From Paractinoplanes lichenicola (GTDB lineage Bacteria > Actinomycetota > Actinomycetes > Mycobacteriales > Micromonosporaceae), in NCBI RefSeq assembly GCF_016785085.1, contig NZ_JAENHO010000006.1, positions 1 to 64,000 on the forward strand: a DNA stretch of 64,000 nt. The letters are read 5' to 3'. Position numbers and translations under genes: made by a program. The notes under the pieces are model-generated. The model had not been told where the DNA came from, searched no databases, and saw only the letters and a program-made list of their open reading frames with translations. Each line of letters starts with the position of its first letter. Position 1 is the first letter of the stretch. Shown one piece after another: positions 1 through 64,000 of the stretch.

Positions 1-192
1 GTTCCAGAGGCAGGGACCCGTGCCCCCGCAACCACCCACCCAGCGCAACCAACCGCACCGTGGAGTTCCAGAGGCAGGGACCCGTGCCCCCGCAACCACC
101 CACCCAGCGCAACCAACCGCACCGTGGAGTTCCAGAGGCAGGGACCCGTGCCCCCGCAACCACCCACCCAGCGCAACCAACCGCACCGTGGG
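1..192. repeat. 64-bp tandem repeat, three copies
   Basis: Three head-to-tail copies of a 64-bp unit begin at 1, 65 and 129. Each starts with gttccagaggcagggacccg and ends with accgtgga; the last copy diverges only at its end. The window begins exactly at a unit boundary, so the array may extend upstream. Open frames run through it, but they have no ribosome site and are repeat artefacts. The array lies just downstream of ssrA. Confidence 0.9.
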
Positions 193-195
193 GTT

Positions 196-216
196 TCAGG
201 GGGCTCGGCCCCCTGA
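196..216. terminator. G/C hairpin between the repeat array and ssrA
   Basis: A perfect 9-bp inverted repeat (196-204 with 208-216) with a 3-nt loop follows the repeat array. It has no T-run. It could be a second-stage terminator for ssrA or a terminator for a plus-strand gene upstream of the window; the direction is not determined. Confidence 0.45.
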
Positions 217-230
217 GCAGATATAGAGGG

Positions 231-265
231 AGGCCCCGGTCTGCGCGTTCCGCAGACAGGGGCCT
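231..265 (-). terminator. ssrA terminator hairpin
   Basis: Arms 231-245 and 251-265 pair over 15 positions with one mismatch and a 5-nt loop, starting about 10 bases past the 3' end of the tmRNA. The position and strength fit a factor-independent terminator for ssrA of the actinobacterial type without a U-tract. Confidence 0.7.
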
Positions 266-275
266 CCGACTCCCG

Positions 276-648
276 TGGAGGTGCCGGGAATCGAACCCGG
301 GTCCTTCGTCGCTTCGTCAGGGCTTCTCCGAGCGCAGCTCACTATGCCTCTACTCGGCCCCGGGAATCACGTGAGCGAGTTCCTGTGACGGGCCCAGTCG
401 CTGATTAATCTCGCCGCAAGGTCCCCGCGACCGGGACCTGTTGGCCAACCTCCTAGCTGATGCCGGAAATCCGGGACGGAGGTGCTCCCGGTCCGACAGA
501 CTCACTACTCGCCTCAGGCGGCGAGAGCGAAGTCAGCGCGATTGTTATCGGCGCTTATTGTTTTCCGACGACCGATTCTCGAGACGACGTCGGCTTCCTC
601 GGCTCGCTTCCCCTGTCTCCACATTCGAAGTCGAAACCAGTCACCCCC
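276..648 (-). ncRNA. ssrA: transfer-messenger RNA (tmRNA)
   Basis: This is the tmRNA that rescues stalled ribosomes together with SmpB, encoded nearby at 1358-1834. The 5' end GGGGGUG (from 648) pairs with CACCUCC near the 3' end to form the acceptor stem. The T-arm sequence GGTTCGATTCC is present near 285-300. The 3' CCA is not encoded (the DNA continues ACGGG), so it must be added after transcription. The tag frame at 552-514 reads ADNNRADFALAA and then stops. The hydrophobic ALAA end is the degradation signal, and the 12-residue length resembles the mycobacterial tag. The resume codon GCC at 552-550 is inferred from that similarity. Confidence 0.95.
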
Positions 649-672
649 TGGTCAGTGAACAACTGTGCCATC

Positions 673-1314
673 CTACCTGACGCTGCAGGAGCCGCCCAAC
701 GCATTACAGCCCGACGGGCGGGCCTTGCCGCGGCCGGTCTTCGATGTCTGGTAGCCGAAGCTGGCCTGGGCGCCGGGGGCCAGGGTGCCGCCGGTGAAGA
801 CGAGGCTGTCGCCCTGCTGGTCGCCGGTGGCGTTCCAGACTCCGCGCAGCTCCAGGTTGCGCAGGCCGGAGTGGCTGACGGTCACCCGCCAGCGTGTCGG
901 GCGGTCGCCCTCGTTGGTGACGCGGACGGCGGCCACGTAGCCCTCGTCCCAGCTCGCGCCGACCGCGAGGGTGGCCTCGACGTCGGCCTGCGGCGGGGGC
1001 GGTGCGGTGGTGGTCTTGGTCACGGCCGGCTTGGTGGTAGGGCGCGGCGTGGGACTCGTGGGAGCAGAGCTCCGGGTGCGAGAGGGCGAGGCTGACGGCG
1101 TACGGGAAGGGGTGTGGGAAACGGACGGCGGGGACGGGACCGCAATCGTCGGGGCCGGCAACGACGGCAGCACGAGCGAGGGCGCCTTGGACGCCTCGGC
1201 GGGGCCGACCGCGCGGACCGCGACCCAGACGACCAGGAGCACCAGGATCGCAACGCCGAAACTCAGGATGAACCTGGCCGTCCCGAACACGCGCACGGAG
1301 TGCTTGGCAGCCAA
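673..1314 (-). CDS. membrane-anchored protein with C-terminal CBM2-like domain
   Basis: This is a predicted 213-residue protein. One membrane segment lies at about residues 13-35, followed by a Pro/Ser/Thr-rich linker (about 40-108) and a C-terminal beta-sandwich-like domain (about 110-213). That domain has the spacing of carbohydrate-binding module family 2, with W-N-A, PG-x-x-x-x-F-G-Y and a terminal C-x6-C pair. The TTG at 1314 is preferred as start because GGGAGG lies 7 nt upstream. An in-frame ATG at 1377 would overlap smpB and has no such site. No catalytic domain is present, so a role in binding a surface polysaccharide is inferred. It sits between smpB and ssrA. Confidence 0.75.
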   Translation of the reverse strand: MAAKHSVRVFGTARFILSFGVAILVLLVVWVAVRAVGPAEASKAPSLVLPSLPAPTIAVPSPPSVSHTPSRTPSASPSRTRSSAPTSPTPRPTTKPAVTKTTTAPPPPQADVEATLAVGASWDEGYVAAVRVTNEGDRPTRWRVTVSHSGLRNLELRGVWNATGDQQGDSLVFTGGTLAPGAQASFGYQTSKTGRGKARPSGCNALGGSCSVR

Positions 1315-1357
1315 CTTGCGACCTCCCCCATTTGAGCCGGCGGGGAAGGGTACCTTG

Positions 1358-1834
1358 TCAGCCCATGCCCTTGGCACGCCGGCCGAGGGATCGGCTGATC
1401 TCTTTCTGCGCGTCGCGACTGGCCAGGTCCTGACGCTTGTCGTAGCTCTTCTTGCCCTTGCCGAGGCCGAGTTCGACCTTGGCGTACCCGTTGTGGAAAT
1501 AGACCTGGAGCGGCACCAGCGTCACGCCGTCGTCGCGCAGCTTGCCGCGCATCTTGGCGATCTCCTCGCGGTGCAGGAGCAGCTTGCGGACGCGCCGCGG
1601 CTCGTGGTTGGTCCAGGTGCCCTGGGTGTATTCCGGGATGTGCATCCCGTGGAGGAAGATCTCGCCGTTGTTCTCGTGGCCGAACGCGTCGACCAGCGAG
1701 GCCCGCCCGGCCCGCAACGACTTGACCTCGGTGCCGGTCAGCACCAGGCCCGCCTCGAACGTGTCGGAGATGGCGTAGTCGTGGTGGGCCTTGCGGTTGG
1801 AGGCGACGACCTTGCGACCTTGTTCGCGTGGCAT
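1358..1834 (-). CDS. smpB: SsrA-binding protein SmpB
   Basis: SmpB binds the tRNA-like domain of tmRNA and brings it to stalled ribosomes. The 158-residue product has the family features: NRKAHHDY near residue 12, GTEVKSLR near 35, the SLVDAF segment and a basic C-terminal tail ending RRAKGMG. Length and motifs are normal. It follows the prfB-ftsE-ftsX-peptidase genes on the same strand, and ssrA lies 0.7 kb downstream, so both parts of the rescue system are local. Confidence 0.97.
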
Positions 1835-1887
1835 GCCGCCGGACCCCCTGTGAATGAGTGACAGAACCTCACAATGTTACAGGGGGC

Positions 1888-3138
1888 TCAGCAGAGGCAG
1901 GGCGGCAGATAATGCACCGGGTCGCGGGGCTCGCCGTTGAAGCGGGTCTCGAAGTGCAGATGGTTGCCGGTGGAGGCGCCGGTCGTGCCGACCAGCCCGA
2001 TCACCTCGCCCCGGCGTACGTAATCCCCGACGTCGACCAGGAACGCCGACTGGTGCCCGTAGCAGGTCTGGAAGGCGACGCCGTTGATCCGGCCGTGGCT
2101 GACGCAGGTGTATCGGCCGTAGCCACCGGCCCAGCCGGCCCTGATCACCCGGCCCGCGGCGGCCGCGCGGATGGGGGTGCCGCCGCCCGCCGCGATGTCC
2201 ATGCCGGCGTGCAGTTGCCACACGCGGTAATACGGGTCGTATCGCCATCCGTAGTTGCTGGACTTCCAGCCGACGACCGGCATGAGCAGCCGGCCACCGG
2301 CATAGCGGGCGTCGCCGGATTTGAGGGAGTAGCCGCGCAGCGCGGCCTCGATCCGGGCCTCCTCGGCCTTGGCGGCCCGATAGCGGGCGAGCACGGCCGA
2401 GCGCTGCGAGTTGGCCACCTGCAGCGCGGCGGCCCGGGTCTGGGTCAGCTTGGCCAGGGCCGCGCGGGCCTGCTCGGCGGCCGCCTGGGCGTCCCGCGCG
2501 GCGGTCAGCCGGTCGCGCGCGTCCGCCTCGGCCTCCTCGGCGGCGCGCTTGGCGAGTCCGGCCCGGTCCTGTTCCGTACGGGCCACGCGCCGCGCCTCGA
2601 CCAGGACGCCGACCTCGCGCTGCTGGGCGCGCATGATCTGGTCGACGATGCTGAGCCGGTCCATCATGTCGGCCGGGCCGCTGGCGTCGACGAGCACGTT
2701 GAGGCGGGCGATGTCGCTGCCCATATAGCTCGCGGTCGCGATCTCGTCGACCCGGTCGCGCGCGTCGGAGACCTGGTCCCGCGCCGCCTGGAAGCGTCCG
2801 GCGACCTGCCCGTACGCCTCCCGGGCCGCCTTGGCCCTGCGTTCGGCGCTCTTGGCGGCGGCCAGCGCTGCGGCGACCGCCCCACGCGAGGTGGCGACCT
2901 TCTTCTGAGCGGCAGGCATGGCCGCGGTGGCGGTCTCGAGGCGCCGGGCGGCCGCGCGGGCGACGTCGGTGGCGTGTTCGAGGACGGCCTCGGCCCGCTG
3001 TACGGCCTTGCCGGCGCGTTCGGCGTCGTCGTTCTTGGGGTCGGCGTGGGCCGGGTGTGGCGCGATCAGCAGGGCAGCGCAAACCAGCAGAAGCGCACTT
3101 TTCCGGCTATGTCGACGTTTGGACCACACGAAGAGCAC
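1888..3138 (-). CDS. secreted M23 peptidase with coiled coil, FtsEX-associated
   Basis: This is a 416-residue exported protein. It has a signal peptide at about residues 1-33 (ending AHA), a long Ala/Glu/Arg-rich coiled coil at about 40-270, and a C-terminal LytM/M23 domain at about 300-405. Metal ligands are visible in HAGMDIAAGGG and GNHLHFE, so it should be an active zinc endopeptidase acting on peptidoglycan. The coiled-coil plus M23 architecture directly downstream of ftsEX is that of EnvC and mycobacterial RipC, which FtsEX regulates. The GTG start has AAGG about 9 nt upstream. The product ends PPCLC, an unusual Cys pair at the very C terminus. Confidence 0.9.
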   Translation of the reverse strand: MLFVWSKRRHSRKSALLLVCAALLIAPHPAHADPKNDDAERAGKAVQRAEAVLEHATDVARAAARRLETATAAMPAAQKKVATSRGAVAAALAAAKSAERRAKAAREAYGQVAGRFQAARDQVSDARDRVDEIATASYMGSDIARLNVLVDASGPADMMDRLSIVDQIMRAQQREVGVLVEARRVARTEQDRAGLAKRAAEEAEADARDRLTAARDAQAAAEQARAALAKLTQTRAAALQVANSQRSAVLARYRAAKAEEARIEAALRGYSLKSGDARYAGGRLLMPVVGWKSSNYGWRYDPYYRVWQLHAGMDIAAGGGTPIRAAAAGRVIRAGWAGGYGRYTCVSHGRINGVAFQTCYGHQSAFLVDVGDYVRRGEVIGLVGTTGASTGNHLHFETRFNGEPRDPVHYLPPCLC

Positions 3139-3179
3139 CGTAACGCGACCTTACGTGTCGTACCTCCTAAAACGCCCAA

Positions 3180-3210
3180 CGGCCGCATCCCCTTGACGAG
3201 GATGCGGCCG
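3180..3210 (-). terminator. hairpin between ftsX and the M23 gene
   Basis: A perfect 11-bp inverted repeat (3180-3190 with 3200-3210) with a 9-nt loop lies 25 bases past the ftsX stop, followed within 10 bases on the minus strand by TTTT. It probably reduces read-through from ftsEX into the peptidase gene. Confidence 0.65.
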
Positions 3211-3234
3211 CGGTGTGAGTTCAGCCGGAGAGCG

Positions 3235-4110
3235 TCAGACCTTCAGGTAGAAGCGCAGCGTCACCCAGGCGGTGACCGCGCTGACGAGGGCGCCGACGCC
3301 GGCCAGCAGCGGCAGCATCAGCCACACGTTGCCGTTCTCGATGGGCGTCAGGATCGTCGTGAGCGCCTGGAGCTTGTTGTCGAAGAGCACAACCTTGCTC
3401 ACGAAGAGGGCGACGAAGCCGAGCAGCGCGCCGATCAGGCCGGCCACTACCGCCTCGAGCACGAACGGCGCCTGGATGAACCAGTTGGACGCGCCGACCA
3501 GCTTCATGACGGCGACCTCGCGGCGCTTGCTGTACGCGGCGACCTGGATCGTGTTGCCGACCAGGAGCAGCGCGGCCAACGCCATCACCCCCGCGACCAC
3601 CAGCGCACCCACCTGGATGGCGTTGAAGATGTTGAACACCTTGTCGAGCAGCGCACGCTGGTCGATGATGTCCTGAATGCCCTGCATGCCCTTCATCTGA
3701 TCGGTGAAGGTCTTGTACGTCTCGGGGTTCTTGAGCTTCACCCGGAACGACTCGGGAAGGCTGTTGGGGCCGACCGAGTTGACGAACTCGGGCGAGTCCT
3801 TCCAGAGCGTCTTGAACCGCTCGAGCGCCTGCTCGCGAGTCTCGTACGTCTGGCTGGCGACCAGGGGGTTGGACGAGATCGCGCTGTCGATCTCCTGCCG
3901 CTGGCCGTCGGTGACGTCCGTGCGCAGGAAGATCGAGACCTCGATCTCGCCGTAGTAATAGCTCTTCATCTGGTCGACCTGCATGTAGAGCAGGACACTC
4001 GCGCCCAGCATGGTCAGCGAGACCGACATGGTGATGATCATGGCGACCGTCATCGTGACGTTACGCCACAGGCCCACCAGGACCTCGTTGAGGACGTACT
4101 TCAAGCGCAT
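3235..4110 (-). CDS. ftsX: cell division ABC permease FtsX
   Basis: FtsX is the membrane partner of FtsE and transmits ATP hydrolysis to extracellular peptidoglycan hydrolases. The 291-residue product has the FtsX layout: a first membrane segment at about residues 22-43, an extracellular loop at about 45-165, and three more membrane segments at about 170-285. The cytoplasmic motif RREVAVMKLVGASNWFI (residues about 197-213) is typical. It lies 60 bp downstream of ftsE on the same strand. Confidence 0.96.
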   Translation of the reverse strand: MRLKYVLNEVLVGLWRNVTMTVAMIITMSVSLTMLGASVLLYMQVDQMKSYYYGEIEVSIFLRTDVTDGQRQEIDSAISSNPLVASQTYETREQALERFKTLWKDSPEFVNSVGPNSLPESFRVKLKNPETYKTFTDQMKGMQGIQDIIDQRALLDKVFNIFNAIQVGALVVAGVMALAALLLVGNTIQVAAYSKRREVAVMKLVGASNWFIQAPFVLEAVVAGLIGALLGFVALFVSKVVLFDNKLQALTTILTPIENGNVWLMLPLLAGVGALVSAVTAWVTLRFYLKV

Positions 4111-4170
4111 CGGGGGGTTCCTTCCGGGACTCCGCGCAGTTCTGGTTCAGTCGGGGGTAGTCGGCGGAGC

Positions 4171-4851
4171 TCAGCCGTAGACGCCGCGAGCCTGGTCGCG
4201 AACGATGCGACCACTCTCGATCTCGATGACGCGCCGGCGCATCTGGTTGACGATGTTGGAGTCGTGCGTGACCATCACGACCGTCGTGCCCGTCCGGTTG
4301 ATCCGGTCGAGCAGCCGCATGATCTCGATCGACGTGTCGGGGTCGAGGTTTCCGGTGGGCTCGTCGGCCAGCAGGATCAGCGGGCGGTTGACGAACGCGC
4401 GGGCGACCGCGACACGCTGCTGCTCACCACCGGAGAGCTCGTGCGGGTAGCGGTGCTCCTTGCCGCCCAGGCCGACCAGCTCGAGAACCTCGGGCACGAC
4501 CCGCCGGGACACGGCCTTGGTCTTGCCGATGACCTCCAGGGCGAAGGCCACGTTCTCGTACGCGGTGCGGTTGGGCAGCAGACGGAAGTCTTGGAACACG
4601 CAGCCGATCGAGCGGCGGAAGTGGGGAATCTTCCAGGATCGGATGGAGGTGACGTCCTTCGCGTTGACCATCACCTTGCCGCGCGTCGGGGCGACCTCGT
4701 GCAGCAGAAGCTTGATGATCGTGGACTTGCCGGAACCGGAGGGGCCGATGAAGAAGACGAACTCACCCTTCTCGATCCCGACGCTGACCTCGTCCAGCGA
4801 CGGGCGAGACGCCTTGGGGTACGTCTTCGTCACGTTCTCGAGCTGAATCAC
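4171..4851 (-). CDS. ftsE: cell division ATP-binding protein FtsE
   Basis: This is the ATPase of the FtsEX complex, 226 residues from the GTG at 4851. That start gives the usual N terminus [12 protein letters not shown]. The frame is open further upstream to 4953, but the extra residues do not resemble the family. Walker A is [14 protein letters not shown], the signature is [15 protein letters not shown] and Walker B is [12 protein letters not shown]. No clear ribosome site precedes the chosen GTG, so a leaderless mRNA is possible. prfB lies immediately upstream and ftsX downstream, the standard actinobacterial order. Confidence 0.95.
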
Positions 4852-4999
4852 GGGAACGGAGTCTACGCGGTGTAACGAAAACGCCAACCCCGCCGGGTCC
4901 GCCATTCTGCGCGTCTGGTGAAGAAACCCGGCCGCCGGGCGACGGCGGCCCACCGTTCGTCCGGGGGCCGTCGCCGTCCGTAGACGATCTTGCCGGTCG

Positions 5000-6118
5000 T
5001 TACGCCGAGGCGCTCTTCTCGGACTGCTTGCGCCAGCGGATGCCGGCCTCGATGAAGTCGTCGAGATCGCCGTCGAAGACGTTCGACGGGTTGCCCGTCT
5101 CCTGCTCAGTGCGCAGATCCTTGACCATCTGGTAAGGGTGCAGCACGTACGAGCGCATCTGGTCGCCCCAGGATCCGGTGGTGTCCTGCTTGAGGCCGGC
5201 CATCTTCGCCTCCTCCTCCTGACGCTTGCGCTCGAGGAGGCGCGCCTGGAGCACGCGCATGGCCGAGGCCTTGTTTTGAAGCTGCGACTTCTCGTTCTGA
5301 CAGGTGACGACGATGCCCGTCGGAATGTGCGTCAGGCGCACGGCGGAGTCGGTCGTGTTAACGCTCTGTCCACCAGGACCCGACGAACGGTAGACGTCGA
5401 CGCGGAGCTCGTTCTCCGGGATGTCGATGTGGTCGGTCTGCTCGACAACGGGCATGACCTCGACACCGGCGAAGCTCGTCTGACGGCGGCCCTGGTTGTC
5501 GAACGGGCTGATCCGCACCAGGCGGTGGGTGCCCGATTCCACGCTCAAGGTCCCATAGGCGTACGGGACCTTGACCGCGAACGTGGCGGACTTGAGCCCC
5601 GCCTCCTCGGCGTAGGACGTGTCGTACACCTCGGTGGGGTAGCCGTGCCGCTCGGCCCAGCGCAGATACATCCGCATGAGCATCTCGGCGAAGTCGGCCG
5701 CGTCGACACCGCCGGCGCCGGCCCGGATGGCCACCACGGCCTCGCGGGAGTCGTACTCCCCCGAGAGCAGGGTGCGCACCTCCATCTCCTCAATGGCCTT
5801 GCTCAGCGCGACGATCTCGACGCCCACCTCGTGCACGGAGTCCTCGTCGGCCTCGGCTTCGGCCATCTCGAGCAGCAAGCCGGCATCGTCGAGCCGAGAG
5901 CGCAGCCGCTCGATGCGATCGATGTCGCCGGAAACGTACGAAAGGCGGCTGTTGACCTCTTGAGCCCGGGCCTGGTCGTCCCACAGGTCCGGCGCGGAGG
6001 CCTGCTCCTCAAGGTCCGCCTTGTCCCGACGCAGCTTGTCGACGTCCAGGACGTTCTCGATGTTGCGCAGGGTGGCGTCGAGGGTCTTGAGTTGCTCGGG
6101 ATAGTCGGCAGCAGTCAC
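5000..6118 (-). CDS. prfB: peptide chain release factor 2
   Basis: RF2 releases peptides at UGA and UAA codons. From the GTG at 6118 the protein has 372 residues, the normal size. The peptidyl-tRNA hydrolysis motif is in [17 protein letters not shown], and the RF2-type stop-codon recognition loop reads [13 protein letters not shown]. No in-frame TGA near codon 26 is present, so the programmed frameshift of enterobacterial prfB is absent. A TTG three codons upstream is an alternative start. It probably leads the prfB-ftsE-ftsX run. Confidence 0.96.
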
Positions 6119-6135
6119 GACAGTCAAGACTACGC

Positions 6136-6163
6136 CGCCCCGACCAGTTTGCTGGTCGGGGCG
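6136..6163 (-). terminator. terminator hairpin after the PadR gene
   Basis: A perfect 12-bp inverted repeat (6136-6147 with 6152-6163) with loop TTTG lies 20 bases past the stop of the PadR gene and just before the prfB start. It probably separates the two transcription units; it could also act in the short prfB leader. Confidence 0.75.
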
Positions 6164-6182
6164 GGGCACACTGTCAGGGTCG

Positions 6183-6698
6183 TCAGCCGGCCGGAGCGAT
6201 CTTGAGCCAGCTGAGCGCGGCCTTGTGATAGGCGACGGCGAACTCGAGGGCCGCCGCGCCGTACGCGTCGCCCGCCTTCTTCGCCTCCTTCGCCTGCTCC
6301 TTGGCCATCGCCATGGCCTCGGAGTGGTATTCACTGGCGCCGGTGTAGAGGGTTTGCAGCTGAGTGCCGCTGTGCTGCTCGCCGAAGGCGACCCGCAAGG
6401 CGACCGGGTTGCGCAAGGCATCCCGGCCCGCGGGCTCGGCTAGCCACCGGCTGAAGGCTCGCTTGCCGGAGGCGGTGATGGCGTAGGGCTGGCTGGATCT
6501 GGGGCCGGGCTTGCCGAGCCGGACGAAGCCCATTTCGGCAAGAACCGGCAATTCGCGGTAGACCTGGCTCCGCGTCATCGACCAGTATGGCCCGAGGCGG
6601 CGTTCGGCAGCCGCCATAAGCTGACCGCCGGTCATCGGCCCCTCGTGAAGCAGGCCGAGCAATGCGGCAGCCGTGGGATTGATTTGAGAGTCGGGCAT
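6183..6698 (-). CDS. PadR family transcriptional regulator
   Basis: This is a 171-residue regulator. The N-terminal winged-helix domain (about residues 8-85) contains the PadR core: [15 protein letters not shown], then a [15 protein letters not shown] recognition-helix region and [11 protein letters not shown]. The C-terminal helices (about 95-171) should mediate dimerisation. The ATG at 6698 is chosen because residues upstream are not PadR-like; AGAAGG sits too close to it to be a good ribosome site. The target is unknown, but the divergent membrane protein at 7021 shares the intergenic region, which holds a perfect inverted repeat. Confidence 0.88.
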
Positions 6699-6774
6699 GC
6701 CTTCTAAGCTGCCACTTTGTCGCGCCGACGTCCAGGATTTCGCCCGATCCGTCCAGTTTGCGTCTCCACAAACG

Positions 6775-6793
6775 ACTGTCCCGCACGGACAGT
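6775..6793. promoter_or_regulatory. candidate operator, ACTGTCC-N5-GGACAGT
   Basis: A perfect inverted repeat with 7-bp arms and a 5-nt spacer lies in the 322-bp region between the divergent PadR gene and the membrane protein gene. It is 77 bp upstream of the PadR start, where an autoregulatory operator would be expected. It does not match the ATGT-N8-ACAT core reported for some PadR proteins. Confidence 0.5.
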
Positions 6794-7020
6794 CCGACCA
6801 CGAGGGTCGAGACGGCGCGTTCTGCCGAAAATCTGGGTCTTGACCAGCTAAAATGGCGCTAGCCAAACGGTCAGACGGCGATGCCGGGCAGGAAACACCC
6901 GAAAACCGGACAGACTTCCTCTGCGGAACGCGTACGTTCCCAACAAATACGACAATCGACTCCGTTTTGCCACCTCAGGGCCCGTCCGGCCCGTCAGATG
7001 AGCCGCGTACCCTGAGCCAC

Positions 7021-8148
7021 ATGTCTTCCCAGGAGGTCGCACCGGCCCCGAAACCGGCCGCGGCCGCCTCGTCGAACGGGTTCCTGCTGGCGGCCCTCAG
7101 CCTGGTCTGGATGGGCGCCATGCTGTGGTCGGCGCGCGCGACGATCACCGGCCGCGTCGACGCCGAGGCGGAAGTGACCTCCACGGCGTACGCGTTGCCC
7201 GGCGCCATCTCGGCCAGCCTCGTCACCGGGTCCACCGTGGCCCTCGCGGTGCTGGCGCTGATGAGCCGGCGCGGCGAGCTCGGCGCCAGCACCCGGTTCG
7301 CCATCGCCACCGGCAGCGGGCTGCTCGTCGGGGTGCTGGGCGCGCTGACCATCGTCACGATCAACACCGAGGGCTGGCTGTACGCGGTGGTCGGCGGGAC
7401 GGTGGCCGCGGCGGCGACGATCGGCGGGGCGCTGGCCGGGTTCCGCATCCCCCGGGTCGTGCACGCGGTCGGGTGGGCCTCGGTGGCCGTCTTCGTGATC
7501 GGCTTCGTGCTCAACCTGTTCCAGGGGCCGCTGATCGACGCGCTCAGCTCCAATTCGGCGGGCTCCCGGGCCGACGCGAACCAGTGGATCTCGTACGGGC
7601 AGGGTGTGCTCAGCGGTCTGGTCGCCGCGCTGGTGTCCTACCAGGTGCTGCGCCGCGATCGCCGCAAGTCGGGCGGGCTGGACGTGCCGTGGGGGCTCTA
7701 TGGGCTAGCCGGGGCCGGGGCCGGGCTGCTGCTGGTGATCGCGGAGATCCTCACCCGTACGGCCGGGAATCGCGTGCTCGATCTGGCCGGGCGGGTCAGC
7801 GAGCTCGAACTGGTGGTGCAGCAGATGCTCAGCGGGGCGCGGCTCAACAGCGCCCTGATCATTTTGTTCGTGGGAGCGATCAGCGCGACGATCGCCGTGG
7901 GGCGCACGATCAGCCCGGCCCCGGACGACTCGGAATTGGACGAGCCTGCCGCTCCGGCTTCTTCTTCCGCCGCTTCGTCTTCGGCTTCCGATTCGCCCGC
8001 CGCTTCGTCGTCGGCTTCCGGTTCCTCCGACGCTTCGTCTTCGGCTTCCGGTTCCTCCGACGCTTCGTCTTCGGCTTCCGGTGACGTTGCGGAGCCGGCG
8101 AGCAAGGGGCCCGTCAAGCCGCAGCCGGGGCCGTCCGCGGCCTCCTAG
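7021..8148 (+). CDS. polytopic membrane protein with Ser/Ala-repeat tail
   Basis: This 375-residue protein of unknown function has about eight hydrophobic segments between residues 15 and 300 and a soluble C-terminal tail. The tail (about 318-355) contains 10-residue repeats of the type ASSSASGSSD, encoded by a 30-bp DNA repeat at 7972-8082, and ends with a short Pro/Lys-rich stretch. No transporter or enzyme motif is recognised. The ATG at 7021 is chosen because the hydrophobic region follows about 18 residues later; no clear ribosome site precedes it. A start at 6853 is possible but adds non-hydrophobic sequence. Confidence 0.75.
   Translation: MSSQEVAPAPKPAAAASSNGFLLAALSLVWMGAMLWSARATITGRVDAEAEVTSTAYALPGAISASLVTGSTVALAVLALMSRRGELGASTRFAIATGSGLLVGVLGALTIVTINTEGWLYAVVGGTVAAAATIGGALAGFRIPRVVHAVGWASVAVFVIGFVLNLFQGPLIDALSSNSAGSRADANQWISYGQGVLSGLVAALVSYQVLRRDRRKSGGLDVPWGLYGLAGAGAGLLLVIAEILTRTAGNRVLDLAGRVSELELVVQQMLSGARLNSALIILFVGAISATIAVGRTISPAPDDSELDEPAAPASSSAASSSASDSPAASSSASGSSDASSSASGSSDASSSASGDVAEPASKGPVKPQPGPSAAS
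7972..8082 (+). repeat. 30-bp in-frame coding repeat
   Basis: Units beginning gcttcgtcttcggcttccgg start at 7972, 8002, 8032 and 8062. The third and fourth are identical over the shared length and the first two have a few changes. The 30-bp period keeps the reading frame, so copy-number change would lengthen or shorten the tail of the membrane protein by 10 residues at a time. Confidence 0.9.
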
Positions 8149-8163
8149 TTTCTTGCGGGCGTG

Positions 8164-8673
8164 TCAGAGCAGTTCGTCCAGCTCCGACACCGCGTACCAC
8201 TCGAGCTCGTGATCCTCGGCGCTGTCGACCGTGAACTGGGCGTCGGGATCACCCGCGGCCGCCTCGTCGACCACCTCGGACGCCGCCGACACCACCTCGG
8301 CCGCATCCGCGCTGTCCACGTGGATCGAGGCGACCTCCTTGATCGACAGCGGCTGCGGCAGCCGGACGGTGCTCGAACCGAGCTCGACATCCTCCCGGAC
8401 GAGCGCCGTCGACGGCACGTCGGCCGAGACCACCACCCGCCGCCGCGGGGCCTCCGGGTCGAGGCGCAGCAGATGCAGAGCGCCCTGGGCGGCCCTGGTG
8501 AAGGCCACGTATTCCAACTCCTCCTCGTCGCCCTCCGCATACCACTCGCGGAGCGCGGGAGTCACGGCGTGCGCCTCCAACGGCCCGGCACCCAACTGCC
8601 CGTCGGCGCGCAGGGCCGCCAGCATCGGCACGGTGGCCGGCACATAGACCCGGACCAGCTCGGTGATCGGCAC
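8164..8673 (-). CDS. DUF6912 family protein
   Basis: This is a 169-residue acidic protein starting [18 protein letters not shown], the conserved N terminus of an actinobacterial family of unknown function (recalled as DUF6912). The GTG at 8673 follows GGAGGAGAC, a strong ribosome site, which decides the start against an upstream in-frame codon at 8841. No signal peptide, membrane segment or catalytic motif is visible. It converges with the membrane protein gene, leaving 15 bp between stops. Two DnaA-box sequences lie about 110 bp upstream of its start. Confidence 0.8.
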
Positions 8674-8781
8674 GTCTCCTCCAGCGGTTGAACCGTCCCC
8701 GTAGTACACCGCCGAGGCGGCGCGGGGTAGGCCCATTCCACCAGTCGTGTCCGGATCGTGGCGTGCCGGGCCCTCGCCGCC

Positions 8782-8807
8782 TGTGGATAACCCCGGATTG
8801 TGGATAA
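8782..8807. promoter_or_regulatory. pair of DnaA-box sequences
   Basis: TGTGGATAA occurs twice, at 8782-8790 and 8799-8807, in the same orientation and 17 bp apart. Each is an exact match to the reverse complement of the DnaA box TTATCCACA. They lie between the DUF6912 gene and the rhodanese gene, in a 278-bp non-coding stretch. Confidence 0.6.
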
Positions 8808-8951
8808 CCCGCGCCCACCCTCCGCCGTGAAGTAGTGTCACCGCCAGCTTTCCCTGGGTGGGCGGGGGAGGCGGTGGCTGCTCCCGACAAGATCCTTGTT
8901 CGGCGGAGATGGGGCACGGCGGGCGACGGCCGGGCGGCGAGGGGCGGCGGG

Positions 8952-9473
8952 TCAGCAGCCGCAGGCGTCTGGGCTGGGTGCGGTGAGCTGCAGACCGGTC
9001 ACGGCGAGAGTGGGCGCAGGCCTGGCCGCGTCGGGGGCGACCGGGACGGCGCCCAGTGCGGCCAGCGCCCAGCGACGACCGACCGGCGCCACCCGCGGGT
9101 CCGGGGGCACGGCCACGTCACCGTCCGAGGTGCGTACGGGGAAGCCTTCTCGGATCCAGTACTCGATGCCGCCGATCATTTCCTTGACCTGGTAGCCCGC
9201 CCGGGAGAGGGCCAGCGCCGAGCGGGTGGCGCCGTTGCAGCCGGGGCCCCAGCAGTACGTCACTACGGGCACGGCCGGGTCGAGCAGGGTTGCCGCGCGG
9301 GTCGGGATGTCGGCGGTCGGCAGGTGCAGCGCGCCGGCGATGTGGGCCTGGTCCCAGGACGCCCGGGAGCGGGAGTCGATCAGCACGAAGCCGGGCTCGC
9401 CCGTGGTCAGCGCCGTGCGTACGTCGGCGACGTCAGTCTGGTGGGTGAGCAGCGCCTCGAAGAAGGAAGTCAT
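8952..9473 (-). CDS. rhodanese-like domain protein
   Basis: This is a 173-residue cytoplasmic protein with one rhodanese domain at about residues 15-115. The active-site loop is [11 protein letters not shown], with the catalytic Cys in the YC position. [22 protein letters not shown] is the conserved N-terminal part of the fold, divided here across residues about 30-50. It probably handles persulfide sulfur. The C-terminal 45 residues are Ala/Pro-rich and end DACGC, a possible second thiol site. It is divergent from an Lrp-type regulator 85 bp away, which probably controls it. Confidence 0.9.
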
Positions 9474-9558
9474 GGCACATCACGCTAGGTGCGTGAACCC
9501 GGTCGTTACATGGTCGTTCCCCGGCACATCTGGCGTACGGCCGGGGAAAGGCGCTTAG

Positions 9559-10023
9559 ATGGCCGCCATGACCACGGATTTCGCGCTGGACCGTACGGAT
9601 TGGCAGTTGCTGACCGAGCTGCAGAACGATGGCCGCTCGTCGTTCGCCGAGCTGGCTCGGGCCGTTGCGATGTCTCCGAGCGCCGTCGCCGAGCGGATCC
9701 GGCGGTTGGAGGAGGCCGGCGTGATCGCGGGCTACCGGGCCGCGCTCGACCCCGAAAGGCTCGGTTTGCAAGTGATGGCCTTCGTTCGCCTGCGGTATCC
9801 AACGGGCAACTACCGGCCGTTTCACGCGCTGCTCGAGTCGACCCCCGAGATCGTCGAGGCGCATCACGTCACCGGCGACGACTGTTTCGTACTCAAGGTG
9901 CTGACCCGCTCGATGCGCCACCTCGAGGAGGTCACCGGCCGCATCTCCGGCCTCGGCGCGGTCACCACCAGCGTCGTCTATTCCAGCCCGCTCACCGGGC
10001 GCGCGATCTCACCGCCGGAGTGA
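9559..10023 (+). CDS. Lrp/AsnC family transcriptional regulator
   Basis: This is a 154-residue regulator. Its N-terminal HTH (about residues 10-60) contains LTELQNDGRSSFAELARAV and SAVAERIRRLEEAGVI. The C-terminal RAM effector-binding domain (about 75-148) contains HHVTGDDCFVLKV. The ATG at 9559 has GAAAGG 7 nt upstream; a second ATG three codons later is a weaker alternative. It is divergent from the rhodanese gene, the usual arrangement for a local Lrp regulator and its target. The ligand is unknown. Confidence 0.93.
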   Translation: MAAMTTDFALDRTDWQLLTELQNDGRSSFAELARAVAMSPSAVAERIRRLEEAGVIAGYRAALDPERLGLQVMAFVRLRYPTGNYRPFHALLESTPEIVEAHHVTGDDCFVLKVLTRSMRHLEEVTGRISGLGAVTTSVVYSSPLTGRAISPPE

Positions 10024-10072
10024 AACGGTGGCAAACTGAGGCACCCGTACGGGATATGGAGGTGGGACGAGG

Positions 10073-10303
10073 ATGGCCGAGCCGCGCTTCCTTCCGCTGC
10101 CCGATGTCGCCACCGAGCTGAACGTCTCGGAGTCGCAGGTCTATCACATGGTCCGCAGCGGTGAGCTGCCCGCGATCAAGATCGGCGGCCGGGGTCAGTG
10201 GCGGGTCGAGCGCGCCCGCCTCGAGCAGTACATCGAGGAGAAGTACGCGGAGACGGCCGCCTGGGTCGCGCAGAATCCGCTGAACGCGCCCGACGCCGAC
10301 TAG
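10073..10303 (+). CDS. small HTH (excisionase/MerR-type) DNA-binding protein
   Basis: This 76-residue protein is mostly one winged HTH of the excisionase/BldC type: FLPLPDVATELNVSESQVYHM, then SGELPAIKIGGRGQWRVE, divided here at residues 5-25 and 29-46. A short acidic helix follows. GGAGGTGGG lies upstream of the ATG. No integrase is nearby, so it is probably a chromosomal regulator rather than a phage excisionase. It lies 49 bp after the Lrp gene on the same strand. Confidence 0.88.
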   Translation: MAEPRFLPLPDVATELNVSESQVYHMVRSGELPAIKIGGRGQWRVERARLEQYIEEKYAETAAWVAQNPLNAPDAD

Positions 10304-10450
10304 GCAGCGCCCGATTCATCCCTCTTCCCGCCTGGCTCAGTTGGATCTCTGCCGCGTTGACCACCCCTCGCGCCTTCTTCAGAATCGCTATCACAAGCAA
10401 ACGAAGGCAAACGCAAGGTCAACTAGCCCCGATCCGAAGGCGGTGCGGCG

Positions 10451-11008
10451 ATGCAGAGGACGCTCGACGAAACCCGAAGTGCGATCAGTCTTCGTCCGGT
10501 CCCACGCTGCGAGCCACCCTTCGACGACGAGCTCGAGCCCACCGTCTGGGCCACCGCCCAGCAACTCGCGCTCAACTGGCCGTCGGCGCCGGAGCCGGGT
10601 GGGCGGGGTCAGGAGCAGCCGGCCATCCCGCGGCACTCCCCCATCGCCGGCGCGTCGGCCGACGCCAAGCTGGCCGTGCGGCGATTCGTGCAGACCTGCG
10701 TCGAGGTGCTCAACGGGCATCGTCCGGCCGCCCACCTACGCCGCCTGTCGCGCCCGATGGAGGCCTCCGCGGTCGTGGCCCAGGGTATGGCCGCGGCGCA
10801 CCGGGTGGCCGAGCTGCGGCGGGGCCATCGGCGGAAACCGAGCCGGGTCGCGCCGGTCGCCGTTATCCACGTGCGCCTCTGCGAGCCCCGGCCGGGAGCG
10901 GTGGAGGCCGCCGTGGCCCTGCTGACCGGCGAGCGCACGTGGGCGCTGGCGCTGCGGCTGGAGCTGCACGAGGAGGCCTGGCGCGCCACCCTCCTGCGCC
11001 TGATCTGA
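10451..11008 (+). CDS. Rv3235-like protein of unknown function
   Basis: This is a 185-residue protein whose C-terminal half (about residues 75-185) matches the layout of the Rv3235-type family (recalled as DUF6459), found next to secA in actinobacteria. That half has conserved segments including RFVQTCVEVLNGHRP, QLRRLSRP-like HLRRLSRP and VRLCEPRPGA. The N terminus is Pro-rich and probably disordered. No signal peptide or catalytic motif is seen. It converges with secA across a strong hairpin. Confidence 0.75.
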   Translation: MQRTLDETRSAISLRPVPRCEPPFDDELEPTVWATAQQLALNWPSAPEPGGRGQEQPAIPRHSPIAGASADAKLAVRRFVQTCVEVLNGHRPAAHLRRLSRPMEASAVVAQGMAAAHRVAELRRGHRRKPSRVAPVAVIHVRLCEPRPGAVEAAVALLTGERTWALALRLELHEEAWRATLLRLI

Positions 11009-11171
11009 GAGGACTCCCGGGGCGCCTGCCGACCACGCCCGGCAGTGGGCGTCCCGGGCCAACGAACGGGGGCCGCACGGGGTGAACGCGGCGCCCGGGA
11101 CGGCAAGCACGGCGGCCCAGGACCAGCAAACGGGGCCGCCGGGCGGCCACTTAAGGCGCCCCGGGCAAGAC

Positions 11172-11215
11172 GAACGGCCCCGCCCACGAAGTAGAAATCG
11201 CGGGCGGGGCCGTTC
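11172..11215. terminator. bidirectional terminator between the Rv3235-like gene and secA
   Basis: A perfect 14-bp inverted repeat (11172-11185 with 11202-11215) with a 16-nt loop lies 19 bases past the secA stop and 164 bases past the convergent gene. On the plus strand it is followed by CAAAAG rather than a T-run. Confidence 0.75.
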
Positions 11216-11234
11216 AAAAGCAGAAACCGAGCTG

Positions 11235-14147
<2,913 letters not shown>

Positions 14148-14310
14148 GGGTCAGCGCTCCCCTAGACAGTCTGCGGAACCATCGTAGGCACCCTTCCGCA
14201 GAAGCTGTGACCCGAGCCTCCGGTTAACCGCACAAATGGTGTGAAACTTCGCATCAAGTTCGCTCAGAGCGCAGCACTTCCGGCAGGATGAGCGGGGTAG
14301 AGGAGAGGGC

Positions 14311-15444
14311 GTGACCATCGCACAGATCAACGGTACGGGAGTACGCCTCCGGGCGTTTCGCGCCGACGACGCCGACGCGCTCGCTGCCGGATTCGACGAT
14401 CCGCTCTCGCAACGCTTCCTCCCGCAGATGCCGAAACCCTTCACCGTCACGCACGCCGAGCGATACATCGCCGAGCGCGTCGTATCCACCTTCGCCGAGG
14501 GCGGCGCCCTCTACGCGATCGCCGACCCGGAGACCGACGAGCTGCTCGGCGGCATCGGCTTCGACAAGGTGGTGCCGGCCCGCCGCCAGGCCGAGGTGGG
14601 CTACTGGGTCGGCCCGTGGGCGCGCCGCCGCGGCGTTGCCACCGCCGCGCTGCGAGCCCTGAGCACGCACGCCCTGAGCCATGGCCTGGAACGCCTCGAG
14701 CTGCTCACGCACTGGGACAACCCGGTCAGCCAACGAGTCGCGCTGGGGGCCGGTTACTTGCGCGAGGGCGTACGCCGGGGCGCCGAGCCCGGCCGCGCCG
14801 GGGGCCGCGAAGACCTGATCGTCTTCACCCGCCTGGCCACGGACTCCGGCGATCCGCTGCCCCGCCTGCTGCCCGACCTGCCCGGCGGCGAGCTCACCGA
14901 CGGGGTCGTCCGGCTGCGCCCGCTCGGCCCGGGCGACACGAGTTTCTTCGCCGAACTGCTGGGCCAGCCGGACGTGATCGCCACGAGCGTGCCCCCGGTC
15001 GCGCCGACGCCGCAGCGCGTCCAGGAGCGGTGCCTGCGGGCCGAGGCGCACTGGCTCAACGGCAACCGGGCCGACCTGGTGATCGAGGACGTAGCGACCG
15101 GGCTGCCGACCGGCGACATCGGGCTCTACTACGACGACCCGCACACGCAGCAGGCCATGATCGGCTACAGCATGCTGCCCGCGTACCGGGGGAAGGGTTT
15201 TCCCACCCGGGCCGCGCAGCTGCTCGCGCTGTGGGTCTTCGCCGAGACCGACGTGGCCCGCCTCGTCGCGGGCGCGATGCCCGACAACGCGGGCTCGCAG
15301 CGGGTGCTCGAGAAGGCGGGCTTCCACAAGGAGGCGTTCCTGCGCTCGCGGCTGCCCGGCCCGGACGGGACGCGCAGCGACGACGTGCAATTCGTCCTCC
15401 TCGCCGAGGACCTTCTGGCCGAAGGCCCCCGGCTTGATGGGTGA
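14311..15444 (+). CDS. tandem GNAT-family N-acetyltransferase
   Basis: This 377-residue protein has two GNAT domains. The first is at about residues 8-175, with acetyl-CoA loop ARRRGVATAALRAL. The second is at about 195-370, with AYRGKGFPTRAAQLLALWVF and the family end motif NAGSQRVLEKAGFHKE. Both loops keep the R/Q-x-x-G-x-G/A pattern, so both could bind acetyl-CoA. The substrate is unknown; RimJ/RimL-like protein or small-amine acetylation is possible. The GTG start follows GGAGAGG. It is divergent from secA, and its stop codon directly abuts that of hpf. Confidence 0.9.
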   Translation: MTIAQINGTGVRLRAFRADDADALAAGFDDPLSQRFLPQMPKPFTVTHAERYIAERVVSTFAEGGALYAIADPETDELLGGIGFDKVVPARRQAEVGYWVGPWARRRGVATAALRALSTHALSHGLERLELLTHWDNPVSQRVALGAGYLREGVRRGAEPGRAGGREDLIVFTRLATDSGDPLPRLLPDLPGGELTDGVVRLRPLGPGDTSFFAELLGQPDVIATSVPPVAPTPQRVQERCLRAEAHWLNGNRADLVIEDVATGLPTGDIGLYYDDPHTQQAMIGYSMLPAYRGKGFPTRAAQLLALWVFAETDVARLVAGAMPDNAGSQRVLEKAGFHKEAFLRSRLPGPDGTRSDDVQFVLLAEDLLAEGPRLDG

Positions 15445-16068
15445 CTAGCCCGTGGTCTCCAGCGACAGGATTCCGTAGTCGTAGCCGCGGCGGCGATAGA
15501 CGACGCTCGGGCGGCCGCTGTCCTTGTCGAGGAAGAGATAGAAGTCGTGGCCGACGAGCTCCATCTGGAAGAGGGCGTCGTCGACGGTCATCGGGTCGGC
15601 CGGGTGCTCTTTTTCCCGCACGATCCGCCACGGCTGATCCTCGTCGTGTTCCGCGAGGGCGGTGGCTACCGATGACGAATCCTCGGCCGCCTGCGCGGCG
15701 AGGCTGAGGTCGGTGGGCAGGCCGGCTGTGGCCGCCGCCACCGAACGGGGCGTGTGCCGCCCGCGGTGCACCCGGCGCCGGTCGGCGGAACGCCGCAGCC
15801 GGCCGTCGAGTTTGGTGATAGCCAGGTCGAGGGCGGCGTAGAAGTCTTTCGCGCAGGCCTCGGCACGAATGACCGGGCCCCTCGTCATAACGGTGATCTC
15901 GACTCGCTGGCACGTGTCGGACTGGCGCGGATTGCGCTCATGGAACAGCTCGACGTCGGCCCGGATCAGCTTCTGGTCGTAACGCTCGACCTTGCTCAGC
16001 TTCTCGGCGACGTGTTCCCGATAGTGGTCGGGAACCTCTACGTTGCGGCCCTTGACGACAATGTCCAC
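15445..16068 (-). CDS. hpf: ribosome hibernation promoting factor, long form
   Basis: Long-form HPF dimerises and silences 70S ribosomes in stationary phase. The 207-residue product has an N-terminal S30AE domain (about residues 1-100; begins MDIVVKGRNVEVPDHYREHV) and a C-terminal dimerisation domain (about 150-207) with DPMTVDDALFQMELVGHDFY-type sequence and RRRGYDYGIL. A basic linker separates them. The gene is preceded by a 247-bp region up to comF, which should hold a growth-phase promoter; no clear operator was found there. Confidence 0.96.
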   Translation of the reverse strand: MDIVVKGRNVEVPDHYREHVAEKLSKVERYDQKLIRADVELFHERNPRQSDTCQRVEITVMTRGPVIRAEACAKDFYAALDLAITKLDGRLRRSADRRRVHRGRHTPRSVAAATAGLPTDLSLAAQAAEDSSSVATALAEHDEDQPWRIVREKEHPADPMTVDDALFQMELVGHDFYLFLDKDSGRPSVVYRRRGYDYGILSLETTG

Positions 16069-16315
16069 TCGTGACCTCCCCCAACGTTTCTGTTCTGCAG
16101 ACGCCCCTGCGAGAGGGTGCTGGCGGGGGCGCCGAACTGCGACGCGTGAAGTGCTTGGCTTTACGGTGACGCCGGCTCACAGGGCGTTACCGATAGCGAA
16201 CGAGACGACTCCTTTCCGGTGCGGCGGTTCGCGGAACGCTGCGCCTCCGGCTGAGGCGGGTTGAGCGGCACTCATACCCTCGTCACCAAGACGCTAACGT
16301 GCCGATGCTCTCGCG

Positions 16316-17104
16316 TCACCCCTCGTTCGGGATACCAGATCCCCGACGTTCCACCTTTTCAGTACCCCCAGGTGGTAATCCGCCGAAACCGACCGCGGTT
16401 GATCTCCGCAGTTGCGTGGCGGCAAGTACGGCGGCGCCCGCGACCTGCATCTTCGCCTCCTCGAGCCGGCCCGTCGCCGCGGCCAGCGTGGCCCCGGTGG
16501 TGACGATGTCGTCGACTACCACCAGCGTGCCTTTCCGGGGCGCGGCGCGTCGCAGAACGCCGATTCGGGCCCGCCGAATTCGCAGCGAATCCTCAGCCGC
16601 GGCCCGCCTTCCGGCCACACTCAGTGACGTAGAGTCGGGACGCGGTAACGCTTCGAGCTGATGACTGACGACAGCGTCCCAACCGGCGGCGCGCAGCCGA
16701 CGCACGGCGTGTGCGGTCAGTCGCCTCATGTGGTCGCCGTGCCGCTCCCGGGCGGCCGCGGCGGTCGACGGCACGGGCACCAGGGTCACCGGTGTCCCGC
16801 GCGGGACCAGTGCGGCCACCCCGGTGGCGAGCAGTGCGCCGAGCGGGCCGGCCAGCCGATGCCGGCCCTTCTCCTTGTAACCGAGCAACACACCCCGCAA
16901 AGAGCCCTCGTACGCCCCGACGGCCACGCACCGCGGCAGGCCGGGTGGCGGGGGCTCGGGAGCCGTACGGAAGGGCCTGAGGGCTTCCAGGTGGACGGCG
17001 CAGCTCGCGCACACGCCGAAGCTCAGCGGCACTCGGTCGGCCTCGCAGCCGGCGCACGGGGCCGGCAGCACGAGGTCGGCGAGGTCACCGAGCAATCCGG
17101 TCAA
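16316..17104 (-). CDS. ComF family phosphoribosyltransferase-like protein
   Basis: This 262-residue protein has an N-terminal Cys cluster (CAGCEADRVPLSFGVCASC, two CxxC pairs; probable zinc site) and a C-terminal phosphoribosyltransferase fold with the PRPP loop LVVVDDIVTTGATL (about residues 192-205). ComF proteins are linked to DNA uptake in some bacteria, but this is unproven in actinobacteria. It begins 1 bp after the lpqB stop and is probably cotranscribed with mtrA-mtrB-lpqB. The last 30 residues are Gly/Arg-rich and not conserved. Confidence 0.92.
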   Translation of the reverse strand: MTGLLGDLADLVLPAPCAGCEADRVPLSFGVCASCAVHLEALRPFRTAPEPPPPGLPRCVAVGAYEGSLRGVLLGYKEKGRHRLAGPLGALLATGVAALVPRGTPVTLVPVPSTAAAARERHGDHMRRLTAHAVRRLRAAGWDAVVSHQLEALPRPDSTSLSVAGRRAAAEDSLRIRRARIGVLRRAAPRKGTLVVVDDIVTTGATLAAATGRLEEAKMQVAGAAVLAATQLRRSTAVGFGGLPPGGTEKVERRGSGIPNEG

Positions 17105-17105
17105 G

Positions 17106-18917
17106 TCAGTCCAGGAAGAAGGGGGCGGTGGGGTTGACGTCGGGTTGCGGGGTCACGTCGACCAGTTGGTCGGGCTGCACCTTGACCGGCTCGCTGAGCA
17201 CGTCCCAGGCCTCGCCGCCGGCCACGTACCACTCGGAGGCCAGGCGCTCCGGGTTCGTCGGCGTGGACGGGTACGCCGCGAGGTAGGTCACCGGCTCGGC
17301 CCCGATGTCGTTGAGGCGGGTCGTCGCCAGCGTGCCGTCGACCGTCACGTCGAGCACCGCGTACCGGTCGTTGGTGCGCAGGCCCGCCACCGCCAGCGAC
17401 GACTCGCTGTTCCAGGCGGCCGCGGCCACCGTCGCCAGGTCGGGCGGCGCCACCCTTTCCGGGTCGCTCAGGGTGCTGGCGTCGCCGCTGGTGTTGAGCA
17501 CCGCGCGATACAGCTTGCCTCCGCTGACCAGCACGACCCGATGCCCGTCGGGGGCCACCGACAGGCCGGTCACCGCACCCGGCGCCTGCCAGTCGACCCG
17601 CTTCGCCTTGGCGCTGGTCGCGTCGAAACTGTAGAGCTGGCCGCCCATGGTGATCAGGCCGACGGCCGCTGCCGGGTCGTCGCCGTCGGGGGTCTGCGCC
17701 CACACCGGCGTGCCGAGCGCACCGAGGTCGCCGCTGAGCCCGCCCACCTGCCGCAGGTCGGCCTGCTCGCCGAGCGGCGCCTGAGCCACCCGCAGCCGCT
17801 GCGCGTCGCCCGCGCCGGTCACCACGGCCGCGTACGCCCGGGTCGACGACGAGCTCAGGGCGGCCGACGTGATGTTCTTGTTGGCCGCCGCCTTGATCAC
17901 GGGCACCGGATCGTTCTCGTGCGGCGATTCCTTGAGCCGGCGGATCGACGAGTTGTAAAGCGCGAACCGTTCGGGCACGTCGGCCAGCCGGTACGCCGCG
18001 TTGCTGTCGAGATAGACGCCGTTCTCCGTGCGTACGGGATCGTCGTGACCGATCTTGATCTCGATGGCGCTCGCGGTCAACGGCCGCATCGACCACTGCA
18101 ACTGCCGCCGCAACCGGTCGAGCGCCCCGGCGTCGCTGCCCGGCGGCAGGGCCTCCGCGTTGAGGCTGATCAGCAGCGTGTCGTCGGTGATCGCGGGCAC
18201 GTTGTCGGTCGCCTGGGTGCCCTGGGGCAGCGGGTTCACCGCGTCGTCGAGCCAGGGCGCGGGTCCGCCGGTCAGCCAGCCCAGCACCGCCGTCGGCTGC
18301 TGCACGGACGGCAAGCTGAGCGGCATGTAACGCACGTCGGGCACCAGGCCGGTATTCGCCGTGTTCCACCAATAGATCGTGCGCGCCGAGTAGTACGACT
18401 GGAGGGCCTGGTCGGACATCATCAGGAACTGCGGGGCGTCGAGGATGAACTGCCCGGTGCGCCCGGCCACCGAACCCACCCGCAGCTCGTACGTTGTGGC
18501 GTCGGCCGGGGCGGCCGGCTCGAGCACGCCGTTGGCCTTGAGCGTGCCGACCACCTGGATCGTGATCGTGACCTCGGCCTCGCCCGGGCTGTGCAGCGAG
18601 GGCACCGTCTCGCGGACCACCTTGATGTCGCCGCCGGCCGGGAAGCGGGCCGCCTTCTCGGGCGCGAGGAACGCCTTGACCCGGGCCGCCGCCGTCTCGG
18701 GATCGCCCGCCGCGGCCTGCAGGTAGTTGCCGACCAGCGTCTTCGGCTCCTCGCTGTCCTCGCGGCGGGGCTGCACCGGCAGCTCCTCGCCGTCGCTGAT
18801 CGAGACGCCGCTCGACGGGCCGTCGTCGACGATCGTCACGTCGCTCTCGTCGGGGATGCCGCAGCCGCCGGCCACCAATGTGGCCAGCACGACCGCCGTG
18901 CAGAGCAGGCGTCTCAT
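17106..18917 (-). CDS. lpqB: lipoprotein LpqB
   Basis: LpqB is an extracytoplasmic lipoprotein that modulates the sensor MtrB in actinobacteria. The 603-residue protein has a lipoprotein signal with lipobox LVAGGC (Cys19). A GerMN-like domain follows at about residues 200-310, and a beta-propeller-like region at about 340-600. The start ATG overlaps the mtrB stop by one base (TGATG), indicating translational coupling, and comF follows at once. The order mtrA-mtrB-lpqB-comF-hpf is conserved with mycobacteria. Confidence 0.95.
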   Translation of the reverse strand: MRRLLCTAVVLATLVAGGCGIPDESDVTIVDDGPSSGVSISDGEELPVQPRREDSEEPKTLVGNYLQAAAGDPETAAARVKAFLAPEKAARFPAGGDIKVVRETVPSLHSPGEAEVTITIQVVGTLKANGVLEPAAPADATTYELRVGSVAGRTGQFILDAPQFLMMSDQALQSYYSARTIYWWNTANTGLVPDVRYMPLSLPSVQQPTAVLGWLTGGPAPWLDDAVNPLPQGTQATDNVPAITDDTLLISLNAEALPPGSDAGALDRLRRQLQWSMRPLTASAIEIKIGHDDPVRTENGVYLDSNAAYRLADVPERFALYNSSIRRLKESPHENDPVPVIKAAANKNITSAALSSSSTRAYAAVVTGAGDAQRLRVAQAPLGEQADLRQVGGLSGDLGALGTPVWAQTPDGDDPAAAVGLITMGGQLYSFDATSAKAKRVDWQAPGAVTGLSVAPDGHRVVLVSGGKLYRAVLNTSGDASTLSDPERVAPPDLATVAAAAWNSESSLAVAGLRTNDRYAVLDVTVDGTLATTRLNDIGAEPVTYLAAYPSTPTNPERLASEWYVAGGEAWDVLSEPVKVQPDQLVDVTPQPDVNPTAPFFLD

Positions 18918-20599
18918 CAGACCACCTCCGTCTCGGGCTCGGCCACCGGCTCCTCGGCCAGGGCCGGTGACCGGTCGCGCGGGATCAGCGGGAGCGGCGC
19001 CGCGAGCAGCCGGTCACCCGACCGGACGGGCAGGGTGAGCCGGAACTGGGCGCCCTCCCCCGGCGCGCCCCAGGCCTCGAGCCAGCCGCCGTGCAGCCGC
19101 GCGTCCTCCGCGCTGATCGACAGGCCCAGGCCGGTGCCGCCGGTCTGCCGGGCCCGCGACGGGTCGGCCCGCCAGAACCGGTTGAAGACCAGCCGCTCCT
19201 CGCCCGCCTTGAGCCCGATGCCGTGATCGCGCACGGTGATCGCCACCGCCGCGTCGTCGCTGGCCAGCGTGACCTGCACCGGCTTGGCCTCGCCGTGCTC
19301 GACCGCGTTGCCGACCAGGTTGCGCAGCACCCGCTCGACCCGGCGCGGGTCGACCTCGGCGATCACCGGCTGGTCGGGCAGGCGCAGCTCGATCACGACG
19401 CCCACCCGCTCGGCCAGGCCGGCCAGCCGGTCGGCGACCCGTTCGACGATCGGCACCAGGTCGGAGTGCTCGGCGTCGAGCGCGGCGAACCCGGCGTCGA
19501 AGCGGCTGATCTCGAGCAGGTCGGTCAGCAGGCTCTCGAAGCGGTCGAGCTCGGCCTGCAGCAGCTCGGCGCTGCGGGCCACGGCCGGGTCGAACTCGTC
19601 GCGCTCGGCGAAGATAAGGTCGGCCGCCATCCGTACGGTGGTCAGGGGGGTGCGCAGCTCGTGGGAGACGTCGGACGTGAACCGGCGCTGCAGGCGGGAC
19701 AACTCCTCGAGCCGCACGATCTGGCGTTGCAGGTTGGCCGCCATCTGGTTGAACGAGGCGGCCAGCAGGGCCAGGTCGTCCTCGCCGTCGACCTTCATGC
19801 GCTGGTCGAGCAGGCCCGCGGACAGGCGCTGGGCGGTGCGGGCGGCCACCCGTACGGGCGTGACGACGAGCCTGGTGACCAGGCCCGCGATGACGCCGAG
19901 CATGATGACCAGCGCGATGCCGGTGGCCAGCACGGTCGTACGGATCTGGTTGGCCGCGCTGTCCTCGGTGGTCAGCGGCACCATGTAATACAGCTCGACG
20001 TGACCGAAGCTGGTCGGCACCGGCGAGCCCGTGGCCAGGTATTTCGTCGTGTGGTCGTTGACCCGTGCGGTGACGATCTGACGGGCGACCTTCTCCTCGT
20101 CGGCCACCTGGTGGATGAGATCACCGGTGATCAGCTCGTCGGTCTCGACGTTGCGCGAGGTCACCGACGGCAGCTCGGGATGCCCCTCGGCCCGGATCGA
20201 CACCATCGAGCCGCCGGACTCGGACGGGTCGCCGTCGGCGAGCTGGCTGACGATGTTGTTGAACGTCTTGGGCAGCCGGGGGTCACGCGCCTGCGGATGC
20301 ACGGTGAGCTGCTGTTCCGCGTATGCCACCTTGTTGCGCATCGAGATCTGCACCTCGTCTTGCGCGCGGCTCAGCAGGATCTTGGCGCTGCGGTCGGCGA
20401 TGAACCAGCCGAACGCGCCGACCAGCAGGCTCGACGCGACGAGGGTGAGCGCGACGACCCGCAGCTGCAGCGAGCGCCGCCAGGCCCGGCGAGCGGGCGC
20501 CGACCACACCTGAACCCGGCGCGCGACGACACGCCAATATCGCCGCACGACCCGCAGGACGCGGCGCAGGGGAAGGGGAAGCCAAGCCGGAGCGCGCAT
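18917..20599 (-). CDS. mtrB: sensor histidine kinase MtrB
   Basis: MtrB is the membrane kinase of the MtrAB system controlling division, envelope and osmotic responses. The 560-residue protein has membrane segments at about residues 45-68 and 225-248 flanking an extracellular sensor region, then HAMP (about 250-300). HisKA carries the phospho-acceptor in SDVSHELRTPLTTVR (about 318-332), and the ATPase domain has NLVGNAVEHG, DHGIGL and GGTGLGLSIS. The C terminus ends in a short Pro/Glu-rich tail. It follows mtrA by 28 bp. Confidence 0.96.
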   Translation of the reverse strand: MRAPAWLPLPLRRVLRVVRRYWRVVARRVQVWSAPARRAWRRSLQLRVVALTLVASSLLVGAFGWFIADRSAKILLSRAQDEVQISMRNKVAYAEQQLTVHPQARDPRLPKTFNNIVSQLADGDPSESGGSMVSIRAEGHPELPSVTSRNVETDELITGDLIHQVADEEKVARQIVTARVNDHTTKYLATGSPVPTSFGHVELYYMVPLTTEDSAANQIRTTVLATGIALVIMLGVIAGLVTRLVVTPVRVAARTAQRLSAGLLDQRMKVDGEDDLALLAASFNQMAANLQRQIVRLEELSRLQRRFTSDVSHELRTPLTTVRMAADLIFAERDEFDPAVARSAELLQAELDRFESLLTDLLEISRFDAGFAALDAEHSDLVPIVERVADRLAGLAERVGVVIELRLPDQPVIAEVDPRRVERVLRNLVGNAVEHGEAKPVQVTLASDDAAVAITVRDHGIGLKAGEERLVFNRFWRADPSRARQTGGTGLGLSISAEDARLHGGWLEAWGAPGEGAQFRLTLPVRSGDRLLAAPLPLIPRDRSPALAEEPVAEPETEVV

Positions 20600-20627
20600 T
20601 ACGCGGCAAGGTTAGCCGCTCCGGCTC

Positions 20628-21317
20628 CTAACCGGTGCCTGCCTTGTAGCCGACCCCCCGGACGGTCAGGATGATCTCGGGGCGTTCCGGGTCCGGCTCG
20701 ATCTTGGCCCGCAGCCGCTGGACGTGCACGTTGACCAGCCGGGTGTCGGCCGCGTGGCGATAACCCCAGACCTGTTCGAGCAGCACCTCGCGGGTGAAGA
20801 CCTGCCGCGGCTTGCGGGCCAGGGCCACCAGCAGGTCGAATTCGAGCGGCGTGAGCTTGACCTCCTCGCCGTCGCGGGACACGGTGTGCGCCGGGACGTC
20901 GATGGTGATCTGGTTGCCGGGTGGCCCGATGGTGAGCATCTCGGGCGCGGCGTCCTCACCGCGGCGCAGCCGGGCCCGCATCCGCGCCACCAGCTCCTTG
21001 GGCTTGAACGGCTTGACCACGTAGTCGTCGGCGCCGGACTCGAGGCCGAGCACCACGTCGACGGTGTCGCTCTTGGCGGTCAGCATGACGATCGGGATGC
21101 CCGACTCGGCGCGGATCGCCCGCGCCACGTCGATCCCGCTCATCCCGGGCAGCATCAGGTCGAGCAGAACGATGTCGGGCCGGCTCTCCCGGAAGGCGGC
21201 CAGTGCGCGCTCACCGTCGGCGACGAACGAGGGCAGGAAACCCTCACTCCGCAGGACGATGCCGAGCATCTCGGCCAGCGCTGGATCGTCATCGACGACG
21301 AGTACCCGGGCTCTCAT
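20628..21317 (-). CDS. mtrA: response regulator MtrA
   Basis: MtrA is an OmpR-family regulator, essential in mycobacteria and acting on division, osmoprotection and, in Streptomyces, development genes. The 229-residue product has a receiver domain (phospho-acceptor Asp in PDIVLLDLMLPGMSG; Lys in DYVVKPFKPKEL) and a C-terminal winged helix with RQVFTREVLLEQVWGY and DTRLVNVHVQRLRAKIE. The ATG at 21317 gives the standard N terminus MRARVLVVDDDPAL; an in-frame TTG three codons earlier is the alternative. It leads the mtrA-mtrB-lpqB-comF unit. Confidence 0.97.
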   Translation of the reverse strand: MRARVLVVDDDPALAEMLGIVLRSEGFLPSFVADGERALAAFRESRPDIVLLDLMLPGMSGIDVARAIRAESGIPIVMLTAKSDTVDVVLGLESGADDYVVKPFKPKELVARMRARLRRGEDAAPEMLTIGPPGNQITIDVPAHTVSRDGEEVKLTPLEFDLLVALARKPRQVFTREVLLEQVWGYRHAADTRLVNVHVQRLRAKIEPDPERPEIILTVRGVGYKAGTG

Positions 21318-21375
21318 GCGGTCCAATATTGCACTGTCCTCCCGAGCCCCATGTACCCCGGGGGCGATCTTGTGT

Positions 21376-21411
21376 AAAAAAGGCGGGCGGCCCCGTCAGG
21401 GACCGCCCGCC
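21376..21411 (-). terminator. strong intrinsic terminator of the XRE-DUF397 unit
   Basis: On the minus strand a G/C-rich hairpin (arms 21403-21411 and 21382-21390, extendable through GGG/CCC) is followed directly by six T residues (21381-21376). It starts 16 bases past the DUF397 stop. A canonical U-tract terminator is rare in this window, so the call is secure. Confidence 0.9.
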
Positions 21412-21426
21412 GTCTCGCCGTACGGG

Positions 21427-21630
21427 TCAGGCGCCGGGCCGGTCGAACTCCCCCGCCCGCACCCCGGCGATGAAGCCGGCCCAGTCCGTGTCGCCGAAGG
21501 CGAGCATCGGGCCCGAGGCATCCTTCGAGTCGCGCACCAGCACGGTCGACGGGACATTGGCAACCTCGACGCAGTGGCCGGCGGCTCCGCTTCGAGTGCT
21601 CTTGCGCCAGGTGAGAGTGGCGTCCTGCAT
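21427..21630 (-). CDS. DUF397 domain protein
   Basis: This small protein (67 residues from the ATG at 21630) has the DUF397 core: TWRKSTRSGAAGHCVEVAN, then VLVRDSKDASGPMLAF and W-A-x-F-I. AAGGGG lies about 7 nt upstream of this ATG, which decides it over one 12 codons earlier. DUF397 proteins are partners of XRE-DUF5753 regulators of the WhiJ/AbaA type in Streptomyces and are proposed to relieve DNA binding. It follows such a regulator by 42 bp and shares its terminator. Confidence 0.93.
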   Translation of the reverse strand: MQDATLTWRKSTRSGAAGHCVEVANVPSTVLVRDSKDASGPMLAFGDTDWAGFIAGVRAGEFDRPGA

Positions 21631-21672
21631 CGTGAGTCCCCTTCCAAGGATGAAATGCGCCTCCATTTCAGC

Positions 21673-22533
21673 TCACGAAGCGGTCAACAGGCGGAGCGCT
21701 TCCTCCCTGCGAGCGATAGCCGTTCGGCTCTCTTCTGCCGGCAGGGCACGTTCCCGCAGGTCAGACAGCGCATCTCGATAGACGTCGACATCTGTCGGCT
21801 TCACCCGGAAGAGACCCCCGGTGAGCCCCTCGATATGAACGATCGGGGCCCGGGTGCCCACCTCGAACTCCAGCACCATGAACGGCTCGGTCATGCCGGC
21901 GTGCGCGCCCGCGGTGAACGGCAGCACCAGCAGCTCGACGCCGGGCCGCTCGCTCGCCTCGACCAGCCGCGCCAGCTGCCGCCGCAAAACCTCCGGACCG
22001 CCGACCTCGCGATGCAGCACGGCCTCGTCGAGCACGATCCGCAACGTGGGCGGCGGCTCCCGGGTCAGCACGGCCTGCCGGGCCATGCGCAGGGCCAGCC
22101 GCCGCTGAATCGTCTCGGCCGCGCCGACGTCGGCCCCGACCTCGATCACGGCACGCGCGTATTCGTCGGTCTGCAGCAGACCGGGGACGACCTGCGTCTC
22201 CCACTCGCTGATGAGCACGGCCTCGGCCTCGAGGGCGACATATTCATCGTACGGATCCGGCACCGACGACCGATAAGGCGTCCACCAGGCCCGCGCCCGG
22301 CCGCGGCGCGCCAACTCGCGCAGGCGCTCGCGGTCCTCCACCCGTACGCCATAAGCGGTGAGAAGACGGTCGAGATCGGGCTCGGTGATGCCGGTGTGCG
22401 CGGTCTCGATACGGCTCAGCTTGCTTTCCGACCAGCCGAGCGAGGTCGCCACGTGGGCTGCCCGGCGCTCGCCACGAAGACGCCTCAGCTCGTTACCGAG
22501 TTCGCGTCGTGCAGTCGAGGTCGCCCGTGCCAC
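21673..22533 (-). CDS. XRE-family regulator with DUF5753 (WhiJ-like)
   Basis: This is a 286-residue regulator. The N-terminal HTH (about residues 8-70) contains ELRRLRGERRAAHVATSLGW and SKLSRIETAHTGI. The C-terminal DUF5753 (about 95-280) contains SEWETQVVPGLLQTDEYAR and IVLDEAVLHREVG. With the downstream DUF397 gene it forms the conserved regulator/antagonist pair common in differentiating actinomycetes. The start is GTG. Two TGCA palindromes lie 33-63 bp upstream of it and probably form an autoregulatory operator. Confidence 0.93.
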   Translation of the reverse strand: MARATSTARRELGNELRRLRGERRAAHVATSLGWSESKLSRIETAHTGITEPDLDRLLTAYGVRVEDRERLRELARRGRARAWWTPYRSSVPDPYDEYVALEAEAVLISEWETQVVPGLLQTDEYARAVIEVGADVGAAETIQRRLALRMARQAVLTREPPPTLRIVLDEAVLHREVGGPEVLRRQLARLVEASERPGVELLVLPFTAGAHAGMTEPFMVLEFEVGTRAPIVHIEGLTGGLFRVKPTDVDVYRDALSDLRERALPAEESRTAIARREEALRLLTAS

Positions 22534-22565
22534 GCGAACACCATAACGGCATTTCGATTGCGCCC

Positions 22566-22596
22566 TGCAACTTGCAACGCACGCTCTGCACTTGCA
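22566..22596. promoter_or_regulatory. double TGCA palindrome, candidate XRE operator
   Basis: TGCAACTTGCA (22566-22576) and TGCACTTGCA (22587-22596) are two short palindromes whose centres are about 20.5 bp apart, close to two helical turns. They lie in the promoter region of the XRE-DUF397 unit, as expected for cooperative binding by a dimeric HTH protein. Confidence 0.55.
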
Positions 22597-22928
22597 CGCA
22601 GGTCAGACCCCATGCCGTAATGGGAGGGACGACGGGAACGGGGGTGGCGGCAAACACCACCGGGGCCCGGAGAGGGAGGTCCCGTCCGGCGGGCGGGCGG
22701 GGCCTCTTCCCTTCCCCGTGTTTCTTCCCGTACGCCAGGTGGGCGGGGCCCCCGAATAGCGAACGGGACGACAGGCCTAAGCCCGCCGCCCCGTTCATCC
22801 CCCCGGTTTGGTACCGCGCGCGTCCGTGGGACCCCCCGATCACCAATGACGCTGCGTGTTTATAGATTCACACTCCGCACAGACCGTGTCAAGCAAATCC
22901 GGAAATTTCCTATTTTGAGGGCTTGTCA

Positions 22929-23145
22929 GAGACACGGAGGGTGCTCGGCTGTGGCCCAGCGGGAACGGACGTGCTCAGCCCTGCCGCAGCCGGAACGGAG
23001 GGTGCTCAGCTCTGCCGTAGCCGGAACGGAGGGTGCTCAGCTCTGCCGTAGCCGGAACGGAGGGTGCTCAGCCCTGCCGCAGCCGGAACGGAGGGTGCTC
23101 AGCTCTGCCGTAGCCGGAACGGAGGGTGCTCAGTTCTGCCGCAGC
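22929..23145. repeat. 31-bp tandem repeat, about seven copies
   Basis: Units begin with cggaacggagggtgctcagc and recur at 22960 (variant), 22991, 23022, 23053, 23084 and 23115. A diverged copy precedes them and a decaying one follows. Because 31 is not a multiple of 3, any reading frame shifts at each unit; an open frame that crosses it is therefore not a gene. No protein-coding evidence is seen from 22534 to 23674. Confidence 0.92.
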
Positions 23146-23273
23146 GGGATCCGCGAGTGGCGACGCTGGGCCGGCAGCCAAAACGGAGGATGTTCAGCTC
23201 TGCCAGCAGCGGGGATCCCGGGTAGCGAAGCGGGGCTGGCAGCTAACTCAACGGACACGGCTCCGACTTAGCC

Positions 23274-23333
23274 TGTGGATAACTCCGGCTGGCCTGTGGA
23301 CAACCAAAACGGCCGGTCCGCGTTTGTGGAAAA
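23274..23333. promoter_or_regulatory. three DnaA-box-like sites
   Basis: TGTGGATAA (23274-23282), TGTGGACAA (23295-23303) and TGTGGAAAA (23325-23333) lie in the same orientation. The first is an exact DnaA box, and the second corresponds to TTGTCCACA, the form favoured in high-GC actinomycetes. Starts are 21 and 30 bp apart, near whole helical turns. They follow the 31-bp repeats in the non-coding stretch. Confidence 0.6.
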
Positions 23334-23524
23334 CTTCAGGCACGGATTTGACGTCCGCAGCTTAGGGTGGGGGTCCCCCGGTCGGGTGGGCCCTCTTATG
23401 GAACTGTTACAGGGCTTGTTCCAACGGCGGCGTACATGAGCCTGCGAACCAGGCTGGCAGTGCCGGGCCCGACTGAACGAGCTGAGTTGGCCTAGCTGGA
23501 CGAGCTGAGCCCTCTCGGCAGCGG

Positions 23525-23634
23525 GCATACCCAGCGGAGCCAAGGAGGCAGCCGGCGCACCCAGCGAAGCCGGGGAGGCAGCAGACGCATCCAGCCGGAG
23601 GCGGGAAGACGGCAGACGCTCCCAGCCCGTCCAG
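23525..23634. repeat. degenerate 30-bp tandem repeat
   Basis: Units with the core ccagcg-agcc-ggaggcagc recur at about 23525, 23555, 23585 and 23616 with many substitutions. The sequence differs from the 31-bp array nearby. It ends about 40 bp from the manA stop codon. Confidence 0.65.
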
Positions 23635-23674
23635 ACGCGCTGGAAGTGGCTAGGAGCGCCTCAAAAACAGGTGA

Positions 23675-24829
23675 TCAGGCAGGAACAGCGGCCACGAAGA
23701 GCTGCCCCTCCCCCGCGACCTTGATCTGCCCCGCGTCGGCGGGAGCGTAGGCAGCTGTGCCGGGGGCCAGTTCGACCGGCATGCCGTCGACGGCCTCACC
23801 GACGTACGTGTCACCGCTGATGCCCAGGATGATGCGGGGGCCTGCGGCGGGGACCTGAATGGGCGCGCCCGTGCCGTCCAGTTCGATGCGGAACAGCTCG
23901 AAGTCGGGGACCGGGACCTTCCACGTCGTGACCCCGGGGGCCACTGAGACGCTGGGCAGGATCGGGTCTTCCAGGACCTCGAAGCGGAGGACGTTGAGCA
24001 GCTCGCCCACGTCGACGCGCTTGGGGGTGAGGCCGCCGCGGAGGACGTTGTCGCTGGCGGCCATCAGTTCGACGCCGGCGCCTTTCAGGTACGCGTGCAT
24101 GTTGCCGGCCGGCATCCAGATCGCTTCGCCGGGGGCCAGCCGCACGTGGTTGAGCAGCAACGCGACCAGCACGCCGGGGTCGCCGGGATAGTGGCCGGCC
24201 AGGTAGGTCGCCAGCTCGGAGCGGCCGGAGCCGGCGACTGCGGCGATCAGTTCCGTGCGGTCGGCCTCGGGCCAGGTCAGCAGCGTCTGTACGGCCGTGC
24301 GCAGGTCGCCGCCGCGCAGTGCCTCGACGACCGGGGTGAGCGATTCGAGGCCGAACGACTCGATCTCGTCGGCCGCGGCCGTGGGCGAGCGGAAGCCGCA
24401 CAGGGCCTCGAAGGGCGTGACCGCGACCAGCATCTCGGGCTTGTGGTGCGGGTCGGTGTAGTTGCGGGGCAGGCTCGGGTCGGCTTCCTGCCGCGCGTAC
24501 GCCAGTTTCGCGTACTCGGGGTCGGGGTGGGCCTGCAACGACAGCGGCGTCTCGGCGGCCAGCACCTTGAGCAGGAACGGCAGGCGCGGGCCGAACGAGT
24601 CGATCACCTGGCTGCCGAGCTGGCCCTTCGGGTCGTCGGCGATGAGCGCTTCCAGGCTGACCGGGCCGTCGGGGCCGTTGATCGTGGCCGGGTCGCCGGG
24701 GTGGGCGCCCAGCCACAGCTCGGCCTCGGGCTGCTCGGTGGGCGCGGGACGGCCCTGGAGCTCGGCGAGGAGGGTGCGGGAGCCCCAGGCGTACGGCCGG
24801 ACGACCCCGGTCAGCGAATAGACACTCAT
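23675..24829 (-). CDS. manA: mannose-6-phosphate isomerase, class I
   Basis: This enzyme interconverts fructose 6-phosphate and mannose 6-phosphate, the entry step to GDP-mannose. The 384-residue protein has type I PMI zinc-site motifs: QAHPDPEYAKLAYARQ, DPHHKPEMLVAVTPFEALCGF (divided over residues about 138-158), and IWMPAGNMHAYLKGAGVE with the catalytic His. SDNVLRGGLTPKRVDV near residue 258 is also typical. With the phosphomannomutase (27290-28669) and manC (41114-42229) it completes a GDP-mannose pathway within this window. Confidence 0.96.
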   Translation of the reverse strand: MSVYSLTGVVRPYAWGSRTLLAELQGRPAPTEQPEAELWLGAHPGDPATINGPDGPVSLEALIADDPKGQLGSQVIDSFGPRLPFLLKVLAAETPLSLQAHPDPEYAKLAYARQEADPSLPRNYTDPHHKPEMLVAVTPFEALCGFRSPTAAADEIESFGLESLTPVVEALRGGDLRTAVQTLLTWPEADRTELIAAVAGSGRSELATYLAGHYPGDPGVLVALLLNHVRLAPGEAIWMPAGNMHAYLKGAGVELMAASDNVLRGGLTPKRVDVGELLNVLRFEVLEDPILPSVSVAPGVTTWKVPVPDFELFRIELDGTGAPIQVPAAGPRIILGISGDTYVGEAVDGMPVELAPGTAAYAPADAGQIKVAGEGQLFVAAVPA

Positions 24830-24868
24830 GAGGGCACTTTAACCTTTTGTCCGTTTAATGAGGGGCGA

Positions 24869-25804
24869 TCAGGCGGGAGCCGGGGTGGTGGCGGGCCGGT
24901 AGATGTCGGGCTCGATGTAGATGACGCGGGCGATCGGGACCGCGTCGCGGATGCGCTTCTCGGTCTCGTCGATGTGCCGGGCCACCTCGTCGGCCCGCTC
25001 CGAGCTGGGCACCGCGATCTTGACCGCCACCAGCAGCTCCTCGGGACCGAGGTGCAGCGTCTTCATGTGGATGATCCGCTCGATGCCCTCGCCGGCCAGC
25101 ACGGCCTGCTCGATCTGGCGGACCGCCTCGGGGGTCGCGCCCTCGCCGATCAGCAGGCTCTTGGTCTCGATGGCCAGGACCGCCGCGATCGCCACCAGCA
25201 GCAGGCCGATCGCCGCGGTGCCGATGCCGTCCCAGACGCCGTTGCCGGTGATGAGGGTGAGCACGACGCCGAAGAACGCGAAGACCAGGCCGAGCAGCGC
25301 GCCCGAGTCCTCCAGCAGCACCACCGGCAGTTCGGGCGCCTTGGCCCGCCGCACGAAGTCGACCCAGGACGTCTTGCCGCGGGTGCGGTTCGACTCCCGG
25401 ATGGCGGTGACGAACGAATACGTCTCCAAGCCGATCGCGAGGACCAGCACCACGACCGGCACCCACTGCCAGCTCTCGATCGGGTGCGGCTCGGCGATCT
25501 TGTGCCACGCCTCGTACAGCGCGAACAGACCGCCCAGGCTGAACAGCACGATCGACACGATGAACGCGTAGAGGTAGCGCTCGCGGCCGAACCCGAAGGG
25601 GTGCTCGGGCGTGGCCTCCCGCTTGGCCCGCTTGCCCCCGACGAGCAGGAGCAGCTGGTTGCCCGAGTCGGCCACCGAGTGGATCGACTCCGCCAGCATC
25701 GAGGACGAGCTGGTCAGGAGCCAGGCGATGAACTTGGTGACCGCGATGCCGAGGTTCGCGGTCAGCGCCGCGATGATCGCCCTGGTGCCGCCTTCAGCAC
25801 TCAT
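24869..25804 (-). CDS. cation diffusion facilitator transporter
   Basis: This is a 311-residue CDF protein with about six membrane segments between residues 8 and 215 and a C-terminal cytoplasmic domain. Transport-site residues are seen in SMLAESIHSVADSGNQ (TM2 region) and LLEDSGALLGLVFAF (TM5 region), giving an HxxxD/ExxxD-type pair rather than the usual HxxxD twice. HPFGFGRERY is the conserved loop. It resembles the SLC30A9-like branch. The metal is not predictable; export of Zn, Co or Mn is possible. It lies between manA and the SIS gene on the same strand, probably in one unit. Confidence 0.9.
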   Translation of the reverse strand: MSAEGGTRAIIAALTANLGIAVTKFIAWLLTSSSSMLAESIHSVADSGNQLLLLVGGKRAKREATPEHPFGFGRERYLYAFIVSIVLFSLGGLFALYEAWHKIAEPHPIESWQWVPVVVLVLAIGLETYSFVTAIRESNRTRGKTSWVDFVRRAKAPELPVVLLEDSGALLGLVFAFFGVVLTLITGNGVWDGIGTAAIGLLLVAIAAVLAIETKSLLIGEGATPEAVRQIEQAVLAGEGIERIIHMKTLHLGPEELLVAVKIAVPSSERADEVARHIDETEKRIRDAVPIARVIYIEPDIYRPATTPAPA

Positions 25805-25840
25805 TTATCCACTCCGCAGTGATGGTCCGAAAAAGATCGG

Positions 25841-27067
25841 TCACTGCATTCCCTCGGGCAGCGGGTTGGAAAGCTCTTTCATCTCACTAATTGCGGGCAC
25901 GGCCATCGGGTCGAGCCCGTGCGCCAGCGCGAGGTAGAGCGAGGCGAAATCGGGCACGGCGGTGAGCGAGGCGAGCCGCTCGAGCGCGGAGCCGCCCTCG
26001 GCGGTCAGCACGTCGCAGCGCACGCCGCGCCGCTCGGCCAGGGTCTGCACGGCGTCGGCGCGGCGCTCCTCGACGGCGATCGGCTCGTCGGCGTCGTCCT
26101 CCGGGTTGAGCCCGCCGTCGCGGAACAGCACCAGCCGCAGCCGGGTGGCGCCGGACTCCTCGGCGTCGGGGTCGGCGAAGATGTCGCGCGACGACTCGGC
26201 GAGCCCGCCGAAGACGCCGTCGAGCAGGCCGACGCGGCCGCGGCCGGCCTCGCCCAACGCGCCCGCCATCACCGGATAGCGCGCGTTGGCGGCCAGGGTG
26301 TCGGCGAAGCGGCGGGCGGCCACCGTGGCCAGCGGCGAGGAACCCCAGACGATCGGGATCGAGCCGGCCAGGTCGAGCGCGAGCGCCTTGGCCGGGTTGA
26401 CGAACGCGTCGGCGCCGGGCCGGCAGCGCTCGGCGTCGGCGTCGAGCCGGGTCGCGGTCTCGGCCAGGTCGGCCTCGTTGACCTTGACCAGGCCGATCGC
26501 CCGCGCGGCGAGCAGCACCGGCACGGCCAGGCCCCACAGGCTGGCCCGGGCCGGCGCGCGCCGGGGCACCGCGAAGAACGGGGCCCGGGCCCGCGCGGCC
26601 ATGGCCTCGAGCTCGGAGTCGGGGTTGCCCACGGCGACCAGGCGGGCGCCGCGCCGGGCGGCCGCCTCGGCCGCGGCCAGCGCCTCGGGGCTGCGGCCGG
26701 AGGCGGAGACGGCGATGACGACGTCGGCCGCGCCGACCCAGCCGGGCAGGCCGGGGCTGCGGTGCCCGATGATCGGCACCGGGCAGCGCGGGCCGGCCAC
26801 GGTCGACAGGATGCTGCCGGTCAGGCCGGCCGTGCCGATGCCGGCGACGACGACCGCGCGGGGGCGGCCCTCGTCGGCCAGCATGCTCAGGTCGGTCTCG
26901 GCGGCCAGCGCGGCCGCCTCGCGCACCTGGGCGCCCGCCGACGCCGTGGCGCGCAGCATGCCGCCCGGGTCGTTGGCGAGCATCGACTTCTCGTCGTCGA
27001 GCAGAGACTCGTCGGCGTGCCGATGACCGTGCACGCCGGCGGCCCCGCCTTCCAGCGGGCCCGCCAT
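25841..27067 (-). CDS. SIS-domain phosphosugar isomerase-like protein
   Basis: This 408-residue protein is of the actinobacterial bifunctional phosphoglucose/phosphomannose isomerase-like type (Rv3256c neighbourhood). The N-terminal SIS domain (about residues 60-200) has VVVAGIGTAGLTGSIL and VIAVSASGRSPEALAAAE. The C-terminal domain (about 215-400) has SIPIVWGSSPLATVAARRFADTL-type sequence. The ATG at 27067 overlaps the stop of the upstream Trm112-like gene by one base (TGATG). Whether it is catalytically active is not clear from sequence. Confidence 0.88.
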   Translation of the reverse strand: MAGPLEGGAAGVHGHRHADESLLDDEKSMLANDPGGMLRATASAGAQVREAAALAAETDLSMLADEGRPRAVVVAGIGTAGLTGSILSTVAGPRCPVPIIGHRSPGLPGWVGAADVVIAVSASGRSPEALAAAEAAARRGARLVAVGNPDSELEAMAARARAPFFAVPRRAPARASLWGLAVPVLLAARAIGLVKVNEADLAETATRLDADAERCRPGADAFVNPAKALALDLAGSIPIVWGSSPLATVAARRFADTLAANARYPVMAGALGEAGRGRVGLLDGVFGGLAESSRDIFADPDAEESGATRLRLVLFRDGGLNPEDDADEPIAVEERRADAVQTLAERRGVRCDVLTAEGGSALERLASLTAVPDFASLYLALAHGLDPMAVPAISEMKELSNPLPEGMQ

Positions 27068-27246
27068 CAGGCCGATGCTCCGGGACGCGCCTCGTCGAGC
27101 AGCAACACCGGGATGTCGTCGCGGATCTCGAAGACCCGGCCGCACTCGGTGCAGGTGAGGGTCTGCGCGTCAGCGTCGTGGGTGAGCGGCGCGTGATGCG
27201 TGTCCGGGCAGGCCAGAATGTCCAACAGCTGCGGATCGAGGGCCAC
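27067..27246 (-). CDS. Trm112-like small zinc protein
   Basis: This is a 59-residue protein starting at the GTG at 27246, with AAGGAG 8 nt upstream. The sequence has LLDILACPDTHHAP, TCTECGRVFEIRDDIPVLL and a short acidic end. One Cys comes early (ACPD) and the CTEC pair later, so one ligand of a typical four-Cys site appears to be replaced. Trm112-like proteins activate methyltransferases in other organisms; here it is translationally coupled to the SIS gene, so a partner role there is inferred. Confidence 0.88.
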   Translation of the reverse strand: MALDPQLLDILACPDTHHAPLTHDADAQTLTCTECGRVFEIRDDIPVLLLDEARPGASA

Positions 27247-27289
27247 CGAACGGCTCCTTACATGAGGGAAGGGCGAAAACCAGACGATC

Positions 27290-28669
27290 CTAACTGCGGA
27301 CGATGGCGAGCACTTCGTCCCTCAGGGCCGCCATCCGGTCCGGCTTCGCGGCCTCGACGTTCAGGCGCAGCAGCGGCTCGGTGTTCGAGGCCCGCAGGTT
27401 GAACCAGGCGCCGTCGGGCAGGCTCACGGTGAGGCCGTCGAGCTCGTCGAACGTCGCGCCCGCGAACGCGGCCCGCACCTCGGCCACCTTGGCCGCGGCG
27501 TCGGCGACCGTGGAGTTGATCTCGCCGGAGGCGCTGTAGCGCTCGTACTCCGCGGCGAACTCGGAGAGCGGCCTGTCCTGCCCGCCCAGCGCGGCCAGCA
27601 CGTGCATCGCGGCCAGCATGCCGGTGTCGGCGAACCAGAAGTCGCGGAAGTAGTAGTGCGCCGAGTGCTCGCCGCCGAAGACCGCGTTCGTCCGGGCCAT
27701 CTCGGCCTTGATGAACGAGTGGCCGACCCGGCTGCGCACGGGGGTGCCGCCGGCCTCCTTGATGATCTCGGGCACGGCGTTCGAGGTGATCAGGTTGTGG
27801 ATGATCGTGCTGCCCGGGAACTTGGCCAGCTCGCGCCGGGCGACCAGGGCGGTGACTGCCGAGGGCGAGACCGGGTCGCCGTTCTCGTCGATGATGAAGC
27901 AGCGGTCGGCGTCGCCGTCGAACGCGATGCCGATGTCGGCGCCCTGCTCGCGGATCGCGTTTTGCAGGTCGACCAGGTTGGCCGGGTCGAGCGGGTTGGC
28001 CTCGTGGTTGGGGAACGAGCCGTCGAGCTCGAAGTAGAGCGGGACGATCTCGAGCGGCAGCGCGGGCAGCACCTGGTCGCCGAGCACGGCCGGCACGGTG
28101 TAGCCGCCCATGCCGTTGCCGGCGTCGACGATCGCCTTGAGCGGCCGGATCGCCGACAGGTCGACCAGCGAGCGCAGGTGCTGCGCGTAGTCGGCCAGCA
28201 GATCGCGGGTCTCGACCCGGACCGGGCCGTCGGCCCCGGCGTTCAGGTCGTCGAGCAGGGCCTCGGCGCGCTGCCGGACGACGGCGAGGCCGCTGTCCTG
28301 GCCGACCGGCTTGGCGCCCGCGCGGCACAGCTTGATGCCGTTGTATTGCGCGGGGTTGTGGCTGGCGGTGAACATGGCGCCGGGCAGGCCGAGCGCGCCG
28401 GAGGCGTAATAGAGGCCGTCGGTCGAGGCCAGCCCGACGTTGATCACGGCCGCGCCGGCCGAGTTGGCGCCGCGGGCGAACGCGGCGGCCAGGCCGGGGC
28501 CGGACTCGCGCATGTCGTGGGCGATGACGATCTCGTCCGCGTTGTCACCGGACTCGCGCAGCATCTCGACGAACGCCGTGCCCAGGGCCCGGGCGACCGA
28601 CTCGTCGAACTGATCCGGGACGATGCCCCGGACGTCGTACGCCTTGACAAGCTTGGACAGGTCAGACAC
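27290..28669 (-). CDS. manB: phosphomannomutase/phosphoglucomutase
   Basis: This enzyme converts mannose 6-phosphate to mannose 1-phosphate. The 459-residue protein from the GTG at 28669 (AGGGGG upstream) has all four mutase domains. The catalytic Ser loop is MFTASHNPAQYNGIK, the metal site FDGDADRCFI, the sugar loop GGEHSAHYYFRD and the phosphate loop RASNTEPLLRLN. It links manA and manC. The Mtb counterpart Rv3257c has the same neighbours, including SIS, DUF3499 and whiB genes. Confidence 0.95.
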   Translation of the reverse strand: MSDLSKLVKAYDVRGIVPDQFDESVARALGTAFVEMLRESGDNADEIVIAHDMRESGPGLAAAFARGANSAGAAVINVGLASTDGLYYASGALGLPGAMFTASHNPAQYNGIKLCRAGAKPVGQDSGLAVVRQRAEALLDDLNAGADGPVRVETRDLLADYAQHLRSLVDLSAIRPLKAIVDAGNGMGGYTVPAVLGDQVLPALPLEIVPLYFELDGSFPNHEANPLDPANLVDLQNAIREQGADIGIAFDGDADRCFIIDENGDPVSPSAVTALVARRELAKFPGSTIIHNLITSNAVPEIIKEAGGTPVRSRVGHSFIKAEMARTNAVFGGEHSAHYYFRDFWFADTGMLAAMHVLAALGGQDRPLSEFAAEYERYSASGEINSTVADAAAKVAEVRAAFAGATFDELDGLTVSLPDGAWFNLRASNTEPLLRLNVEAAKPDRMAALRDEVLAIVRS

Positions 28670-28851
28670 TGCGCCCCCTATGGCACTGCTCAGGATGTTC
28701 GGGCCGAGAGTAGCGGAGCCGCGAAGTCGGCAAGGTGGCAACGAGGCGGCATCACTGTTACGTGATCCGATCGCGATAAATACTCCCGGCCGAACAGCGC
28801 TTGTCGCCGGGCGTGATGCGGGTCACGATGGGTGGGTCTGGAGGTGTCTCC

Positions 28852-30138
28852 TTGGCCAACCCGTGGCTCGCCCTCGACGCCGGCGCCGATCCCGTCGAGC
28901 GGATGCGGCAGGTCGGGCGCGCCCACGAGCGGTTCGTGGCCGGGGAAACCGCCTCGGGCCCGGCGATGCGGTCGGTGGTGGCCGACTCCTGGCGCCGGTC
29001 GGCCGTGGCGCTGCCGAGCCCCGACGCGACGGCCCCGATCGACCTCAGCGACACCGACCTCGAGTCGTACCGGGCGGCCCACCCGCTGGCGCGCGTCCTG
29101 CCGATCTTCCGCGACCTGCTCGGCGGCCTGGCCGAGGACGGGGAGCACCTGATGGCGGTCTGTGACGCGTACGGGCGGCTGTTGTGGGTCGAGGGGACGG
29201 CCAAGGTGCTGCGCGCGGGCGAGCGGATGAACTTCGTGCCCGGCGCCCTGTGGGACGAGGCGCACGCCGGCACGAACGCGCCCGGCACGGCGCTGGCCAT
29301 CGACCACCCGTTGCAGATCTTCGCGACCGAGCACTTCAGCCGGCCGGTGCAGCGCTGGACGTGCGCGGCCGCCCCGATCCACGACCCGGCGACCGGGCGG
29401 TTGCTGGGCGCGATCGACGTGACCGGCGGCGATCACCTGGCCAACCCCCACAGCCTTGCCCTCGTACGGGCGACCGCGCTCGCCGCCGAGGCCTACTTGC
29501 GCGGCAGCCTGACGCCGGCCCCGACCGCGGGCTCGGTGGCCGCGCTCGGCCGCAACGAGGCCCTGCTGACCTTCGAGGGCCGCCGGTGGCGCCTCGGCCG
29601 CCGCCACTCCGAGCTGCTCGTGCTGCTGCTGGCCCATCCCGAGGGCAGCACGGGCGACGAGCTCGGGGTCGGGCTCTACGGCGACGACGCGAGCCCGGTC
29701 ACCGTCCGCGCCGAGCTGTCCCGGCTGCGCCGCACACTGGGGCCGGAGCTGATCGAGGCGCGGCCCTACCGGCTGCGGGCCGAGGTCGAGCCCGACTTCC
29801 GTACGGTCGTGCGGCTGCTCGAGCACGGCCGCGTCGCGCAGGCCCTGGAGGCGTACGGGGGACCGCTCCTGCCCTTCTCCGACGCCCCGGGCGTGGTCAA
29901 GCTGCGGCGGCTCGTCGACGACCGCCTGCGCGCGGCGCTGCTGGCCACCGGCGATCGCGACCTGTTGCAGAGGTGGCTGCACTCCCCGTGGGGCGCCGAC
30001 GACCTGGAGATCTGGGAGGCATACGCCCACCTCCTGCCCCCGACCGCCCCGGCCCGCCCGCTGGCCCTGACCCGGGTCGCCGAGCTTCAGCGCGAGTACG
30101 GGCTTCTTGCAACGTCTGTGCAACGTACCCGTAACTAA
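28852..30138 (+). CDS. GAF-domain transcriptional regulator of aldehyde dehydrogenase
   Basis: This is a 428-residue regulator. The N-terminal part (about residues 15-215) is AcoR-like with a GAF domain (AVCDAYGRLLWVEG; GTNAPGTALA; IDVTGGDHLANPH). The C-terminal part (about 235-330) is a winged-helix/SARP-type DNA-binding region (RRHSELLVLLLAHPEGSTG; VTVRAELSRLRRTLG). The sigma-54 AAA+ domain of AcoR is absent. A TTG at 28852 is chosen because GGAGGT lies 6 nt upstream; upstream in-frame ATGs lack such a site. It precedes the aldehyde dehydrogenase by 33 bp and probably controls it in response to an aldehyde or alcohol. Confidence 0.85.
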   Translation: MANPWLALDAGADPVERMRQVGRAHERFVAGETASGPAMRSVVADSWRRSAVALPSPDATAPIDLSDTDLESYRAAHPLARVLPIFRDLLGGLAEDGEHLMAVCDAYGRLLWVEGTAKVLRAGERMNFVPGALWDEAHAGTNAPGTALAIDHPLQIFATEHFSRPVQRWTCAAAPIHDPATGRLLGAIDVTGGDHLANPHSLALVRATALAAEAYLRGSLTPAPTAGSVAALGRNEALLTFEGRRWRLGRRHSELLVLLLAHPEGSTGDELGVGLYGDDASPVTVRAELSRLRRTLGPELIEARPYRLRAEVEPDFRTVVRLLEHGRVAQALEAYGGPLLPFSDAPGVVKLRRLVDDRLRAALLATGDRDLLQRWLHSPWGADDLEIWEAYAHLLPPTAPARPLALTRVAELQREYGLLATSVQRTRN

Positions 30139-30144
30139 CGTCGG

Positions 30145-30163
30145 CCGTACCCCATTGGTACGG
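30145..30163 (+). promoter_or_regulatory. inverted repeat overlapping the aldehyde dehydrogenase ribosome site
   Basis: CCGTACC-N5-GGTACGG is a perfect 7-bp inverted repeat. Its last two bases are the first two of the GGAGG ribosome site for the gene starting at 30172. It could be an operator or an RNA hairpin that limits translation. Confidence 0.5.
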
Positions 30164-30171
30164 AGGCAGGC

Positions 30172-31695
<1,524 letters not shown>

Positions 31696-31699
31696 GCCG

Positions 31700-32071
31700 A
31701 TGGCCACCAGGGTTGATGTCACTCCCGCGGCTGCCGACCTCATGCGGCAGCTGCGGGACCAGCACGGTCCGCTGATGTTCCACCAGTCCGGCGGTTGCTG
31801 CGACGGCAGCTCGCCGATGTGCTATCTGGAGGGCGAGTTCCGTACGGGCAAGTCCGATGTGCTGCTCGAGGCCCTGAAGATCGACGGGGTGCCCGAGCCG
31901 ATCACGTTCTGGATGTCGGCCTCGCAGTTCGAGCTCTGGAAGCACACGCACCTGACGGTGGACGTGGTTCGCGGGCGCGGCTCCGGCTTCTCGCTGGAGG
32001 CGCCCGAGGGCGTACGGTTCCTGATCCGATCGCGCCTGCTCACCGAGCAGGAGCTCGCCGAATTGTCCTGA
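31700..32071 (+). CDS. DUF779 protein, aldehyde dehydrogenase partner
   Basis: This is a 123-residue protein with the DUF779 core: MFHQSGGCCDGSSPMCY (three Cys), then FWMSASQFELWKHTHL and a C-terminal FSLEAPEGVRFLIRSR. Genes of this family regularly follow ExaC/AldB-type dehydrogenases, as here with 4 bp between them. The biochemical role is not known to me. The Cys cluster suggests metal or Fe-S binding, which is inference. Confidence 0.9.
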   Translation: MATRVDVTPAAADLMRQLRDQHGPLMFHQSGGCCDGSSPMCYLEGEFRTGKSDVLLEALKIDGVPEPITFWMSASQFELWKHTHLTVDVVRGRGSGFSLEAPEGVRFLIRSRLLTEQELAELS

Positions 32072-32118
32072 TCGGAGCCGATCGGGATCATTTGAGACTG
32101 GCCACAATCTGATCCGCG

Positions 32119-32160
32119 CGCCGCCGTCGTCCCGTATCAATGGGAGACGGCGGCGTTTTT
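32119..32160 (+). terminator. intrinsic terminator of the aldehyde dehydrogenase unit
   Basis: Arms 32119-32128 and 32146-32155 pair perfectly over 10 bp, with additional pairing inside, and are followed directly by five T residues. It lies 47 bases past the DUF779 stop. Confidence 0.9.
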
Positions 32161-32414
32161 CGTGCCGCCGCCCCGCCCTGCCGCCGACCCCCGAGGAAAG
32201 AGTGCGACCCCCCTCCGCCCACCAGCTTCTGGCCGCCCTGCACGCCCTGGACCGCCGCGCAATGGCACTCACCCGCAGGGTGCTCAAATCGGTCCGAAAC
32301 GGCGACGAACGGCCGGTTGACGTCTCCCCTGACCGTGCCGAATCCCGCCGGGAGGTGGCGGTTCGAGGCTTCCGAGCGGCAATGTCGGCAGCCGGACGGC
32401 AGAGGGAGGCTGTG

Positions 32415-33266
32415 ATGCGGATGTCACGCGCCAGGAAGGCGGTTCTGCTCGGCGTCGTGCTGCTGGCGGTGGGACTGACCGGGCGCGCGTCGGCCGAGAC
32501 GCGCCTGCCCGAGGCCGGCCCGCCGGTCGCCGCGCCCGCGGTGTCGCCGTCGGCGGCCGCGCCCACCACCAAGCCGGCCGCCCCGGCCAAGACGGCCAAG
32601 CCCAAGCCGAAGAAAACCAAGCAGCCGACCGCCCGCAAGGTCGTCAACCCCCGGTTCGCCGGGCCCGCGGGCAGCCACGTGCTCACCGGCACCAAGGGCG
32701 TCGCGCTCACGTTCGACGACGGCCCCGACCCGGCCGAGACGCCGAAGCTGCTCAGGCTCCTGGCCAAGCATCACGTCAAGGCCACGTTCTGCCTGGTCGG
32801 CAGCAACGCGCAGCGGCACCCGGAGCTGGTGCGGCAGATCGTCGCGGGCGGTCACACGCTCTGCAACCACACCTGGAACCACAGCCTCAAGCTGGGCAAG
32901 GACCCGGCCGGCAAGATCCGGGCCGACCTGCAGCGCACCAACGCGGCGATCCTCAGGGCCGCACCCAAGGCAAAGATCAAGTATTTCCGCGCGCCCGGCG
33001 GCAACTTCACGCCGCGGCTGGTGGCGGTGGCCGGGCAGCTGAAGATGACGTCGATCTACTGGGAGGTCGACCCGCGCGACTGGAGCCACCGCAAGGGCGA
33101 AAGCAGCGCGGCCCACCAGGCCAAGGTCATCTCCAGCATCACGCGGCACTGCCGGCCGGGCGCGATCGTGCTGTCGCACGACTACGCGCAGCCGGACACC
33201 ATCGCGGCGTACAAGAAGCTCATCCCGTGGCTCAAGAAGCGCTACACGCTCGTCGCGCTGCCGTAG
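32415..33266 (+). CDS. secreted polysaccharide deacetylase (NodB family)
   Basis: This is a 283-residue exported CE4 deacetylase. The signal peptide is at about residues 1-28, then a Pro/Lys/Ala-rich linker (about 35-78) and the NodB domain (about 90-283). Catalytic motifs are all present: TFDDGPDP, NHTWNH, FRAPGGNF, DPRDW and IVLSHD. GAGGGAGG lies 5 nt before the ATG at 32415, which decides the start over an upstream ATG. It probably deacetylates peptidoglycan or another surface glycan. Its stop codon directly abuts that of the convergent DUF3499 gene. Confidence 0.94.
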   Translation: MRMSRARKAVLLGVVLLAVGLTGRASAETRLPEAGPPVAAPAVSPSAAAPTTKPAAPAKTAKPKPKKTKQPTARKVVNPRFAGPAGSHVLTGTKGVALTFDDGPDPAETPKLLRLLAKHHVKATFCLVGSNAQRHPELVRQIVAGGHTLCNHTWNHSLKLGKDPAGKIRADLQRTNAAILRAAPKAKIKYFRAPGGNFTPRLVAVAGQLKMTSIYWEVDPRDWSHRKGESSAAHQAKVISSITRHCRPGAIVLSHDYAQPDTIAAYKKLIPWLKKRYTLVALP

Positions 33267-33635
33267 CTAGTGCGAAGGTGGGATGACCCTCAAGTGACCC
33301 CTGCGGCCCGTCTGGTGGCCGGGGACACGCTCCTCGTCGTCGGTGCGCGGGGGCGGCGCCGGCGGGCGGGCCGCCTCGCGCACGGCGTCGGCCAGGGCGA
33401 CCAGGTCGTCGGTGGTGGGCGGCGGCGGGGCGAAATCGCCGTCGTGCCGGACGAGCTCCCAGCCTCGGGGGGCGGTGAGGCTGCGGGCGTGCGGCTCGCA
33501 CAAGTCGTACGTGTGGGGTTCGGCGAAGGCCGCCAGGGGGCCGACGACCGCCGTGGAGTCGCTGTAGACGTAGGTCAGCGTGGCGACCGCCTGTCGGGGA
33601 CAGCCGTTCCGGGAGCAACGCCGTGGTGACCTCAC
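33267..33635 (-). CDS. DUF3499 family protein
   Basis: This is a 122-residue protein with the conserved DUF3499 N terminus: RRCSRNGCPRQAVATLTYVY, then DSTAVVGPLA and YDLCEPHARSLTAPRGWELV. The C-x4-C and C-x2-H residues suggest a zinc site. The C-terminal third is variable and charged. Function is unknown. The family sits near whiB in mycobacteria (Rv3258c), as here. Confidence 0.93.
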   Translation of the reverse strand: MRSPRRCSRNGCPRQAVATLTYVYSDSTAVVGPLAAFAEPHTYDLCEPHARSLTAPRGWELVRHDGDFAPPPPTTDDLVALADAVREAARPPAPPPRTDDEERVPGHQTGRRGHLRVIPPSH

Positions 33636-33841
33636 GGCGGCACGTTATCTCTCCGAGCGCCCGCGTGGGGGCCGAAGCCCCGCGACACGCCGACCCACGA
33701 TGCATCACGATTCGGCCATGACGGCCCGACACGCCGCCCCCGATGGGGCGAATTACCGGCGTACGCCCCCGTTGGGACGAATCAACAACGCCGCAACTCC
33801 TCTGCCGCCGTGTCACACCGTCGGAGGACTAGAGTTGCGGA

Positions 33842-34321
33842 GTGACCACCAGTCCCGAACGCCGCCGCACCGATCCTTCCCGGGCGGCGCGCAAGGCCGG
33901 GCCGGGACACCCCGCGCGCCGCGACCGGCACGGCCGGGGTCTGCGGGGCCGGCTGGTGCCGGCCACCGTTCCCCTCGCCCGCACAAAAGCAGAGATCTTC
34001 GACGACCTGGTGCTCGACACGGTCGAGCAGCTCGAGCGGCGCTACGCCAAGGAGCTGGCCGGTGTCGAGTTCGCGGTCGAGGACGTGCCGCCCGAGCTCA
34101 ACGTCTACGACTCCGACGTGCTCGAGGACGGCGAGGTGCCGCTGGCCCGGCTGTTGCCCGGTCGTCCCGGCCGGCAGGAGCTTCCCCCACGGATCGTGCT
34201 CTACCGGCGGCCGCTGGAATTCCGGGCGATGGACCGCGAGGACCTCGCCGACCTCGTCCACGATGTGATCATCGAGCAGGTCGCCAACCTGCTCGGGGTG
34301 GATCCTGATGAGCTCTCTTAA
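33842..34321 (+). CDS. zincin-like metallopeptidase-family protein, active site lost
   Basis: This is a 159-residue protein of the metallopeptidase-like family next to whiB in actinobacteria (Rv3259 position). The conserved regions are FDDLVLDTVEQLERRY, FAVEDVPP and RIVLYRRPLEFRA. The place of the zinc motif HExxH holds EQVAN in VIIEQVANLLGVDPDEL, so none of the three catalytic residues remains. The protein is therefore predicted to be a non-peptidase. The start at GTG 33842 is uncertain because GGAGG is about 14 nt upstream. It overlaps the whiB stop by 4 bp. Confidence 0.85.
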   Translation: MTTSPERRRTDPSRAARKAGPGHPARRDRHGRGLRGRLVPATVPLARTKAEIFDDLVLDTVEQLERRYAKELAGVEFAVEDVPPELNVYDSDVLEDGEVPLARLLPGRPGRQELPPRIVLYRRPLEFRAMDREDLADLVHDVIIEQVANLLGVDPDELS

Positions 34322-34575
34322 GCCACGCGCCGCTTGAGCTTGCGGCGCTCCCGCTCGGACAGTCCACCCCAGATACCGAAACGCTCGTCGTGGCCCAGTG
34401 CGTATTCGAGGCACTCGGCCTTGACCTCACAGCGACCACAGATCCGCTTCGCCTCCCGGGTGGAGCCCCCCTTCTCCGGGAAGAAGGCTTCCGGGTCGGT
34501 CTGCGAACACAGCGCCCGCTCCTGCCACTCGGGCGCGTCCCCGAGCAGGTCGACCCCTTCAACCTGCGCTTCCAT
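34318..34575 (-). CDS. whiB: WhiB-family Fe-S regulator (WhiB/WhiB2 type)
   Basis: This is an 85-residue WhiB protein from the ATG at 34575 (GGGAGG 7 nt upstream). The four cluster ligands are in ALCSQ, ICGRC (two) and ECLEY. GIWGGLSERERRKLKRR is the DNA-binding turn. QTDPEAFFPEKGGSTREAK identifies the WhiB/WhiB2 (WhmD) type, which controls septation with WhiA in Streptomyces sporulation and division in mycobacteria. The Mtb counterpart Rv3260c has the same neighbours. A perfect palindrome lies 121 bp upstream of its start. Confidence 0.96.
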   Translation of the reverse strand: MEAQVEGVDLLGDAPEWQERALCSQTDPEAFFPEKGGSTREAKRICGRCEVKAECLEYALGHDERFGIWGGLSERERRKLKRRVA

Positions 34576-34695
34576 CGGCGTGCCTCCCAATTTCCGCGCC
34601 GGCAACAATGCCGGCGCTGACCCCCCACGCACGCAGCGTGTTATTTGTGAGCAGAGTTCGCATTCACGACTTCCTCACTCACAACCCCACCGAAA

Positions 34696-34709
34696 TTACA
34701 CGCGTGTAA
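34696..34709. promoter_or_regulatory. 14-bp perfect palindrome in the whiB promoter region
   Basis: TTACACGCGTGTAA lies in the 285-bp non-coding region between whiB and fbiC, 121-134 bp upstream of the whiB start. The TNAC/GTNA halves resemble a BldD box, but the spacer is 6 nt instead of the usual 5. No other regulatory motif was found in the region. Confidence 0.55.
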
Positions 34710-34860
34710 GACGTGCGTCGTCAAGCCGAACCTGATAAATAGGCCCGTTTCCCCGGCGCGCCCCCGGCGCGTCGTGGTCCCGTTCCTGCCATATCTCTCC
34801 GGGGCACCGGAAAGTAACGCAGCCAGGCCCGCCTGCGTCCAATTTAACCCGATTTGTGAT

Positions 34861-37371
34861 CTAGCGTCGACCGTAGGTTGTCGTCCGCTCCACGGCCGGG
34901 CGACCCGCGGTTGCCGCGAGTTCCTTCAGCTCAGCGACTGTTCGTGCCGATCCGTGCTCGGAGCCCGCCATACGCGAGATGGTTTCCTCCATCAGGGTGC
35001 CGCCAAGATCATTGCAGCCCCCGTTGAGCATTACCTGAGTGCCTTCGTCGCCCAGCTTCACCCACGAGCACTGGATGTTGTCGATGCGGCCGTGCAGCAG
35101 GACCCGGGCCATCGCGTGCACGACCCTGTTCTCCCGCCAGCTCGCCCCGTTGCGCGCGATGCCGGCCAGGTAGATCGGCGCGTTGGTGTGAATGAACGGC
35201 AGCGCCACGAACTCGGTGAAGCCATCCGTACGGTCCTGGATGCCGGCCAGCACCCGGAAGTGGCCGAGCCACTGCCGCGGGTGGTCGACGTGGCCGTACA
35301 TCATGGTCGAGCTCGACCGGATGCCCAGCTCGTGGGCGGTGCTGACGACGTCGACCCAGGCGCTGGCCGGGAGCTTGCCCTTGGTCAGCACCCAGCGCAC
35401 CTCGTCGTCGAGGATCTCGGCCGCCGTGCCGGGGATCGTGCCCAGCCCGGCCTCCTTGAGCTCGGCCAGCCACTCCCGCACCGGGACGCCGGCCTTGGCC
35501 GCGGCGGTGACGATCTCCATCGGCGAATACGCGTGGACGTGCATGCCGGGGACGCGCTGCTTGACGGCCCGCACCAGATCGGCATACGCCGTCACGGGCA
35601 TCTTGGGGTCGATGCCGCCCTGCATGCAGACCTCGGACGCGCCGTCCGCCCAGGCCTGCTCGGCCCGCTCGGCCACCTGGTCGACCGAGAGGCGATAGGC
35701 GTCGGCGTCCTTCTCGCGCTGGGCGAACGCGCAGAACCGGCACCCGACGTAGCAGACGTTGGTGAAGTTGATGTTGCGGTTCACCACGTACGTGATGTCG
35801 TCGCCGTTGACCTGTTTGCGCAGGTCGTCGGCGATGCGGGCGAGCTCGTCGAGGGCCTCACCGTCGGCGTTGAACAGCGCCATCGCGGCGTCCTCGTGCT
35901 CGGGCAGCAGCAGCTTCGCCGGGTCGGAGGCGGCCAGCTTGAGGCCCGCGAGCACGTCCTGCGGCAGGCTGGCCCGCGTGTCGGTGGTGATGTGCGCGGC
36001 GACCTCGCTCCAGTCGCCGTAGACATGATCGAAGTCGGATCGGCGGTCGGCCGTGCGGCCCTCGCTGTCGATCGTGGCGAACAGATCAGTCCGGCCCGAG
36101 CCGTACGCGTCGTCGGGCTCCTGCCAGGGGCGGCCCACCACCTCGGCGTCCTCGCGGGCCAGCCCGTCGGGGCCGGCCAGCGCGGCCACGTGGGCCGCGA
36201 GCCGGGGATCGAGCCAGCCCTCGGCGCCGCGGCGGACGTACTCCGGATAGATCGTCAGGCGCTCGCGCAACTCGAAGCCCGCGTCGGCCGACCGGGCCCG
36301 CAGCAGGTCGATCTGGGGCCACGGGCGCTCGGGGTTGACGTGGTCGGGGGTGACCGGCGAGACGCCGCCCCAGTCGTCGATGCCGGCCCGCAGCAGCAGC
36401 GAGAACTCGGCGTCGATCAGATTGGGCGGGGCCTGCACCCGGGCCCGGGGACCCATGATGATGCGGCCCACGGCCACCGTGGCGGCCAGCTCGCGCAGCT
36501 CGGCGTCGGGCATGCCGCGCATCGCCGTGTCGGGCTTGGCGCGGAAGTTCTGGATGATGAGCTCTTGGATGTGCCCGAACTCGCGGGCCGTGCGGCGCAT
36601 CGCGAACAGCGCGTCGACCCGCTCGGCCGGGGTCTCGCCGATGCCGATCAGGATGCCCGTGGTGAACGGCACGCCCACGCGGCCGGCGTCGTCGAGCACC
36701 CTCAACCGTACGGCGGGCTCTTTGTCGGGGGAACCGTAATGCGGGCCGCCGGGCTCGGACCACAGCCGGGTCGCCGTGGTCTCGAGCATCATGCCCATGC
36801 TGGGCGCGACCGGCTTCAGGCGCTGCAGCTCGGCCCAGCTCATCACGCCCGGGTTGAGATGCGGCAGCAGGCCGGTCTCCTCGAGCACGGCGATCGCGCA
36901 GGCGCGCACGTAGTCGAGGGTGGAGTCGTAACCGCGCTCGTCGAGCCACTGCCGGGCCGCGGGCCAGCGCTCCTCGGGCCGGTCGCCCAGCGTGAACAGG
37001 GCCTCCTTGCAGCCCTGGGCGGCGCCCTGGCGAGCGATCTCGAGCACCTCGTCGCGCTCGAGGAAGGCCGCGGGCAGCCGATGCGGCACCGTGGCGAACG
37101 TGCAGTAGTGACACCTGTCCTGGCAGAGCCGGGTCAGGGGGATGAAGACCTTGCGGGAATACGTCACCACGCCCGGGCGGCCGGCCTCGCGCAGACCCGC
37201 GTCGCGCACGTTGCCGGCGATCGTCAGCAACTCGTCGAACTGGTCGCCGGTCGCGGCCAGCAGGGCCGTCGCCTCCTCGGCGTCGACCGCCTTGCCGTCG
37301 GCGGCGCGGCGCAGGGCGCGCCGGATGCTCGCTTCTGTGGGCCCTTTACCGACCGTGTTGACCTCTGCCAC
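34861..37371 (-). CDS. fbiC: FO synthase, fused CofG-CofH
   Basis: FbiC makes 7,8-didemethyl-8-hydroxy-5-deazariboflavin (FO), the chromophore of coenzyme F420, from tyrosine and a flavin precursor. The 836-residue protein carries two radical-SAM domains. The N-terminal CofG-like domain has [10 protein letters not shown] near residue 83; the C-terminal CofH-like domain has [12 protein letters not shown] near residue 545. Each has the C-x3-C-x2-C cluster motif. The actinobacterial fusion length is normal. fbiA and fbiB follow on the opposite strand. Confidence 0.97.
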
Positions 37372-37397
37372 CCCAGCAGCCTAGGCCGGAAACCCGG

Positions 37398-37426
37398 CGG
37401 TTGCCCCGGGCGAACCGGGGCAACCG
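37398..37426 (-). terminator. terminator hairpin between the Pro-rich membrane gene and fbiC
   Basis: A perfect 12-bp inverted repeat (37398-37409 with 37415-37426) with loop GCGAA lies 20 bases past the stop of the gene ending at 37446 and before the fbiC start. It has no T-run. Confidence 0.75.
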
Positions 37427-37445
37427 CAGTGGCATAGGACACGAG

Positions 37446-38402
37446 TCAGCGGCGCGGCGGGTCCTCGTCGGCCGGTCCGAAGCCGGGACGGTCCTCCGAG
37501 ATTTTCTCGGTGCGGTCGTCGCCCGGGTGTGGCGCGTCGGGCGCTGTCCGGGTCGGCTCGGTGAAATTGGGGAACGCCGTCGTGGGCGCGGGGTGCGGCG
37601 GCTGGCCCGGCTGCGGGACGAAGGGGCCGGGCGGGCCCGAGGCCGGTGGCGCGGGCGGGGCCGACGCGGGCATCGGGACGGCGGACTGGTTCCAGGCCGG
37701 CGGCCGCTGCGGGTAGCCCGGCTGGGGCTGGCCCGGCTGGGGCTGGCCCGGCTGGGGCTGGCCGTACTGCGGGGGCTGCGGGTAGCCCGGCGGCGGGTAG
37801 CTGCCCGGGGCGAAGCCCGGCTGCTGCTGCGGCGGGGGGCCGTAACCCGGCTGGCCCGGGTAGGTGCCCGGCTGCCCGTACGCCGGCTGGCCGTAGACGC
37901 CCGGCTGCTGCTTGGGCTTGGCCACCTGGAACAGGCCCTGCCAGAGGCGGAACGTCGCATAGGCCGCCACGCCGAGCACGGCCAGCCACGCCGCGCGCAC
38001 CAGCAGCTCCTCGAAGGCGATCCGCGCGCCGTTGTTGCTGGCGTGGTTGATCAGGCCGATCAGCAGGCCGAACAGCACGCCGAAGAGCGCCATCACCGCG
38101 TACTCCACCACGGCGATCAGCGTGATCAGCGACGCCTTGGGGTGGCGCGGCTGCACCAGGACGGCCAGCAGCACCGCGGCCAGCGGCATGAACACGGTGG
38201 CCGTGTTGACGAAGCCGTAGAAGCTGTCCTGCGTGCGATAGCCGAACTGGTTCTCGCCGTCCGGGATCAGCCGGATGACGGCCACGAAGAGCAGCAGGGC
38301 GGGGGCGCCGACAAGCGCGTACGCCGCGAGATCACGCAGCGGGCGGAGGAACTGCCCCGCCGATTTGCCCTCGCCCGGCGCGGGCTGCGGTTGGCTGGTC
38401 AC
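37446..38402 (-). CDS. membrane protein with Pro/Gln-rich cytoplasmic-type tail
   Basis: This is a 318-residue protein. About five hydrophobic segments lie between residues 22 and 160, followed by a tail rich in Pro, Gly, Gln and Tyr with GQPQP repeats (about 170-245). The end is acidic (DDRTEKISEDRPGF). The GTG at 38402 has GGGAGAAG upstream. Function is unknown; such tails are common in actinobacterial membrane proteins. DRTEKI resembles the DPDRTQTI motif of the 1059-residue protein at 46782. It is divergent from fbiA, 111 bp away. Confidence 0.8.
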   Translation of the reverse strand: MTSQPQPAPGEGKSAGQFLRPLRDLAAYALVGAPALLLFVAVIRLIPDGENQFGYRTQDSFYGFVNTATVFMPLAAVLLAVLVQPRHPKASLITLIAVVEYAVMALFGVLFGLLIGLINHASNNGARIAFEELLVRAAWLAVLGVAAYATFRLWQGLFQVAKPKQQPGVYGQPAYGQPGTYPGQPGYGPPPQQQPGFAPGSYPPPGYPQPPQYGQPQPGQPQPGQPQPGYPQRPPAWNQSAVPMPASAPPAPPASGPPGPFVPQPGQPPHPAPTTAFPNFTEPTRTAPDAPHPGDDRTEKISEDRPGFGPADEDPPRR

Positions 38403-38513
38403 GGAACTTCTCCCTGATGACGGTGGGTGAGGTCGGCTAAGGGTAGACCGGTCTCGCACGCGCTCCGATACCCGGCGGCGCGTTCTGTCATACGTGTGCG
38501 GGAGGATGGCGGC

Positions 38514-39470
38514 ATGCGGATCGTGGTCCTCTCCGGCGGCATCGGCGGCGCGAAGTTCCTGGCCGGCGTGCGCGCCCATGCCCGCGGCCTCGGCGCCGAG
38601 GTCACCGCCGTGGTCAACGTCGGCGACGACGTGCGCATGCACGGCCTGCAGATCTGCCCCGACCTCGACAGCGTGATGTACACGCTGGGCGGCGCGCACG
38701 ACCCCGAGCGCGGCTGGGGCCGGGTCGGCGAGAGCTGGGTGGTCAAGGAGGAGCTGGCGGCCTACGGCGCCGAGCCGTCGTGGTTCGGCCTGGGTGACAA
38801 AGACACGGCCACCCACCTCGTACGCACCCGGATGCTCGCCGCCGGCTATCCGCTGTCGCAGGTCACGGCCGCGCTGTGCGCCCGCTGGCAGCCCGGGGTG
38901 ACGCTGCTGCCGGCCACCGACGACCGCCTCGAGACCCACGTGGTGGTCGACGTCGAGGGCGGGCGCAAGGCGATCCACTTCCAGGAGTGGTGGGTGCGCT
39001 ATCGGGGGGACCTGCCGACCCACCGGTTCGTCTTCGTCGGGGCCGACGCGGCCCAACCGGCGCCCGGCGTGCTCGAGGCGATCGCCGGGGCCGACGTGGT
39101 GCTGGTCGCGCCGAGCAATCCGGTGGTCAGCATCGCCCCGATCCTGGCCGTCTCCGCGATCCGTGACGCCGTGGCCACCGGCCCGGCCCCGGTCGTCGGG
39201 GTCTCCCCCATCATCGGCGACTCCCCGATCCGCGGCATGGCCGACAAATGCCTGAACACGCTGGAGATCGAGGTCACGGCGGCGGGCGTCGGCGGGCTCT
39301 ATGCGGCTCGCTCCGGCGGCGGCATCCTCGACGGGTGGCTGGTCGACACGTCCGACGCCGGCGTCGAGATCCCCGGCGTCGAGACCCGCGCGGTCCCGCT
39401 GTGGATGAGCTCCGAGGAGGCCACCGCCCAGATGGTCAAGGACGCGCTCGCGCTGGCCGGCGTCGCCTGA
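38514..39470 (+). CDS. fbiA: phosphoenolpyruvate/2-phospho-L-lactate transferase (CofD)
   Basis: FbiA joins FO to a phospho-three-carbon unit; actinobacteria use phosphoenolpyruvate to give dehydro-F420-0. The 318-residue protein starts MRIVVLSGGIGGAKFLAG and has VNVGDD, SPIIGDSPIRGMADKCL and VAPSNPVVSI, all family features. GGAGG lies about 8 nt before the ATG at 38514. It leads the fbiA-fbiB-NUDIX unit. Confidence 0.97.
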   Translation: MRIVVLSGGIGGAKFLAGVRAHARGLGAEVTAVVNVGDDVRMHGLQICPDLDSVMYTLGGAHDPERGWGRVGESWVVKEELAAYGAEPSWFGLGDKDTATHLVRTRMLAAGYPLSQVTAALCARWQPGVTLLPATDDRLETHVVVDVEGGRKAIHFQEWWVRYRGDLPTHRFVFVGADAAQPAPGVLEAIAGADVVLVAPSNPVVSIAPILAVSAIRDAVATGPAPVVGVSPIIGDSPIRGMADKCLNTLEIEVTAAGVGGLYAARSGGGILDGWLVDTSDAGVEIPGVETRAVPLWMSSEEATAQMVKDALALAGVA

Positions 39471-39498
39471 GATCACGTTTCGCAGAGGGGACGCAACA

Positions 39499-40548
39499 GT
39501 GACGGACGGGCTGGAGATCCTGCCGGTGCGCGGGATCGGCGACGTCGTGGCCGGGGACGACCTGGCCGAGCTGATCACCGCGGCGGCGCCGTGGCTGGCC
39601 GACGGCGACGTGCTGGTGGTCACCAGCAAGATCGTGTCGAAGGCCGAGGGGCGGCTGGCCGAGGTGCCGGCCGACGGGCCCGCGCGTGAGGAGGCCCGCC
39701 GCGAGGTGCTGGCCGCCGAGACCGCGCGGGTGGTGGCTCGCCGCGGGCCGACCACGATCGTGCAGACCCATCACGGGTTCGTGATGGCGGCGGCCGGCAT
39801 CGACGCCTCGAACGTCGACAAGACCCACCTCGTGCTGCTGCCCGCCGACCCCGACGCGTCGGCCCGGCAGCTGCGGGCCGCGTTTGCCGAGCGCGGGCTC
39901 GACGTCGGGGTCATCGTCTCCGACACGATGGGCCGGGCCTGGCGCAACGGGCTGACCGACGTGGCGCTGGGCGCGGCCGGCATCGAGCCGATCCGCGACC
40001 ACCGGGGCGAAACCGATCCGTACGGGAACGAGCTGGAGATCACCCAGATGGCGGTGATCGACGAGCTGGCCGCGGCCGGCGAGCTCGTCAAGGGCAAGTG
40101 CGACCAGGTGCCGGTGGCCGTCGTGCGGGGCTATCCGCGGGCCGGCATCGGCGACTCGGCGGGCGCGTCGGTGCTGCTGCGCGACGCCGCGTCCGACATG
40201 TTCAGCCTGGGCACGGCCGAGGCCCGCGCGGCCGGCCTGCTCGACGCGGCCCAGCTGCCCGACGGCGCCCTGCCCGGCCTTCCGATCGATCCCGCCGCGG
40301 TCGACCGTGCCGCGGCCGCCGTCGCCGGCCTGATCTCCCCGGCCGTCACCGTCGCGCCGGCCGAGGTCGTCACCGGCAGCGGCGCCACCGCGGCCCTGCA
40401 TCTGCGGAGCCGTGACATGACGCCGGCCGGCCTGATGCGGCTGGGCGCCGACGCGCACCGGCTGCGGGCCGCGCTGGCTGCCGAGTCGATCGTCACGCTC
40501 TCGCTGCCCCACGAGGACGGCATCCGTCTCGAGCTCTCCGGAAATTGA
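39499..40548 (+). CDS. fbiB: F420-0:gamma-glutamyl ligase (CofE domain only)
   Basis: This enzyme adds glutamate residues to F420-0. The CofE domain covers about residues 5-248 (VLVVTSKIVSKAEGR, HHGFVMAAAGIDASNVD, SDTMGRAWRNGLTDVALG). FbiB of mycobacteria and Streptomyces has about 450 residues with a C-terminal FMN nitroreductase domain that reduces dehydro-F420-0. Here the protein has 349 residues, and the last 100 show no FMN-binding motifs. A reductase must come from elsewhere, or the step differs. It follows fbiA by 28 bp. Confidence 0.92.
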   Translation: MTDGLEILPVRGIGDVVAGDDLAELITAAAPWLADGDVLVVTSKIVSKAEGRLAEVPADGPAREEARREVLAAETARVVARRGPTTIVQTHHGFVMAAAGIDASNVDKTHLVLLPADPDASARQLRAAFAERGLDVGVIVSDTMGRAWRNGLTDVALGAAGIEPIRDHRGETDPYGNELEITQMAVIDELAAAGELVKGKCDQVPVAVVRGYPRAGIGDSAGASVLLRDAASDMFSLGTAEARAAGLLDAAQLPDGALPGLPIDPAAVDRAAAAVAGLISPAVTVAPAEVVTGSGATAALHLRSRDMTPAGLMRLGADAHRLRAALAAESIVTLSLPHEDGIRLELSGN

Positions 40549-40558
40549 GGACCCGACG

Positions 40559-41110
40559 TTGACACTGCACGCGGACGCCGTCCGGCTGCTGGAAGCCTGG
40601 TCGCCCACCTCCGACGAGGCCGCCCTGGCCCGCAAGCAGACAATCGAGCTGCTGGCCGACGGCCCGGTCGCCCTGACCCGGGCCCACCGGGCCGGTCATG
40701 TCACGGCCAGCGCGCTCATCGTCGACGGCGACGGGCGGGTGCTGCTCTGTCTGCACGGCCGCCTGGGCAAGTGGATGCAGCTCGGCGGTCATTGCGAAGC
40801 CGGCGACGAGACGCTGGCGGCGGCCGCGTTGCGCGAGGCCACCGAGGAGTCCGGCATCACGGGCCTGCGGCTGGATCCGGAGCCGATCGACATCGACGTG
40901 CACGAGGTGCGCTGCGGGGCGGCGGAGGGCGAGCCCGCCACGCCCTCCGTCCACTATGACGTCCGGTTCCTGCTGCGCTGCCCGGCCGGCACCCGCGAGA
41001 CGATCAGCGCGGAGTCGGCCGAGCTGGGCTGGTTCGCGCCGGACGACCTGCCGAGCCCGCTCGCTTCGGGCACGGCCCGGCAGATCCCTCCGGCGCTGAG
41101 TCGCCTGTAG
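40559..41110 (+). CDS. NUDIX hydrolase
   Basis: This is a 183-residue protein with a complete Nudix box: GHCEAGDETLAAAALREATEESGI, shown here in two parts around residues 77-90 and 91-101, with the G-x5-E-x7-RE-x2-EE-x-G pattern. The N-terminal 45 residues are helical. The TTG start follows GAGG by about 9 nt. It begins 10 bp after fbiB and is probably cotranscribed. The substrate is unknown; damaged nucleotides or an F420 intermediate are possibilities. Confidence 0.9.
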   Translation: MTLHADAVRLLEAWSPTSDEAALARKQTIELLADGPVALTRAHRAGHVTASALIVDGDGRVLLCLHGRLGKWMQLGGHCEAGDETLAAAALREATEESGITGLRLDPEPIDIDVHEVRCGAAEGEPATPSVHYDVRFLLRCPAGTRETISAESAELGWFAPDDLPSPLASGTARQIPPALSRL

Positions 41111-41113
41111 CCG

Positions 41114-42229
41114 CTAGACGTAGCCGTGCTGGCCGAGCTCCTTGAGCTCGTCGACCAGGCTCTTGACCTCCTGCGCGCGCTCGCGCGGGATCACCAGGAC
41201 GGCGTCGGGGGTGTCGACGATGACCAGGTCGCGCACGCCCATGGCGGCGATGAGCCGGCCCTGGGTCGGCACGACCACCAGGCCCTCGGTCTCGCGCAGC
41301 AGCACGCCCGACTTCTGCTCGAGGTCGTGGCCCACGATGACGTTGCCGGACGGGTCGGCCGCCAGCACCTCGCCCAGAGTGTGGAAGTCGCCGACGTCGT
41401 TCCAGCCGAAGTCGCCGGTGACCGTGCCCACCCGGCCGACCGTGGCCGCGCCCTCCATGACCGCGTAGTCGACCGAGATGCGCGGCAGGGTCGGCCAGAC
41501 CTCGCCCAGCACCTCCTCACGGGCGCCCGTGTCCCACGCCTGCGCGATGCGGGAGATGCCCGAGGCGAGCTGGGGCTGCTGCCGCGTCAACTCGGCCAGG
41601 AAAGCGTCGACCCGCCAGACGAACATGCCGGCGTTCCACAGGTAGTTGCCCGACTTCACGTAGCCCTCGGCCACGTCGTACGTCGGCTTCTCCTTGAACT
41701 CCTCGACCGCGAGCACCGGGCCGTCGCCGATCGCGTTGCCGCACTGCAGGTAGCCGTAGCCCGTCTCGGGGCGGGTCGGGGTGATGCCGAGCGTCATCAG
41801 CAGACCCTCGCGGGCGCCGACCATCGCCTTCCGGATGACTTCAGTGAAGCCTTCCTTGTCGGAGATCAGGTGGTCGGACGCGAACGAGCCCATGATCGCT
41901 TCCGGGTCGCGCCGGGCGATCACGGCGGCGGCCAGGGCGATCGCCGCGCACGAGTCCCGCGGCGACGGCTCGACCAGCACGTTCGCCTCGGGGATGGACT
42001 CGAGCTGCCGCGACACGGCGGCCGCGTGAGCGACGCCGGTGACCACGAAGATGCGGTCCATCGGGGCCAGCAGGTCGAGCCGGTCGACCGTGGCCTGAAG
42101 CAGCGACGCATCGGTTCCGGTCAACGGATGCAGGAACTTGGGGTGACCAGCCCGGGACAGCGGCCAGAGACGGGTGCCCGTCCCACCAGCCAAGACCACG
42201 CCGTACAGCCCGCCGAGTTCATCGCTCAT
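41114..42229 (-). CDS. manC: mannose-1-phosphate guanylyltransferase
   Basis: This enzyme makes GDP-mannose from mannose 1-phosphate and GTP. The 371-residue protein has the nucleotide loop GVVLAGGTGTRLWPLSR with HPKFL, EKPT for the sugar, and NAGMFVW. It lacks a C-terminal cupin isomerase domain, so ManA is separate, as found at 23675. The ATG at 42229 has no ribosome site but follows TACACT by 8 nt, so a leaderless transcript is possible. It converges with the NUDIX gene, 3 bp apart. Confidence 0.95.
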   Translation of the reverse strand: MSDELGGLYGVVLAGGTGTRLWPLSRAGHPKFLHPLTGTDASLLQATVDRLDLLAPMDRIFVVTGVAHAAAVSRQLESIPEANVLVEPSPRDSCAAIALAAAVIARRDPEAIMGSFASDHLISDKEGFTEVIRKAMVGAREGLLMTLGITPTRPETGYGYLQCGNAIGDGPVLAVEEFKEKPTYDVAEGYVKSGNYLWNAGMFVWRVDAFLAELTRQQPQLASGISRIAQAWDTGAREEVLGEVWPTLPRISVDYAVMEGAATVGRVGTVTGDFGWNDVGDFHTLGEVLAADPSGNVIVGHDLEQKSGVLLRETEGLVVVPTQGRLIAAMGVRDLVIVDTPDAVLVIPRERAQEVKSLVDELKELGQHGYV

Positions 42230-42247
42230 GCGCACAGAGTGTAAAGG

Positions 42248-43399
42248 TCAGAGTGCCGCGACTCGTTTCCAGGTTGTGACGTGCACTTCCGCACTTGACG
42301 CCCAGGTGAATTCCTTGGCCCGGTCGAAGCCCGCCTTGGCCAACGTGAGGCGACGGGGCTCGTCGTGCAGCAGGTCAGCCAGGTCGGTGGCGATCCGGTC
42401 GGCATCCTCTGTCGTGTACGCGACAGCGTCGCCGCCGACCTCGGGCAGCGAGAGCCGCGGGGTGGTGAGAACCGGAGTGGCGCAGGCCATCGCCTCGAGG
42501 ATCGGCAGGCCGAAGCCCTCGCCGAACGACGGGTAGCAGGCGACCAGCGCGCCGCCGAGGAAGCCGGGCAGGTCGGCGTAGCGCAGATAGCCGGGGCGCA
42601 GCAGGCGCAGGTGGGACGGCACCTCGGCCACGGCCCGGTCGATCTCGTCGTCGTGACCCTGGCCACCGGCGAGCACCAGTGCGGGCGGGTGCGGCCAGTC
42701 GGCGACCGCGCGGGCCCAGCCGCGGATCAGGTTGGGCACGTTCTTGCGGGGCTCCTTGGCCCCGAGGAACGCGACGTAACCCGCGTCGGTGAGGCCGAGC
42801 CGGGCCCGGACGCGGGCCTTCTCCTCCTCGGTCGGCGCGTGGAAGGCCGCCTGATCGACGCCGTGATAAGCCACGTCGATGCGGGTCGGGTCGGCGTCGA
42901 GCAGCCGGATCAGCTCGTCGCGGGTGGCCTTGCTGGGCACGATGACCCGGCCGGCGCGGCGCAGCGACGTCTTGATCGCGCTGCGGAAGAAGGTGCGCTT
43001 GGTGTTGTCGTAATGCTCCGGTTCGGTGAAGAACGTCGCGTCGTGCACGGTCACCGTGACCGGGCAGCCGGCGCGGAGCGGGCACGTGTAGAAGGGCGAA
43101 TGCAGCACCTGGGCGCCGACCTGCTGCGCGAGCAGGGGCAGACCCGTCTGCTCCCACGCCAGCCGGGCGGGGCGGTGCGCGACGGCGGCCGGGCCGGCGA
43201 TCACCTCGGCCTTGTTGTCGAGCATGCGGCTGTAACGCTCCGCATCCGAACGCTGGGCCACAACGGCCAGATCGACCCGGTCAGGATCCATCCGCCCGAG
43301 GGCACCGAGCAAGCCGTCGACGTATCTGCCGACTCCTCCTCGGTCTGCGGGGACGCTGGTGGCGTCGACGAGCACTCGCGGGGGGCGACCGGCGGTCAC
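42248..43399 (-). CDS. GT4-family glycosyltransferase
   Basis: This is a 383-residue GT-B glycosyltransferase from the GTG at 43399 (GGGAG upstream). The donor-binding half has FLGAKEPRKNVPNLIRGW and PSFGEGFGLPILEAMACATP with the E-x7-E pattern. The N-terminal half has GGVGRYVDGLL. It is 18 bp upstream of manC on the same strand, so use of GDP-mannose for a cell-surface glycan is inferred. No membrane segment is seen. Confidence 0.92.
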   Translation of the reverse strand: MTAGRPPRVLVDATSVPADRGGVGRYVDGLLGALGRMDPDRVDLAVVAQRSDAERYSRMLDNKAEVIAGPAAVAHRPARLAWEQTGLPLLAQQVGAQVLHSPFYTCPLRAGCPVTVTVHDATFFTEPEHYDNTKRTFFRSAIKTSLRRAGRVIVPSKATRDELIRLLDADPTRIDVAYHGVDQAAFHAPTEEEKARVRARLGLTDAGYVAFLGAKEPRKNVPNLIRGWARAVADWPHPPALVLAGGQGHDDEIDRAVAEVPSHLRLLRPGYLRYADLPGFLGGALVACYPSFGEGFGLPILEAMACATPVLTTPRLSLPEVGGDAVAYTTEDADRIATDLADLLHDEPRRLTLAKAGFDRAKEFTWASSAEVHVTTWKRVAAL

Positions 43400-43559
43400 G
43401 AGGCAACTCCCAAAGAGGTTGTAATTCAGACCACTCGCAAGGGTACGCCCGCAATGCATCGCGCATGTGACCGCGACACCGCCTTGTTCCAAGCGTTTCG
43501 CGGTTCTCATCGCCCGTTCAGGATCGATTACTCTCGGTAATCCCTCTATCGTTGTTCCG

Positions 43560-44264
43560 GTGGAGACCACGATCCCGCAGGTGCTGGCGTCCGCGGTGCG
43601 CCGCGACCCGGCGAGCCCGCTGCTGACGTTCTACGACGACAAGAGCGGTGATCGCACCGAATTGTCCGGTGCGACTTTGGACAACTGGGTCTCAAAGACC
43701 GCAAACCTGCTGGTCGACGGGCTCGGGCTGGGCTCGGGCGAGACCGCCGCGGTGGCGCTCCCGCCGCACTGGCAGACGGCCGCGATCCTGCTCGGGGTCT
43801 GGTCGGCCGGGGTGACGGCGACAATCAACGATCCGGAGTCGGCCGACGTGCTCTTCGCCACGCCGGATCAGAGCACAACGACAAAAGCCCCGGACCGGTA
43901 CGCGACGGGCCTGCTCCCCTTCGCGATGCCCCTGCGGGAACTGCCGGCCGGCTTCGCCGACTACGTGCTGGAGGTCCGCCAGTTCGGCGACCACTTCCCG
44001 GGCGCGCCGGTCGCCGCGGCGGATCGTGCGCTCGGCAACCGTACGCACGCCGAGGTGATCGCGGCCGCCCAGGCGCGCGCCACCGAGCTCGGCATCACCG
44101 CGGGCGGCCGGGTGCTGATCGACGCGACGCCCTTATTCGATCCGCTCGACTGGCTGGTCGCGCCGCTGGTCACAGGCGCGTCGATCGTGCTCTGCGCCAA
44201 CCTCGACCCGGCCAAAGTCACCAGCCGGGCCGAGTCGGAGAAGGTCACGCTCGTCGTCGCCTAG
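43560..44264 (+). CDS. TIGR03089 family protein
   Basis: This is a 234-residue protein of the actinobacterial TIGR03089 family, related to the N-terminal part of AMP-forming acyl-CoA synthetases (LTFYDDKSGDRTELSGATL; WVSKTANLLVDGLGL; TAAVALPPHWQTAAILLG). It has no AMP-binding SGTTG motif and no C-terminal domain, so it is probably not a ligase. The start is taken as GTG at 43560. Its 3' end overlaps the convergent acetoacetyl-CoA synthetase gene by 20 bp. The Mtb counterpart is Rv3268. Confidence 0.85.
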   Translation: METTIPQVLASAVRRDPASPLLTFYDDKSGDRTELSGATLDNWVSKTANLLVDGLGLGSGETAAVALPPHWQTAAILLGVWSAGVTATINDPESADVLFATPDQSTTTKAPDRYATGLLPFAMPLRELPAGFADYVLEVRQFGDHFPGAPVAAADRALGNRTHAEVIAAAQARATELGITAGGRVLIDATPLFDPLDWLVAPLVTGASIVLCANLDPAKVTSRAESEKVTLVVA

Positions 44265-46179
44265 CCAGCTCCTCGAAGGCCAGCAGCGATTCCGGGTTGG
44301 CCAGGGCGCCCTTGGCGGCGGCCGACTCGACCGGGGTGCCGGTGAGGATCCGCTTGACCGGCACCTCGAGCTTCTTGGCCGACAAAGTCCGAGGCACAGC
44401 CCGTACGGCGTAGATCTGGTCCGGAATGTGCCGGGGCGACAGGGCGGCTCGCAGCTCGCCGGCGATCCGCTTGCGGAGCGGGTCGTCCAGCTCGAGCCCC
44501 TCGGCCAGCACGACGAACAGCAGCAGCTCGCCGTTCGGGTTGTCCTCCTGCTCGAGGTGCACGACCACGGAATCGGCGACCTCGGGCAGGCCCTCGACCA
44601 CGGAATAGAACTCGGATGTGCCGAGCCGGACGCCGCCGCGGTTGAGCGTCGCGTCGGACCGGCCGGTGATCACGCACGAGCCGTCGGCGCCAATGGTGAT
44701 CCAGTCGCCGTGCCGCCACACGCCCGGGAAATAGTCGAAATAGGCCTCGCGGTAGCGCTTACCGTCCGGGTCGTTCCAGAAGCCGACCGGCATGCTCGGC
44801 ATCGGGGCGGTGATCACCAGCTCGCCCAGCTCGTCGAGCACCGGGCGCCCGGCCGGGTCGTACGCCTCGACTCGGGCCCCCAAGGCGCGGCACGCGATCT
44901 TGCCCTCGACCACCGGGAGCAGCGGGACGGCGCCGACGAAACCGGTGCACACGTCGGTGCCGCCGGACAGCGACTGCAGCTGCAGGTGGCTGCCGACCGC
45001 CTCGTAGACCCAGTCGAAGCCCTCGGGCGGCAGCGGGGCGCCGGTCGAGCCGATGCCCTTGAGCCGCTCCTTGCGCGGGGTGATGCCGGCCTTGCGGCAA
45101 GCCATGAGAAAGGGCGCCGACGTGCCGAAATACGTGATGCCGGCCTCGTCGACCAGATCCCACAGCGCCGACATGCCGGGGAAGCCCGGGTTGCCGTCGA
45201 ACAGCACGATGGCCGCGCCCACCGCCGGACCGCTGACCAGGAAGTTCCACATCATCCAGCCGGTCGTGGTGAACCAGAAGAAGCGGTCGCCGGGGCCGAG
45301 ATCGTGATGCAGGGCCAGCATCTTGAGGTGCTCGACGAGGATGCCGCCGTGGCCGTGGACGATCGGCTTCGGCAGTCCCGTGGTGCCGGAGCTGTAAAGC
45401 ACGTACAGGGGATGGTCAAAGGCGAGTTCCTCGTACGCCATGGGCTCGTCGCCTTTGAGGTCACTGAACGTGTCCTTGGCAGGATCGAGGTAGCCGATGG
45501 TCACCACGTGCTCGAGGGACGGAAGAGCCGCTTGGATGGCCGCCACCTCGTCGGTGCGGTCGATCGGCTTGTCGCCGTAGCGGTAGCCGTCGACCGCGAC
45601 GAGGATCTTGGGCTCAATCTGTTGCCAGCGGTCGATCACACTGCGTACGCCGAACTCGGGGGCGCAGCTGGAGAAAACGGCGCCCAGGCTGGCCGTGGCG
45701 AGCATCAGGACGTACGTCTCGGGGATGTTCGGGGCGTACGCCGCTACTCGGTCGCCCTTTTTGACGCCGTACGCCCTCAGCCCGGCTCTGACGTTTCGGA
45801 CTTTTTGCTTTAAGTCCTGCTTAGTTAGCGTGATTGGTTCGCGGGTCTGCGAGTAGGCCAGGACAACCGGGTCCTGGTCGTCGAGGCCGGGCATGCGCAG
45901 CACGTGCTCGGCGTAGTTGAGGGTGCCGCCGGGGAACCACTTCGCGCCGGGCATGGCGCGGTCGGGCAACACGCCCGAGGGCGGGTCGTGCCAGATCACC
46001 TCGAAATAGTCCGAGATCGACTGCCAGAACGCGGGCAGGTCGTCGGCGGACCACTGCCACAGCGCCGCATAGTCGGCGAACGTCAGGCCACGCTCGCGCT
46101 CCAGCCAGGACAGAAAATGCCCGATCCGGGTGGTCTCGCGAACATTCGCCGGGGGCTGCCACAACACTGTGCCCGTCAT
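44245..46179 (-). CDS. acetoacetyl-CoA synthetase
   Basis: This is a 644-residue AMP-forming ligase that activates acetoacetate. It has the N-terminal ACAS extension (about residues 30-85). Core motifs are LYSSGTTGLPKPIVHGHGG (residues about 260-278), W-M-M-W-N and GRSDATLNRGGVRLG. The C-terminal acetylatable Lys region is RTLSAKKLEVPVKRIL. The length and order match acetoacetate-CoA ligase better than acetyl-CoA synthetase. The thioesterase gene upstream is on the same strand, 20 bp away. Confidence 0.94.
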   Translation of the reverse strand: MTGTVLWQPPANVRETTRIGHFLSWLERERGLTFADYAALWQWSADDLPAFWQSISDYFEVIWHDPPSGVLPDRAMPGAKWFPGGTLNYAEHVLRMPGLDDQDPVVLAYSQTREPITLTKQDLKQKVRNVRAGLRAYGVKKGDRVAAYAPNIPETYVLMLATASLGAVFSSCAPEFGVRSVIDRWQQIEPKILVAVDGYRYGDKPIDRTDEVAAIQAALPSLEHVVTIGYLDPAKDTFSDLKGDEPMAYEELAFDHPLYVLYSSGTTGLPKPIVHGHGGILVEHLKMLALHHDLGPGDRFFWFTTTGWMMWNFLVSGPAVGAAIVLFDGNPGFPGMSALWDLVDEAGITYFGTSAPFLMACRKAGITPRKERLKGIGSTGAPLPPEGFDWVYEAVGSHLQLQSLSGGTDVCTGFVGAVPLLPVVEGKIACRALGARVEAYDPAGRPVLDELGELVITAPMPSMPVGFWNDPDGKRYREAYFDYFPGVWRHGDWITIGADGSCVITGRSDATLNRGGVRLGTSEFYSVVEGLPEVADSVVVHLEQEDNPNGELLLFVVLAEGLELDDPLRKRIAGELRAALSPRHIPDQIYAVRAVPRTLSAKKLEVPVKRILTGTPVESAAAKGALANPESLLAFEELARRRRA

Positions 46180-46199
46180 GCGCTCACCTTAACGTTCAT

Positions 46200-46697
46200 T
46201 CAGCCTTCCCTGGCCTTCTGGATGGCGGCCCGGCGGGCCAGGCGATGCTCCCGCCGGATCAGAGCCTCGCGGAACCGGCGCTCGTCGTCCACGTTCTCGG
46301 GCAACACCGGCGGGACGTTTCTTGGGTGGCCGGCCACATCCACGGCCACGAACACCAGATATGCCGTCGCCACGGTCAGCGGCTCGGCGGCCACCACGTC
46401 CCAGCGCTCGGCGGCCAGCTTGACGCCCACCTCCATCGAGCTGGTGCCGGTCCAATTCACTTGCGCGTACGCGTGGACGAGATCGCCGACCCGCACCGGC
46501 TCCAGAAACACGATCTCGTCGATCGCGGCCGTGACCGCCGTGCCGCCGCTGTGCCGGGCCGCCGCCGCGCCGGCCACGTCATCGACGAACTTCATCAGCA
46601 CGCCGCCGTGCACAGTGCCGTACAGGTTGACGTCGACCGCGGTCATGATGCGGCTCAGCGTGACCCTGGAATGGCTGGTGGGGCGGCCCTCATTCAT
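46200..46697 (-). CDS. hotdog-fold acyl-CoA thioesterase
   Basis: This is a 165-residue single-hotdog thioesterase of the Acot/BFIT type. The signature is NLYGTVHGGVLMKFVDDVAG (about residues 27-46), with the catalytic Asp in the DD pair, followed by FLEPVRVGDLV. The ATG at 46697 is chosen because upstream residues are Arg-rich and not conserved. It probably hydrolyses fatty acyl-CoA or branched acyl-CoA, and is likely cotranscribed with the acetoacetyl-CoA synthetase gene. Confidence 0.9.
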   Translation of the reverse strand: MNEGRPTSHSRVTLSRIMTAVDVNLYGTVHGGVLMKFVDDVAGAAAARHSGGTAVTAAIDEIVFLEPVRVGDLVHAYAQVNWTGTSSMEVGVKLAAERWDVVAAEPLTVATAYLVFVAVDVAGHPRNVPPVLPENVDDERRFREALIRREHRLARRAAIQKAREG

Positions 46698-46781
46698 GCG
46701 GCGTACGTTACGGCGTCCTTCCGTGCGGTTGCCCCGCGACGGTACGGTTCGTCGGGCAGCCAGTGTTCGGGGAGTTAAAGC

Positions 46782-49700
46782 GTGCGCCACTTCAGGTCGA
46801 TCTTGTATGCCCTTGTGCTGGCACCGGCGGTGTGGATACTCGCGGGGGTCGGGTTCACTACCGAGCTGACCACCCGCGGGCGCGACGACTTCGCCGTCGA
46901 ATCGGCGACCGGGCTGCTGCTCCTGCTGCTGGCCGGGGCGGCGTACGGGATCCTGCTCTTCGCCCCGATCTCACCGGCCGGGCCGATCTTCGGCGGGCTG
47001 GTCTATCTGGGGCTCTCGCTGTGGGCGCTGGTGTCGCCAGGGGGCTACGCGGGGATCTGGCCGGCCGCGGTGGCCAAGGACGGCTTCGACCTGAGCCGGC
47101 CGGGGTACGGGCTGGCGGCGATGCTGGCTTTGCCGCTGCTGTGCACGGCCTTGAGCGCGCGGCGGTGGGATCGCTACGAGCCGCCGGTGCTGCCGCTGAT
47201 CGGGCAGGTGGGACGGGCCCGGGGGAAGGCCGCGGTGGCTACCCCGGATGCGGGCCTGGTTACTACCGCCGTGGTGCCTCCTTATGCGCCGACGCCTACT
47301 GATCCGGACCCGACCGCGGTGCTGCGGCTGCCCGCCTCAGCCCCCGCTTCCGCCTCGGGCGCCCCCTCTCCCTTGACCCCCACCCCTGCCTCCCACGCCT
47401 CCGCCTCCGCCTCCGATGATCCGCCGACGGTTGAGGCGGTTACGTCTGAGCCGGTGGATCCGGATGCGATCTCGGTGCTGGGTTCGGACGAGCCGACCGC
47501 GGCCGGTACGCCGACGGAGCCGCCGGCTGCTGAGTCGACCGAGGGCAGCTCCGTGTCGCCGATGGCCGCGCTGGCCGGGCCGCTGCGCGAGGTTGCGGCC
47601 GTGGCCCCGGAGGACGAGGCGACCATTGCTTGGCCGACGTTCCGGGACACCCGTCGCACCACGGTGATCGTCTCCGCCGACGAGGCGGCCACGGTAGCTG
47701 CTCTCTGCGACGGGCAAGCTTCGACCAGGCGGGGCACCGTGACGCCGCCGCCCGCAGAGCCCGAGGTGAAGACCCTCGACGCCGTTGCCGCGACCCCGGC
47801 GTCTGCGGCCCCCGCCTCCCCCACATCCCTCGATCACCCCGAGGACGACGAAGCCACGACCGTCCTCACGGCCATGAGCCCCCCGACCGCCGCCGCGACG
47901 CAGACCTCCGAGGACGACACGACTGCGGACGTCCCTGTCACCGGAACTCAGGACAGCGAGGCGGACGAAGCCACGACCGTGCTGACCCCCGTCGGCACCG
48001 CGACCGACGAGTCGTCCGCTGCTCAGGCCCAAGCCAGCGATGCCGACGAAGCCACGACCGTGTTGACGGCCCCCAGCACCGCGACCGACGACAAGCCCGC
48101 GACGGCCGACCTCACGAGCGAAACCGGCGAAGCAGCTGACAGGCTCGACTCGTCCGCCGAAGTTTCCGCTGGTGAAGCCCTAGATCGCGAGACCGACGAA
48201 GCTACGACCGTGCTGACGGTCCCCGGCACGGCGACCGACGACGGACCCGCCACGGCCGACCTCGCAAGCGAAACCGGCGAAACGACTGACAAGACCGCCG
48301 AAGTCTCCGCCGCTGACGCGCGAGATGGCGAGGCGGACGAGGCCACGACCGTGCTGACGGCTCCCAGCATCGCGTCGGACGAGCCCGCGACGGCCGACCT
48401 CACGAACGAAACCGGCGAAGCAACCGACAGGCTTGACTCGACCGCCGAAGTTTCCGCCGCTGACGCCCAGGACGACGAGACCGACGACGCCACAACCGAC
48501 TTGACGGCCCCCAGCACCGCGACTGACGACGAACCCGCGACGGCCGACCTCACGAGCGAGGCCGACGAAACCACTGACAAGCTCGACACATCCGCCGCTG
48601 ACGCTCGGGACGACGAGACCGTCTCGACATCCCCCGGCACCGCGGCCGAGGACGAACCTGCCACGGCTGATCTCACGGGCGAGGCCGGCGAAGATTCGAC
48701 TTTGCTGGCTGTTCTGGACGCGGGGGCAGAGGGCGAAGAGGAGACGTCCGCCCTCGGGAGCGGGGGCTTGGTCGCTGACGATGAGACGACGGCCGATGAC
48801 GGCGCCGAGTTCGCGGCCGTAGGGGCGTCGGCCGAGGGGCCGGAGGGCGCCGACGACAGTGCCGACGATGGCTCGGACGACGATGAATTCGCTTCGTTGT
48901 TCGTGACCGGGAAGGCCAAGGCGGCGCCGCACTCGCGGGCTGTGCCACCGGACTTCGAGGAGACTCGGGAGTTCGGGGCGCCTGATCCGGAGCGGACGCG
49001 GGCCATCAACATCGGGGAGCTGACCACCAAGCTTCAGGTGACGCCGGCCGCGGGTGAGGAGCCGGCGGGGAATGTCAACGAGCCGGTCAAGGCCCGCGCC
49101 TCGGTGACTGCTCCCGAGGGGCCGGGGGCCGAGGTCACGCAATCGCTGAACGCACCGGATCCGGAGCGGACGCAGACGATCAGGGTGGCCGACGAGGCCG
49201 AGACCACGCACGCCATCCACGTGATCACGTCGGAGGACGTGCACTCAGCGTCGGGGATCGACGATCTCGAGGTGACGCGGTCGCTCAGCGCGCCGGATCC
49301 GGATCGGACTCAGACGATCAAGGTGCTGGCCGAGAGCACGCGGTCGCTGGAGATGATCGGCGAGCACGACGGTGGGCGCCGGGGCGACGACGAGTTCGAT
49401 CCGGAACGTACGCAGGCCGTTCCGGTTGTTGCCCCGGGCGACGGGTTGCGGCTGATGCCTCCGGTGGCGCCGGCGGGGATGGCTCGGCATCCGGGGCTGG
49501 TGGAGGAGCGCGACGGCGGGAACGGGAATGCCGCGGTCGACGAGACTCAGGTGATCAAGTTCGATCCGGACCGTACGCAGATCATCCGGCCGGGGTCCGT
49601 CGAGCCGCCGGGCGAGCGCACCGAGTTCATCCGGCTGCCGGTCGCGGATCAGGCTGCCCAGCCAGTGTCGGCCCAGCCGGTGTCAACGCAACCGGTGTCC

Positions 49701-49961
49701 GCACAACCCATGTCGGCACAGCCGGTGTCCGCGCAACCGGTCTCTGCACAACCGCTGTCGGCGCAACCGGTGGCTGCCGGGCCTATGGCGGTTTCGATTG
49801 CCGAGGCTGAGCGGCCCAACTTCGCGGAGGATCCGACCAGCCGGATCGTTCCGCCGGGTGGGAACGGGCACGAGGCCGAGAAGCGTGAGATGACCGTGAT
49901 GAACATGGAGCGGCCGCCGGAGGACGAACCCGAGATCCCGCAGCAGCGCCGGCCGAGCTGA
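46782..49961 (+). CDS. large membrane protein with repeated Thr motifs
   Basis: This is a 1059-residue protein not recognised as a known family. Four hydrophobic segments lie at about residues 8-28, 42-62, 66-86 and 110-124; the rest is soluble, acidic and probably disordered. DEATTVLT occurs at residues 356, 395, 422, 472 and 519, with DDATTDLT at 568. DPERT or DPDRT followed by x-x-I/V occurs at 735, 793, 839, 873 and 928. AQPVS-type 5-residue repeats cover about 957-1005. Nearly all motif Thr residues have Ile, Leu or Val at +3, the pattern preferred by FHA domains. GGGGAG precedes the GTG. A scaffold role is inference. Confidence 0.85.
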   Translation: MRHFRSILYALVLAPAVWILAGVGFTTELTTRGRDDFAVESATGLLLLLLAGAAYGILLFAPISPAGPIFGGLVYLGLSLWALVSPGGYAGIWPAAVAKDGFDLSRPGYGLAAMLALPLLCTALSARRWDRYEPPVLPLIGQVGRARGKAAVATPDAGLVTTAVVPPYAPTPTDPDPTAVLRLPASAPASASGAPSPLTPTPASHASASASDDPPTVEAVTSEPVDPDAISVLGSDEPTAAGTPTEPPAAESTEGSSVSPMAALAGPLREVAAVAPEDEATIAWPTFRDTRRTTVIVSADEAATVAALCDGQASTRRGTVTPPPAEPEVKTLDAVAATPASAAPASPTSLDHPEDDEATTVLTAMSPPTAAATQTSEDDTTADVPVTGTQDSEADEATTVLTPVGTATDESSAAQAQASDADEATTVLTAPSTATDDKPATADLTSETGEAADRLDSSAEVSAGEALDRETDEATTVLTVPGTATDDGPATADLASETGETTDKTAEVSAADARDGEADEATTVLTAPSIASDEPATADLTNETGEATDRLDSTAEVSAADAQDDETDDATTDLTAPSTATDDEPATADLTSEADETTDKLDTSAADARDDETVSTSPGTAAEDEPATADLTGEAGEDSTLLAVLDAGAEGEEETSALGSGGLVADDETTADDGAEFAAVGASAEGPEGADDSADDGSDDDEFASLFVTGKAKAAPHSRAVPPDFEETREFGAPDPERTRAINIGELTTKLQVTPAAGEEPAGNVNEPVKARASVTAPEGPGAEVTQSLNAPDPERTQTIRVADEAETTHAIHVITSEDVHSASGIDDLEVTRSLSAPDPDRTQTIKVLAESTRSLEMIGEHDGGRRGDDEFDPERTQAVPVVAPGDGLRLMPPVAPAGMARHPGLVEERDGGNGNAAVDETQVIKFDPDRTQIIRPGSVEPPGERTEFIRLPVADQAAQPVSAQPVSTQPVSAQPMSAQPVSAQPVSAQPLSAQPVAAGPMAVSIAEAERPNFAEDPTSRIVPPGGNGHEAEKREMTVMNMERPPEDEPEIPQQRRPS
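47847..48506 (+). repeat. coding repeats with DEATTVLT core
   Basis: Six units begin at 47847, 47964, 48045, 48195, 48336 and 48483. Each has the DEATTVLT (last one DDATTDLT) core followed by Ala/Thr/Asp-rich spacer containing TATDD and PATADLT segments. Spacing varies from 81 to 150 bp, and always in frame, so this is a protein-level repeat with copy-number evolution. Confidence 0.88.
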
Positions 49962-50006
49962 GCGGGGAAGGTTACGGGGCGTCACCCGATCGAGTCGTAC
50001 AGATGA

Positions 50007-50022
50007 TCGAAAGTGTAGTAAC
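50007..50022 (+). promoter_or_regulatory. degenerate LexA operator half-site
   Basis: TCGAAAGTGTAGTAAC lies 9 bp before the lexA start. The left half matches the actinobacterial SOS box TCGAAC-N4-GTTCGA in five of six bases; the right half is poor. Autoregulation of lexA makes it likely, but the match is weak. Confidence 0.4.
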
Positions 50023-50030
50023 ATCACCGC

Positions 50031-50639
50031 ATGTCCACGGACGACGGGCCCCTGAGCAAGCGGCAACGGCAGATCCTTTCGATGATCCGCGAGTGGATCG
50101 AACAGCATGGTTATCCGCCGACCATTCGTGAGATCGGTGCCGCCGTCGGGCTCGATTCGCCGTCGTCGGTGGCTCATCAGCTCAAGGTGCTCGAGGATCG
50201 CGGGTTCATCCGGCGCGGGGCCCGGGGTTCGCGGGCGATCGACGTGCGCACCCCCGGCGAGCAGGCCAATGTGCCAGTTCCGGTGATCGGCACGATCGCG
50301 GCCGGCGCGCCGATCCTGGCCGACGAAAACGTGGACGAGGAGCTCAACCTGCCGTTGAGCCTGGTCGGCCACGGCACGCTGTTCGCGCTCAAGGTCAAGG
50401 GTGACTCGATGATCGAGGCCGCGATCTGCGACGGCGACACGGTGGTCGTGCGCCAGCAGCAGGTGGCCGACAATGGCGACATCGTGGCTGCCATGATCGA
50501 CGGCGAGGCCACGGTCAAGGTGCTGCGCATCAACGGCCGGCACATCGAGCTGGTCCCGCGCAACCCGGCTTACGACGTCATCCCGGGCGACGACGCCACG
50601 ATCCTGGGCCGAGTAGTGACAGTCCTGCGCCGCGTCTGA
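50031..50639 (+). CDS. lexA: SOS repressor LexA
   Basis: LexA represses DNA-damage genes and cleaves itself when bound to RecA filaments. The 202-residue protein has an N-terminal winged HTH (about residues 8-68; [20 protein letters not shown]) and a C-terminal S24 peptidase. The cleavage site is AAGAP (about residues 88-92), the catalytic Ser is in GDSMIEAAI (about 126) and the Lys in EATVKVL (about 163). All residues for self-cleavage are present. Confidence 0.97.
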
Positions 50640-50644
50640 CCAGC

Positions 50645-50884
50645 CAGGCGAGCGCGCAGCCAACCGGCAATAGCACCCCAACCGGCCAGGCGAGCGCGCG
50701 ACCGACCGCCAACAGCAACCCCACCGGCTGGGCGTAGGGGACCGGCCGGGGTGGTGAGAGGCGTTGCGGCGAGGGGACCGGCCGGAATGGTGGCAGGCAT
50801 TGTGAGCCACGGGACCGGCCGGAATGATGGCAGGCGTTGTGGGCGAGGGGACCGGCCTGGATGGTGCGGGCGTTGTGGGTGAGT
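50645..50884. repeat. tandem repeats downstream of lexA
   Basis: Two arrays lie side by side. A pair of about 43-bp units with the core gccaggcgagcgcgc covers about 50644-50730. Four units of 36-37 bp with the core ggggaccggccgg-atgg begin at 50737, 50773, 50810 and 50847. No gene was found from 50640 to 51135; the remaining 250 bp shows nothing identifiable. Confidence 0.85.
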
Positions 50885-51135
50885 GGGCACCACGGCCGGT
50901 GGCCGCGTTATGGTCCGGTGTTTCGCCTGGCCGGCGAGGCGCGGCGGGTGGTGTCGTAATGCTTTTGTCGCAGTCGACGTGGCGTACGTCTTCGGTCTGG
51001 TCTTGAAAATGCGCTCGGACCGCATCGGTGGAGATGCGGCCCGAGCATCGGGGTGGTTCAGCGGCGGGCGGCGAGAGCGTGGACGGAACCCTCGTGCCCG
51101 CGACCTGGGTGGGCCGGACTATCCGGCCCGGGTGA

Positions 51136-51543
51136 TCAGCGGTGGCCGCGCGGGCCGTGACCGTGTCCGCCGTGGCCGTGACCGCCGTGGCCGCCGTGGC
51201 CGTGACCGCCCCACGGGCCGTGGCCGTGGCCGCCGCGGAAGTCGCGCTCGACCTCGAGGGCCCACAGGCCACGCTTGAAGCCGAAGCGGACCCGGTCGCA
51301 GTCGTAGTCGTCCCAGCGGTTGCGGAACTCGCCGATGCGGCCGGCCTGCTCGCAGGCGCGCAGGGTGCGGAAGTAGCCGACGACGCGGTCGCGGCCCCAG
51401 CCCTTCTCGGCCTTGGTGGTGGTGGCGGGCTTGGCGGCCGGCGCCTTGGTGCTGTCGGCGGCCATCGCGGGACCGGCGGCCATGGTGGCGCCGGCGACCA
51501 GGCCCATCGCCATCATCGTGAACGTGCGGACTGCCTTGTTCAT
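51136..51543 (-). CDS. secreted Gly/His-rich protein
   Basis: This is a 135-residue exported protein. A signal peptide (about residues 1-28, ending AMA) precedes an Ala/Lys/Thr-rich linker and a globular segment (about 45-100) with a Cys pair: LRACEQAGRIGEFRNRWDDY and CDRVRFGF. The C-terminal 35 residues are almost only Gly and His (GGHGHG repeats), a probable metal-binding or adhesive tail. GGAGGT lies 4 nt before the ATG at 51543. A perfect inverted repeat is further upstream. No family is recognised. Confidence 0.88.
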   Translation of the reverse strand: MNKAVRTFTMMAMGLVAGATMAAGPAMAADSTKAPAAKPATTTKAEKGWGRDRVVGYFRTLRACEQAGRIGEFRNRWDDYDCDRVRFGFKRGLWALEVERDFRGGHGHGPWGGHGHGGHGGHGHGGHGHGPRGHR

Positions 51544-51568
51544 GTCTACCTCCAAGTTGCGTGCTGCC

Positions 51569-51591
51569 TTATGCCACAGATCGTGGCATAA
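51569..51591. promoter_or_regulatory. inverted repeat TTATGCCAC-N5-GTGGCATAA
   Basis: A perfect 9-bp inverted repeat with a 5-nt spacer lies 25-48 bp upstream of the Gly/His-rich protein gene. Its A/T-containing arms stand out from the surrounding sequence. A metal- or stress-responsive repressor operator, or a leader RNA hairpin, would fit. Confidence 0.6.
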
Positions 51592-51684
51592 CGGACACAC
51601 AGGCCATGCACAGGCAAATACGTACTTTCGGACGATCTTGCCTGACCGTTTGTGCGGCCGGTCACATACGCAACACGGAGGGGC

Positions 51685-52581
51685 CTAGGTGCTCAGCGCG
51701 GTGGCGACGGCCGTCGCGAAGTCGTCGAGCACGGCGCGGTCGGGCGCGTGGTCGGGGTTGACCTCGGTGATCACCAGCGCGGCCAGCCGGTCGCCGCCGC
51801 TGGCGAAGACCGACAGGCAGGTCATGGCCTCGTGCAGGGTCAGCCCGATGGGGTCGCCGCCGGAGTCGGGCACGTCGGCGATCGGCATGTCGGTGAAGCG
51901 CAGCACGTCGACGTCGAAGTGCAGCACGAACGACTCGCCCGCGGCGGCCAGCGCCCGCTCGGCGGCCGCACGGGTGTCGCGGTGCACGTCGGCGGCGGTG
52001 ATCCGGGTGATGGAAAGCTCCTGGAGCAGGTCGCGTTCCTGGTCGGGGCCGTCGTCGGGCAGACCGTCCCCAAAGGACACGACACGTGCGGGTGTGAGCG
52101 GCTCACCGACGGCTGCGACCTCGGGCAGGTGACCAGGTAGCCGCAGCAGGTGGGCCATTCCCATGGCGTCCAGGTTGCCGTTGGGACGGGTCTCGGGGGT
52201 GAAGAGGTCGGGGCCACCGTCCATATAGAGCAGTGCGGGCTCCCGGGCGGCGCGGTCGAAGCCGGCCAGGACGCCTACGGTGATGCTGCAGTCGCCGCCG
52301 AGCACGAGCGGGACGCGGCCGTCGGCGAGGATGGCCGCCACGGCCGTGGCTACGTCGTCGGCTACGGCGGCTACGGTCGCGGCGTTTTGCCCGGTCTGCC
52401 GGGCGGGGTCGGGCCGCCATCGGAAGCCGCGTACGTCGCCGCGGTCCTCGATGTCGTGCCCGCCCGCGCGCAGGTTGTTGATCAGTCCGGCTTCCCGGAG
52501 TGCGGCCGGGCCCTGCTCGACGCCGGGCGTGTGCGCGCCCGCGCTCGACGGCACACCCAGCACGGTCCATCGACGGCTCAT
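51685..52581 (-). CDS. arginase-family protein with altered metal ligands
   Basis: This is a 298-residue protein with the arginase/agmatinase fold pattern: PLVLGGDCSITVGVL, LLYMDGGPDLFTPE and LHFDVDVLRFTDMPIADVP. In active enzymes these read GGDHS, DAHxD and DxDxxDP. Here the His of GGDHS is Cys, the His of DAHxD is Gly, and the third motif keeps only DVD. Binding of a normal Mn pair is therefore doubtful. The ATG at 52581 is chosen from the domain start. No operon partner is evident. Confidence 0.8.
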   Translation of the reverse strand: MSRRWTVLGVPSSAGAHTPGVEQGPAALREAGLINNLRAGGHDIEDRGDVRGFRWRPDPARQTGQNAATVAAVADDVATAVAAILADGRVPLVLGGDCSITVGVLAGFDRAAREPALLYMDGGPDLFTPETRPNGNLDAMGMAHLLRLPGHLPEVAAVGEPLTPARVVSFGDGLPDDGPDQERDLLQELSITRITAADVHRDTRAAAERALAAAGESFVLHFDVDVLRFTDMPIADVPDSGGDPIGLTLHEAMTCLSVFASGGDRLAALVITEVNPDHAPDRAVLDDFATAVATALST

Positions 52582-52716
52582 GACCCAATACTGCAACGGC
52601 CGGGCGGGTGGGGCCGCGCAACGGGGCGGGTGTCGCGGTGAGGGGCGGCGCGGCGGTGAGAGCGGCGGGGGCGGCACAGCGGTGAGAGCGGCGGGACGGC
52701 GCGGTGGTGAGAGCGG

Positions 52717-53391
52717 TCAGGGCTCGGGATAACGGACCAGCCGCAGCCGCCAGTGGAAGATCGCCAGCGTGCCCAGGACGCAGATCAGCCAGGTCACCCC
52801 GGCGTGGGCCAGGCCGCGCCAGACCAGGTCGATGCTGCCGCCGTCGACCGCGTAGTTGCCGACCTCGCGGGCCGACCAGAACGGCATCAGCTTGGCGATC
52901 AGGCCGGTCGGGTCGGCCAGCATCTGCACCGAGCTGATGCTGAGCAGGGCCAGCGCGCCGTCGAGCTCGCGGGGCAGGATCGCGCCGATCAGGCTGCCCA
53001 CCGGGGCCGCGACCAGCGCCGACACCAGCATCATGACCCCGGCCGCCCAGAGGTGCGGCAGGTTTTGGTCGACGGCCACCATCGTCCAGTAGCCGAGCGC
53101 CAGCAGCAGGCCGACGCCGGTCATCGCGAGCAGCCGGCCGGCGATGATGCCGGTGACCGAGGCGCCGGTGAGCCGCAGGCGCGGGTCGACGCCGCGGGAG
53201 GCGTTGACCACGAACAGGGTGAGCGTCGAGACGGCCCAGCCGATACCCAGGGTCAGCGCGCGGGTGGACTGGCCGGAGAGGTCGCGCCGCACGAGGTAGA
53301 ACCAGAACGGCAGGGTGATCACGAGCAGGAGCGCGGCCCGGCGCCGGCTCACCTCGAGGGCAGAGAGTCGGGCCACCACCAGGGTTGTCAT
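52717..53391 (-). CDS. ABC-2 type permease subunit
   Basis: This is a 224-residue polytopic protein with about six hydrophobic segments and no other motif. Its ATG overlaps the stop of the upstream ABC ATPase gene in an ATGA junction, so the two are translationally coupled and should form one exporter. The substrate is unknown. Confidence 0.82.
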   Translation of the reverse strand: MTTLVVARLSALEVSRRRAALLLVITLPFWFYLVRRDLSGQSTRALTLGIGWAVSTLTLFVVNASRGVDPRLRLTGASVTGIIAGRLLAMTGVGLLLALGYWTMVAVDQNLPHLWAAGVMMLVSALVAAPVGSLIGAILPRELDGALALLSISSVQMLADPTGLIAKLMPFWSAREVGNYAVDGGSIDLVWRGLAHAGVTWLICVLGTLAIFHWRLRLVRYPEP

Positions 53392-54203
53392 GCGGTCGCT
53401 CCCAGGTCGAGCACGTGGTCGACATTCTGCAGGTCGTGCAACAGGTGGGTGACGACCACGACCGCCCGCCCGGCGTCGCGCCACGCGAGCACCTGCTGCC
53501 AGAAGTCCACATAGGTGCCCTGGTCGAAGCCCTGATACGGTTCGTCGAGCAGCAGCAGGTCGGGGGCGTGCAGCTCGCCCAGCACGAGGTTGAGCTTCTG
53601 CCGGGTGCCGCCGGACATCTGCTGCGCGCGCTGCTGCCGGGCCGGGCGCCAGGCGAGTCGGGTGGCCAGGTGCGCGCCGGTCGACCGGGCCCGCCCGGGA
53701 ACCATGCCCGCGGCCGAGCCGAAGAGCGTGAAGTGTTCCTCCGCGGTGAGCCAGCCCGCCGTGCCGCCGTCCTGCGGCACGAACCCGACCCGGCGCGTAC
53801 GCCGGACCGCGCCGCCGCTGGGCCGGGTCAGGCCGGCGCAGATGCGCAGCAGTGTCGACTTGCCGCAGCCGTTGGCGCCGACGATCGCGGCCACCTCTCC
53901 CCCGCGGACGGTCAGGTTCACGCCTTCGAAGACCGTCTGCCGGCGATAGCGCTTGGTCACCCCGGTCAGGCTCAGCATGACCGGTCCAGCCTGATACCTC
54001 GTACGGGGAAAGTTGGCCGTCGGCGTGTTGAGCTCGGCCACCAGGTGGCGCGCGTAGAGGTGGGCCGGCCCGAAGACGTCGGCCGGCGGGGCCGCGCTCT
54101 CGGCCGCCTGCTGGGTGGTCTCGTCGGCGAGGCGGCGGGCGCGGGCCGGTTGCAGGCCGAGGCGCAGCAGCTCGGACTCGAAGGCGGTGGGCCAGTCACT
54201 CAT
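53388..54203 (-). CDS. ABC ATPase with N-terminal HAAS-like helper domain
   Basis: This is a 271-residue fusion. The first 75 residues or so (MSDWPTAFESELLRLGLQ, then RARRLADETTQQAAES) are helical and resemble the HAAS-type domains encoded next to PadR regulators. The rest is an ABC ATPase: Walker A GANGCGKSTLLR, signature MSGGTRQKLNLVLG and Walker B LLLLDEPYQGFD. It overlaps the PadR gene upstream by 8 bp and the permease gene downstream by 4 bp. Confidence 0.88.
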   Translation of the reverse strand: MSDWPTAFESELLRLGLQPARARRLADETTQQAAESAAPPADVFGPAHLYARHLVAELNTPTANFPRTRYQAGPVMLSLTGVTKRYRRQTVFEGVNLTVRGGEVAAIVGANGCGKSTLLRICAGLTRPSGGAVRRTRRVGFVPQDGGTAGWLTAEEHFTLFGSAAGMVPGRARSTGAHLATRLAWRPARQQRAQQMSGGTRQKLNLVLGELHAPDLLLLDEPYQGFDQGTYVDFWQQVLAWRDAGRAVVVVTHLLHDLQNVDHVLDLGATA

Positions 54204-54525
54204 GCGGCACCGCGCTGAGCAGGCTGTCGACCCCGTCGCGGAAGCGTCGCCAGTCGCCGGCCTGACCGGCCAGCAGGTCGAGACCGGCCTGGGTGATGGC
54301 GTAGTTCTTGCGGCGGGGGCCGCTTTCCGACGGCCCCCAGCTGGGGACGGCCAGGCCCTGCTCCTCGAGCCGGAGCAGGGCCGGATAGAGCGTGCCGCCG
54401 GGAACATCGGCGACCCCGGCCGCGGCGAGCCGCTGGGACAGGCCATAGCCGTAGTCGGCGCGTTCCCGCAGCATCGCGAGCAGGCACAGGTCGAGGAAGC
54501 CGTGCAGCCATGGCCGTGGTGTCAT
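54196..54525 (-). CDS. PadR family transcriptional regulator
   Basis: This is a 109-residue PadR of the short type: GFLDLCLLAMLRERADYGYG, GGTLYPALLRLEEQGL and RKNYAITQAGLDLL are the conserved winged-helix segments. It overlaps the HAAS-ABC gene and so heads a PadR-exporter operon. An imperfect palindrome upstream is a likely autoregulatory site. Confidence 0.93.
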   Translation of the reverse strand: MTPRPWLHGFLDLCLLAMLRERADYGYGLSQRLAAAGVADVPGGTLYPALLRLEEQGLAVPSWGPSESGPRRKNYAITQAGLDLLAGQAGDWRRFRDGVDSLLSAVPHE

Positions 54526-54545
54526 GGCTAGGCAGGCTACCTGGT

Positions 54546-54563
54546 TAGTAGACAGTCTGACTA
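54546..54563. promoter_or_regulatory. candidate PadR operator
   Basis: The palindromic core AGACAGTCT (54550-54558) is flanked by TAGT and ACTA with a 1-nt asymmetry. It lies 20-38 bp before the PadR start and reaches the 3' end of the DUF4242 gene. Confidence 0.5.
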
Positions 54564-54812
54564 GGCACCCTCGTCGACCGCGTAGATCTCGTCGGCCACG
54601 AGCCCGTGGGCCTTGCGGTGCACGGCCACGGCCGCCTCGGCCGACGGCGCCTCGACCAGGCAGAAGATCTTCCCCTGCCGCTCGTCGACCCAGTAGCGCA
54701 GATAGTTGACGCCGAACTCGGTCTGCGTCGCGAGGTCGGCCTGGTGCGCCTTGGCCACGTCGTCGAGGCTCACGCCGCCGCTCACGGTGTGCACGTCCAT
54801 GTAGATGGTCAT
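54561..54812 (-). CDS. DUF4242 small nickel-binding-type protein
   Basis: This is an 83-residue protein of DUF4242, starting MTIYMDVHTVSGGVSLDDVA. The family includes SCO4226 of Streptomyces, a ferredoxin-like-fold nickel-binding protein. His8, His23 and His69 are candidate ligands. It lies 65 bp downstream of the LAL regulator on the same strand and is probably cotranscribed with it. Confidence 0.9.
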   Translation of the reverse strand: MTIYMDVHTVSGGVSLDDVAKAHQADLATQTEFGVNYLRYWVDERQGKIFCLVEAPSAEAAVAVHRKAHGLVADEIYAVDEGA

Positions 54813-54877
54813 GACTCGACCGTACGGAGAACGCCGCCCGCGGAGATCGGGAGCGATTACCCAGGTTTCCCGCGCGG

Positions 54878-57364
54878 TTACCTAGAGACCAGTCCCCGGC
54901 GCTCGGCCTCGGCCGCGGCCATCGAGCGGCTCGAGGCGCCGAGTTTGCCCAGCACGGCCGAGACGTGGTGATCGACCGTCTTGACCGAGAGCACCAGCCG
55001 GGCGGCGATCTCGGCGTTGGTCCGGCCGGCGACGATCAGCCCGAGCACCTCGTCCTCGCGGCGGGTCAGGCCGGCCGGGTGGGCCCGCGTCGCCGAGCGC
55101 GGGCCGACCGGCACCGACCGCACGCCATGGACCCGCAGGCGGCGACGGGTCAGGCGGGCCGCGGGCAGGGCGCCGAGCTCGTCGAAGACGGCCAGGGCCT
55201 CGCGCAGCAGACCGGTGTCGTCGCTGCCGAGCAGGGCGAGCGCGGCCTCGTACCGGCTCTCGACCTTGCGCCAGGCCGCGGCCGAGCCGGCGAAGTCGCC
55301 GTCGAGCTCGAGTTGGTAGGGCTCGGCCACGTCGCTCATCGCGTGCTTTGATCCGCTGCGGCGCAGCCAGACCGCGACCGAGCCGCGCAGCCACCCGTTG
55401 CCCCGGCCGGCGACCCGGAACGCGCGCTCGGCCTCGCGGCGGGCACCCGCCAGATCGCCGGCGAGCCAGCGCCACTCGGCCCGGCAGAGGCGGGCGCAGA
55501 CGATCCACTGGGGCTCGGCCGACCCGTCGGCGGCCGCGACCGCCTCGTCGAGCAGCGGCGCGATCTCGTCGTCGCCCCGTCGCACCAGCACCGTGGCCAG
55601 GGCGATCTGCGCGCTGATCCGGTTGATCGGCGTCGCCTCGACCTCGGTGATCAGCCTGCGGGCGAGCCGGGCGGCCTCGTCCCAGCGATCGGTGCGGGCC
55701 AGCGAGATCGACCGCTCGCCGCGGATGCAGGTGCCGAACGAGGCCACGTCGTGCTCGTCGCAGAACGCCACGCCGTCCACAAAGTACTGTTCCGCCTCGG
55801 CGTAGCGTCGCTCGCAGGTGAGCAGCCCGTAGAAGTTGTTGTAGGCGCGCCCGACCTGCTCGGCCAGCCCGTGTTCGAGGGCGACGTCGAGGGCCTCGCG
55901 CATCTTGCCCAGCCAGGGCTCGCCGCTCATGGCGAGGGCGCCCGCATGCGTGTTGAGGGCATCGCTGAGCACGTCGTGCAGCGGGCCGGCGAGGTGCTGG
56001 GCCCGGGTCGCGAGCTCGATCGCCTCGGCGTGGTGATCGGTCAGCATCTTCTTGCGCGCGAGGTGGGCATACGCGCGCGACCGATCCGGGCCGTCGAGCG
56101 GATCCAGGATCTTGAGGGCCCGTTCGGCCACGGCGATCGCCTCGTCATGCCGGCACAGGGTGACGAGCGCCTCGGACAGCCGCCGGTTCGCGTTGCCCTC
56201 CCGCCGCCGATCCCCGATCCGGTGCCAGAGCTGCCGCGCCTGCTCGGCCGCGTCGGCCAGGTCGGCCCCGCGATCCACCAGCGAGAGCTCATCGCAGAGG
56301 CGGTCCAAAAGCTTTCCCCGTACGGGATCAGGAAGGTCCCCGGCGAAGCGGAGCGCGCGCTCGAACTGGGCGGCCGCCTCGCGATGCGCACCCAGCTCGG
56401 CGGCGGCGGCCGCGGCCCGTACGGCGAAATGATGGGCCGCCGCACCGTCACCGGCCTGTTCGGCGTGGAAGGCCAGCCTCGCGTCGTCGCCGTGGTCACG
56501 CAGGCACGCCAGGATGGTGGCGTGCAACTGGGCCCGGCGGCGGGGCGGGATGGCCTGCTCGACGGCTCGGCGGGCCAGCTCGTGCCGGAAGCCGTCGGTG
56601 GTGAACAGGCCCGTCCGCAGCAGCTCGTCGCCGACGTCGAACCGGCCGCCGGTCAGCGCCGCGAGATCGAGGCTGTGGCGGGCCTCGGGAGACAAACCGA
56701 CCGTGCGGGCCAGGACGGCGTCGCGCACCGAGGCGGGCACCGACGTGATGCCGGAGCGAACGATCTCGGTCACGTAGAACGGGTTGCCCCCGGTCAGCTT
56801 GTGCAGCTCGTCGGCGGGCAGGCCGGTGCCGGTGGTCAGCTGGGCGACCGCCGCCGGGCTGAGCGGCTCGATCGTAATGCGGCGGGTGGCGCGCAGCGAG
56901 CCCAGGTGACCCAGCGCCAGGCGCAGCGGGGTCGACTCGACGTCGCGGTACGTGACGATCAGCAGGGTGCGGCGCAGGCGGCGGGCCAGGAATCGGACCA
57001 GGTCGACGGTGGCCTCGTCGGCCCAGTGCAGGTCTTCGATCACGATGACGGTGAAGGCGCGGTCGAGCTCGCGGAGCAGCGCGTCGAAGAGCTCCTCGCG
57101 CGGGGCCCGGCGGCGGCACAGCTCTTGCAGCTCACCACCGAGCTCGGCGGCCAGGTCGAACAGCGGCCCCAGCGGGCGCGGGGTGAACAGGCCGTCGCAG
57201 AAGCCGGTGGCCCGGCGGCCCTCGGTGGGGAGCGCCTCGACCAGGGCGGACTTGCCGATGCCGGCCTCGCCACTGATCAGCACAAGGCGGCCGTCGCCGT
57301 GGCGGGCCTCGTCGGCGTAGGCGGTCAGGGCGGTCAGGGCTTGGTCACGCTCCAGCAGAGCCAT
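54878..57364 (-). CDS. LAL-type LuxR-family regulator with AAA ATPase
   Basis: This is an 828-residue regulator. The N-terminal ATPase has Walker A SGEAGIGKSALVEA (about residues 30-43) and Walker B VIVIEDLHWADEAT. A long helical/TPR-like middle follows (about 270-720), and the C-terminal LuxR HTH (about 765-825) has LTRREDEVLGLIVAGRTNAE and LVLSVKTVDHHVSAVLGKLG. It probably controls local genes in response to an unknown ligand. Confidence 0.93.
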   Translation of the reverse strand: MALLERDQALTALTAYADEARHGDGRLVLISGEAGIGKSALVEALPTEGRRATGFCDGLFTPRPLGPLFDLAAELGGELQELCRRRAPREELFDALLRELDRAFTVIVIEDLHWADEATVDLVRFLARRLRRTLLIVTYRDVESTPLRLALGHLGSLRATRRITIEPLSPAAVAQLTTGTGLPADELHKLTGGNPFYVTEIVRSGITSVPASVRDAVLARTVGLSPEARHSLDLAALTGGRFDVGDELLRTGLFTTDGFRHELARRAVEQAIPPRRRAQLHATILACLRDHGDDARLAFHAEQAGDGAAAHHFAVRAAAAAAELGAHREAAAQFERALRFAGDLPDPVRGKLLDRLCDELSLVDRGADLADAAEQARQLWHRIGDRRREGNANRRLSEALVTLCRHDEAIAVAERALKILDPLDGPDRSRAYAHLARKKMLTDHHAEAIELATRAQHLAGPLHDVLSDALNTHAGALAMSGEPWLGKMREALDVALEHGLAEQVGRAYNNFYGLLTCERRYAEAEQYFVDGVAFCDEHDVASFGTCIRGERSISLARTDRWDEAARLARRLITEVEATPINRISAQIALATVLVRRGDDEIAPLLDEAVAAADGSAEPQWIVCARLCRAEWRWLAGDLAGARREAERAFRVAGRGNGWLRGSVAVWLRRSGSKHAMSDVAEPYQLELDGDFAGSAAAWRKVESRYEAALALLGSDDTGLLREALAVFDELGALPAARLTRRRLRVHGVRSVPVGPRSATRAHPAGLTRREDEVLGLIVAGRTNAEIAARLVLSVKTVDHHVSAVLGKLGASSRSMAAAEAERRGLVSR

Positions 57365-57433
57365 GCGGCCAGTCTCGTGCGGGGCGGGGCCGCTTGGCCA
57401 TCGAGTTCGCGGTCGGGTGCGCGACTCTAGGGC

Positions 57434-58858
57434 CTAGTGTGGTCGCCACGCCTCCAGCAGTTCCGCGGGGCCGTAGGAAGCGTCGAGCCCCTGGGCGTCC
57501 ACGCCGCTGCGGCTGATCGCCAGCAGCGGAACCGGCTCGTCGGTCACGACCGCGCGGTGTCGTTGCAGGGCCAGAAGGTCATGATTGTCGAACGCCGAGC
57601 GCTCCAGCCACTTGATGGATCCGACGAAGAGCAGGCTCCGGGCCACCGGTGCGCGATCCGCCCCGACGACGTCGATCTCGACGCTGTTGGACCGGGTCCA
57701 GTAGGAACCGAGCACCGGGGCCGCGGGGAGGGAGTCGTCCGGCAACAGCCGGGCCAGCGACTCTCGGAGCAGGGGCTCGACGGCACGGCCGCGCCAACTC
57801 GTCCACCCGGCTTCGATGCGTCGCAGCGTGAGGTCACCGCGTAGACGCTCGATCTCGGCCAAGTGCGGCGCTACGAAGGTCAGCCAGAACCGCAGGTAGG
57901 GATCGGTTACGCGGTAGCGCCGCTCCTTCGACGGCCCCAGGGCGACGGGCAGCTCCGCGGCGACCATGCGCTTGCCGGTCAACACCTCGGTCGATCGCGT
58001 CAACGTGGTGTGAGAGATGCCGCCGGCGGCCCGGGCGATGTTGGTGAAGGTGCGCTCACCGCTGCCGATCGCCGACAGGACCGTGCGAGCCATCGCCGAT
58101 TCCGGAAACTCACCGGCCAGCGAGCGCTCGGCCGACACCAGCAAGGGCGAGACCGGATTGGCGAGCTCCGCGGAGAGGAACTGCCACAGGCCGGCGCCCG
58201 GCCGCCAATCGGCACAGATCAGTGGAAGGCCGCCGGTGACCAGGGCCGCGTCAAAAGCCTCAGCCGGCTCCAGCTGAAGCATGTCGCCGACCTCGGCCGG
58301 GTTCAGCGGCCCGAGGACCATCTCCTTGCCACGCTGGTGGAACGGCCGGCCGTAGGAACTCAGCGCCTCCATCATCGACAGATCCGAGCCGATCAGGATG
58401 AGCAGGACCGGCTTGCGGCTGAACTCGCGGTCCCAAGCTCGCTGGAGGATTCCCTCGAAGGCGTCCACCCGATCGACCAAGTAGGGAACCTCGTCGATGA
58501 CGACGACGCTGGGCCGGTCGTCAGGCAGAACGCCGGCGAGCTGCCGGAGCGCGGCACTCCAGTTTCCCGGGGTGGCGTCGTCGAACACCGCGCGGTCCGG
58601 CAGGTCCGAGGAGCTCACCGCCTCGATGAACGCCTCGAGTTCAATGTCGTCGGCGGCCCCGGCGGCGGTGAAGAACACTGCCGGGGCTCCCGAACGGTCG
58701 ACGAAGGCTTCGACGAGGCTGGACTTGCCGATCCGGCGGCGGCCCCTCATGAGCAGGCACTGGCCCGGACGCGGATCCGTTCGGGGTGCGTTCGCCACCT
58801 GCGCGAAAAGGGCGCCGAGCACGGCCAACTGGTGCTCTCGTCCTATGAACGCGACCAC
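57434..58858 (-). CDS. DUF234-type ATPase with C-terminal nuclease-like domain
   Basis: This is a 474-residue protein. The N-terminal ATPase of the archaeal type has Walker A GRRRIGKSSLVEAF (about residues 40-53) and Walker B VVVIDEVPYL. A winged-helix segment follows (about 255-320), and the C-terminal DUF234 region (about 370-470) has SVEIDVVGADR, a possible restriction-nuclease-like core (E-x-D...). Such proteins are often mobile or part of defence-like loci; function is unknown. Two tandem palindromes lie upstream of its start. Confidence 0.85.
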   Translation of the reverse strand: MVAFIGREHQLAVLGALFAQVANAPRTDPRPGQCLLMRGRRRIGKSSLVEAFVDRSGAPAVFFTAAGAADDIELEAFIEAVSSSDLPDRAVFDDATPGNWSAALRQLAGVLPDDRPSVVVIDEVPYLVDRVDAFEGILQRAWDREFSRKPVLLILIGSDLSMMEALSSYGRPFHQRGKEMVLGPLNPAEVGDMLQLEPAEAFDAALVTGGLPLICADWRPGAGLWQFLSAELANPVSPLLVSAERSLAGEFPESAMARTVLSAIGSGERTFTNIARAAGGISHTTLTRSTEVLTGKRMVAAELPVALGPSKERRYRVTDPYLRFWLTFVAPHLAEIERLRGDLTLRRIEAGWTSWRGRAVEPLLRESLARLLPDDSLPAAPVLGSYWTRSNSVEIDVVGADRAPVARSLLFVGSIKWLERSAFDNHDLLALQRHRAVVTDEPVPLLAISRSGVDAQGLDASYGPAELLEAWRPH

Positions 58859-58885
58859 GGGTCCTCCAGGCTCGCCACAAGTTAG

Positions 58886-58914
58886 TATCGTCAGAGATAC
58901 TATCGCAGGCGATA
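58886..58914. promoter_or_regulatory. tandem TATC-N6-GATA palindromes
   Basis: TATCGTCAGAGATA (58886-58899) and TATCGCAGGCGATA (58901-58914) are two adjacent 14-bp palindromes, with centres 15 bp apart and 28-56 bp upstream of the DUF234 gene. The second has perfect 6-bp arms. No repressor gene of an obvious type lies beside them. Confidence 0.6.
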
Positions 58915-58930
58915 CTGTTGGGCACGTTAC

Positions 58931-60649
58931 TCAGTGATCGCGTTGGCCGGACCACGCCTGCCAGAGCGTCGCGTACGGGCCGGGCTCGTCGATCAGCGCC
59001 GCATGTGGCCCGACCTGCACCACCCGTCCCTGTTCGAGCACCACCACACGATCCGCGGTCACGGCCTGGGTCAGCCGGTGCGCCACGATCACGGCAGTTC
59101 GCCCCTCGAGTGCCGCCGCGGCGACCCGTTCGAGCAGGCGGGCGCCCGCGCTGCCGGCCTCCGCGGTGGCCTCGTCGAGGATGGCCACCGGCGGGTCGGC
59201 CAGGATCAGCCGGGCGAACGCGATCTGCTGGGCCTGTGCCGCGGTCAGCCCGTGGCCGCCCGCGCCGACCTCCGTGTCGAGGCCGTCGGGCAGTTGGGCG
59301 ACCCAGCCCGCGGCGTCGACGGCGGCCAGCGCGGCGTGCACCTCGTCGTCGGTGGCGCCCGGGCGGGCCAGGCGCAGGTCGTCGATCAGCGGGCCGGCGA
59401 AGACGTGCACCTCCTGCGTGATCAGGGCGACCTCCCCGGCGGGCACCTCGACGGTGCCGGCGACGGGGTCGTGCACCCCGGCGATGACCTTGGCCAGGCT
59501 GGTCTTGCCGGCGCCGGTCGAGCCGACGACGGCGACCCGCTCGCCGCGCCGTACCACCAGGTCGACGTCGCGCAGCACGGGCCGGTCGGGGCGGTAGGCG
59601 AAGCTCAGCCCGCTGACCTCGATGGCCGACGGTGTCGACGAGGCCAGCGAAGGCGTGCGCGGCTCGCCGGCCAGGTCGGCCACCCCGATCAGGCGGTCGA
59701 GCCCGGAGGCGGCCGCCTGCGCGTCGTCGACCAGGGCCAGCGCGGTGTTGATGGGGTTGAACAGCCCGTGGAAGTACAGCGCGGCGGCGGTGGCCGTGCC
59801 GATGCTCACGGCGTCGTGGCGAACGAGGAAGAAGCCGGTCGCCAGCACGGCGGCCAGCCCGGCGAACTCGGCCACGTGCAGCCGAGCGTAGAACCGGGTC
59901 ATCAGCGCGATGCCCTGCAGCAGCAGGTCGACGGCCTGCTGGGAGCGGGCGGCGACGCGGCCGCTGTGCTCGCCGGCGATCCGGAACGTCCGGATGGTCG
60001 GCGCGCCGTCGATCGTGGCCAGCAGGTGATGCTGCTGGGCGGCCACGGCGACCCTTTGCCGGGCGTAGAGCGGGACGGCGCGGCGGGCGTACCAGCGCAC
60101 CGTGTACGCCTGCACGGGCACCGCCACCAGCGCGGCGAGCAGGAACCGCCAGTCGAGCACGGCCATGCCGCCGAGGGTCAGCACGATCGTCAGGATGGCC
60201 CGGGTGAACTCGGGCACCGCCGAGCGAGCGGCCTCGCCGACCACTGTCACGTCGTTGGTCACGCGTGAGGTCAGGTCGCCCGCGCCGGCCCGTTCGACCT
60301 GTTCGAGGGGCAGCCGCAGGGCCGACTCGACGAACCGTTCACGGATCCGGGCCAAAGTGGACTCGCCGGCCCGGGCCAGCATGGCGAACCCGAAACCGGC
60401 CAGCGCGGCGTCGACCAGGGCCACCGCCACCAGCGCGACCCCGGTCAGAACGAAATCGCCGGTCGCGCCGCCGGTGGTGGCCAGGTCGACGATGTGGCCG
60501 AGCAGCGGCGGCGCCAGCAGCCCGGCGATCGTGCCCGCGATCAGCAGCGCGATCGCCCCGGCCAGCCGCCCGCGTTCGGGTCGCAGAAACACCAGAAGAG
60601 CGGCCCGCGTACGCCGTCCGGCCGCGATCGGAAGCGGAGTGGTTGTCAT
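58931..60649 (-). CDS. exporter-type ABC half-transporter, consensus Walker subunit
   Basis: This is a 572-residue membrane-ATPase fusion with six hydrophobic segments (about residues 20-310) and a nucleotide domain (about 345-570). Walker A GSTGAGKTSLAKVIAG and Walker B VAILDEATAEAGS are normal, including the catalytic Glu. The signature LSGGQ is replaced by LTAAQ. It should supply the ATP-hydrolysing Walker motifs of a heterodimer with the overlapping upstream gene (ATGA junction). The genomic position suggests an IrtAB-like role in siderophore handling, which is inference. Confidence 0.9.
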   Translation of the reverse strand: MTTTPLPIAAGRRTRAALLVFLRPERGRLAGAIALLIAGTIAGLLAPPLLGHIVDLATTGGATGDFVLTGVALVAVALVDAALAGFGFAMLARAGESTLARIRERFVESALRLPLEQVERAGAGDLTSRVTNDVTVVGEAARSAVPEFTRAILTIVLTLGGMAVLDWRFLLAALVAVPVQAYTVRWYARRAVPLYARQRVAVAAQQHHLLATIDGAPTIRTFRIAGEHSGRVAARSQQAVDLLLQGIALMTRFYARLHVAEFAGLAAVLATGFFLVRHDAVSIGTATAAALYFHGLFNPINTALALVDDAQAAASGLDRLIGVADLAGEPRTPSLASSTPSAIEVSGLSFAYRPDRPVLRDVDLVVRRGERVAVVGSTGAGKTSLAKVIAGVHDPVAGTVEVPAGEVALITQEVHVFAGPLIDDLRLARPGATDDEVHAALAAVDAAGWVAQLPDGLDTEVGAGGHGLTAAQAQQIAFARLILADPPVAILDEATAEAGSAGARLLERVAAAALEGRTAVIVAHRLTQAVTADRVVVLEQGRVVQVGPHAALIDEPGPYATLWQAWSGQRDH

Positions 60650-62286
60650 GCCAGCACCGTCTCCCGGTAGGTCTCGTCGCCCGCGGCCAGCTCGCCGTGC
60701 GTCCCGTCGGCCCGCACCACGCCGCCGTGCAGGAACAGCACCCGGTCGGTGATCGCGAGCAGGGCCGGGCTGGTGGTGATGAGGATCGTCGTGCGCCCGG
60801 CCCGCACCTCACGCAGCCGCGCGGCGATCCGGGCCTCGGTCACGGCGTCGACCGCGGTGGTCGGGTCGTGCATCGCCAGGACCGGAGCGTCGGCGGCCAG
60901 CGCGCGGGCCAGCGCGATCCGTTGCCGCTGACCGCCGGAGAGCGTACGGGCGCCGTCGTCGAGCACCGCGTCGAGCCCGTCGGGCAGCGTGCGCGCGACC
61001 TCGTCGGCGTCGGCGGCGACCATCGCGGCGTCGACCGTGGCCGGTTCGGCGCGGTCGAGCGAGACGGCCGAGCGGATCGTGCCGTCGAACAGGTCGGTGT
61101 GGTGCTCGACGGCCAGCACGGCGGCCCGCAGCTCCTCGGGGTTCAGGGCGGACAGGGCGATCCCGTCGAGCGAGACGACGCCGTCGACCGGGTCGGCCGA
61201 CCGGTTCAGCAGCCGCACGAGCTCGGCGGCCTCGGCCGGGTCGGTGGCGACCACGCCGACGAGCTCACCGGGCGCGATTTTCACGGCCAGATCCCGTACG
61301 CGCAGGTCGACCGCACCCCGTACGGGCGTGACCGGCCGCTGATCGCCCCCGCTGACCGCCTCGGGCGCGGACAGCACCGCCTCGACCCGCTTGGCCGACG
61401 CGCGGCCCTGGGCCAGGTCGGCGCCGACCCAGCCGAACGTGGACAGCGGCCCGACCAGGAACTGGGCCAGGCCGATGGACGAGATGAGCTGGCCCACGGT
61501 GATGTCGCCGCGCACTGCGAGGATGCCGCCGGCCACCGCGATCACGGCCAGGAAGAGTCCGCTGATGGTCAGCACGAGGCCCTGGTACGCCGCCTGGGTG
61601 CGGGCCGCGCGCACGGTGGCGGTCAGCGCGACCCGGCTGCGCTGCCGGTAGCGCTCGACCGCTGCCTCCTCGGCGCGCAGGCCTTTGACCACGCGCAGCC
61701 CCGAGACCAGGTCGGCCGCGATGCCCGAGGCGTGCGCGCCGTGCTCCTGCTCGGTCTCGCTGCGCTCCTCCAGCGGCTTGCCGATCAGGCGGGTCAGCCA
61801 CATCAGCGGCGGCAGCCCGAGCAGCACCAGCAGGCCGAGCGGGATCGAGATGGACAGCAGCAGCACGGCCGAGAAGATCACGGCGATCACGGCGGCACTG
61901 CCGTACGTGATGGCGACCGCGATCCCGCCGACGCGCGCGGTGTCGCTGGTGGCGATCGACACCAGCGCGCCCGGCAGCCGGCCCGACTCGGCCCCACCCC
62001 GGTCGTGCAGCACCCGGCGGGTCACGCGCAGGCGCAGGTCGTGGGCGGCCTGCTCGGCGGCGCGCTCGGCGGCCCGGGCCCCGTACCGGAAGCTGTAGCT
62101 CAGTCCGATGTAGATCGCACCCAGCACACCCAGCCAGAGGAACAGGTCCCCGACGCCACCGTCGACGGCCCGGTCGATGATCACGCCGATCAGGAACGGG
62201 ACGGCCGCCTCGCCCGCCTGGTGACCGGTGGCCAGCAGCGAGCTGAGGACGATCAGGCGGCGCTGCTTACCGAGGGCCTCTTTCAC
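60646..62286 (-). CDS. exporter-type ABC half-transporter, Walker A lost
   Basis: This is a 546-residue membrane-ATPase fusion from the GTG at 62286, coupled to the FecE-type gene by a GTGA overlap. Six hydrophobic segments (about residues 10-290) precede the nucleotide domain. The Walker A position reads GVVATDPAEAAELVR, with no GKS/T. Walker B reads VLAMHDPTTAVDA, with Pro in place of the catalytic Glu. The signature LSGGQRQRIALARAL is intact. It can therefore complete only the partner's ATP site. Confidence 0.9.
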   Translation of the reverse strand: MKEALGKQRRLIVLSSLLATGHQAGEAAVPFLIGVIIDRAVDGGVGDLFLWLGVLGAIYIGLSYSFRYGARAAERAAEQAAHDLRLRVTRRVLHDRGGAESGRLPGALVSIATSDTARVGGIAVAITYGSAAVIAVIFSAVLLLSISIPLGLLVLLGLPPLMWLTRLIGKPLEERSETEQEHGAHASGIAADLVSGLRVVKGLRAEEAAVERYRQRSRVALTATVRAARTQAAYQGLVLTISGLFLAVIAVAGGILAVRGDITVGQLISSIGLAQFLVGPLSTFGWVGADLAQGRASAKRVEAVLSAPEAVSGGDQRPVTPVRGAVDLRVRDLAVKIAPGELVGVVATDPAEAAELVRLLNRSADPVDGVVSLDGIALSALNPEELRAAVLAVEHHTDLFDGTIRSAVSLDRAEPATVDAAMVAADADEVARTLPDGLDAVLDDGARTLSGGQRQRIALARALAADAPVLAMHDPTTAVDAVTEARIAARLREVRAGRTTILITTSPALLAITDRVLFLHGGVVRADGTHGELAAGDETYRETVLA

Positions 62287-63086
62287 TTCTTGATCGCACG
62301 GGTTCGGCGGTCGGCCGGAACCACCAGCGGGGTCCCCGTCTCGGGGTCGTCGATCACCCGGCACGGCATCGCGAACACCTCCTCGACGAGCTCGGCCGTC
62401 ATCACGTCGGCGGGCGCCCCCTGGTCGATCACCTGGCCACCTTTCATCACGATCAGCTCGGTCGCGTAACGGCACGCGTGGTTGAGGTCGTGCAGCACCG
62501 CGACGATCGTGCGGCCCTGCTCGTGCAGCTCGGCGCAGAGGTCGAGCACCTCGAACTGGTGGGACAGGTCGAGGAACGTGGTCGGCTCGTCGAGCAGCAG
62601 GATAGGCGTCTGCTGGGCCAGCGCCATGGCCAGCCAGACCCGCTGCCGCTGACCGCCGGAGAGCTCGTCGACGAAGCGGTCGGCCAGGTCGGCCACCTCG
62701 GTCAGGCGCATGGCCTCGGCGACCGCGGTCTCGTCCTCGGGCGACCATTGCTTGAGCAGTTTCTGATGGGCGAACCGGCCGCGCGCGACCAGCTCCTCGA
62801 CGACGATGCCGCCGGGCACGATCGGCGCCTGGGGCAGCATGCCGAGCTGCTTGGCGACCTGCTTCGACGGGTACGACGCGATGCTCTGCCCGTCCAGGTG
62901 GACCGCGCCGGCCTGCGGCTTGAGGACGCGGGCGAGCGACTTGAGCAGCGTCGACTTGCCGCACGCGTTAGGGCCGACGATGACCGTGAACGAGCCGTCG
63001 GTGATCCGCACGTCGAGGTGCTCGGCGACGACCCGTTTGTCGTACGCGAGCGTGACGTCCTGCGCCCGCAGCCGTGCCTCGGTCAT
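62283..63086 (-). CDS. iron-siderophore ABC importer ATPase (FecE/FepC type)
   Basis: This is a 267-residue ATPase: Walker A VGPNACGKSTLLKSL, signature ELSGGQRQRVWLAMAL, Walker B ILLLDEPTTFLDLSHQ and the switch His in VLHDLNHACRYA. All are typical of Fe3+-siderophore and B12 importers. It overlaps the FecCD permease gene (ATGA) upstream and the ABC half-transporter gene downstream. Confidence 0.95.
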   Translation of the reverse strand: MTEARLRAQDVTLAYDKRVVAEHLDVRITDGSFTVIVGPNACGKSTLLKSLARVLKPQAGAVHLDGQSIASYPSKQVAKQLGMLPQAPIVPGGIVVEELVARGRFAHQKLLKQWSPEDETAVAEAMRLTEVADLADRFVDELSGGQRQRVWLAMALAQQTPILLLDEPTTFLDLSHQFEVLDLCAELHEQGRTIVAVLHDLNHACRYATELIVMKGGQVIDQGAPADVMTAELVEEVFAMPCRVIDDPETGTPLVVPADRRTRAIKK

Positions 63087-64000
63087 GCTCGGGCTCCTCG
63101 CCTCTCGTGGAACAGCAGCCAGGTCAGGTAGATGCCGCCGAGCGCCGCCGTGACCACGCCGACCGGGATGTCGTTGCCGGGCAGCGCGTGCTGCGCGGCC
63201 CAGTCGCCCGCCGAGAGCAGCGCCGCGCCCATGGCCGCCGCGGGCAGGATGCCGGAGCTGGGCGAGCGGCTGAGCCGGGCCGCGAGCGGCGGGGCGGCCA
63301 GGGCCACGAAGGCGATCGGGCCGGCCGCCGCGGTCGCCCCGGCCGAGAGACCCACGGCGGCCAGCGCGAGGACGGCCCGGCTGCGCTCGACCGGCACGCC
63401 CTGCAGCACGGCCATCTCGTCGCCGAGGGCGAGCAGCTTGAGGTGACGTCCGAAGTAGACGACCATCGGCACCAGCACGGCCACCGTGACCGCGACGATG
63501 ACGACCTCGGTCCAGCCGCGGCCGTTGACGCTGCCGATCAGCCAGACCTGCGCGGCCACGGCCTCGTTGAGCCGGGCGCGATAGATCAGGTAGGAGTTGA
63601 GCGCCTCGAGCAGGGCCGAGACGCCGATGCCCATGAGCACGAGCCGGAACGGGTGCACGCCGCGGCGGAACGCGAGCAGGTAGACCACGACCGCGGTGAC
63701 GACGCAGCCGACGATCGCGCCCGCCCCGACCTGCACGCCGCCGCCCCCGACGATCAGCATCACGATCAGCGCCCCGGAGGCGGCGCCGGTGGTCAGGCCG
63801 ACGAAATCGGGGCTGCCGAGCGGGTTGCGGGTCAGGCTCTGGAAGACCGCGCCGCTCGCCCCCAGGGCCGCGCCGACCAGCAGCGTGACCAGCACCCGGG
63901 GCAGCCGCAGCTCGTACACGATGAAGTCGGTGCCGGCGTCACCTTCGCCGGCCAGGCTCTTGAGCACCTCGGCCACGGGCACCGGGAAGTCGCCGGTCGT
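63083..64000 (-). CDS. FecCD-type siderophore permease, partial
   Basis: The 3' part of a FecCD-family permease is present; the frame stays open to the window edge and a family-typical segment (TTGDFPVPVAEVL) continues upstream of the first in-window start codon, so the true start is outside. About eight hydrophobic segments are seen, with LPRVLVTLLVGAALGASGAV and GPIAFVALAAPPLAARL as the conserved family regions. It should transport an iron-siderophore with the ATPase encoded downstream. Confidence 0.93.
   Translation of the reverse strand, partial: TTGDFPVPVAEVLKSLAGEGDAGTDFIVYELRLPRVLVTLLVGAALGASGAVFQSLTRNPLGSPDFVGLTTGAASGALIVMLIVGGGGVQVGAGAIVGCVVTAVVVYLLAFRRGVHPFRLVLMGIGVSALLEALNSYLIYRARLNEAVAAQVWLIGSVNGRGWTEVVIVAVTVAVLVPMVVYFGRHLKLLALGDEMAVLQGVPVERSRAVLALAAVGLSAGATAAAGPIAFVALAAPPLAARLSRSPSSGILPAAAMGAALLSAGDWAAQHALPGNDIPVGVVTAALGGIYLTWLLFHERRGARA

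Follow-up and report, generated by a model that had tools for sequence, protein, structure and literature searches.

A membrane protein family of Actinoplanes-group bacteria with threonine-motif tails of the kind FHA domains bind

Introduction

One open reading frame of the window (the whole stretch of 64 000 nucleotides analysed here) encodes four membrane segments and then a very long acidic tail in which short threonine motifs recur, and the question is what such a tail might serve. The initial annotation proposed that its threonines, once phosphorylated, dock proteins with FHA domains. The preference for Ile, Leu or Val at +3 from Thr that it relied on is stated in the literature: a review lists pTxx[I/L/V] among FHA motifs, with phosphothreonine strictly required (PMC8786283), and PMC6468809 restates the pT+3 rule, though Ile or Val at that place brought no gain for the FHA domain studied there. 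Phosphoserine, too, is reportedly bound by one mycobacterial FHA domain (PMC4238996), so that specificity for Thr is not decisive. On the side of the kinases, a preference of PknA and PknB for Thr and a Glu-x-x-pThr motif are reported for Mycobacterium tuberculosis (PMC5845002).

The reading frame and its parts

The open reading frame (46782..49961, + strand, GTG start, 1059 amino acids) joins a four-segment membrane domain to a disordered tail. The N-terminal domain, delimited by alignments and hydropathy (46782..47198, +), has about 139 residues and is conserved, with an MRH start, an SPxGP motif and RRW past the fourth segment. The 919-residue tail (47199..49958, +) is of low complexity and acidic (181 D/E against 52 K/R; C, W and Y once each), and holds 30 sites of the form [DE]-x(1,2)-T-x-x-[IVLMF], beginning with DPDPTAVLR (47301..47327, +).

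DEATTVLT occurs exactly five times, at residues 356 (47847..47870), 395 (47964..47987), 422 (48045..48068), 472 (48195..48218) and 519 (48336..48359); the six repeats of this type that had been annotated are reached if the variant DDATTDLT at residue 568 (48483..48506) is counted. All five annotated DP[ED]RTxx[IV] repeats are present, namely DPERTRAI at residue 735 (48984..49007), DPERTQTI at 793 (49158..49181), DPDRTQTI at 839 (49296..49319), DPERTQAV at 873 (49398..49421) and DPDRTQII at 928 (49563..49586), as are the two further C-terminal sites, DETQVI at 920 (49539..49556) and GERTEFI at 944 (49611..49631), all on the + strand. Near the end of the tail lies a QPVSAQPVS repeat (49655-49780) that has no Thr motif; other species have unrelated repeats there.

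This membrane protein of Actinoplanes-group soil bacteria has hitherto been unnamed. Nothing in Pfam or NCBIfam matched the reading frame over the curated cut-off (PF13885 and NF046080 appeared below threshold only) and no PDB chain matched at E 0.001, and on this ground we rejected the idea that the protein belongs to a family already described. No title on this protein was found among the literature matches listed for FHA docking and for Actinoplanes and Streptomyces phosphoproteomes, a search with most subscription journals outside its scope.

Excess of the threonine motif

We counted as a strict site any Thr with an acid (D/E) at -3 or -2 and Ile, Val, Leu, Met or Phe at +3. In the tail of the window's protein such a hydrophobic stands at +3 of 39 of the 112 Thr, against 18.0 in residue shuffles (z 5.8), and the 30 strict sites fall into 20 distinct contexts, so the excess is not merely copies of one unit. 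When 34 proteins are pooled, 36.7% of 2000 Thr have a hydrophobic at +3 over a background of 15.3%; at other offsets the figures are 26.8% (+2), 13.2% (+4) and 10.0% (-3).

Under the strict rule the 33 orthologous tails have 589 sites among 1990 Thr, against 93.8 in shuffles, an excess that is in part one of multiplied copies because residue shuffles do not preserve repeats. Ser shows none (35/1216, against 57.2). These counts exclude the protein G047, from the same order, which has no strict site and a +3 count of 1 against 0.3. A held-out set of 18 tails (34 loci less 16 repeats of proteins already used; one of them, L183, reaches past a contig end) gave the same picture, with 254 of 847 Thr against 36.5 and 19 of 487 Ser against 20.4, and so did other genera of the family (115/583 Thr against 9.1; 6/576 Ser against 8.6), counted over 39 of 40 tails with omission of G087, which likewise reaches past a contig end. 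What had been described as a trait of a single protein is in fact shared across a protein family, both in the 33 tails and in the 18 held out. Strict sites range from 3 to 45 per tail and distinct contexts from 5 to 29 in each of the 33.

Three other causes can be set aside. Chance or composition is ruled out by the shuffles, the offset profile and the Ser control, and the copying of a single unit by the number of distinct contexts. A general habit of Thr-rich segments in this genome is ruled out by its kinases, whose Thr-rich outer parts hold 7 sites where 6.2 are expected; this control comprises the 7 of 12 fetched kinase loci that gave a membrane segment by the rule used, and the juxtamembrane parts of the same kinases have 2 sites against 0.9 expected, a count too small to use.

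Acids precede Thr in 30% of cases at -3 and 38% at -2, over a background of 15%, which bears out the annotated likeness to substrates of actinobacterial kinases and agrees with the Glu-x-x-pThr motif (PMC5845002). Such sites might be for kinases only, a means of bulk phosphorylation and charge switching or a decoy substrate, with no FHA reader; the Thr preference of PknA and PknB and the reported Glu-x-x-pThr motif suit this, and the acids at -3 and -2 are enriched as strongly as the +3 residue. Mycobacterial kinases also favour a hydrophobic +3, as Prisic in 2010 reportedly found. We nevertheless judge this explanation unlikely, since a pure charge switch has no need of a +3 residue that is conserved between species (96/109, see below), and since the motifs in the available portion of PMC5845002 are without a +3 hydrophobic whereas the FHA rule states I/L/V there (PMC8786283, PMC6468809).

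Less probable still is a linear motif recognized independently of phosphate, for instance as a strand added onto the sheet edge of a partner. Val, Leu and Ile are enriched at +1 and +2 from Thr as well, as they would be in an extended strand, but no comparable +3 peak follows the same acids when the central residue is Ser (0.15), Ala (0.14), Val (0.15) or Pro (0.21) instead of Thr (0.56), and Val seldom takes the place of a motif Thr (3 of 238).

Conservation between species

With lengths of 144 to 1575 residues, the 33 orthologous tails can scarcely be aligned, and the motif is retained in units that differ by species: DEATTVL, DPDRTQ(A/T)I, DSERTQVVRLPV, DEPTTVV, DRTVA(M/I)P, GDKTTALPAQ and others. 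Conservation was measured in eight species pairs, picked by identity and length from a wider set of pairs that they supersede. Motif Thr is conserved at 104 of 121 positions in these, other Thr at 109 of 192 and Ser at 71 of 192, and the +3 hydrophobic at 96 of 109 against 318 of 434 for other hydrophobics, with the proviso that motif-rich tails may align motif to motif, a bias towards motif conservation. Two pairs, both with short tails, go against the trend for Thr (G016-G010, motif 3/5 and other Thr 9/10; G029-G007, 6/7 and 9/10). Counted in both directions, 211 of 238 motif Thr are retained and 215 of 396 other Thr; the 27 losses include 10 to Ala and 5 to Ser. The wider set, whose 326 pairs are not independent, had identity at 72.7% of 1793 motif Thr and 37.8% of 3915 other Thr.

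The tails have two of the features expected of FHA ligands: a +3 hydrophobic conserved above the spacer, and specificity for Thr. Thr and +3 are not as free to vary as the spacer; they persist, together with the preceding acids, where spacers, lengths and repeat units change, and the held-out set agrees. This upholds the evolutionary prediction that the initial annotation had offered as its check, and supports its interpretation in part. The two motif families whose convergence it had offered as the sign of selection make up only part of the 30 sites.

If repeats merely expanded and drifted in a low-complexity tail of no special kind, with the motif unselected, varying lengths and species-specific units such as these would be expected; this explanation, already disfavoured, is very improbable given that differing units obey the same rule across species, that over the pooled pairs motif Thr and +3 are better conserved than other Thr and hydrophobics, and that the held-out tails and those of other genera follow the rule too.

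The loci L048 and L049 (genomes G021 and G019) have DEPTRPHGLAV repeats, in which the acid and Thr are retained and the +3 hydrophobic is absent. This is possibly a lapse of the rule or a site for another reader.

Membrane topology

Hydropathy peaks near residues 7-25, 45-63, 66-84 and 108-126 number four, as annotated ahead of the acidic tail. An AlphaFold model of the N-terminal domain, whose low confidence (mean pLDDT 53) restricts its use to the helices, has long ones at 2-26, 37-60, 66-84 and 107-130. Residues 1-6 have a mean net charge of +1.5 (69 proteins) and the stretch past the fourth segment one of +2.4 (32 proteins), whereas the two putative outer loops average -1.3 and -1.2 (33 proteins). 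The positive charges at both ends would place both in the cytoplasm by the positive-inside rule, and the tail is accordingly predicted to be cytoplasmic, by charge only. An extracellular, O-mannosylated stalk, such as the Thr- and Pro-rich composition and the O-mannosylation of Thr/Pro/Ala-rich regions in actinobacteria might suggest, is hardly credible with these charges predicting a cytoplasmic C-terminus and with no motif excess in the Thr-rich outer parts of the seven kinases.

Reach of the family and gene neighbourhood

The gene sits in a genome of 10.7 Mb. By N-terminal domain its closest named relatives are in Actinoplanes, Paractinoplanes, Amorphoplanes, Winogradskya and similar genera; a search of 60 genomes, of which 36 belong to the window's genus (its own genome counted), recovered the domain in 34, all but one of them in that genus. 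Over the same taxonomic family 261 of 300 genomes have it, spread over 36 of 44 genera, and at class level 25 of 296 genomes do, 22 of which belong to one other family. In that other family 14 of 29 reading frames have a TTxPF tail site, mostly [KR]TT(T/L/M)PFRR, a count that leaves out L162, where the match precedes the domain. The strict rule is weakly enriched in the 29 class-level tails outside the family (10 against 4.7). Among their last ten residues, 16 of 40 proteins from other genera of the window's family have a T-x-x-hydrophobic site (DPDATRRL is an example), as do 5 of 33 in the window's genus.

Just upstream of the gene in the six loci of other genera that were inspected is a second, shorter protein that by eye has the same layout, with an MRH start, membrane segments and RW (L104:1884-2543, L117:1779-2525, L100:1626-2438 and L099:1889-2500, plus L119 and L120). 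Five of the six end in SPW..PP and have few Thr motifs; the two proteins may be a pair that splits the labour. The sampled proteins of the large genus g26, three without a strict site and two more with 2 and 3, resemble the second type by eye, and may have so few sites because they are of that type.

The immediate neighbours lie outside the proposed system: a divergent 4HBT thioesterase gene (46200..46790, -), the start of which overlaps that of the reading frame by 9 bases, and lexA downstream (50031..50639, +). In the genus the thioesterase gene adjoins in 25 of 33 loci and lexA in 7 of 33; of 40 loci from other genera, 16 include a thioesterase gene at some position. Four downstream genes that were scanned encode two MFS transporters, an acyl-CoA dehydrogenase and an aminotransferase, and the neighbourhood as covered (33 loci, 40 from other genera and these four genes) gave no clear functional hint. 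Elsewhere in the window is a tmRNA gene (275-648, -) with the tag ADNNRADFALAA.

Kinases and FHA proteins in the genome

The genome has 8 FHA places and 45 kinase places over cut-off. Among its proteins are one like FhaA, with an FHA domain that matches 3po8, 3poa and 3oun, one like GarA, which matches 2kfu and 8p5r, and one like CwlM, with EADVPTGSIDVRQL a few residues short of its C-terminus. None of the 8 FHA places is on the contig of the gene studied here. Another protein of this genome (L069, C33:525462-525656) has an FHA domain and two membrane segments with what seem to be Hsp70-like and TIR-like parts, the non-FHA calls being made by eye.

Discussion

The most lasting feature of the tail is an FHA-type Thr motif, so the protein probably serves as an anchor in the membrane at which signalling proteins assemble upon kinase activation. 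We consider it reasonably probable, judging from sequence, that the protein is a phospho-docking scaffold anchored in the membrane, with multivalent phosphothreonine sites written by kinases and read by FHA domains. The four-segment domain would tether the disordered tail at the cytoplasmic side, where Ser/Thr kinases of the PknA/PknB type would phosphorylate many of the Thr preceded by acids. Wherever Ile, Leu, Val, Met or Phe stands at +3, the phosphothreonine would then be open to binding by a pTxx(I/L/V)-class FHA domain, whether from FhaA, from GarA or from some other FHA protein. With its many weak sites each tail would draw FHA proteins to the membrane to an extent that follows kinase activity, and a phosphatase would free them. 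On this proposed account the acids before Thr would be owed to the kinases and the +3 residue and strict Thr to the FHA domains, and a site number that varies freely from 3 to 45 is what would be expected if valency counts and position does not. That the tail is phosphorylated, binds FHA proteins, gathers and releases them and so acts as a scaffold is inferred; the reader of the putative sites could be any FHA protein, or none.

More tentatively, the proteins may form a dedicated family of membrane hubs, with site number as a freely evolving dial for kinase-driven condensation of FHA proteins on the membrane. If so, the family would be a bacterial counterpart of the multivalent phospho-scaffolds of animal cells that pools the output of dozens of kinases; given 45 kinase and 8 FHA places, a tail on which as many as 45 similar docking sites are offered would serve directly as such a hub. 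Selection on a phospho-site rule would then be visible within disordered sequence that cannot be aligned, and bacterial FHA ligands could be recognized without phosphoproteomics by the statistics used here, which set Thr against Ser and +3 against the remaining offsets.

A close precedent is CwlM of M. tuberculosis, whose tail NDRPTGTFTFAELLA is bound by the FHA domain of FhaA once T382 is phosphorylated; there PknB writes and FhaA reads (PMC6180346). At the level of sequence the consensus of our tails matches this phospho-site, for pT382 (NDRPTGTF) likewise has an acid (D) at -3, then Thr, then a hydrophobic, Phe, at +3 (PMC6180346). CwlM, however, has one cluster of sites that ends an amidase-like protein, whereas here a membrane protein of four segments has dozens of them along its lengthy tail. 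The mycobacterial protein MurJ (MviN) also resembles the proposed scaffold, as a membrane protein with a phosphorylated cytoplasmic part that recruits FhaA (PMC6180346), but MurJ is a proposed lipid II flippase and the part in question its intracellular pseudokinase region, and our protein has no Pfam or NCBIfam match over cut-off and no PDB match.

GarA and OdhI carry an N-terminal ETTS switch, a Thr pair after Glu that is phosphorylated in vivo in S. erythraea (PMC12321487), and 46 of 51 Actinoplanes-group tails begin with TT[VILAM][IVLFM] near residues 146-190. The GarA site is N-terminal to that protein's own FHA domain, whereas the present proteins have many sites and no FHA domain. Rv1747 is a further near model, with a disordered phosphorylated linker, FHA domains and membrane clustering tuned by PknF and PstP; its FHA-linker module forms condensates tuned by phosphorylation and the full protein forms nanoclusters in the membrane (PMC9312465). 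There, reader and linker are within one ABC transporter; no Pfam match to an FHA domain or an ABC transporter was found in our reading frame, and in the proposed array the sites and their readers would be on separate proteins.
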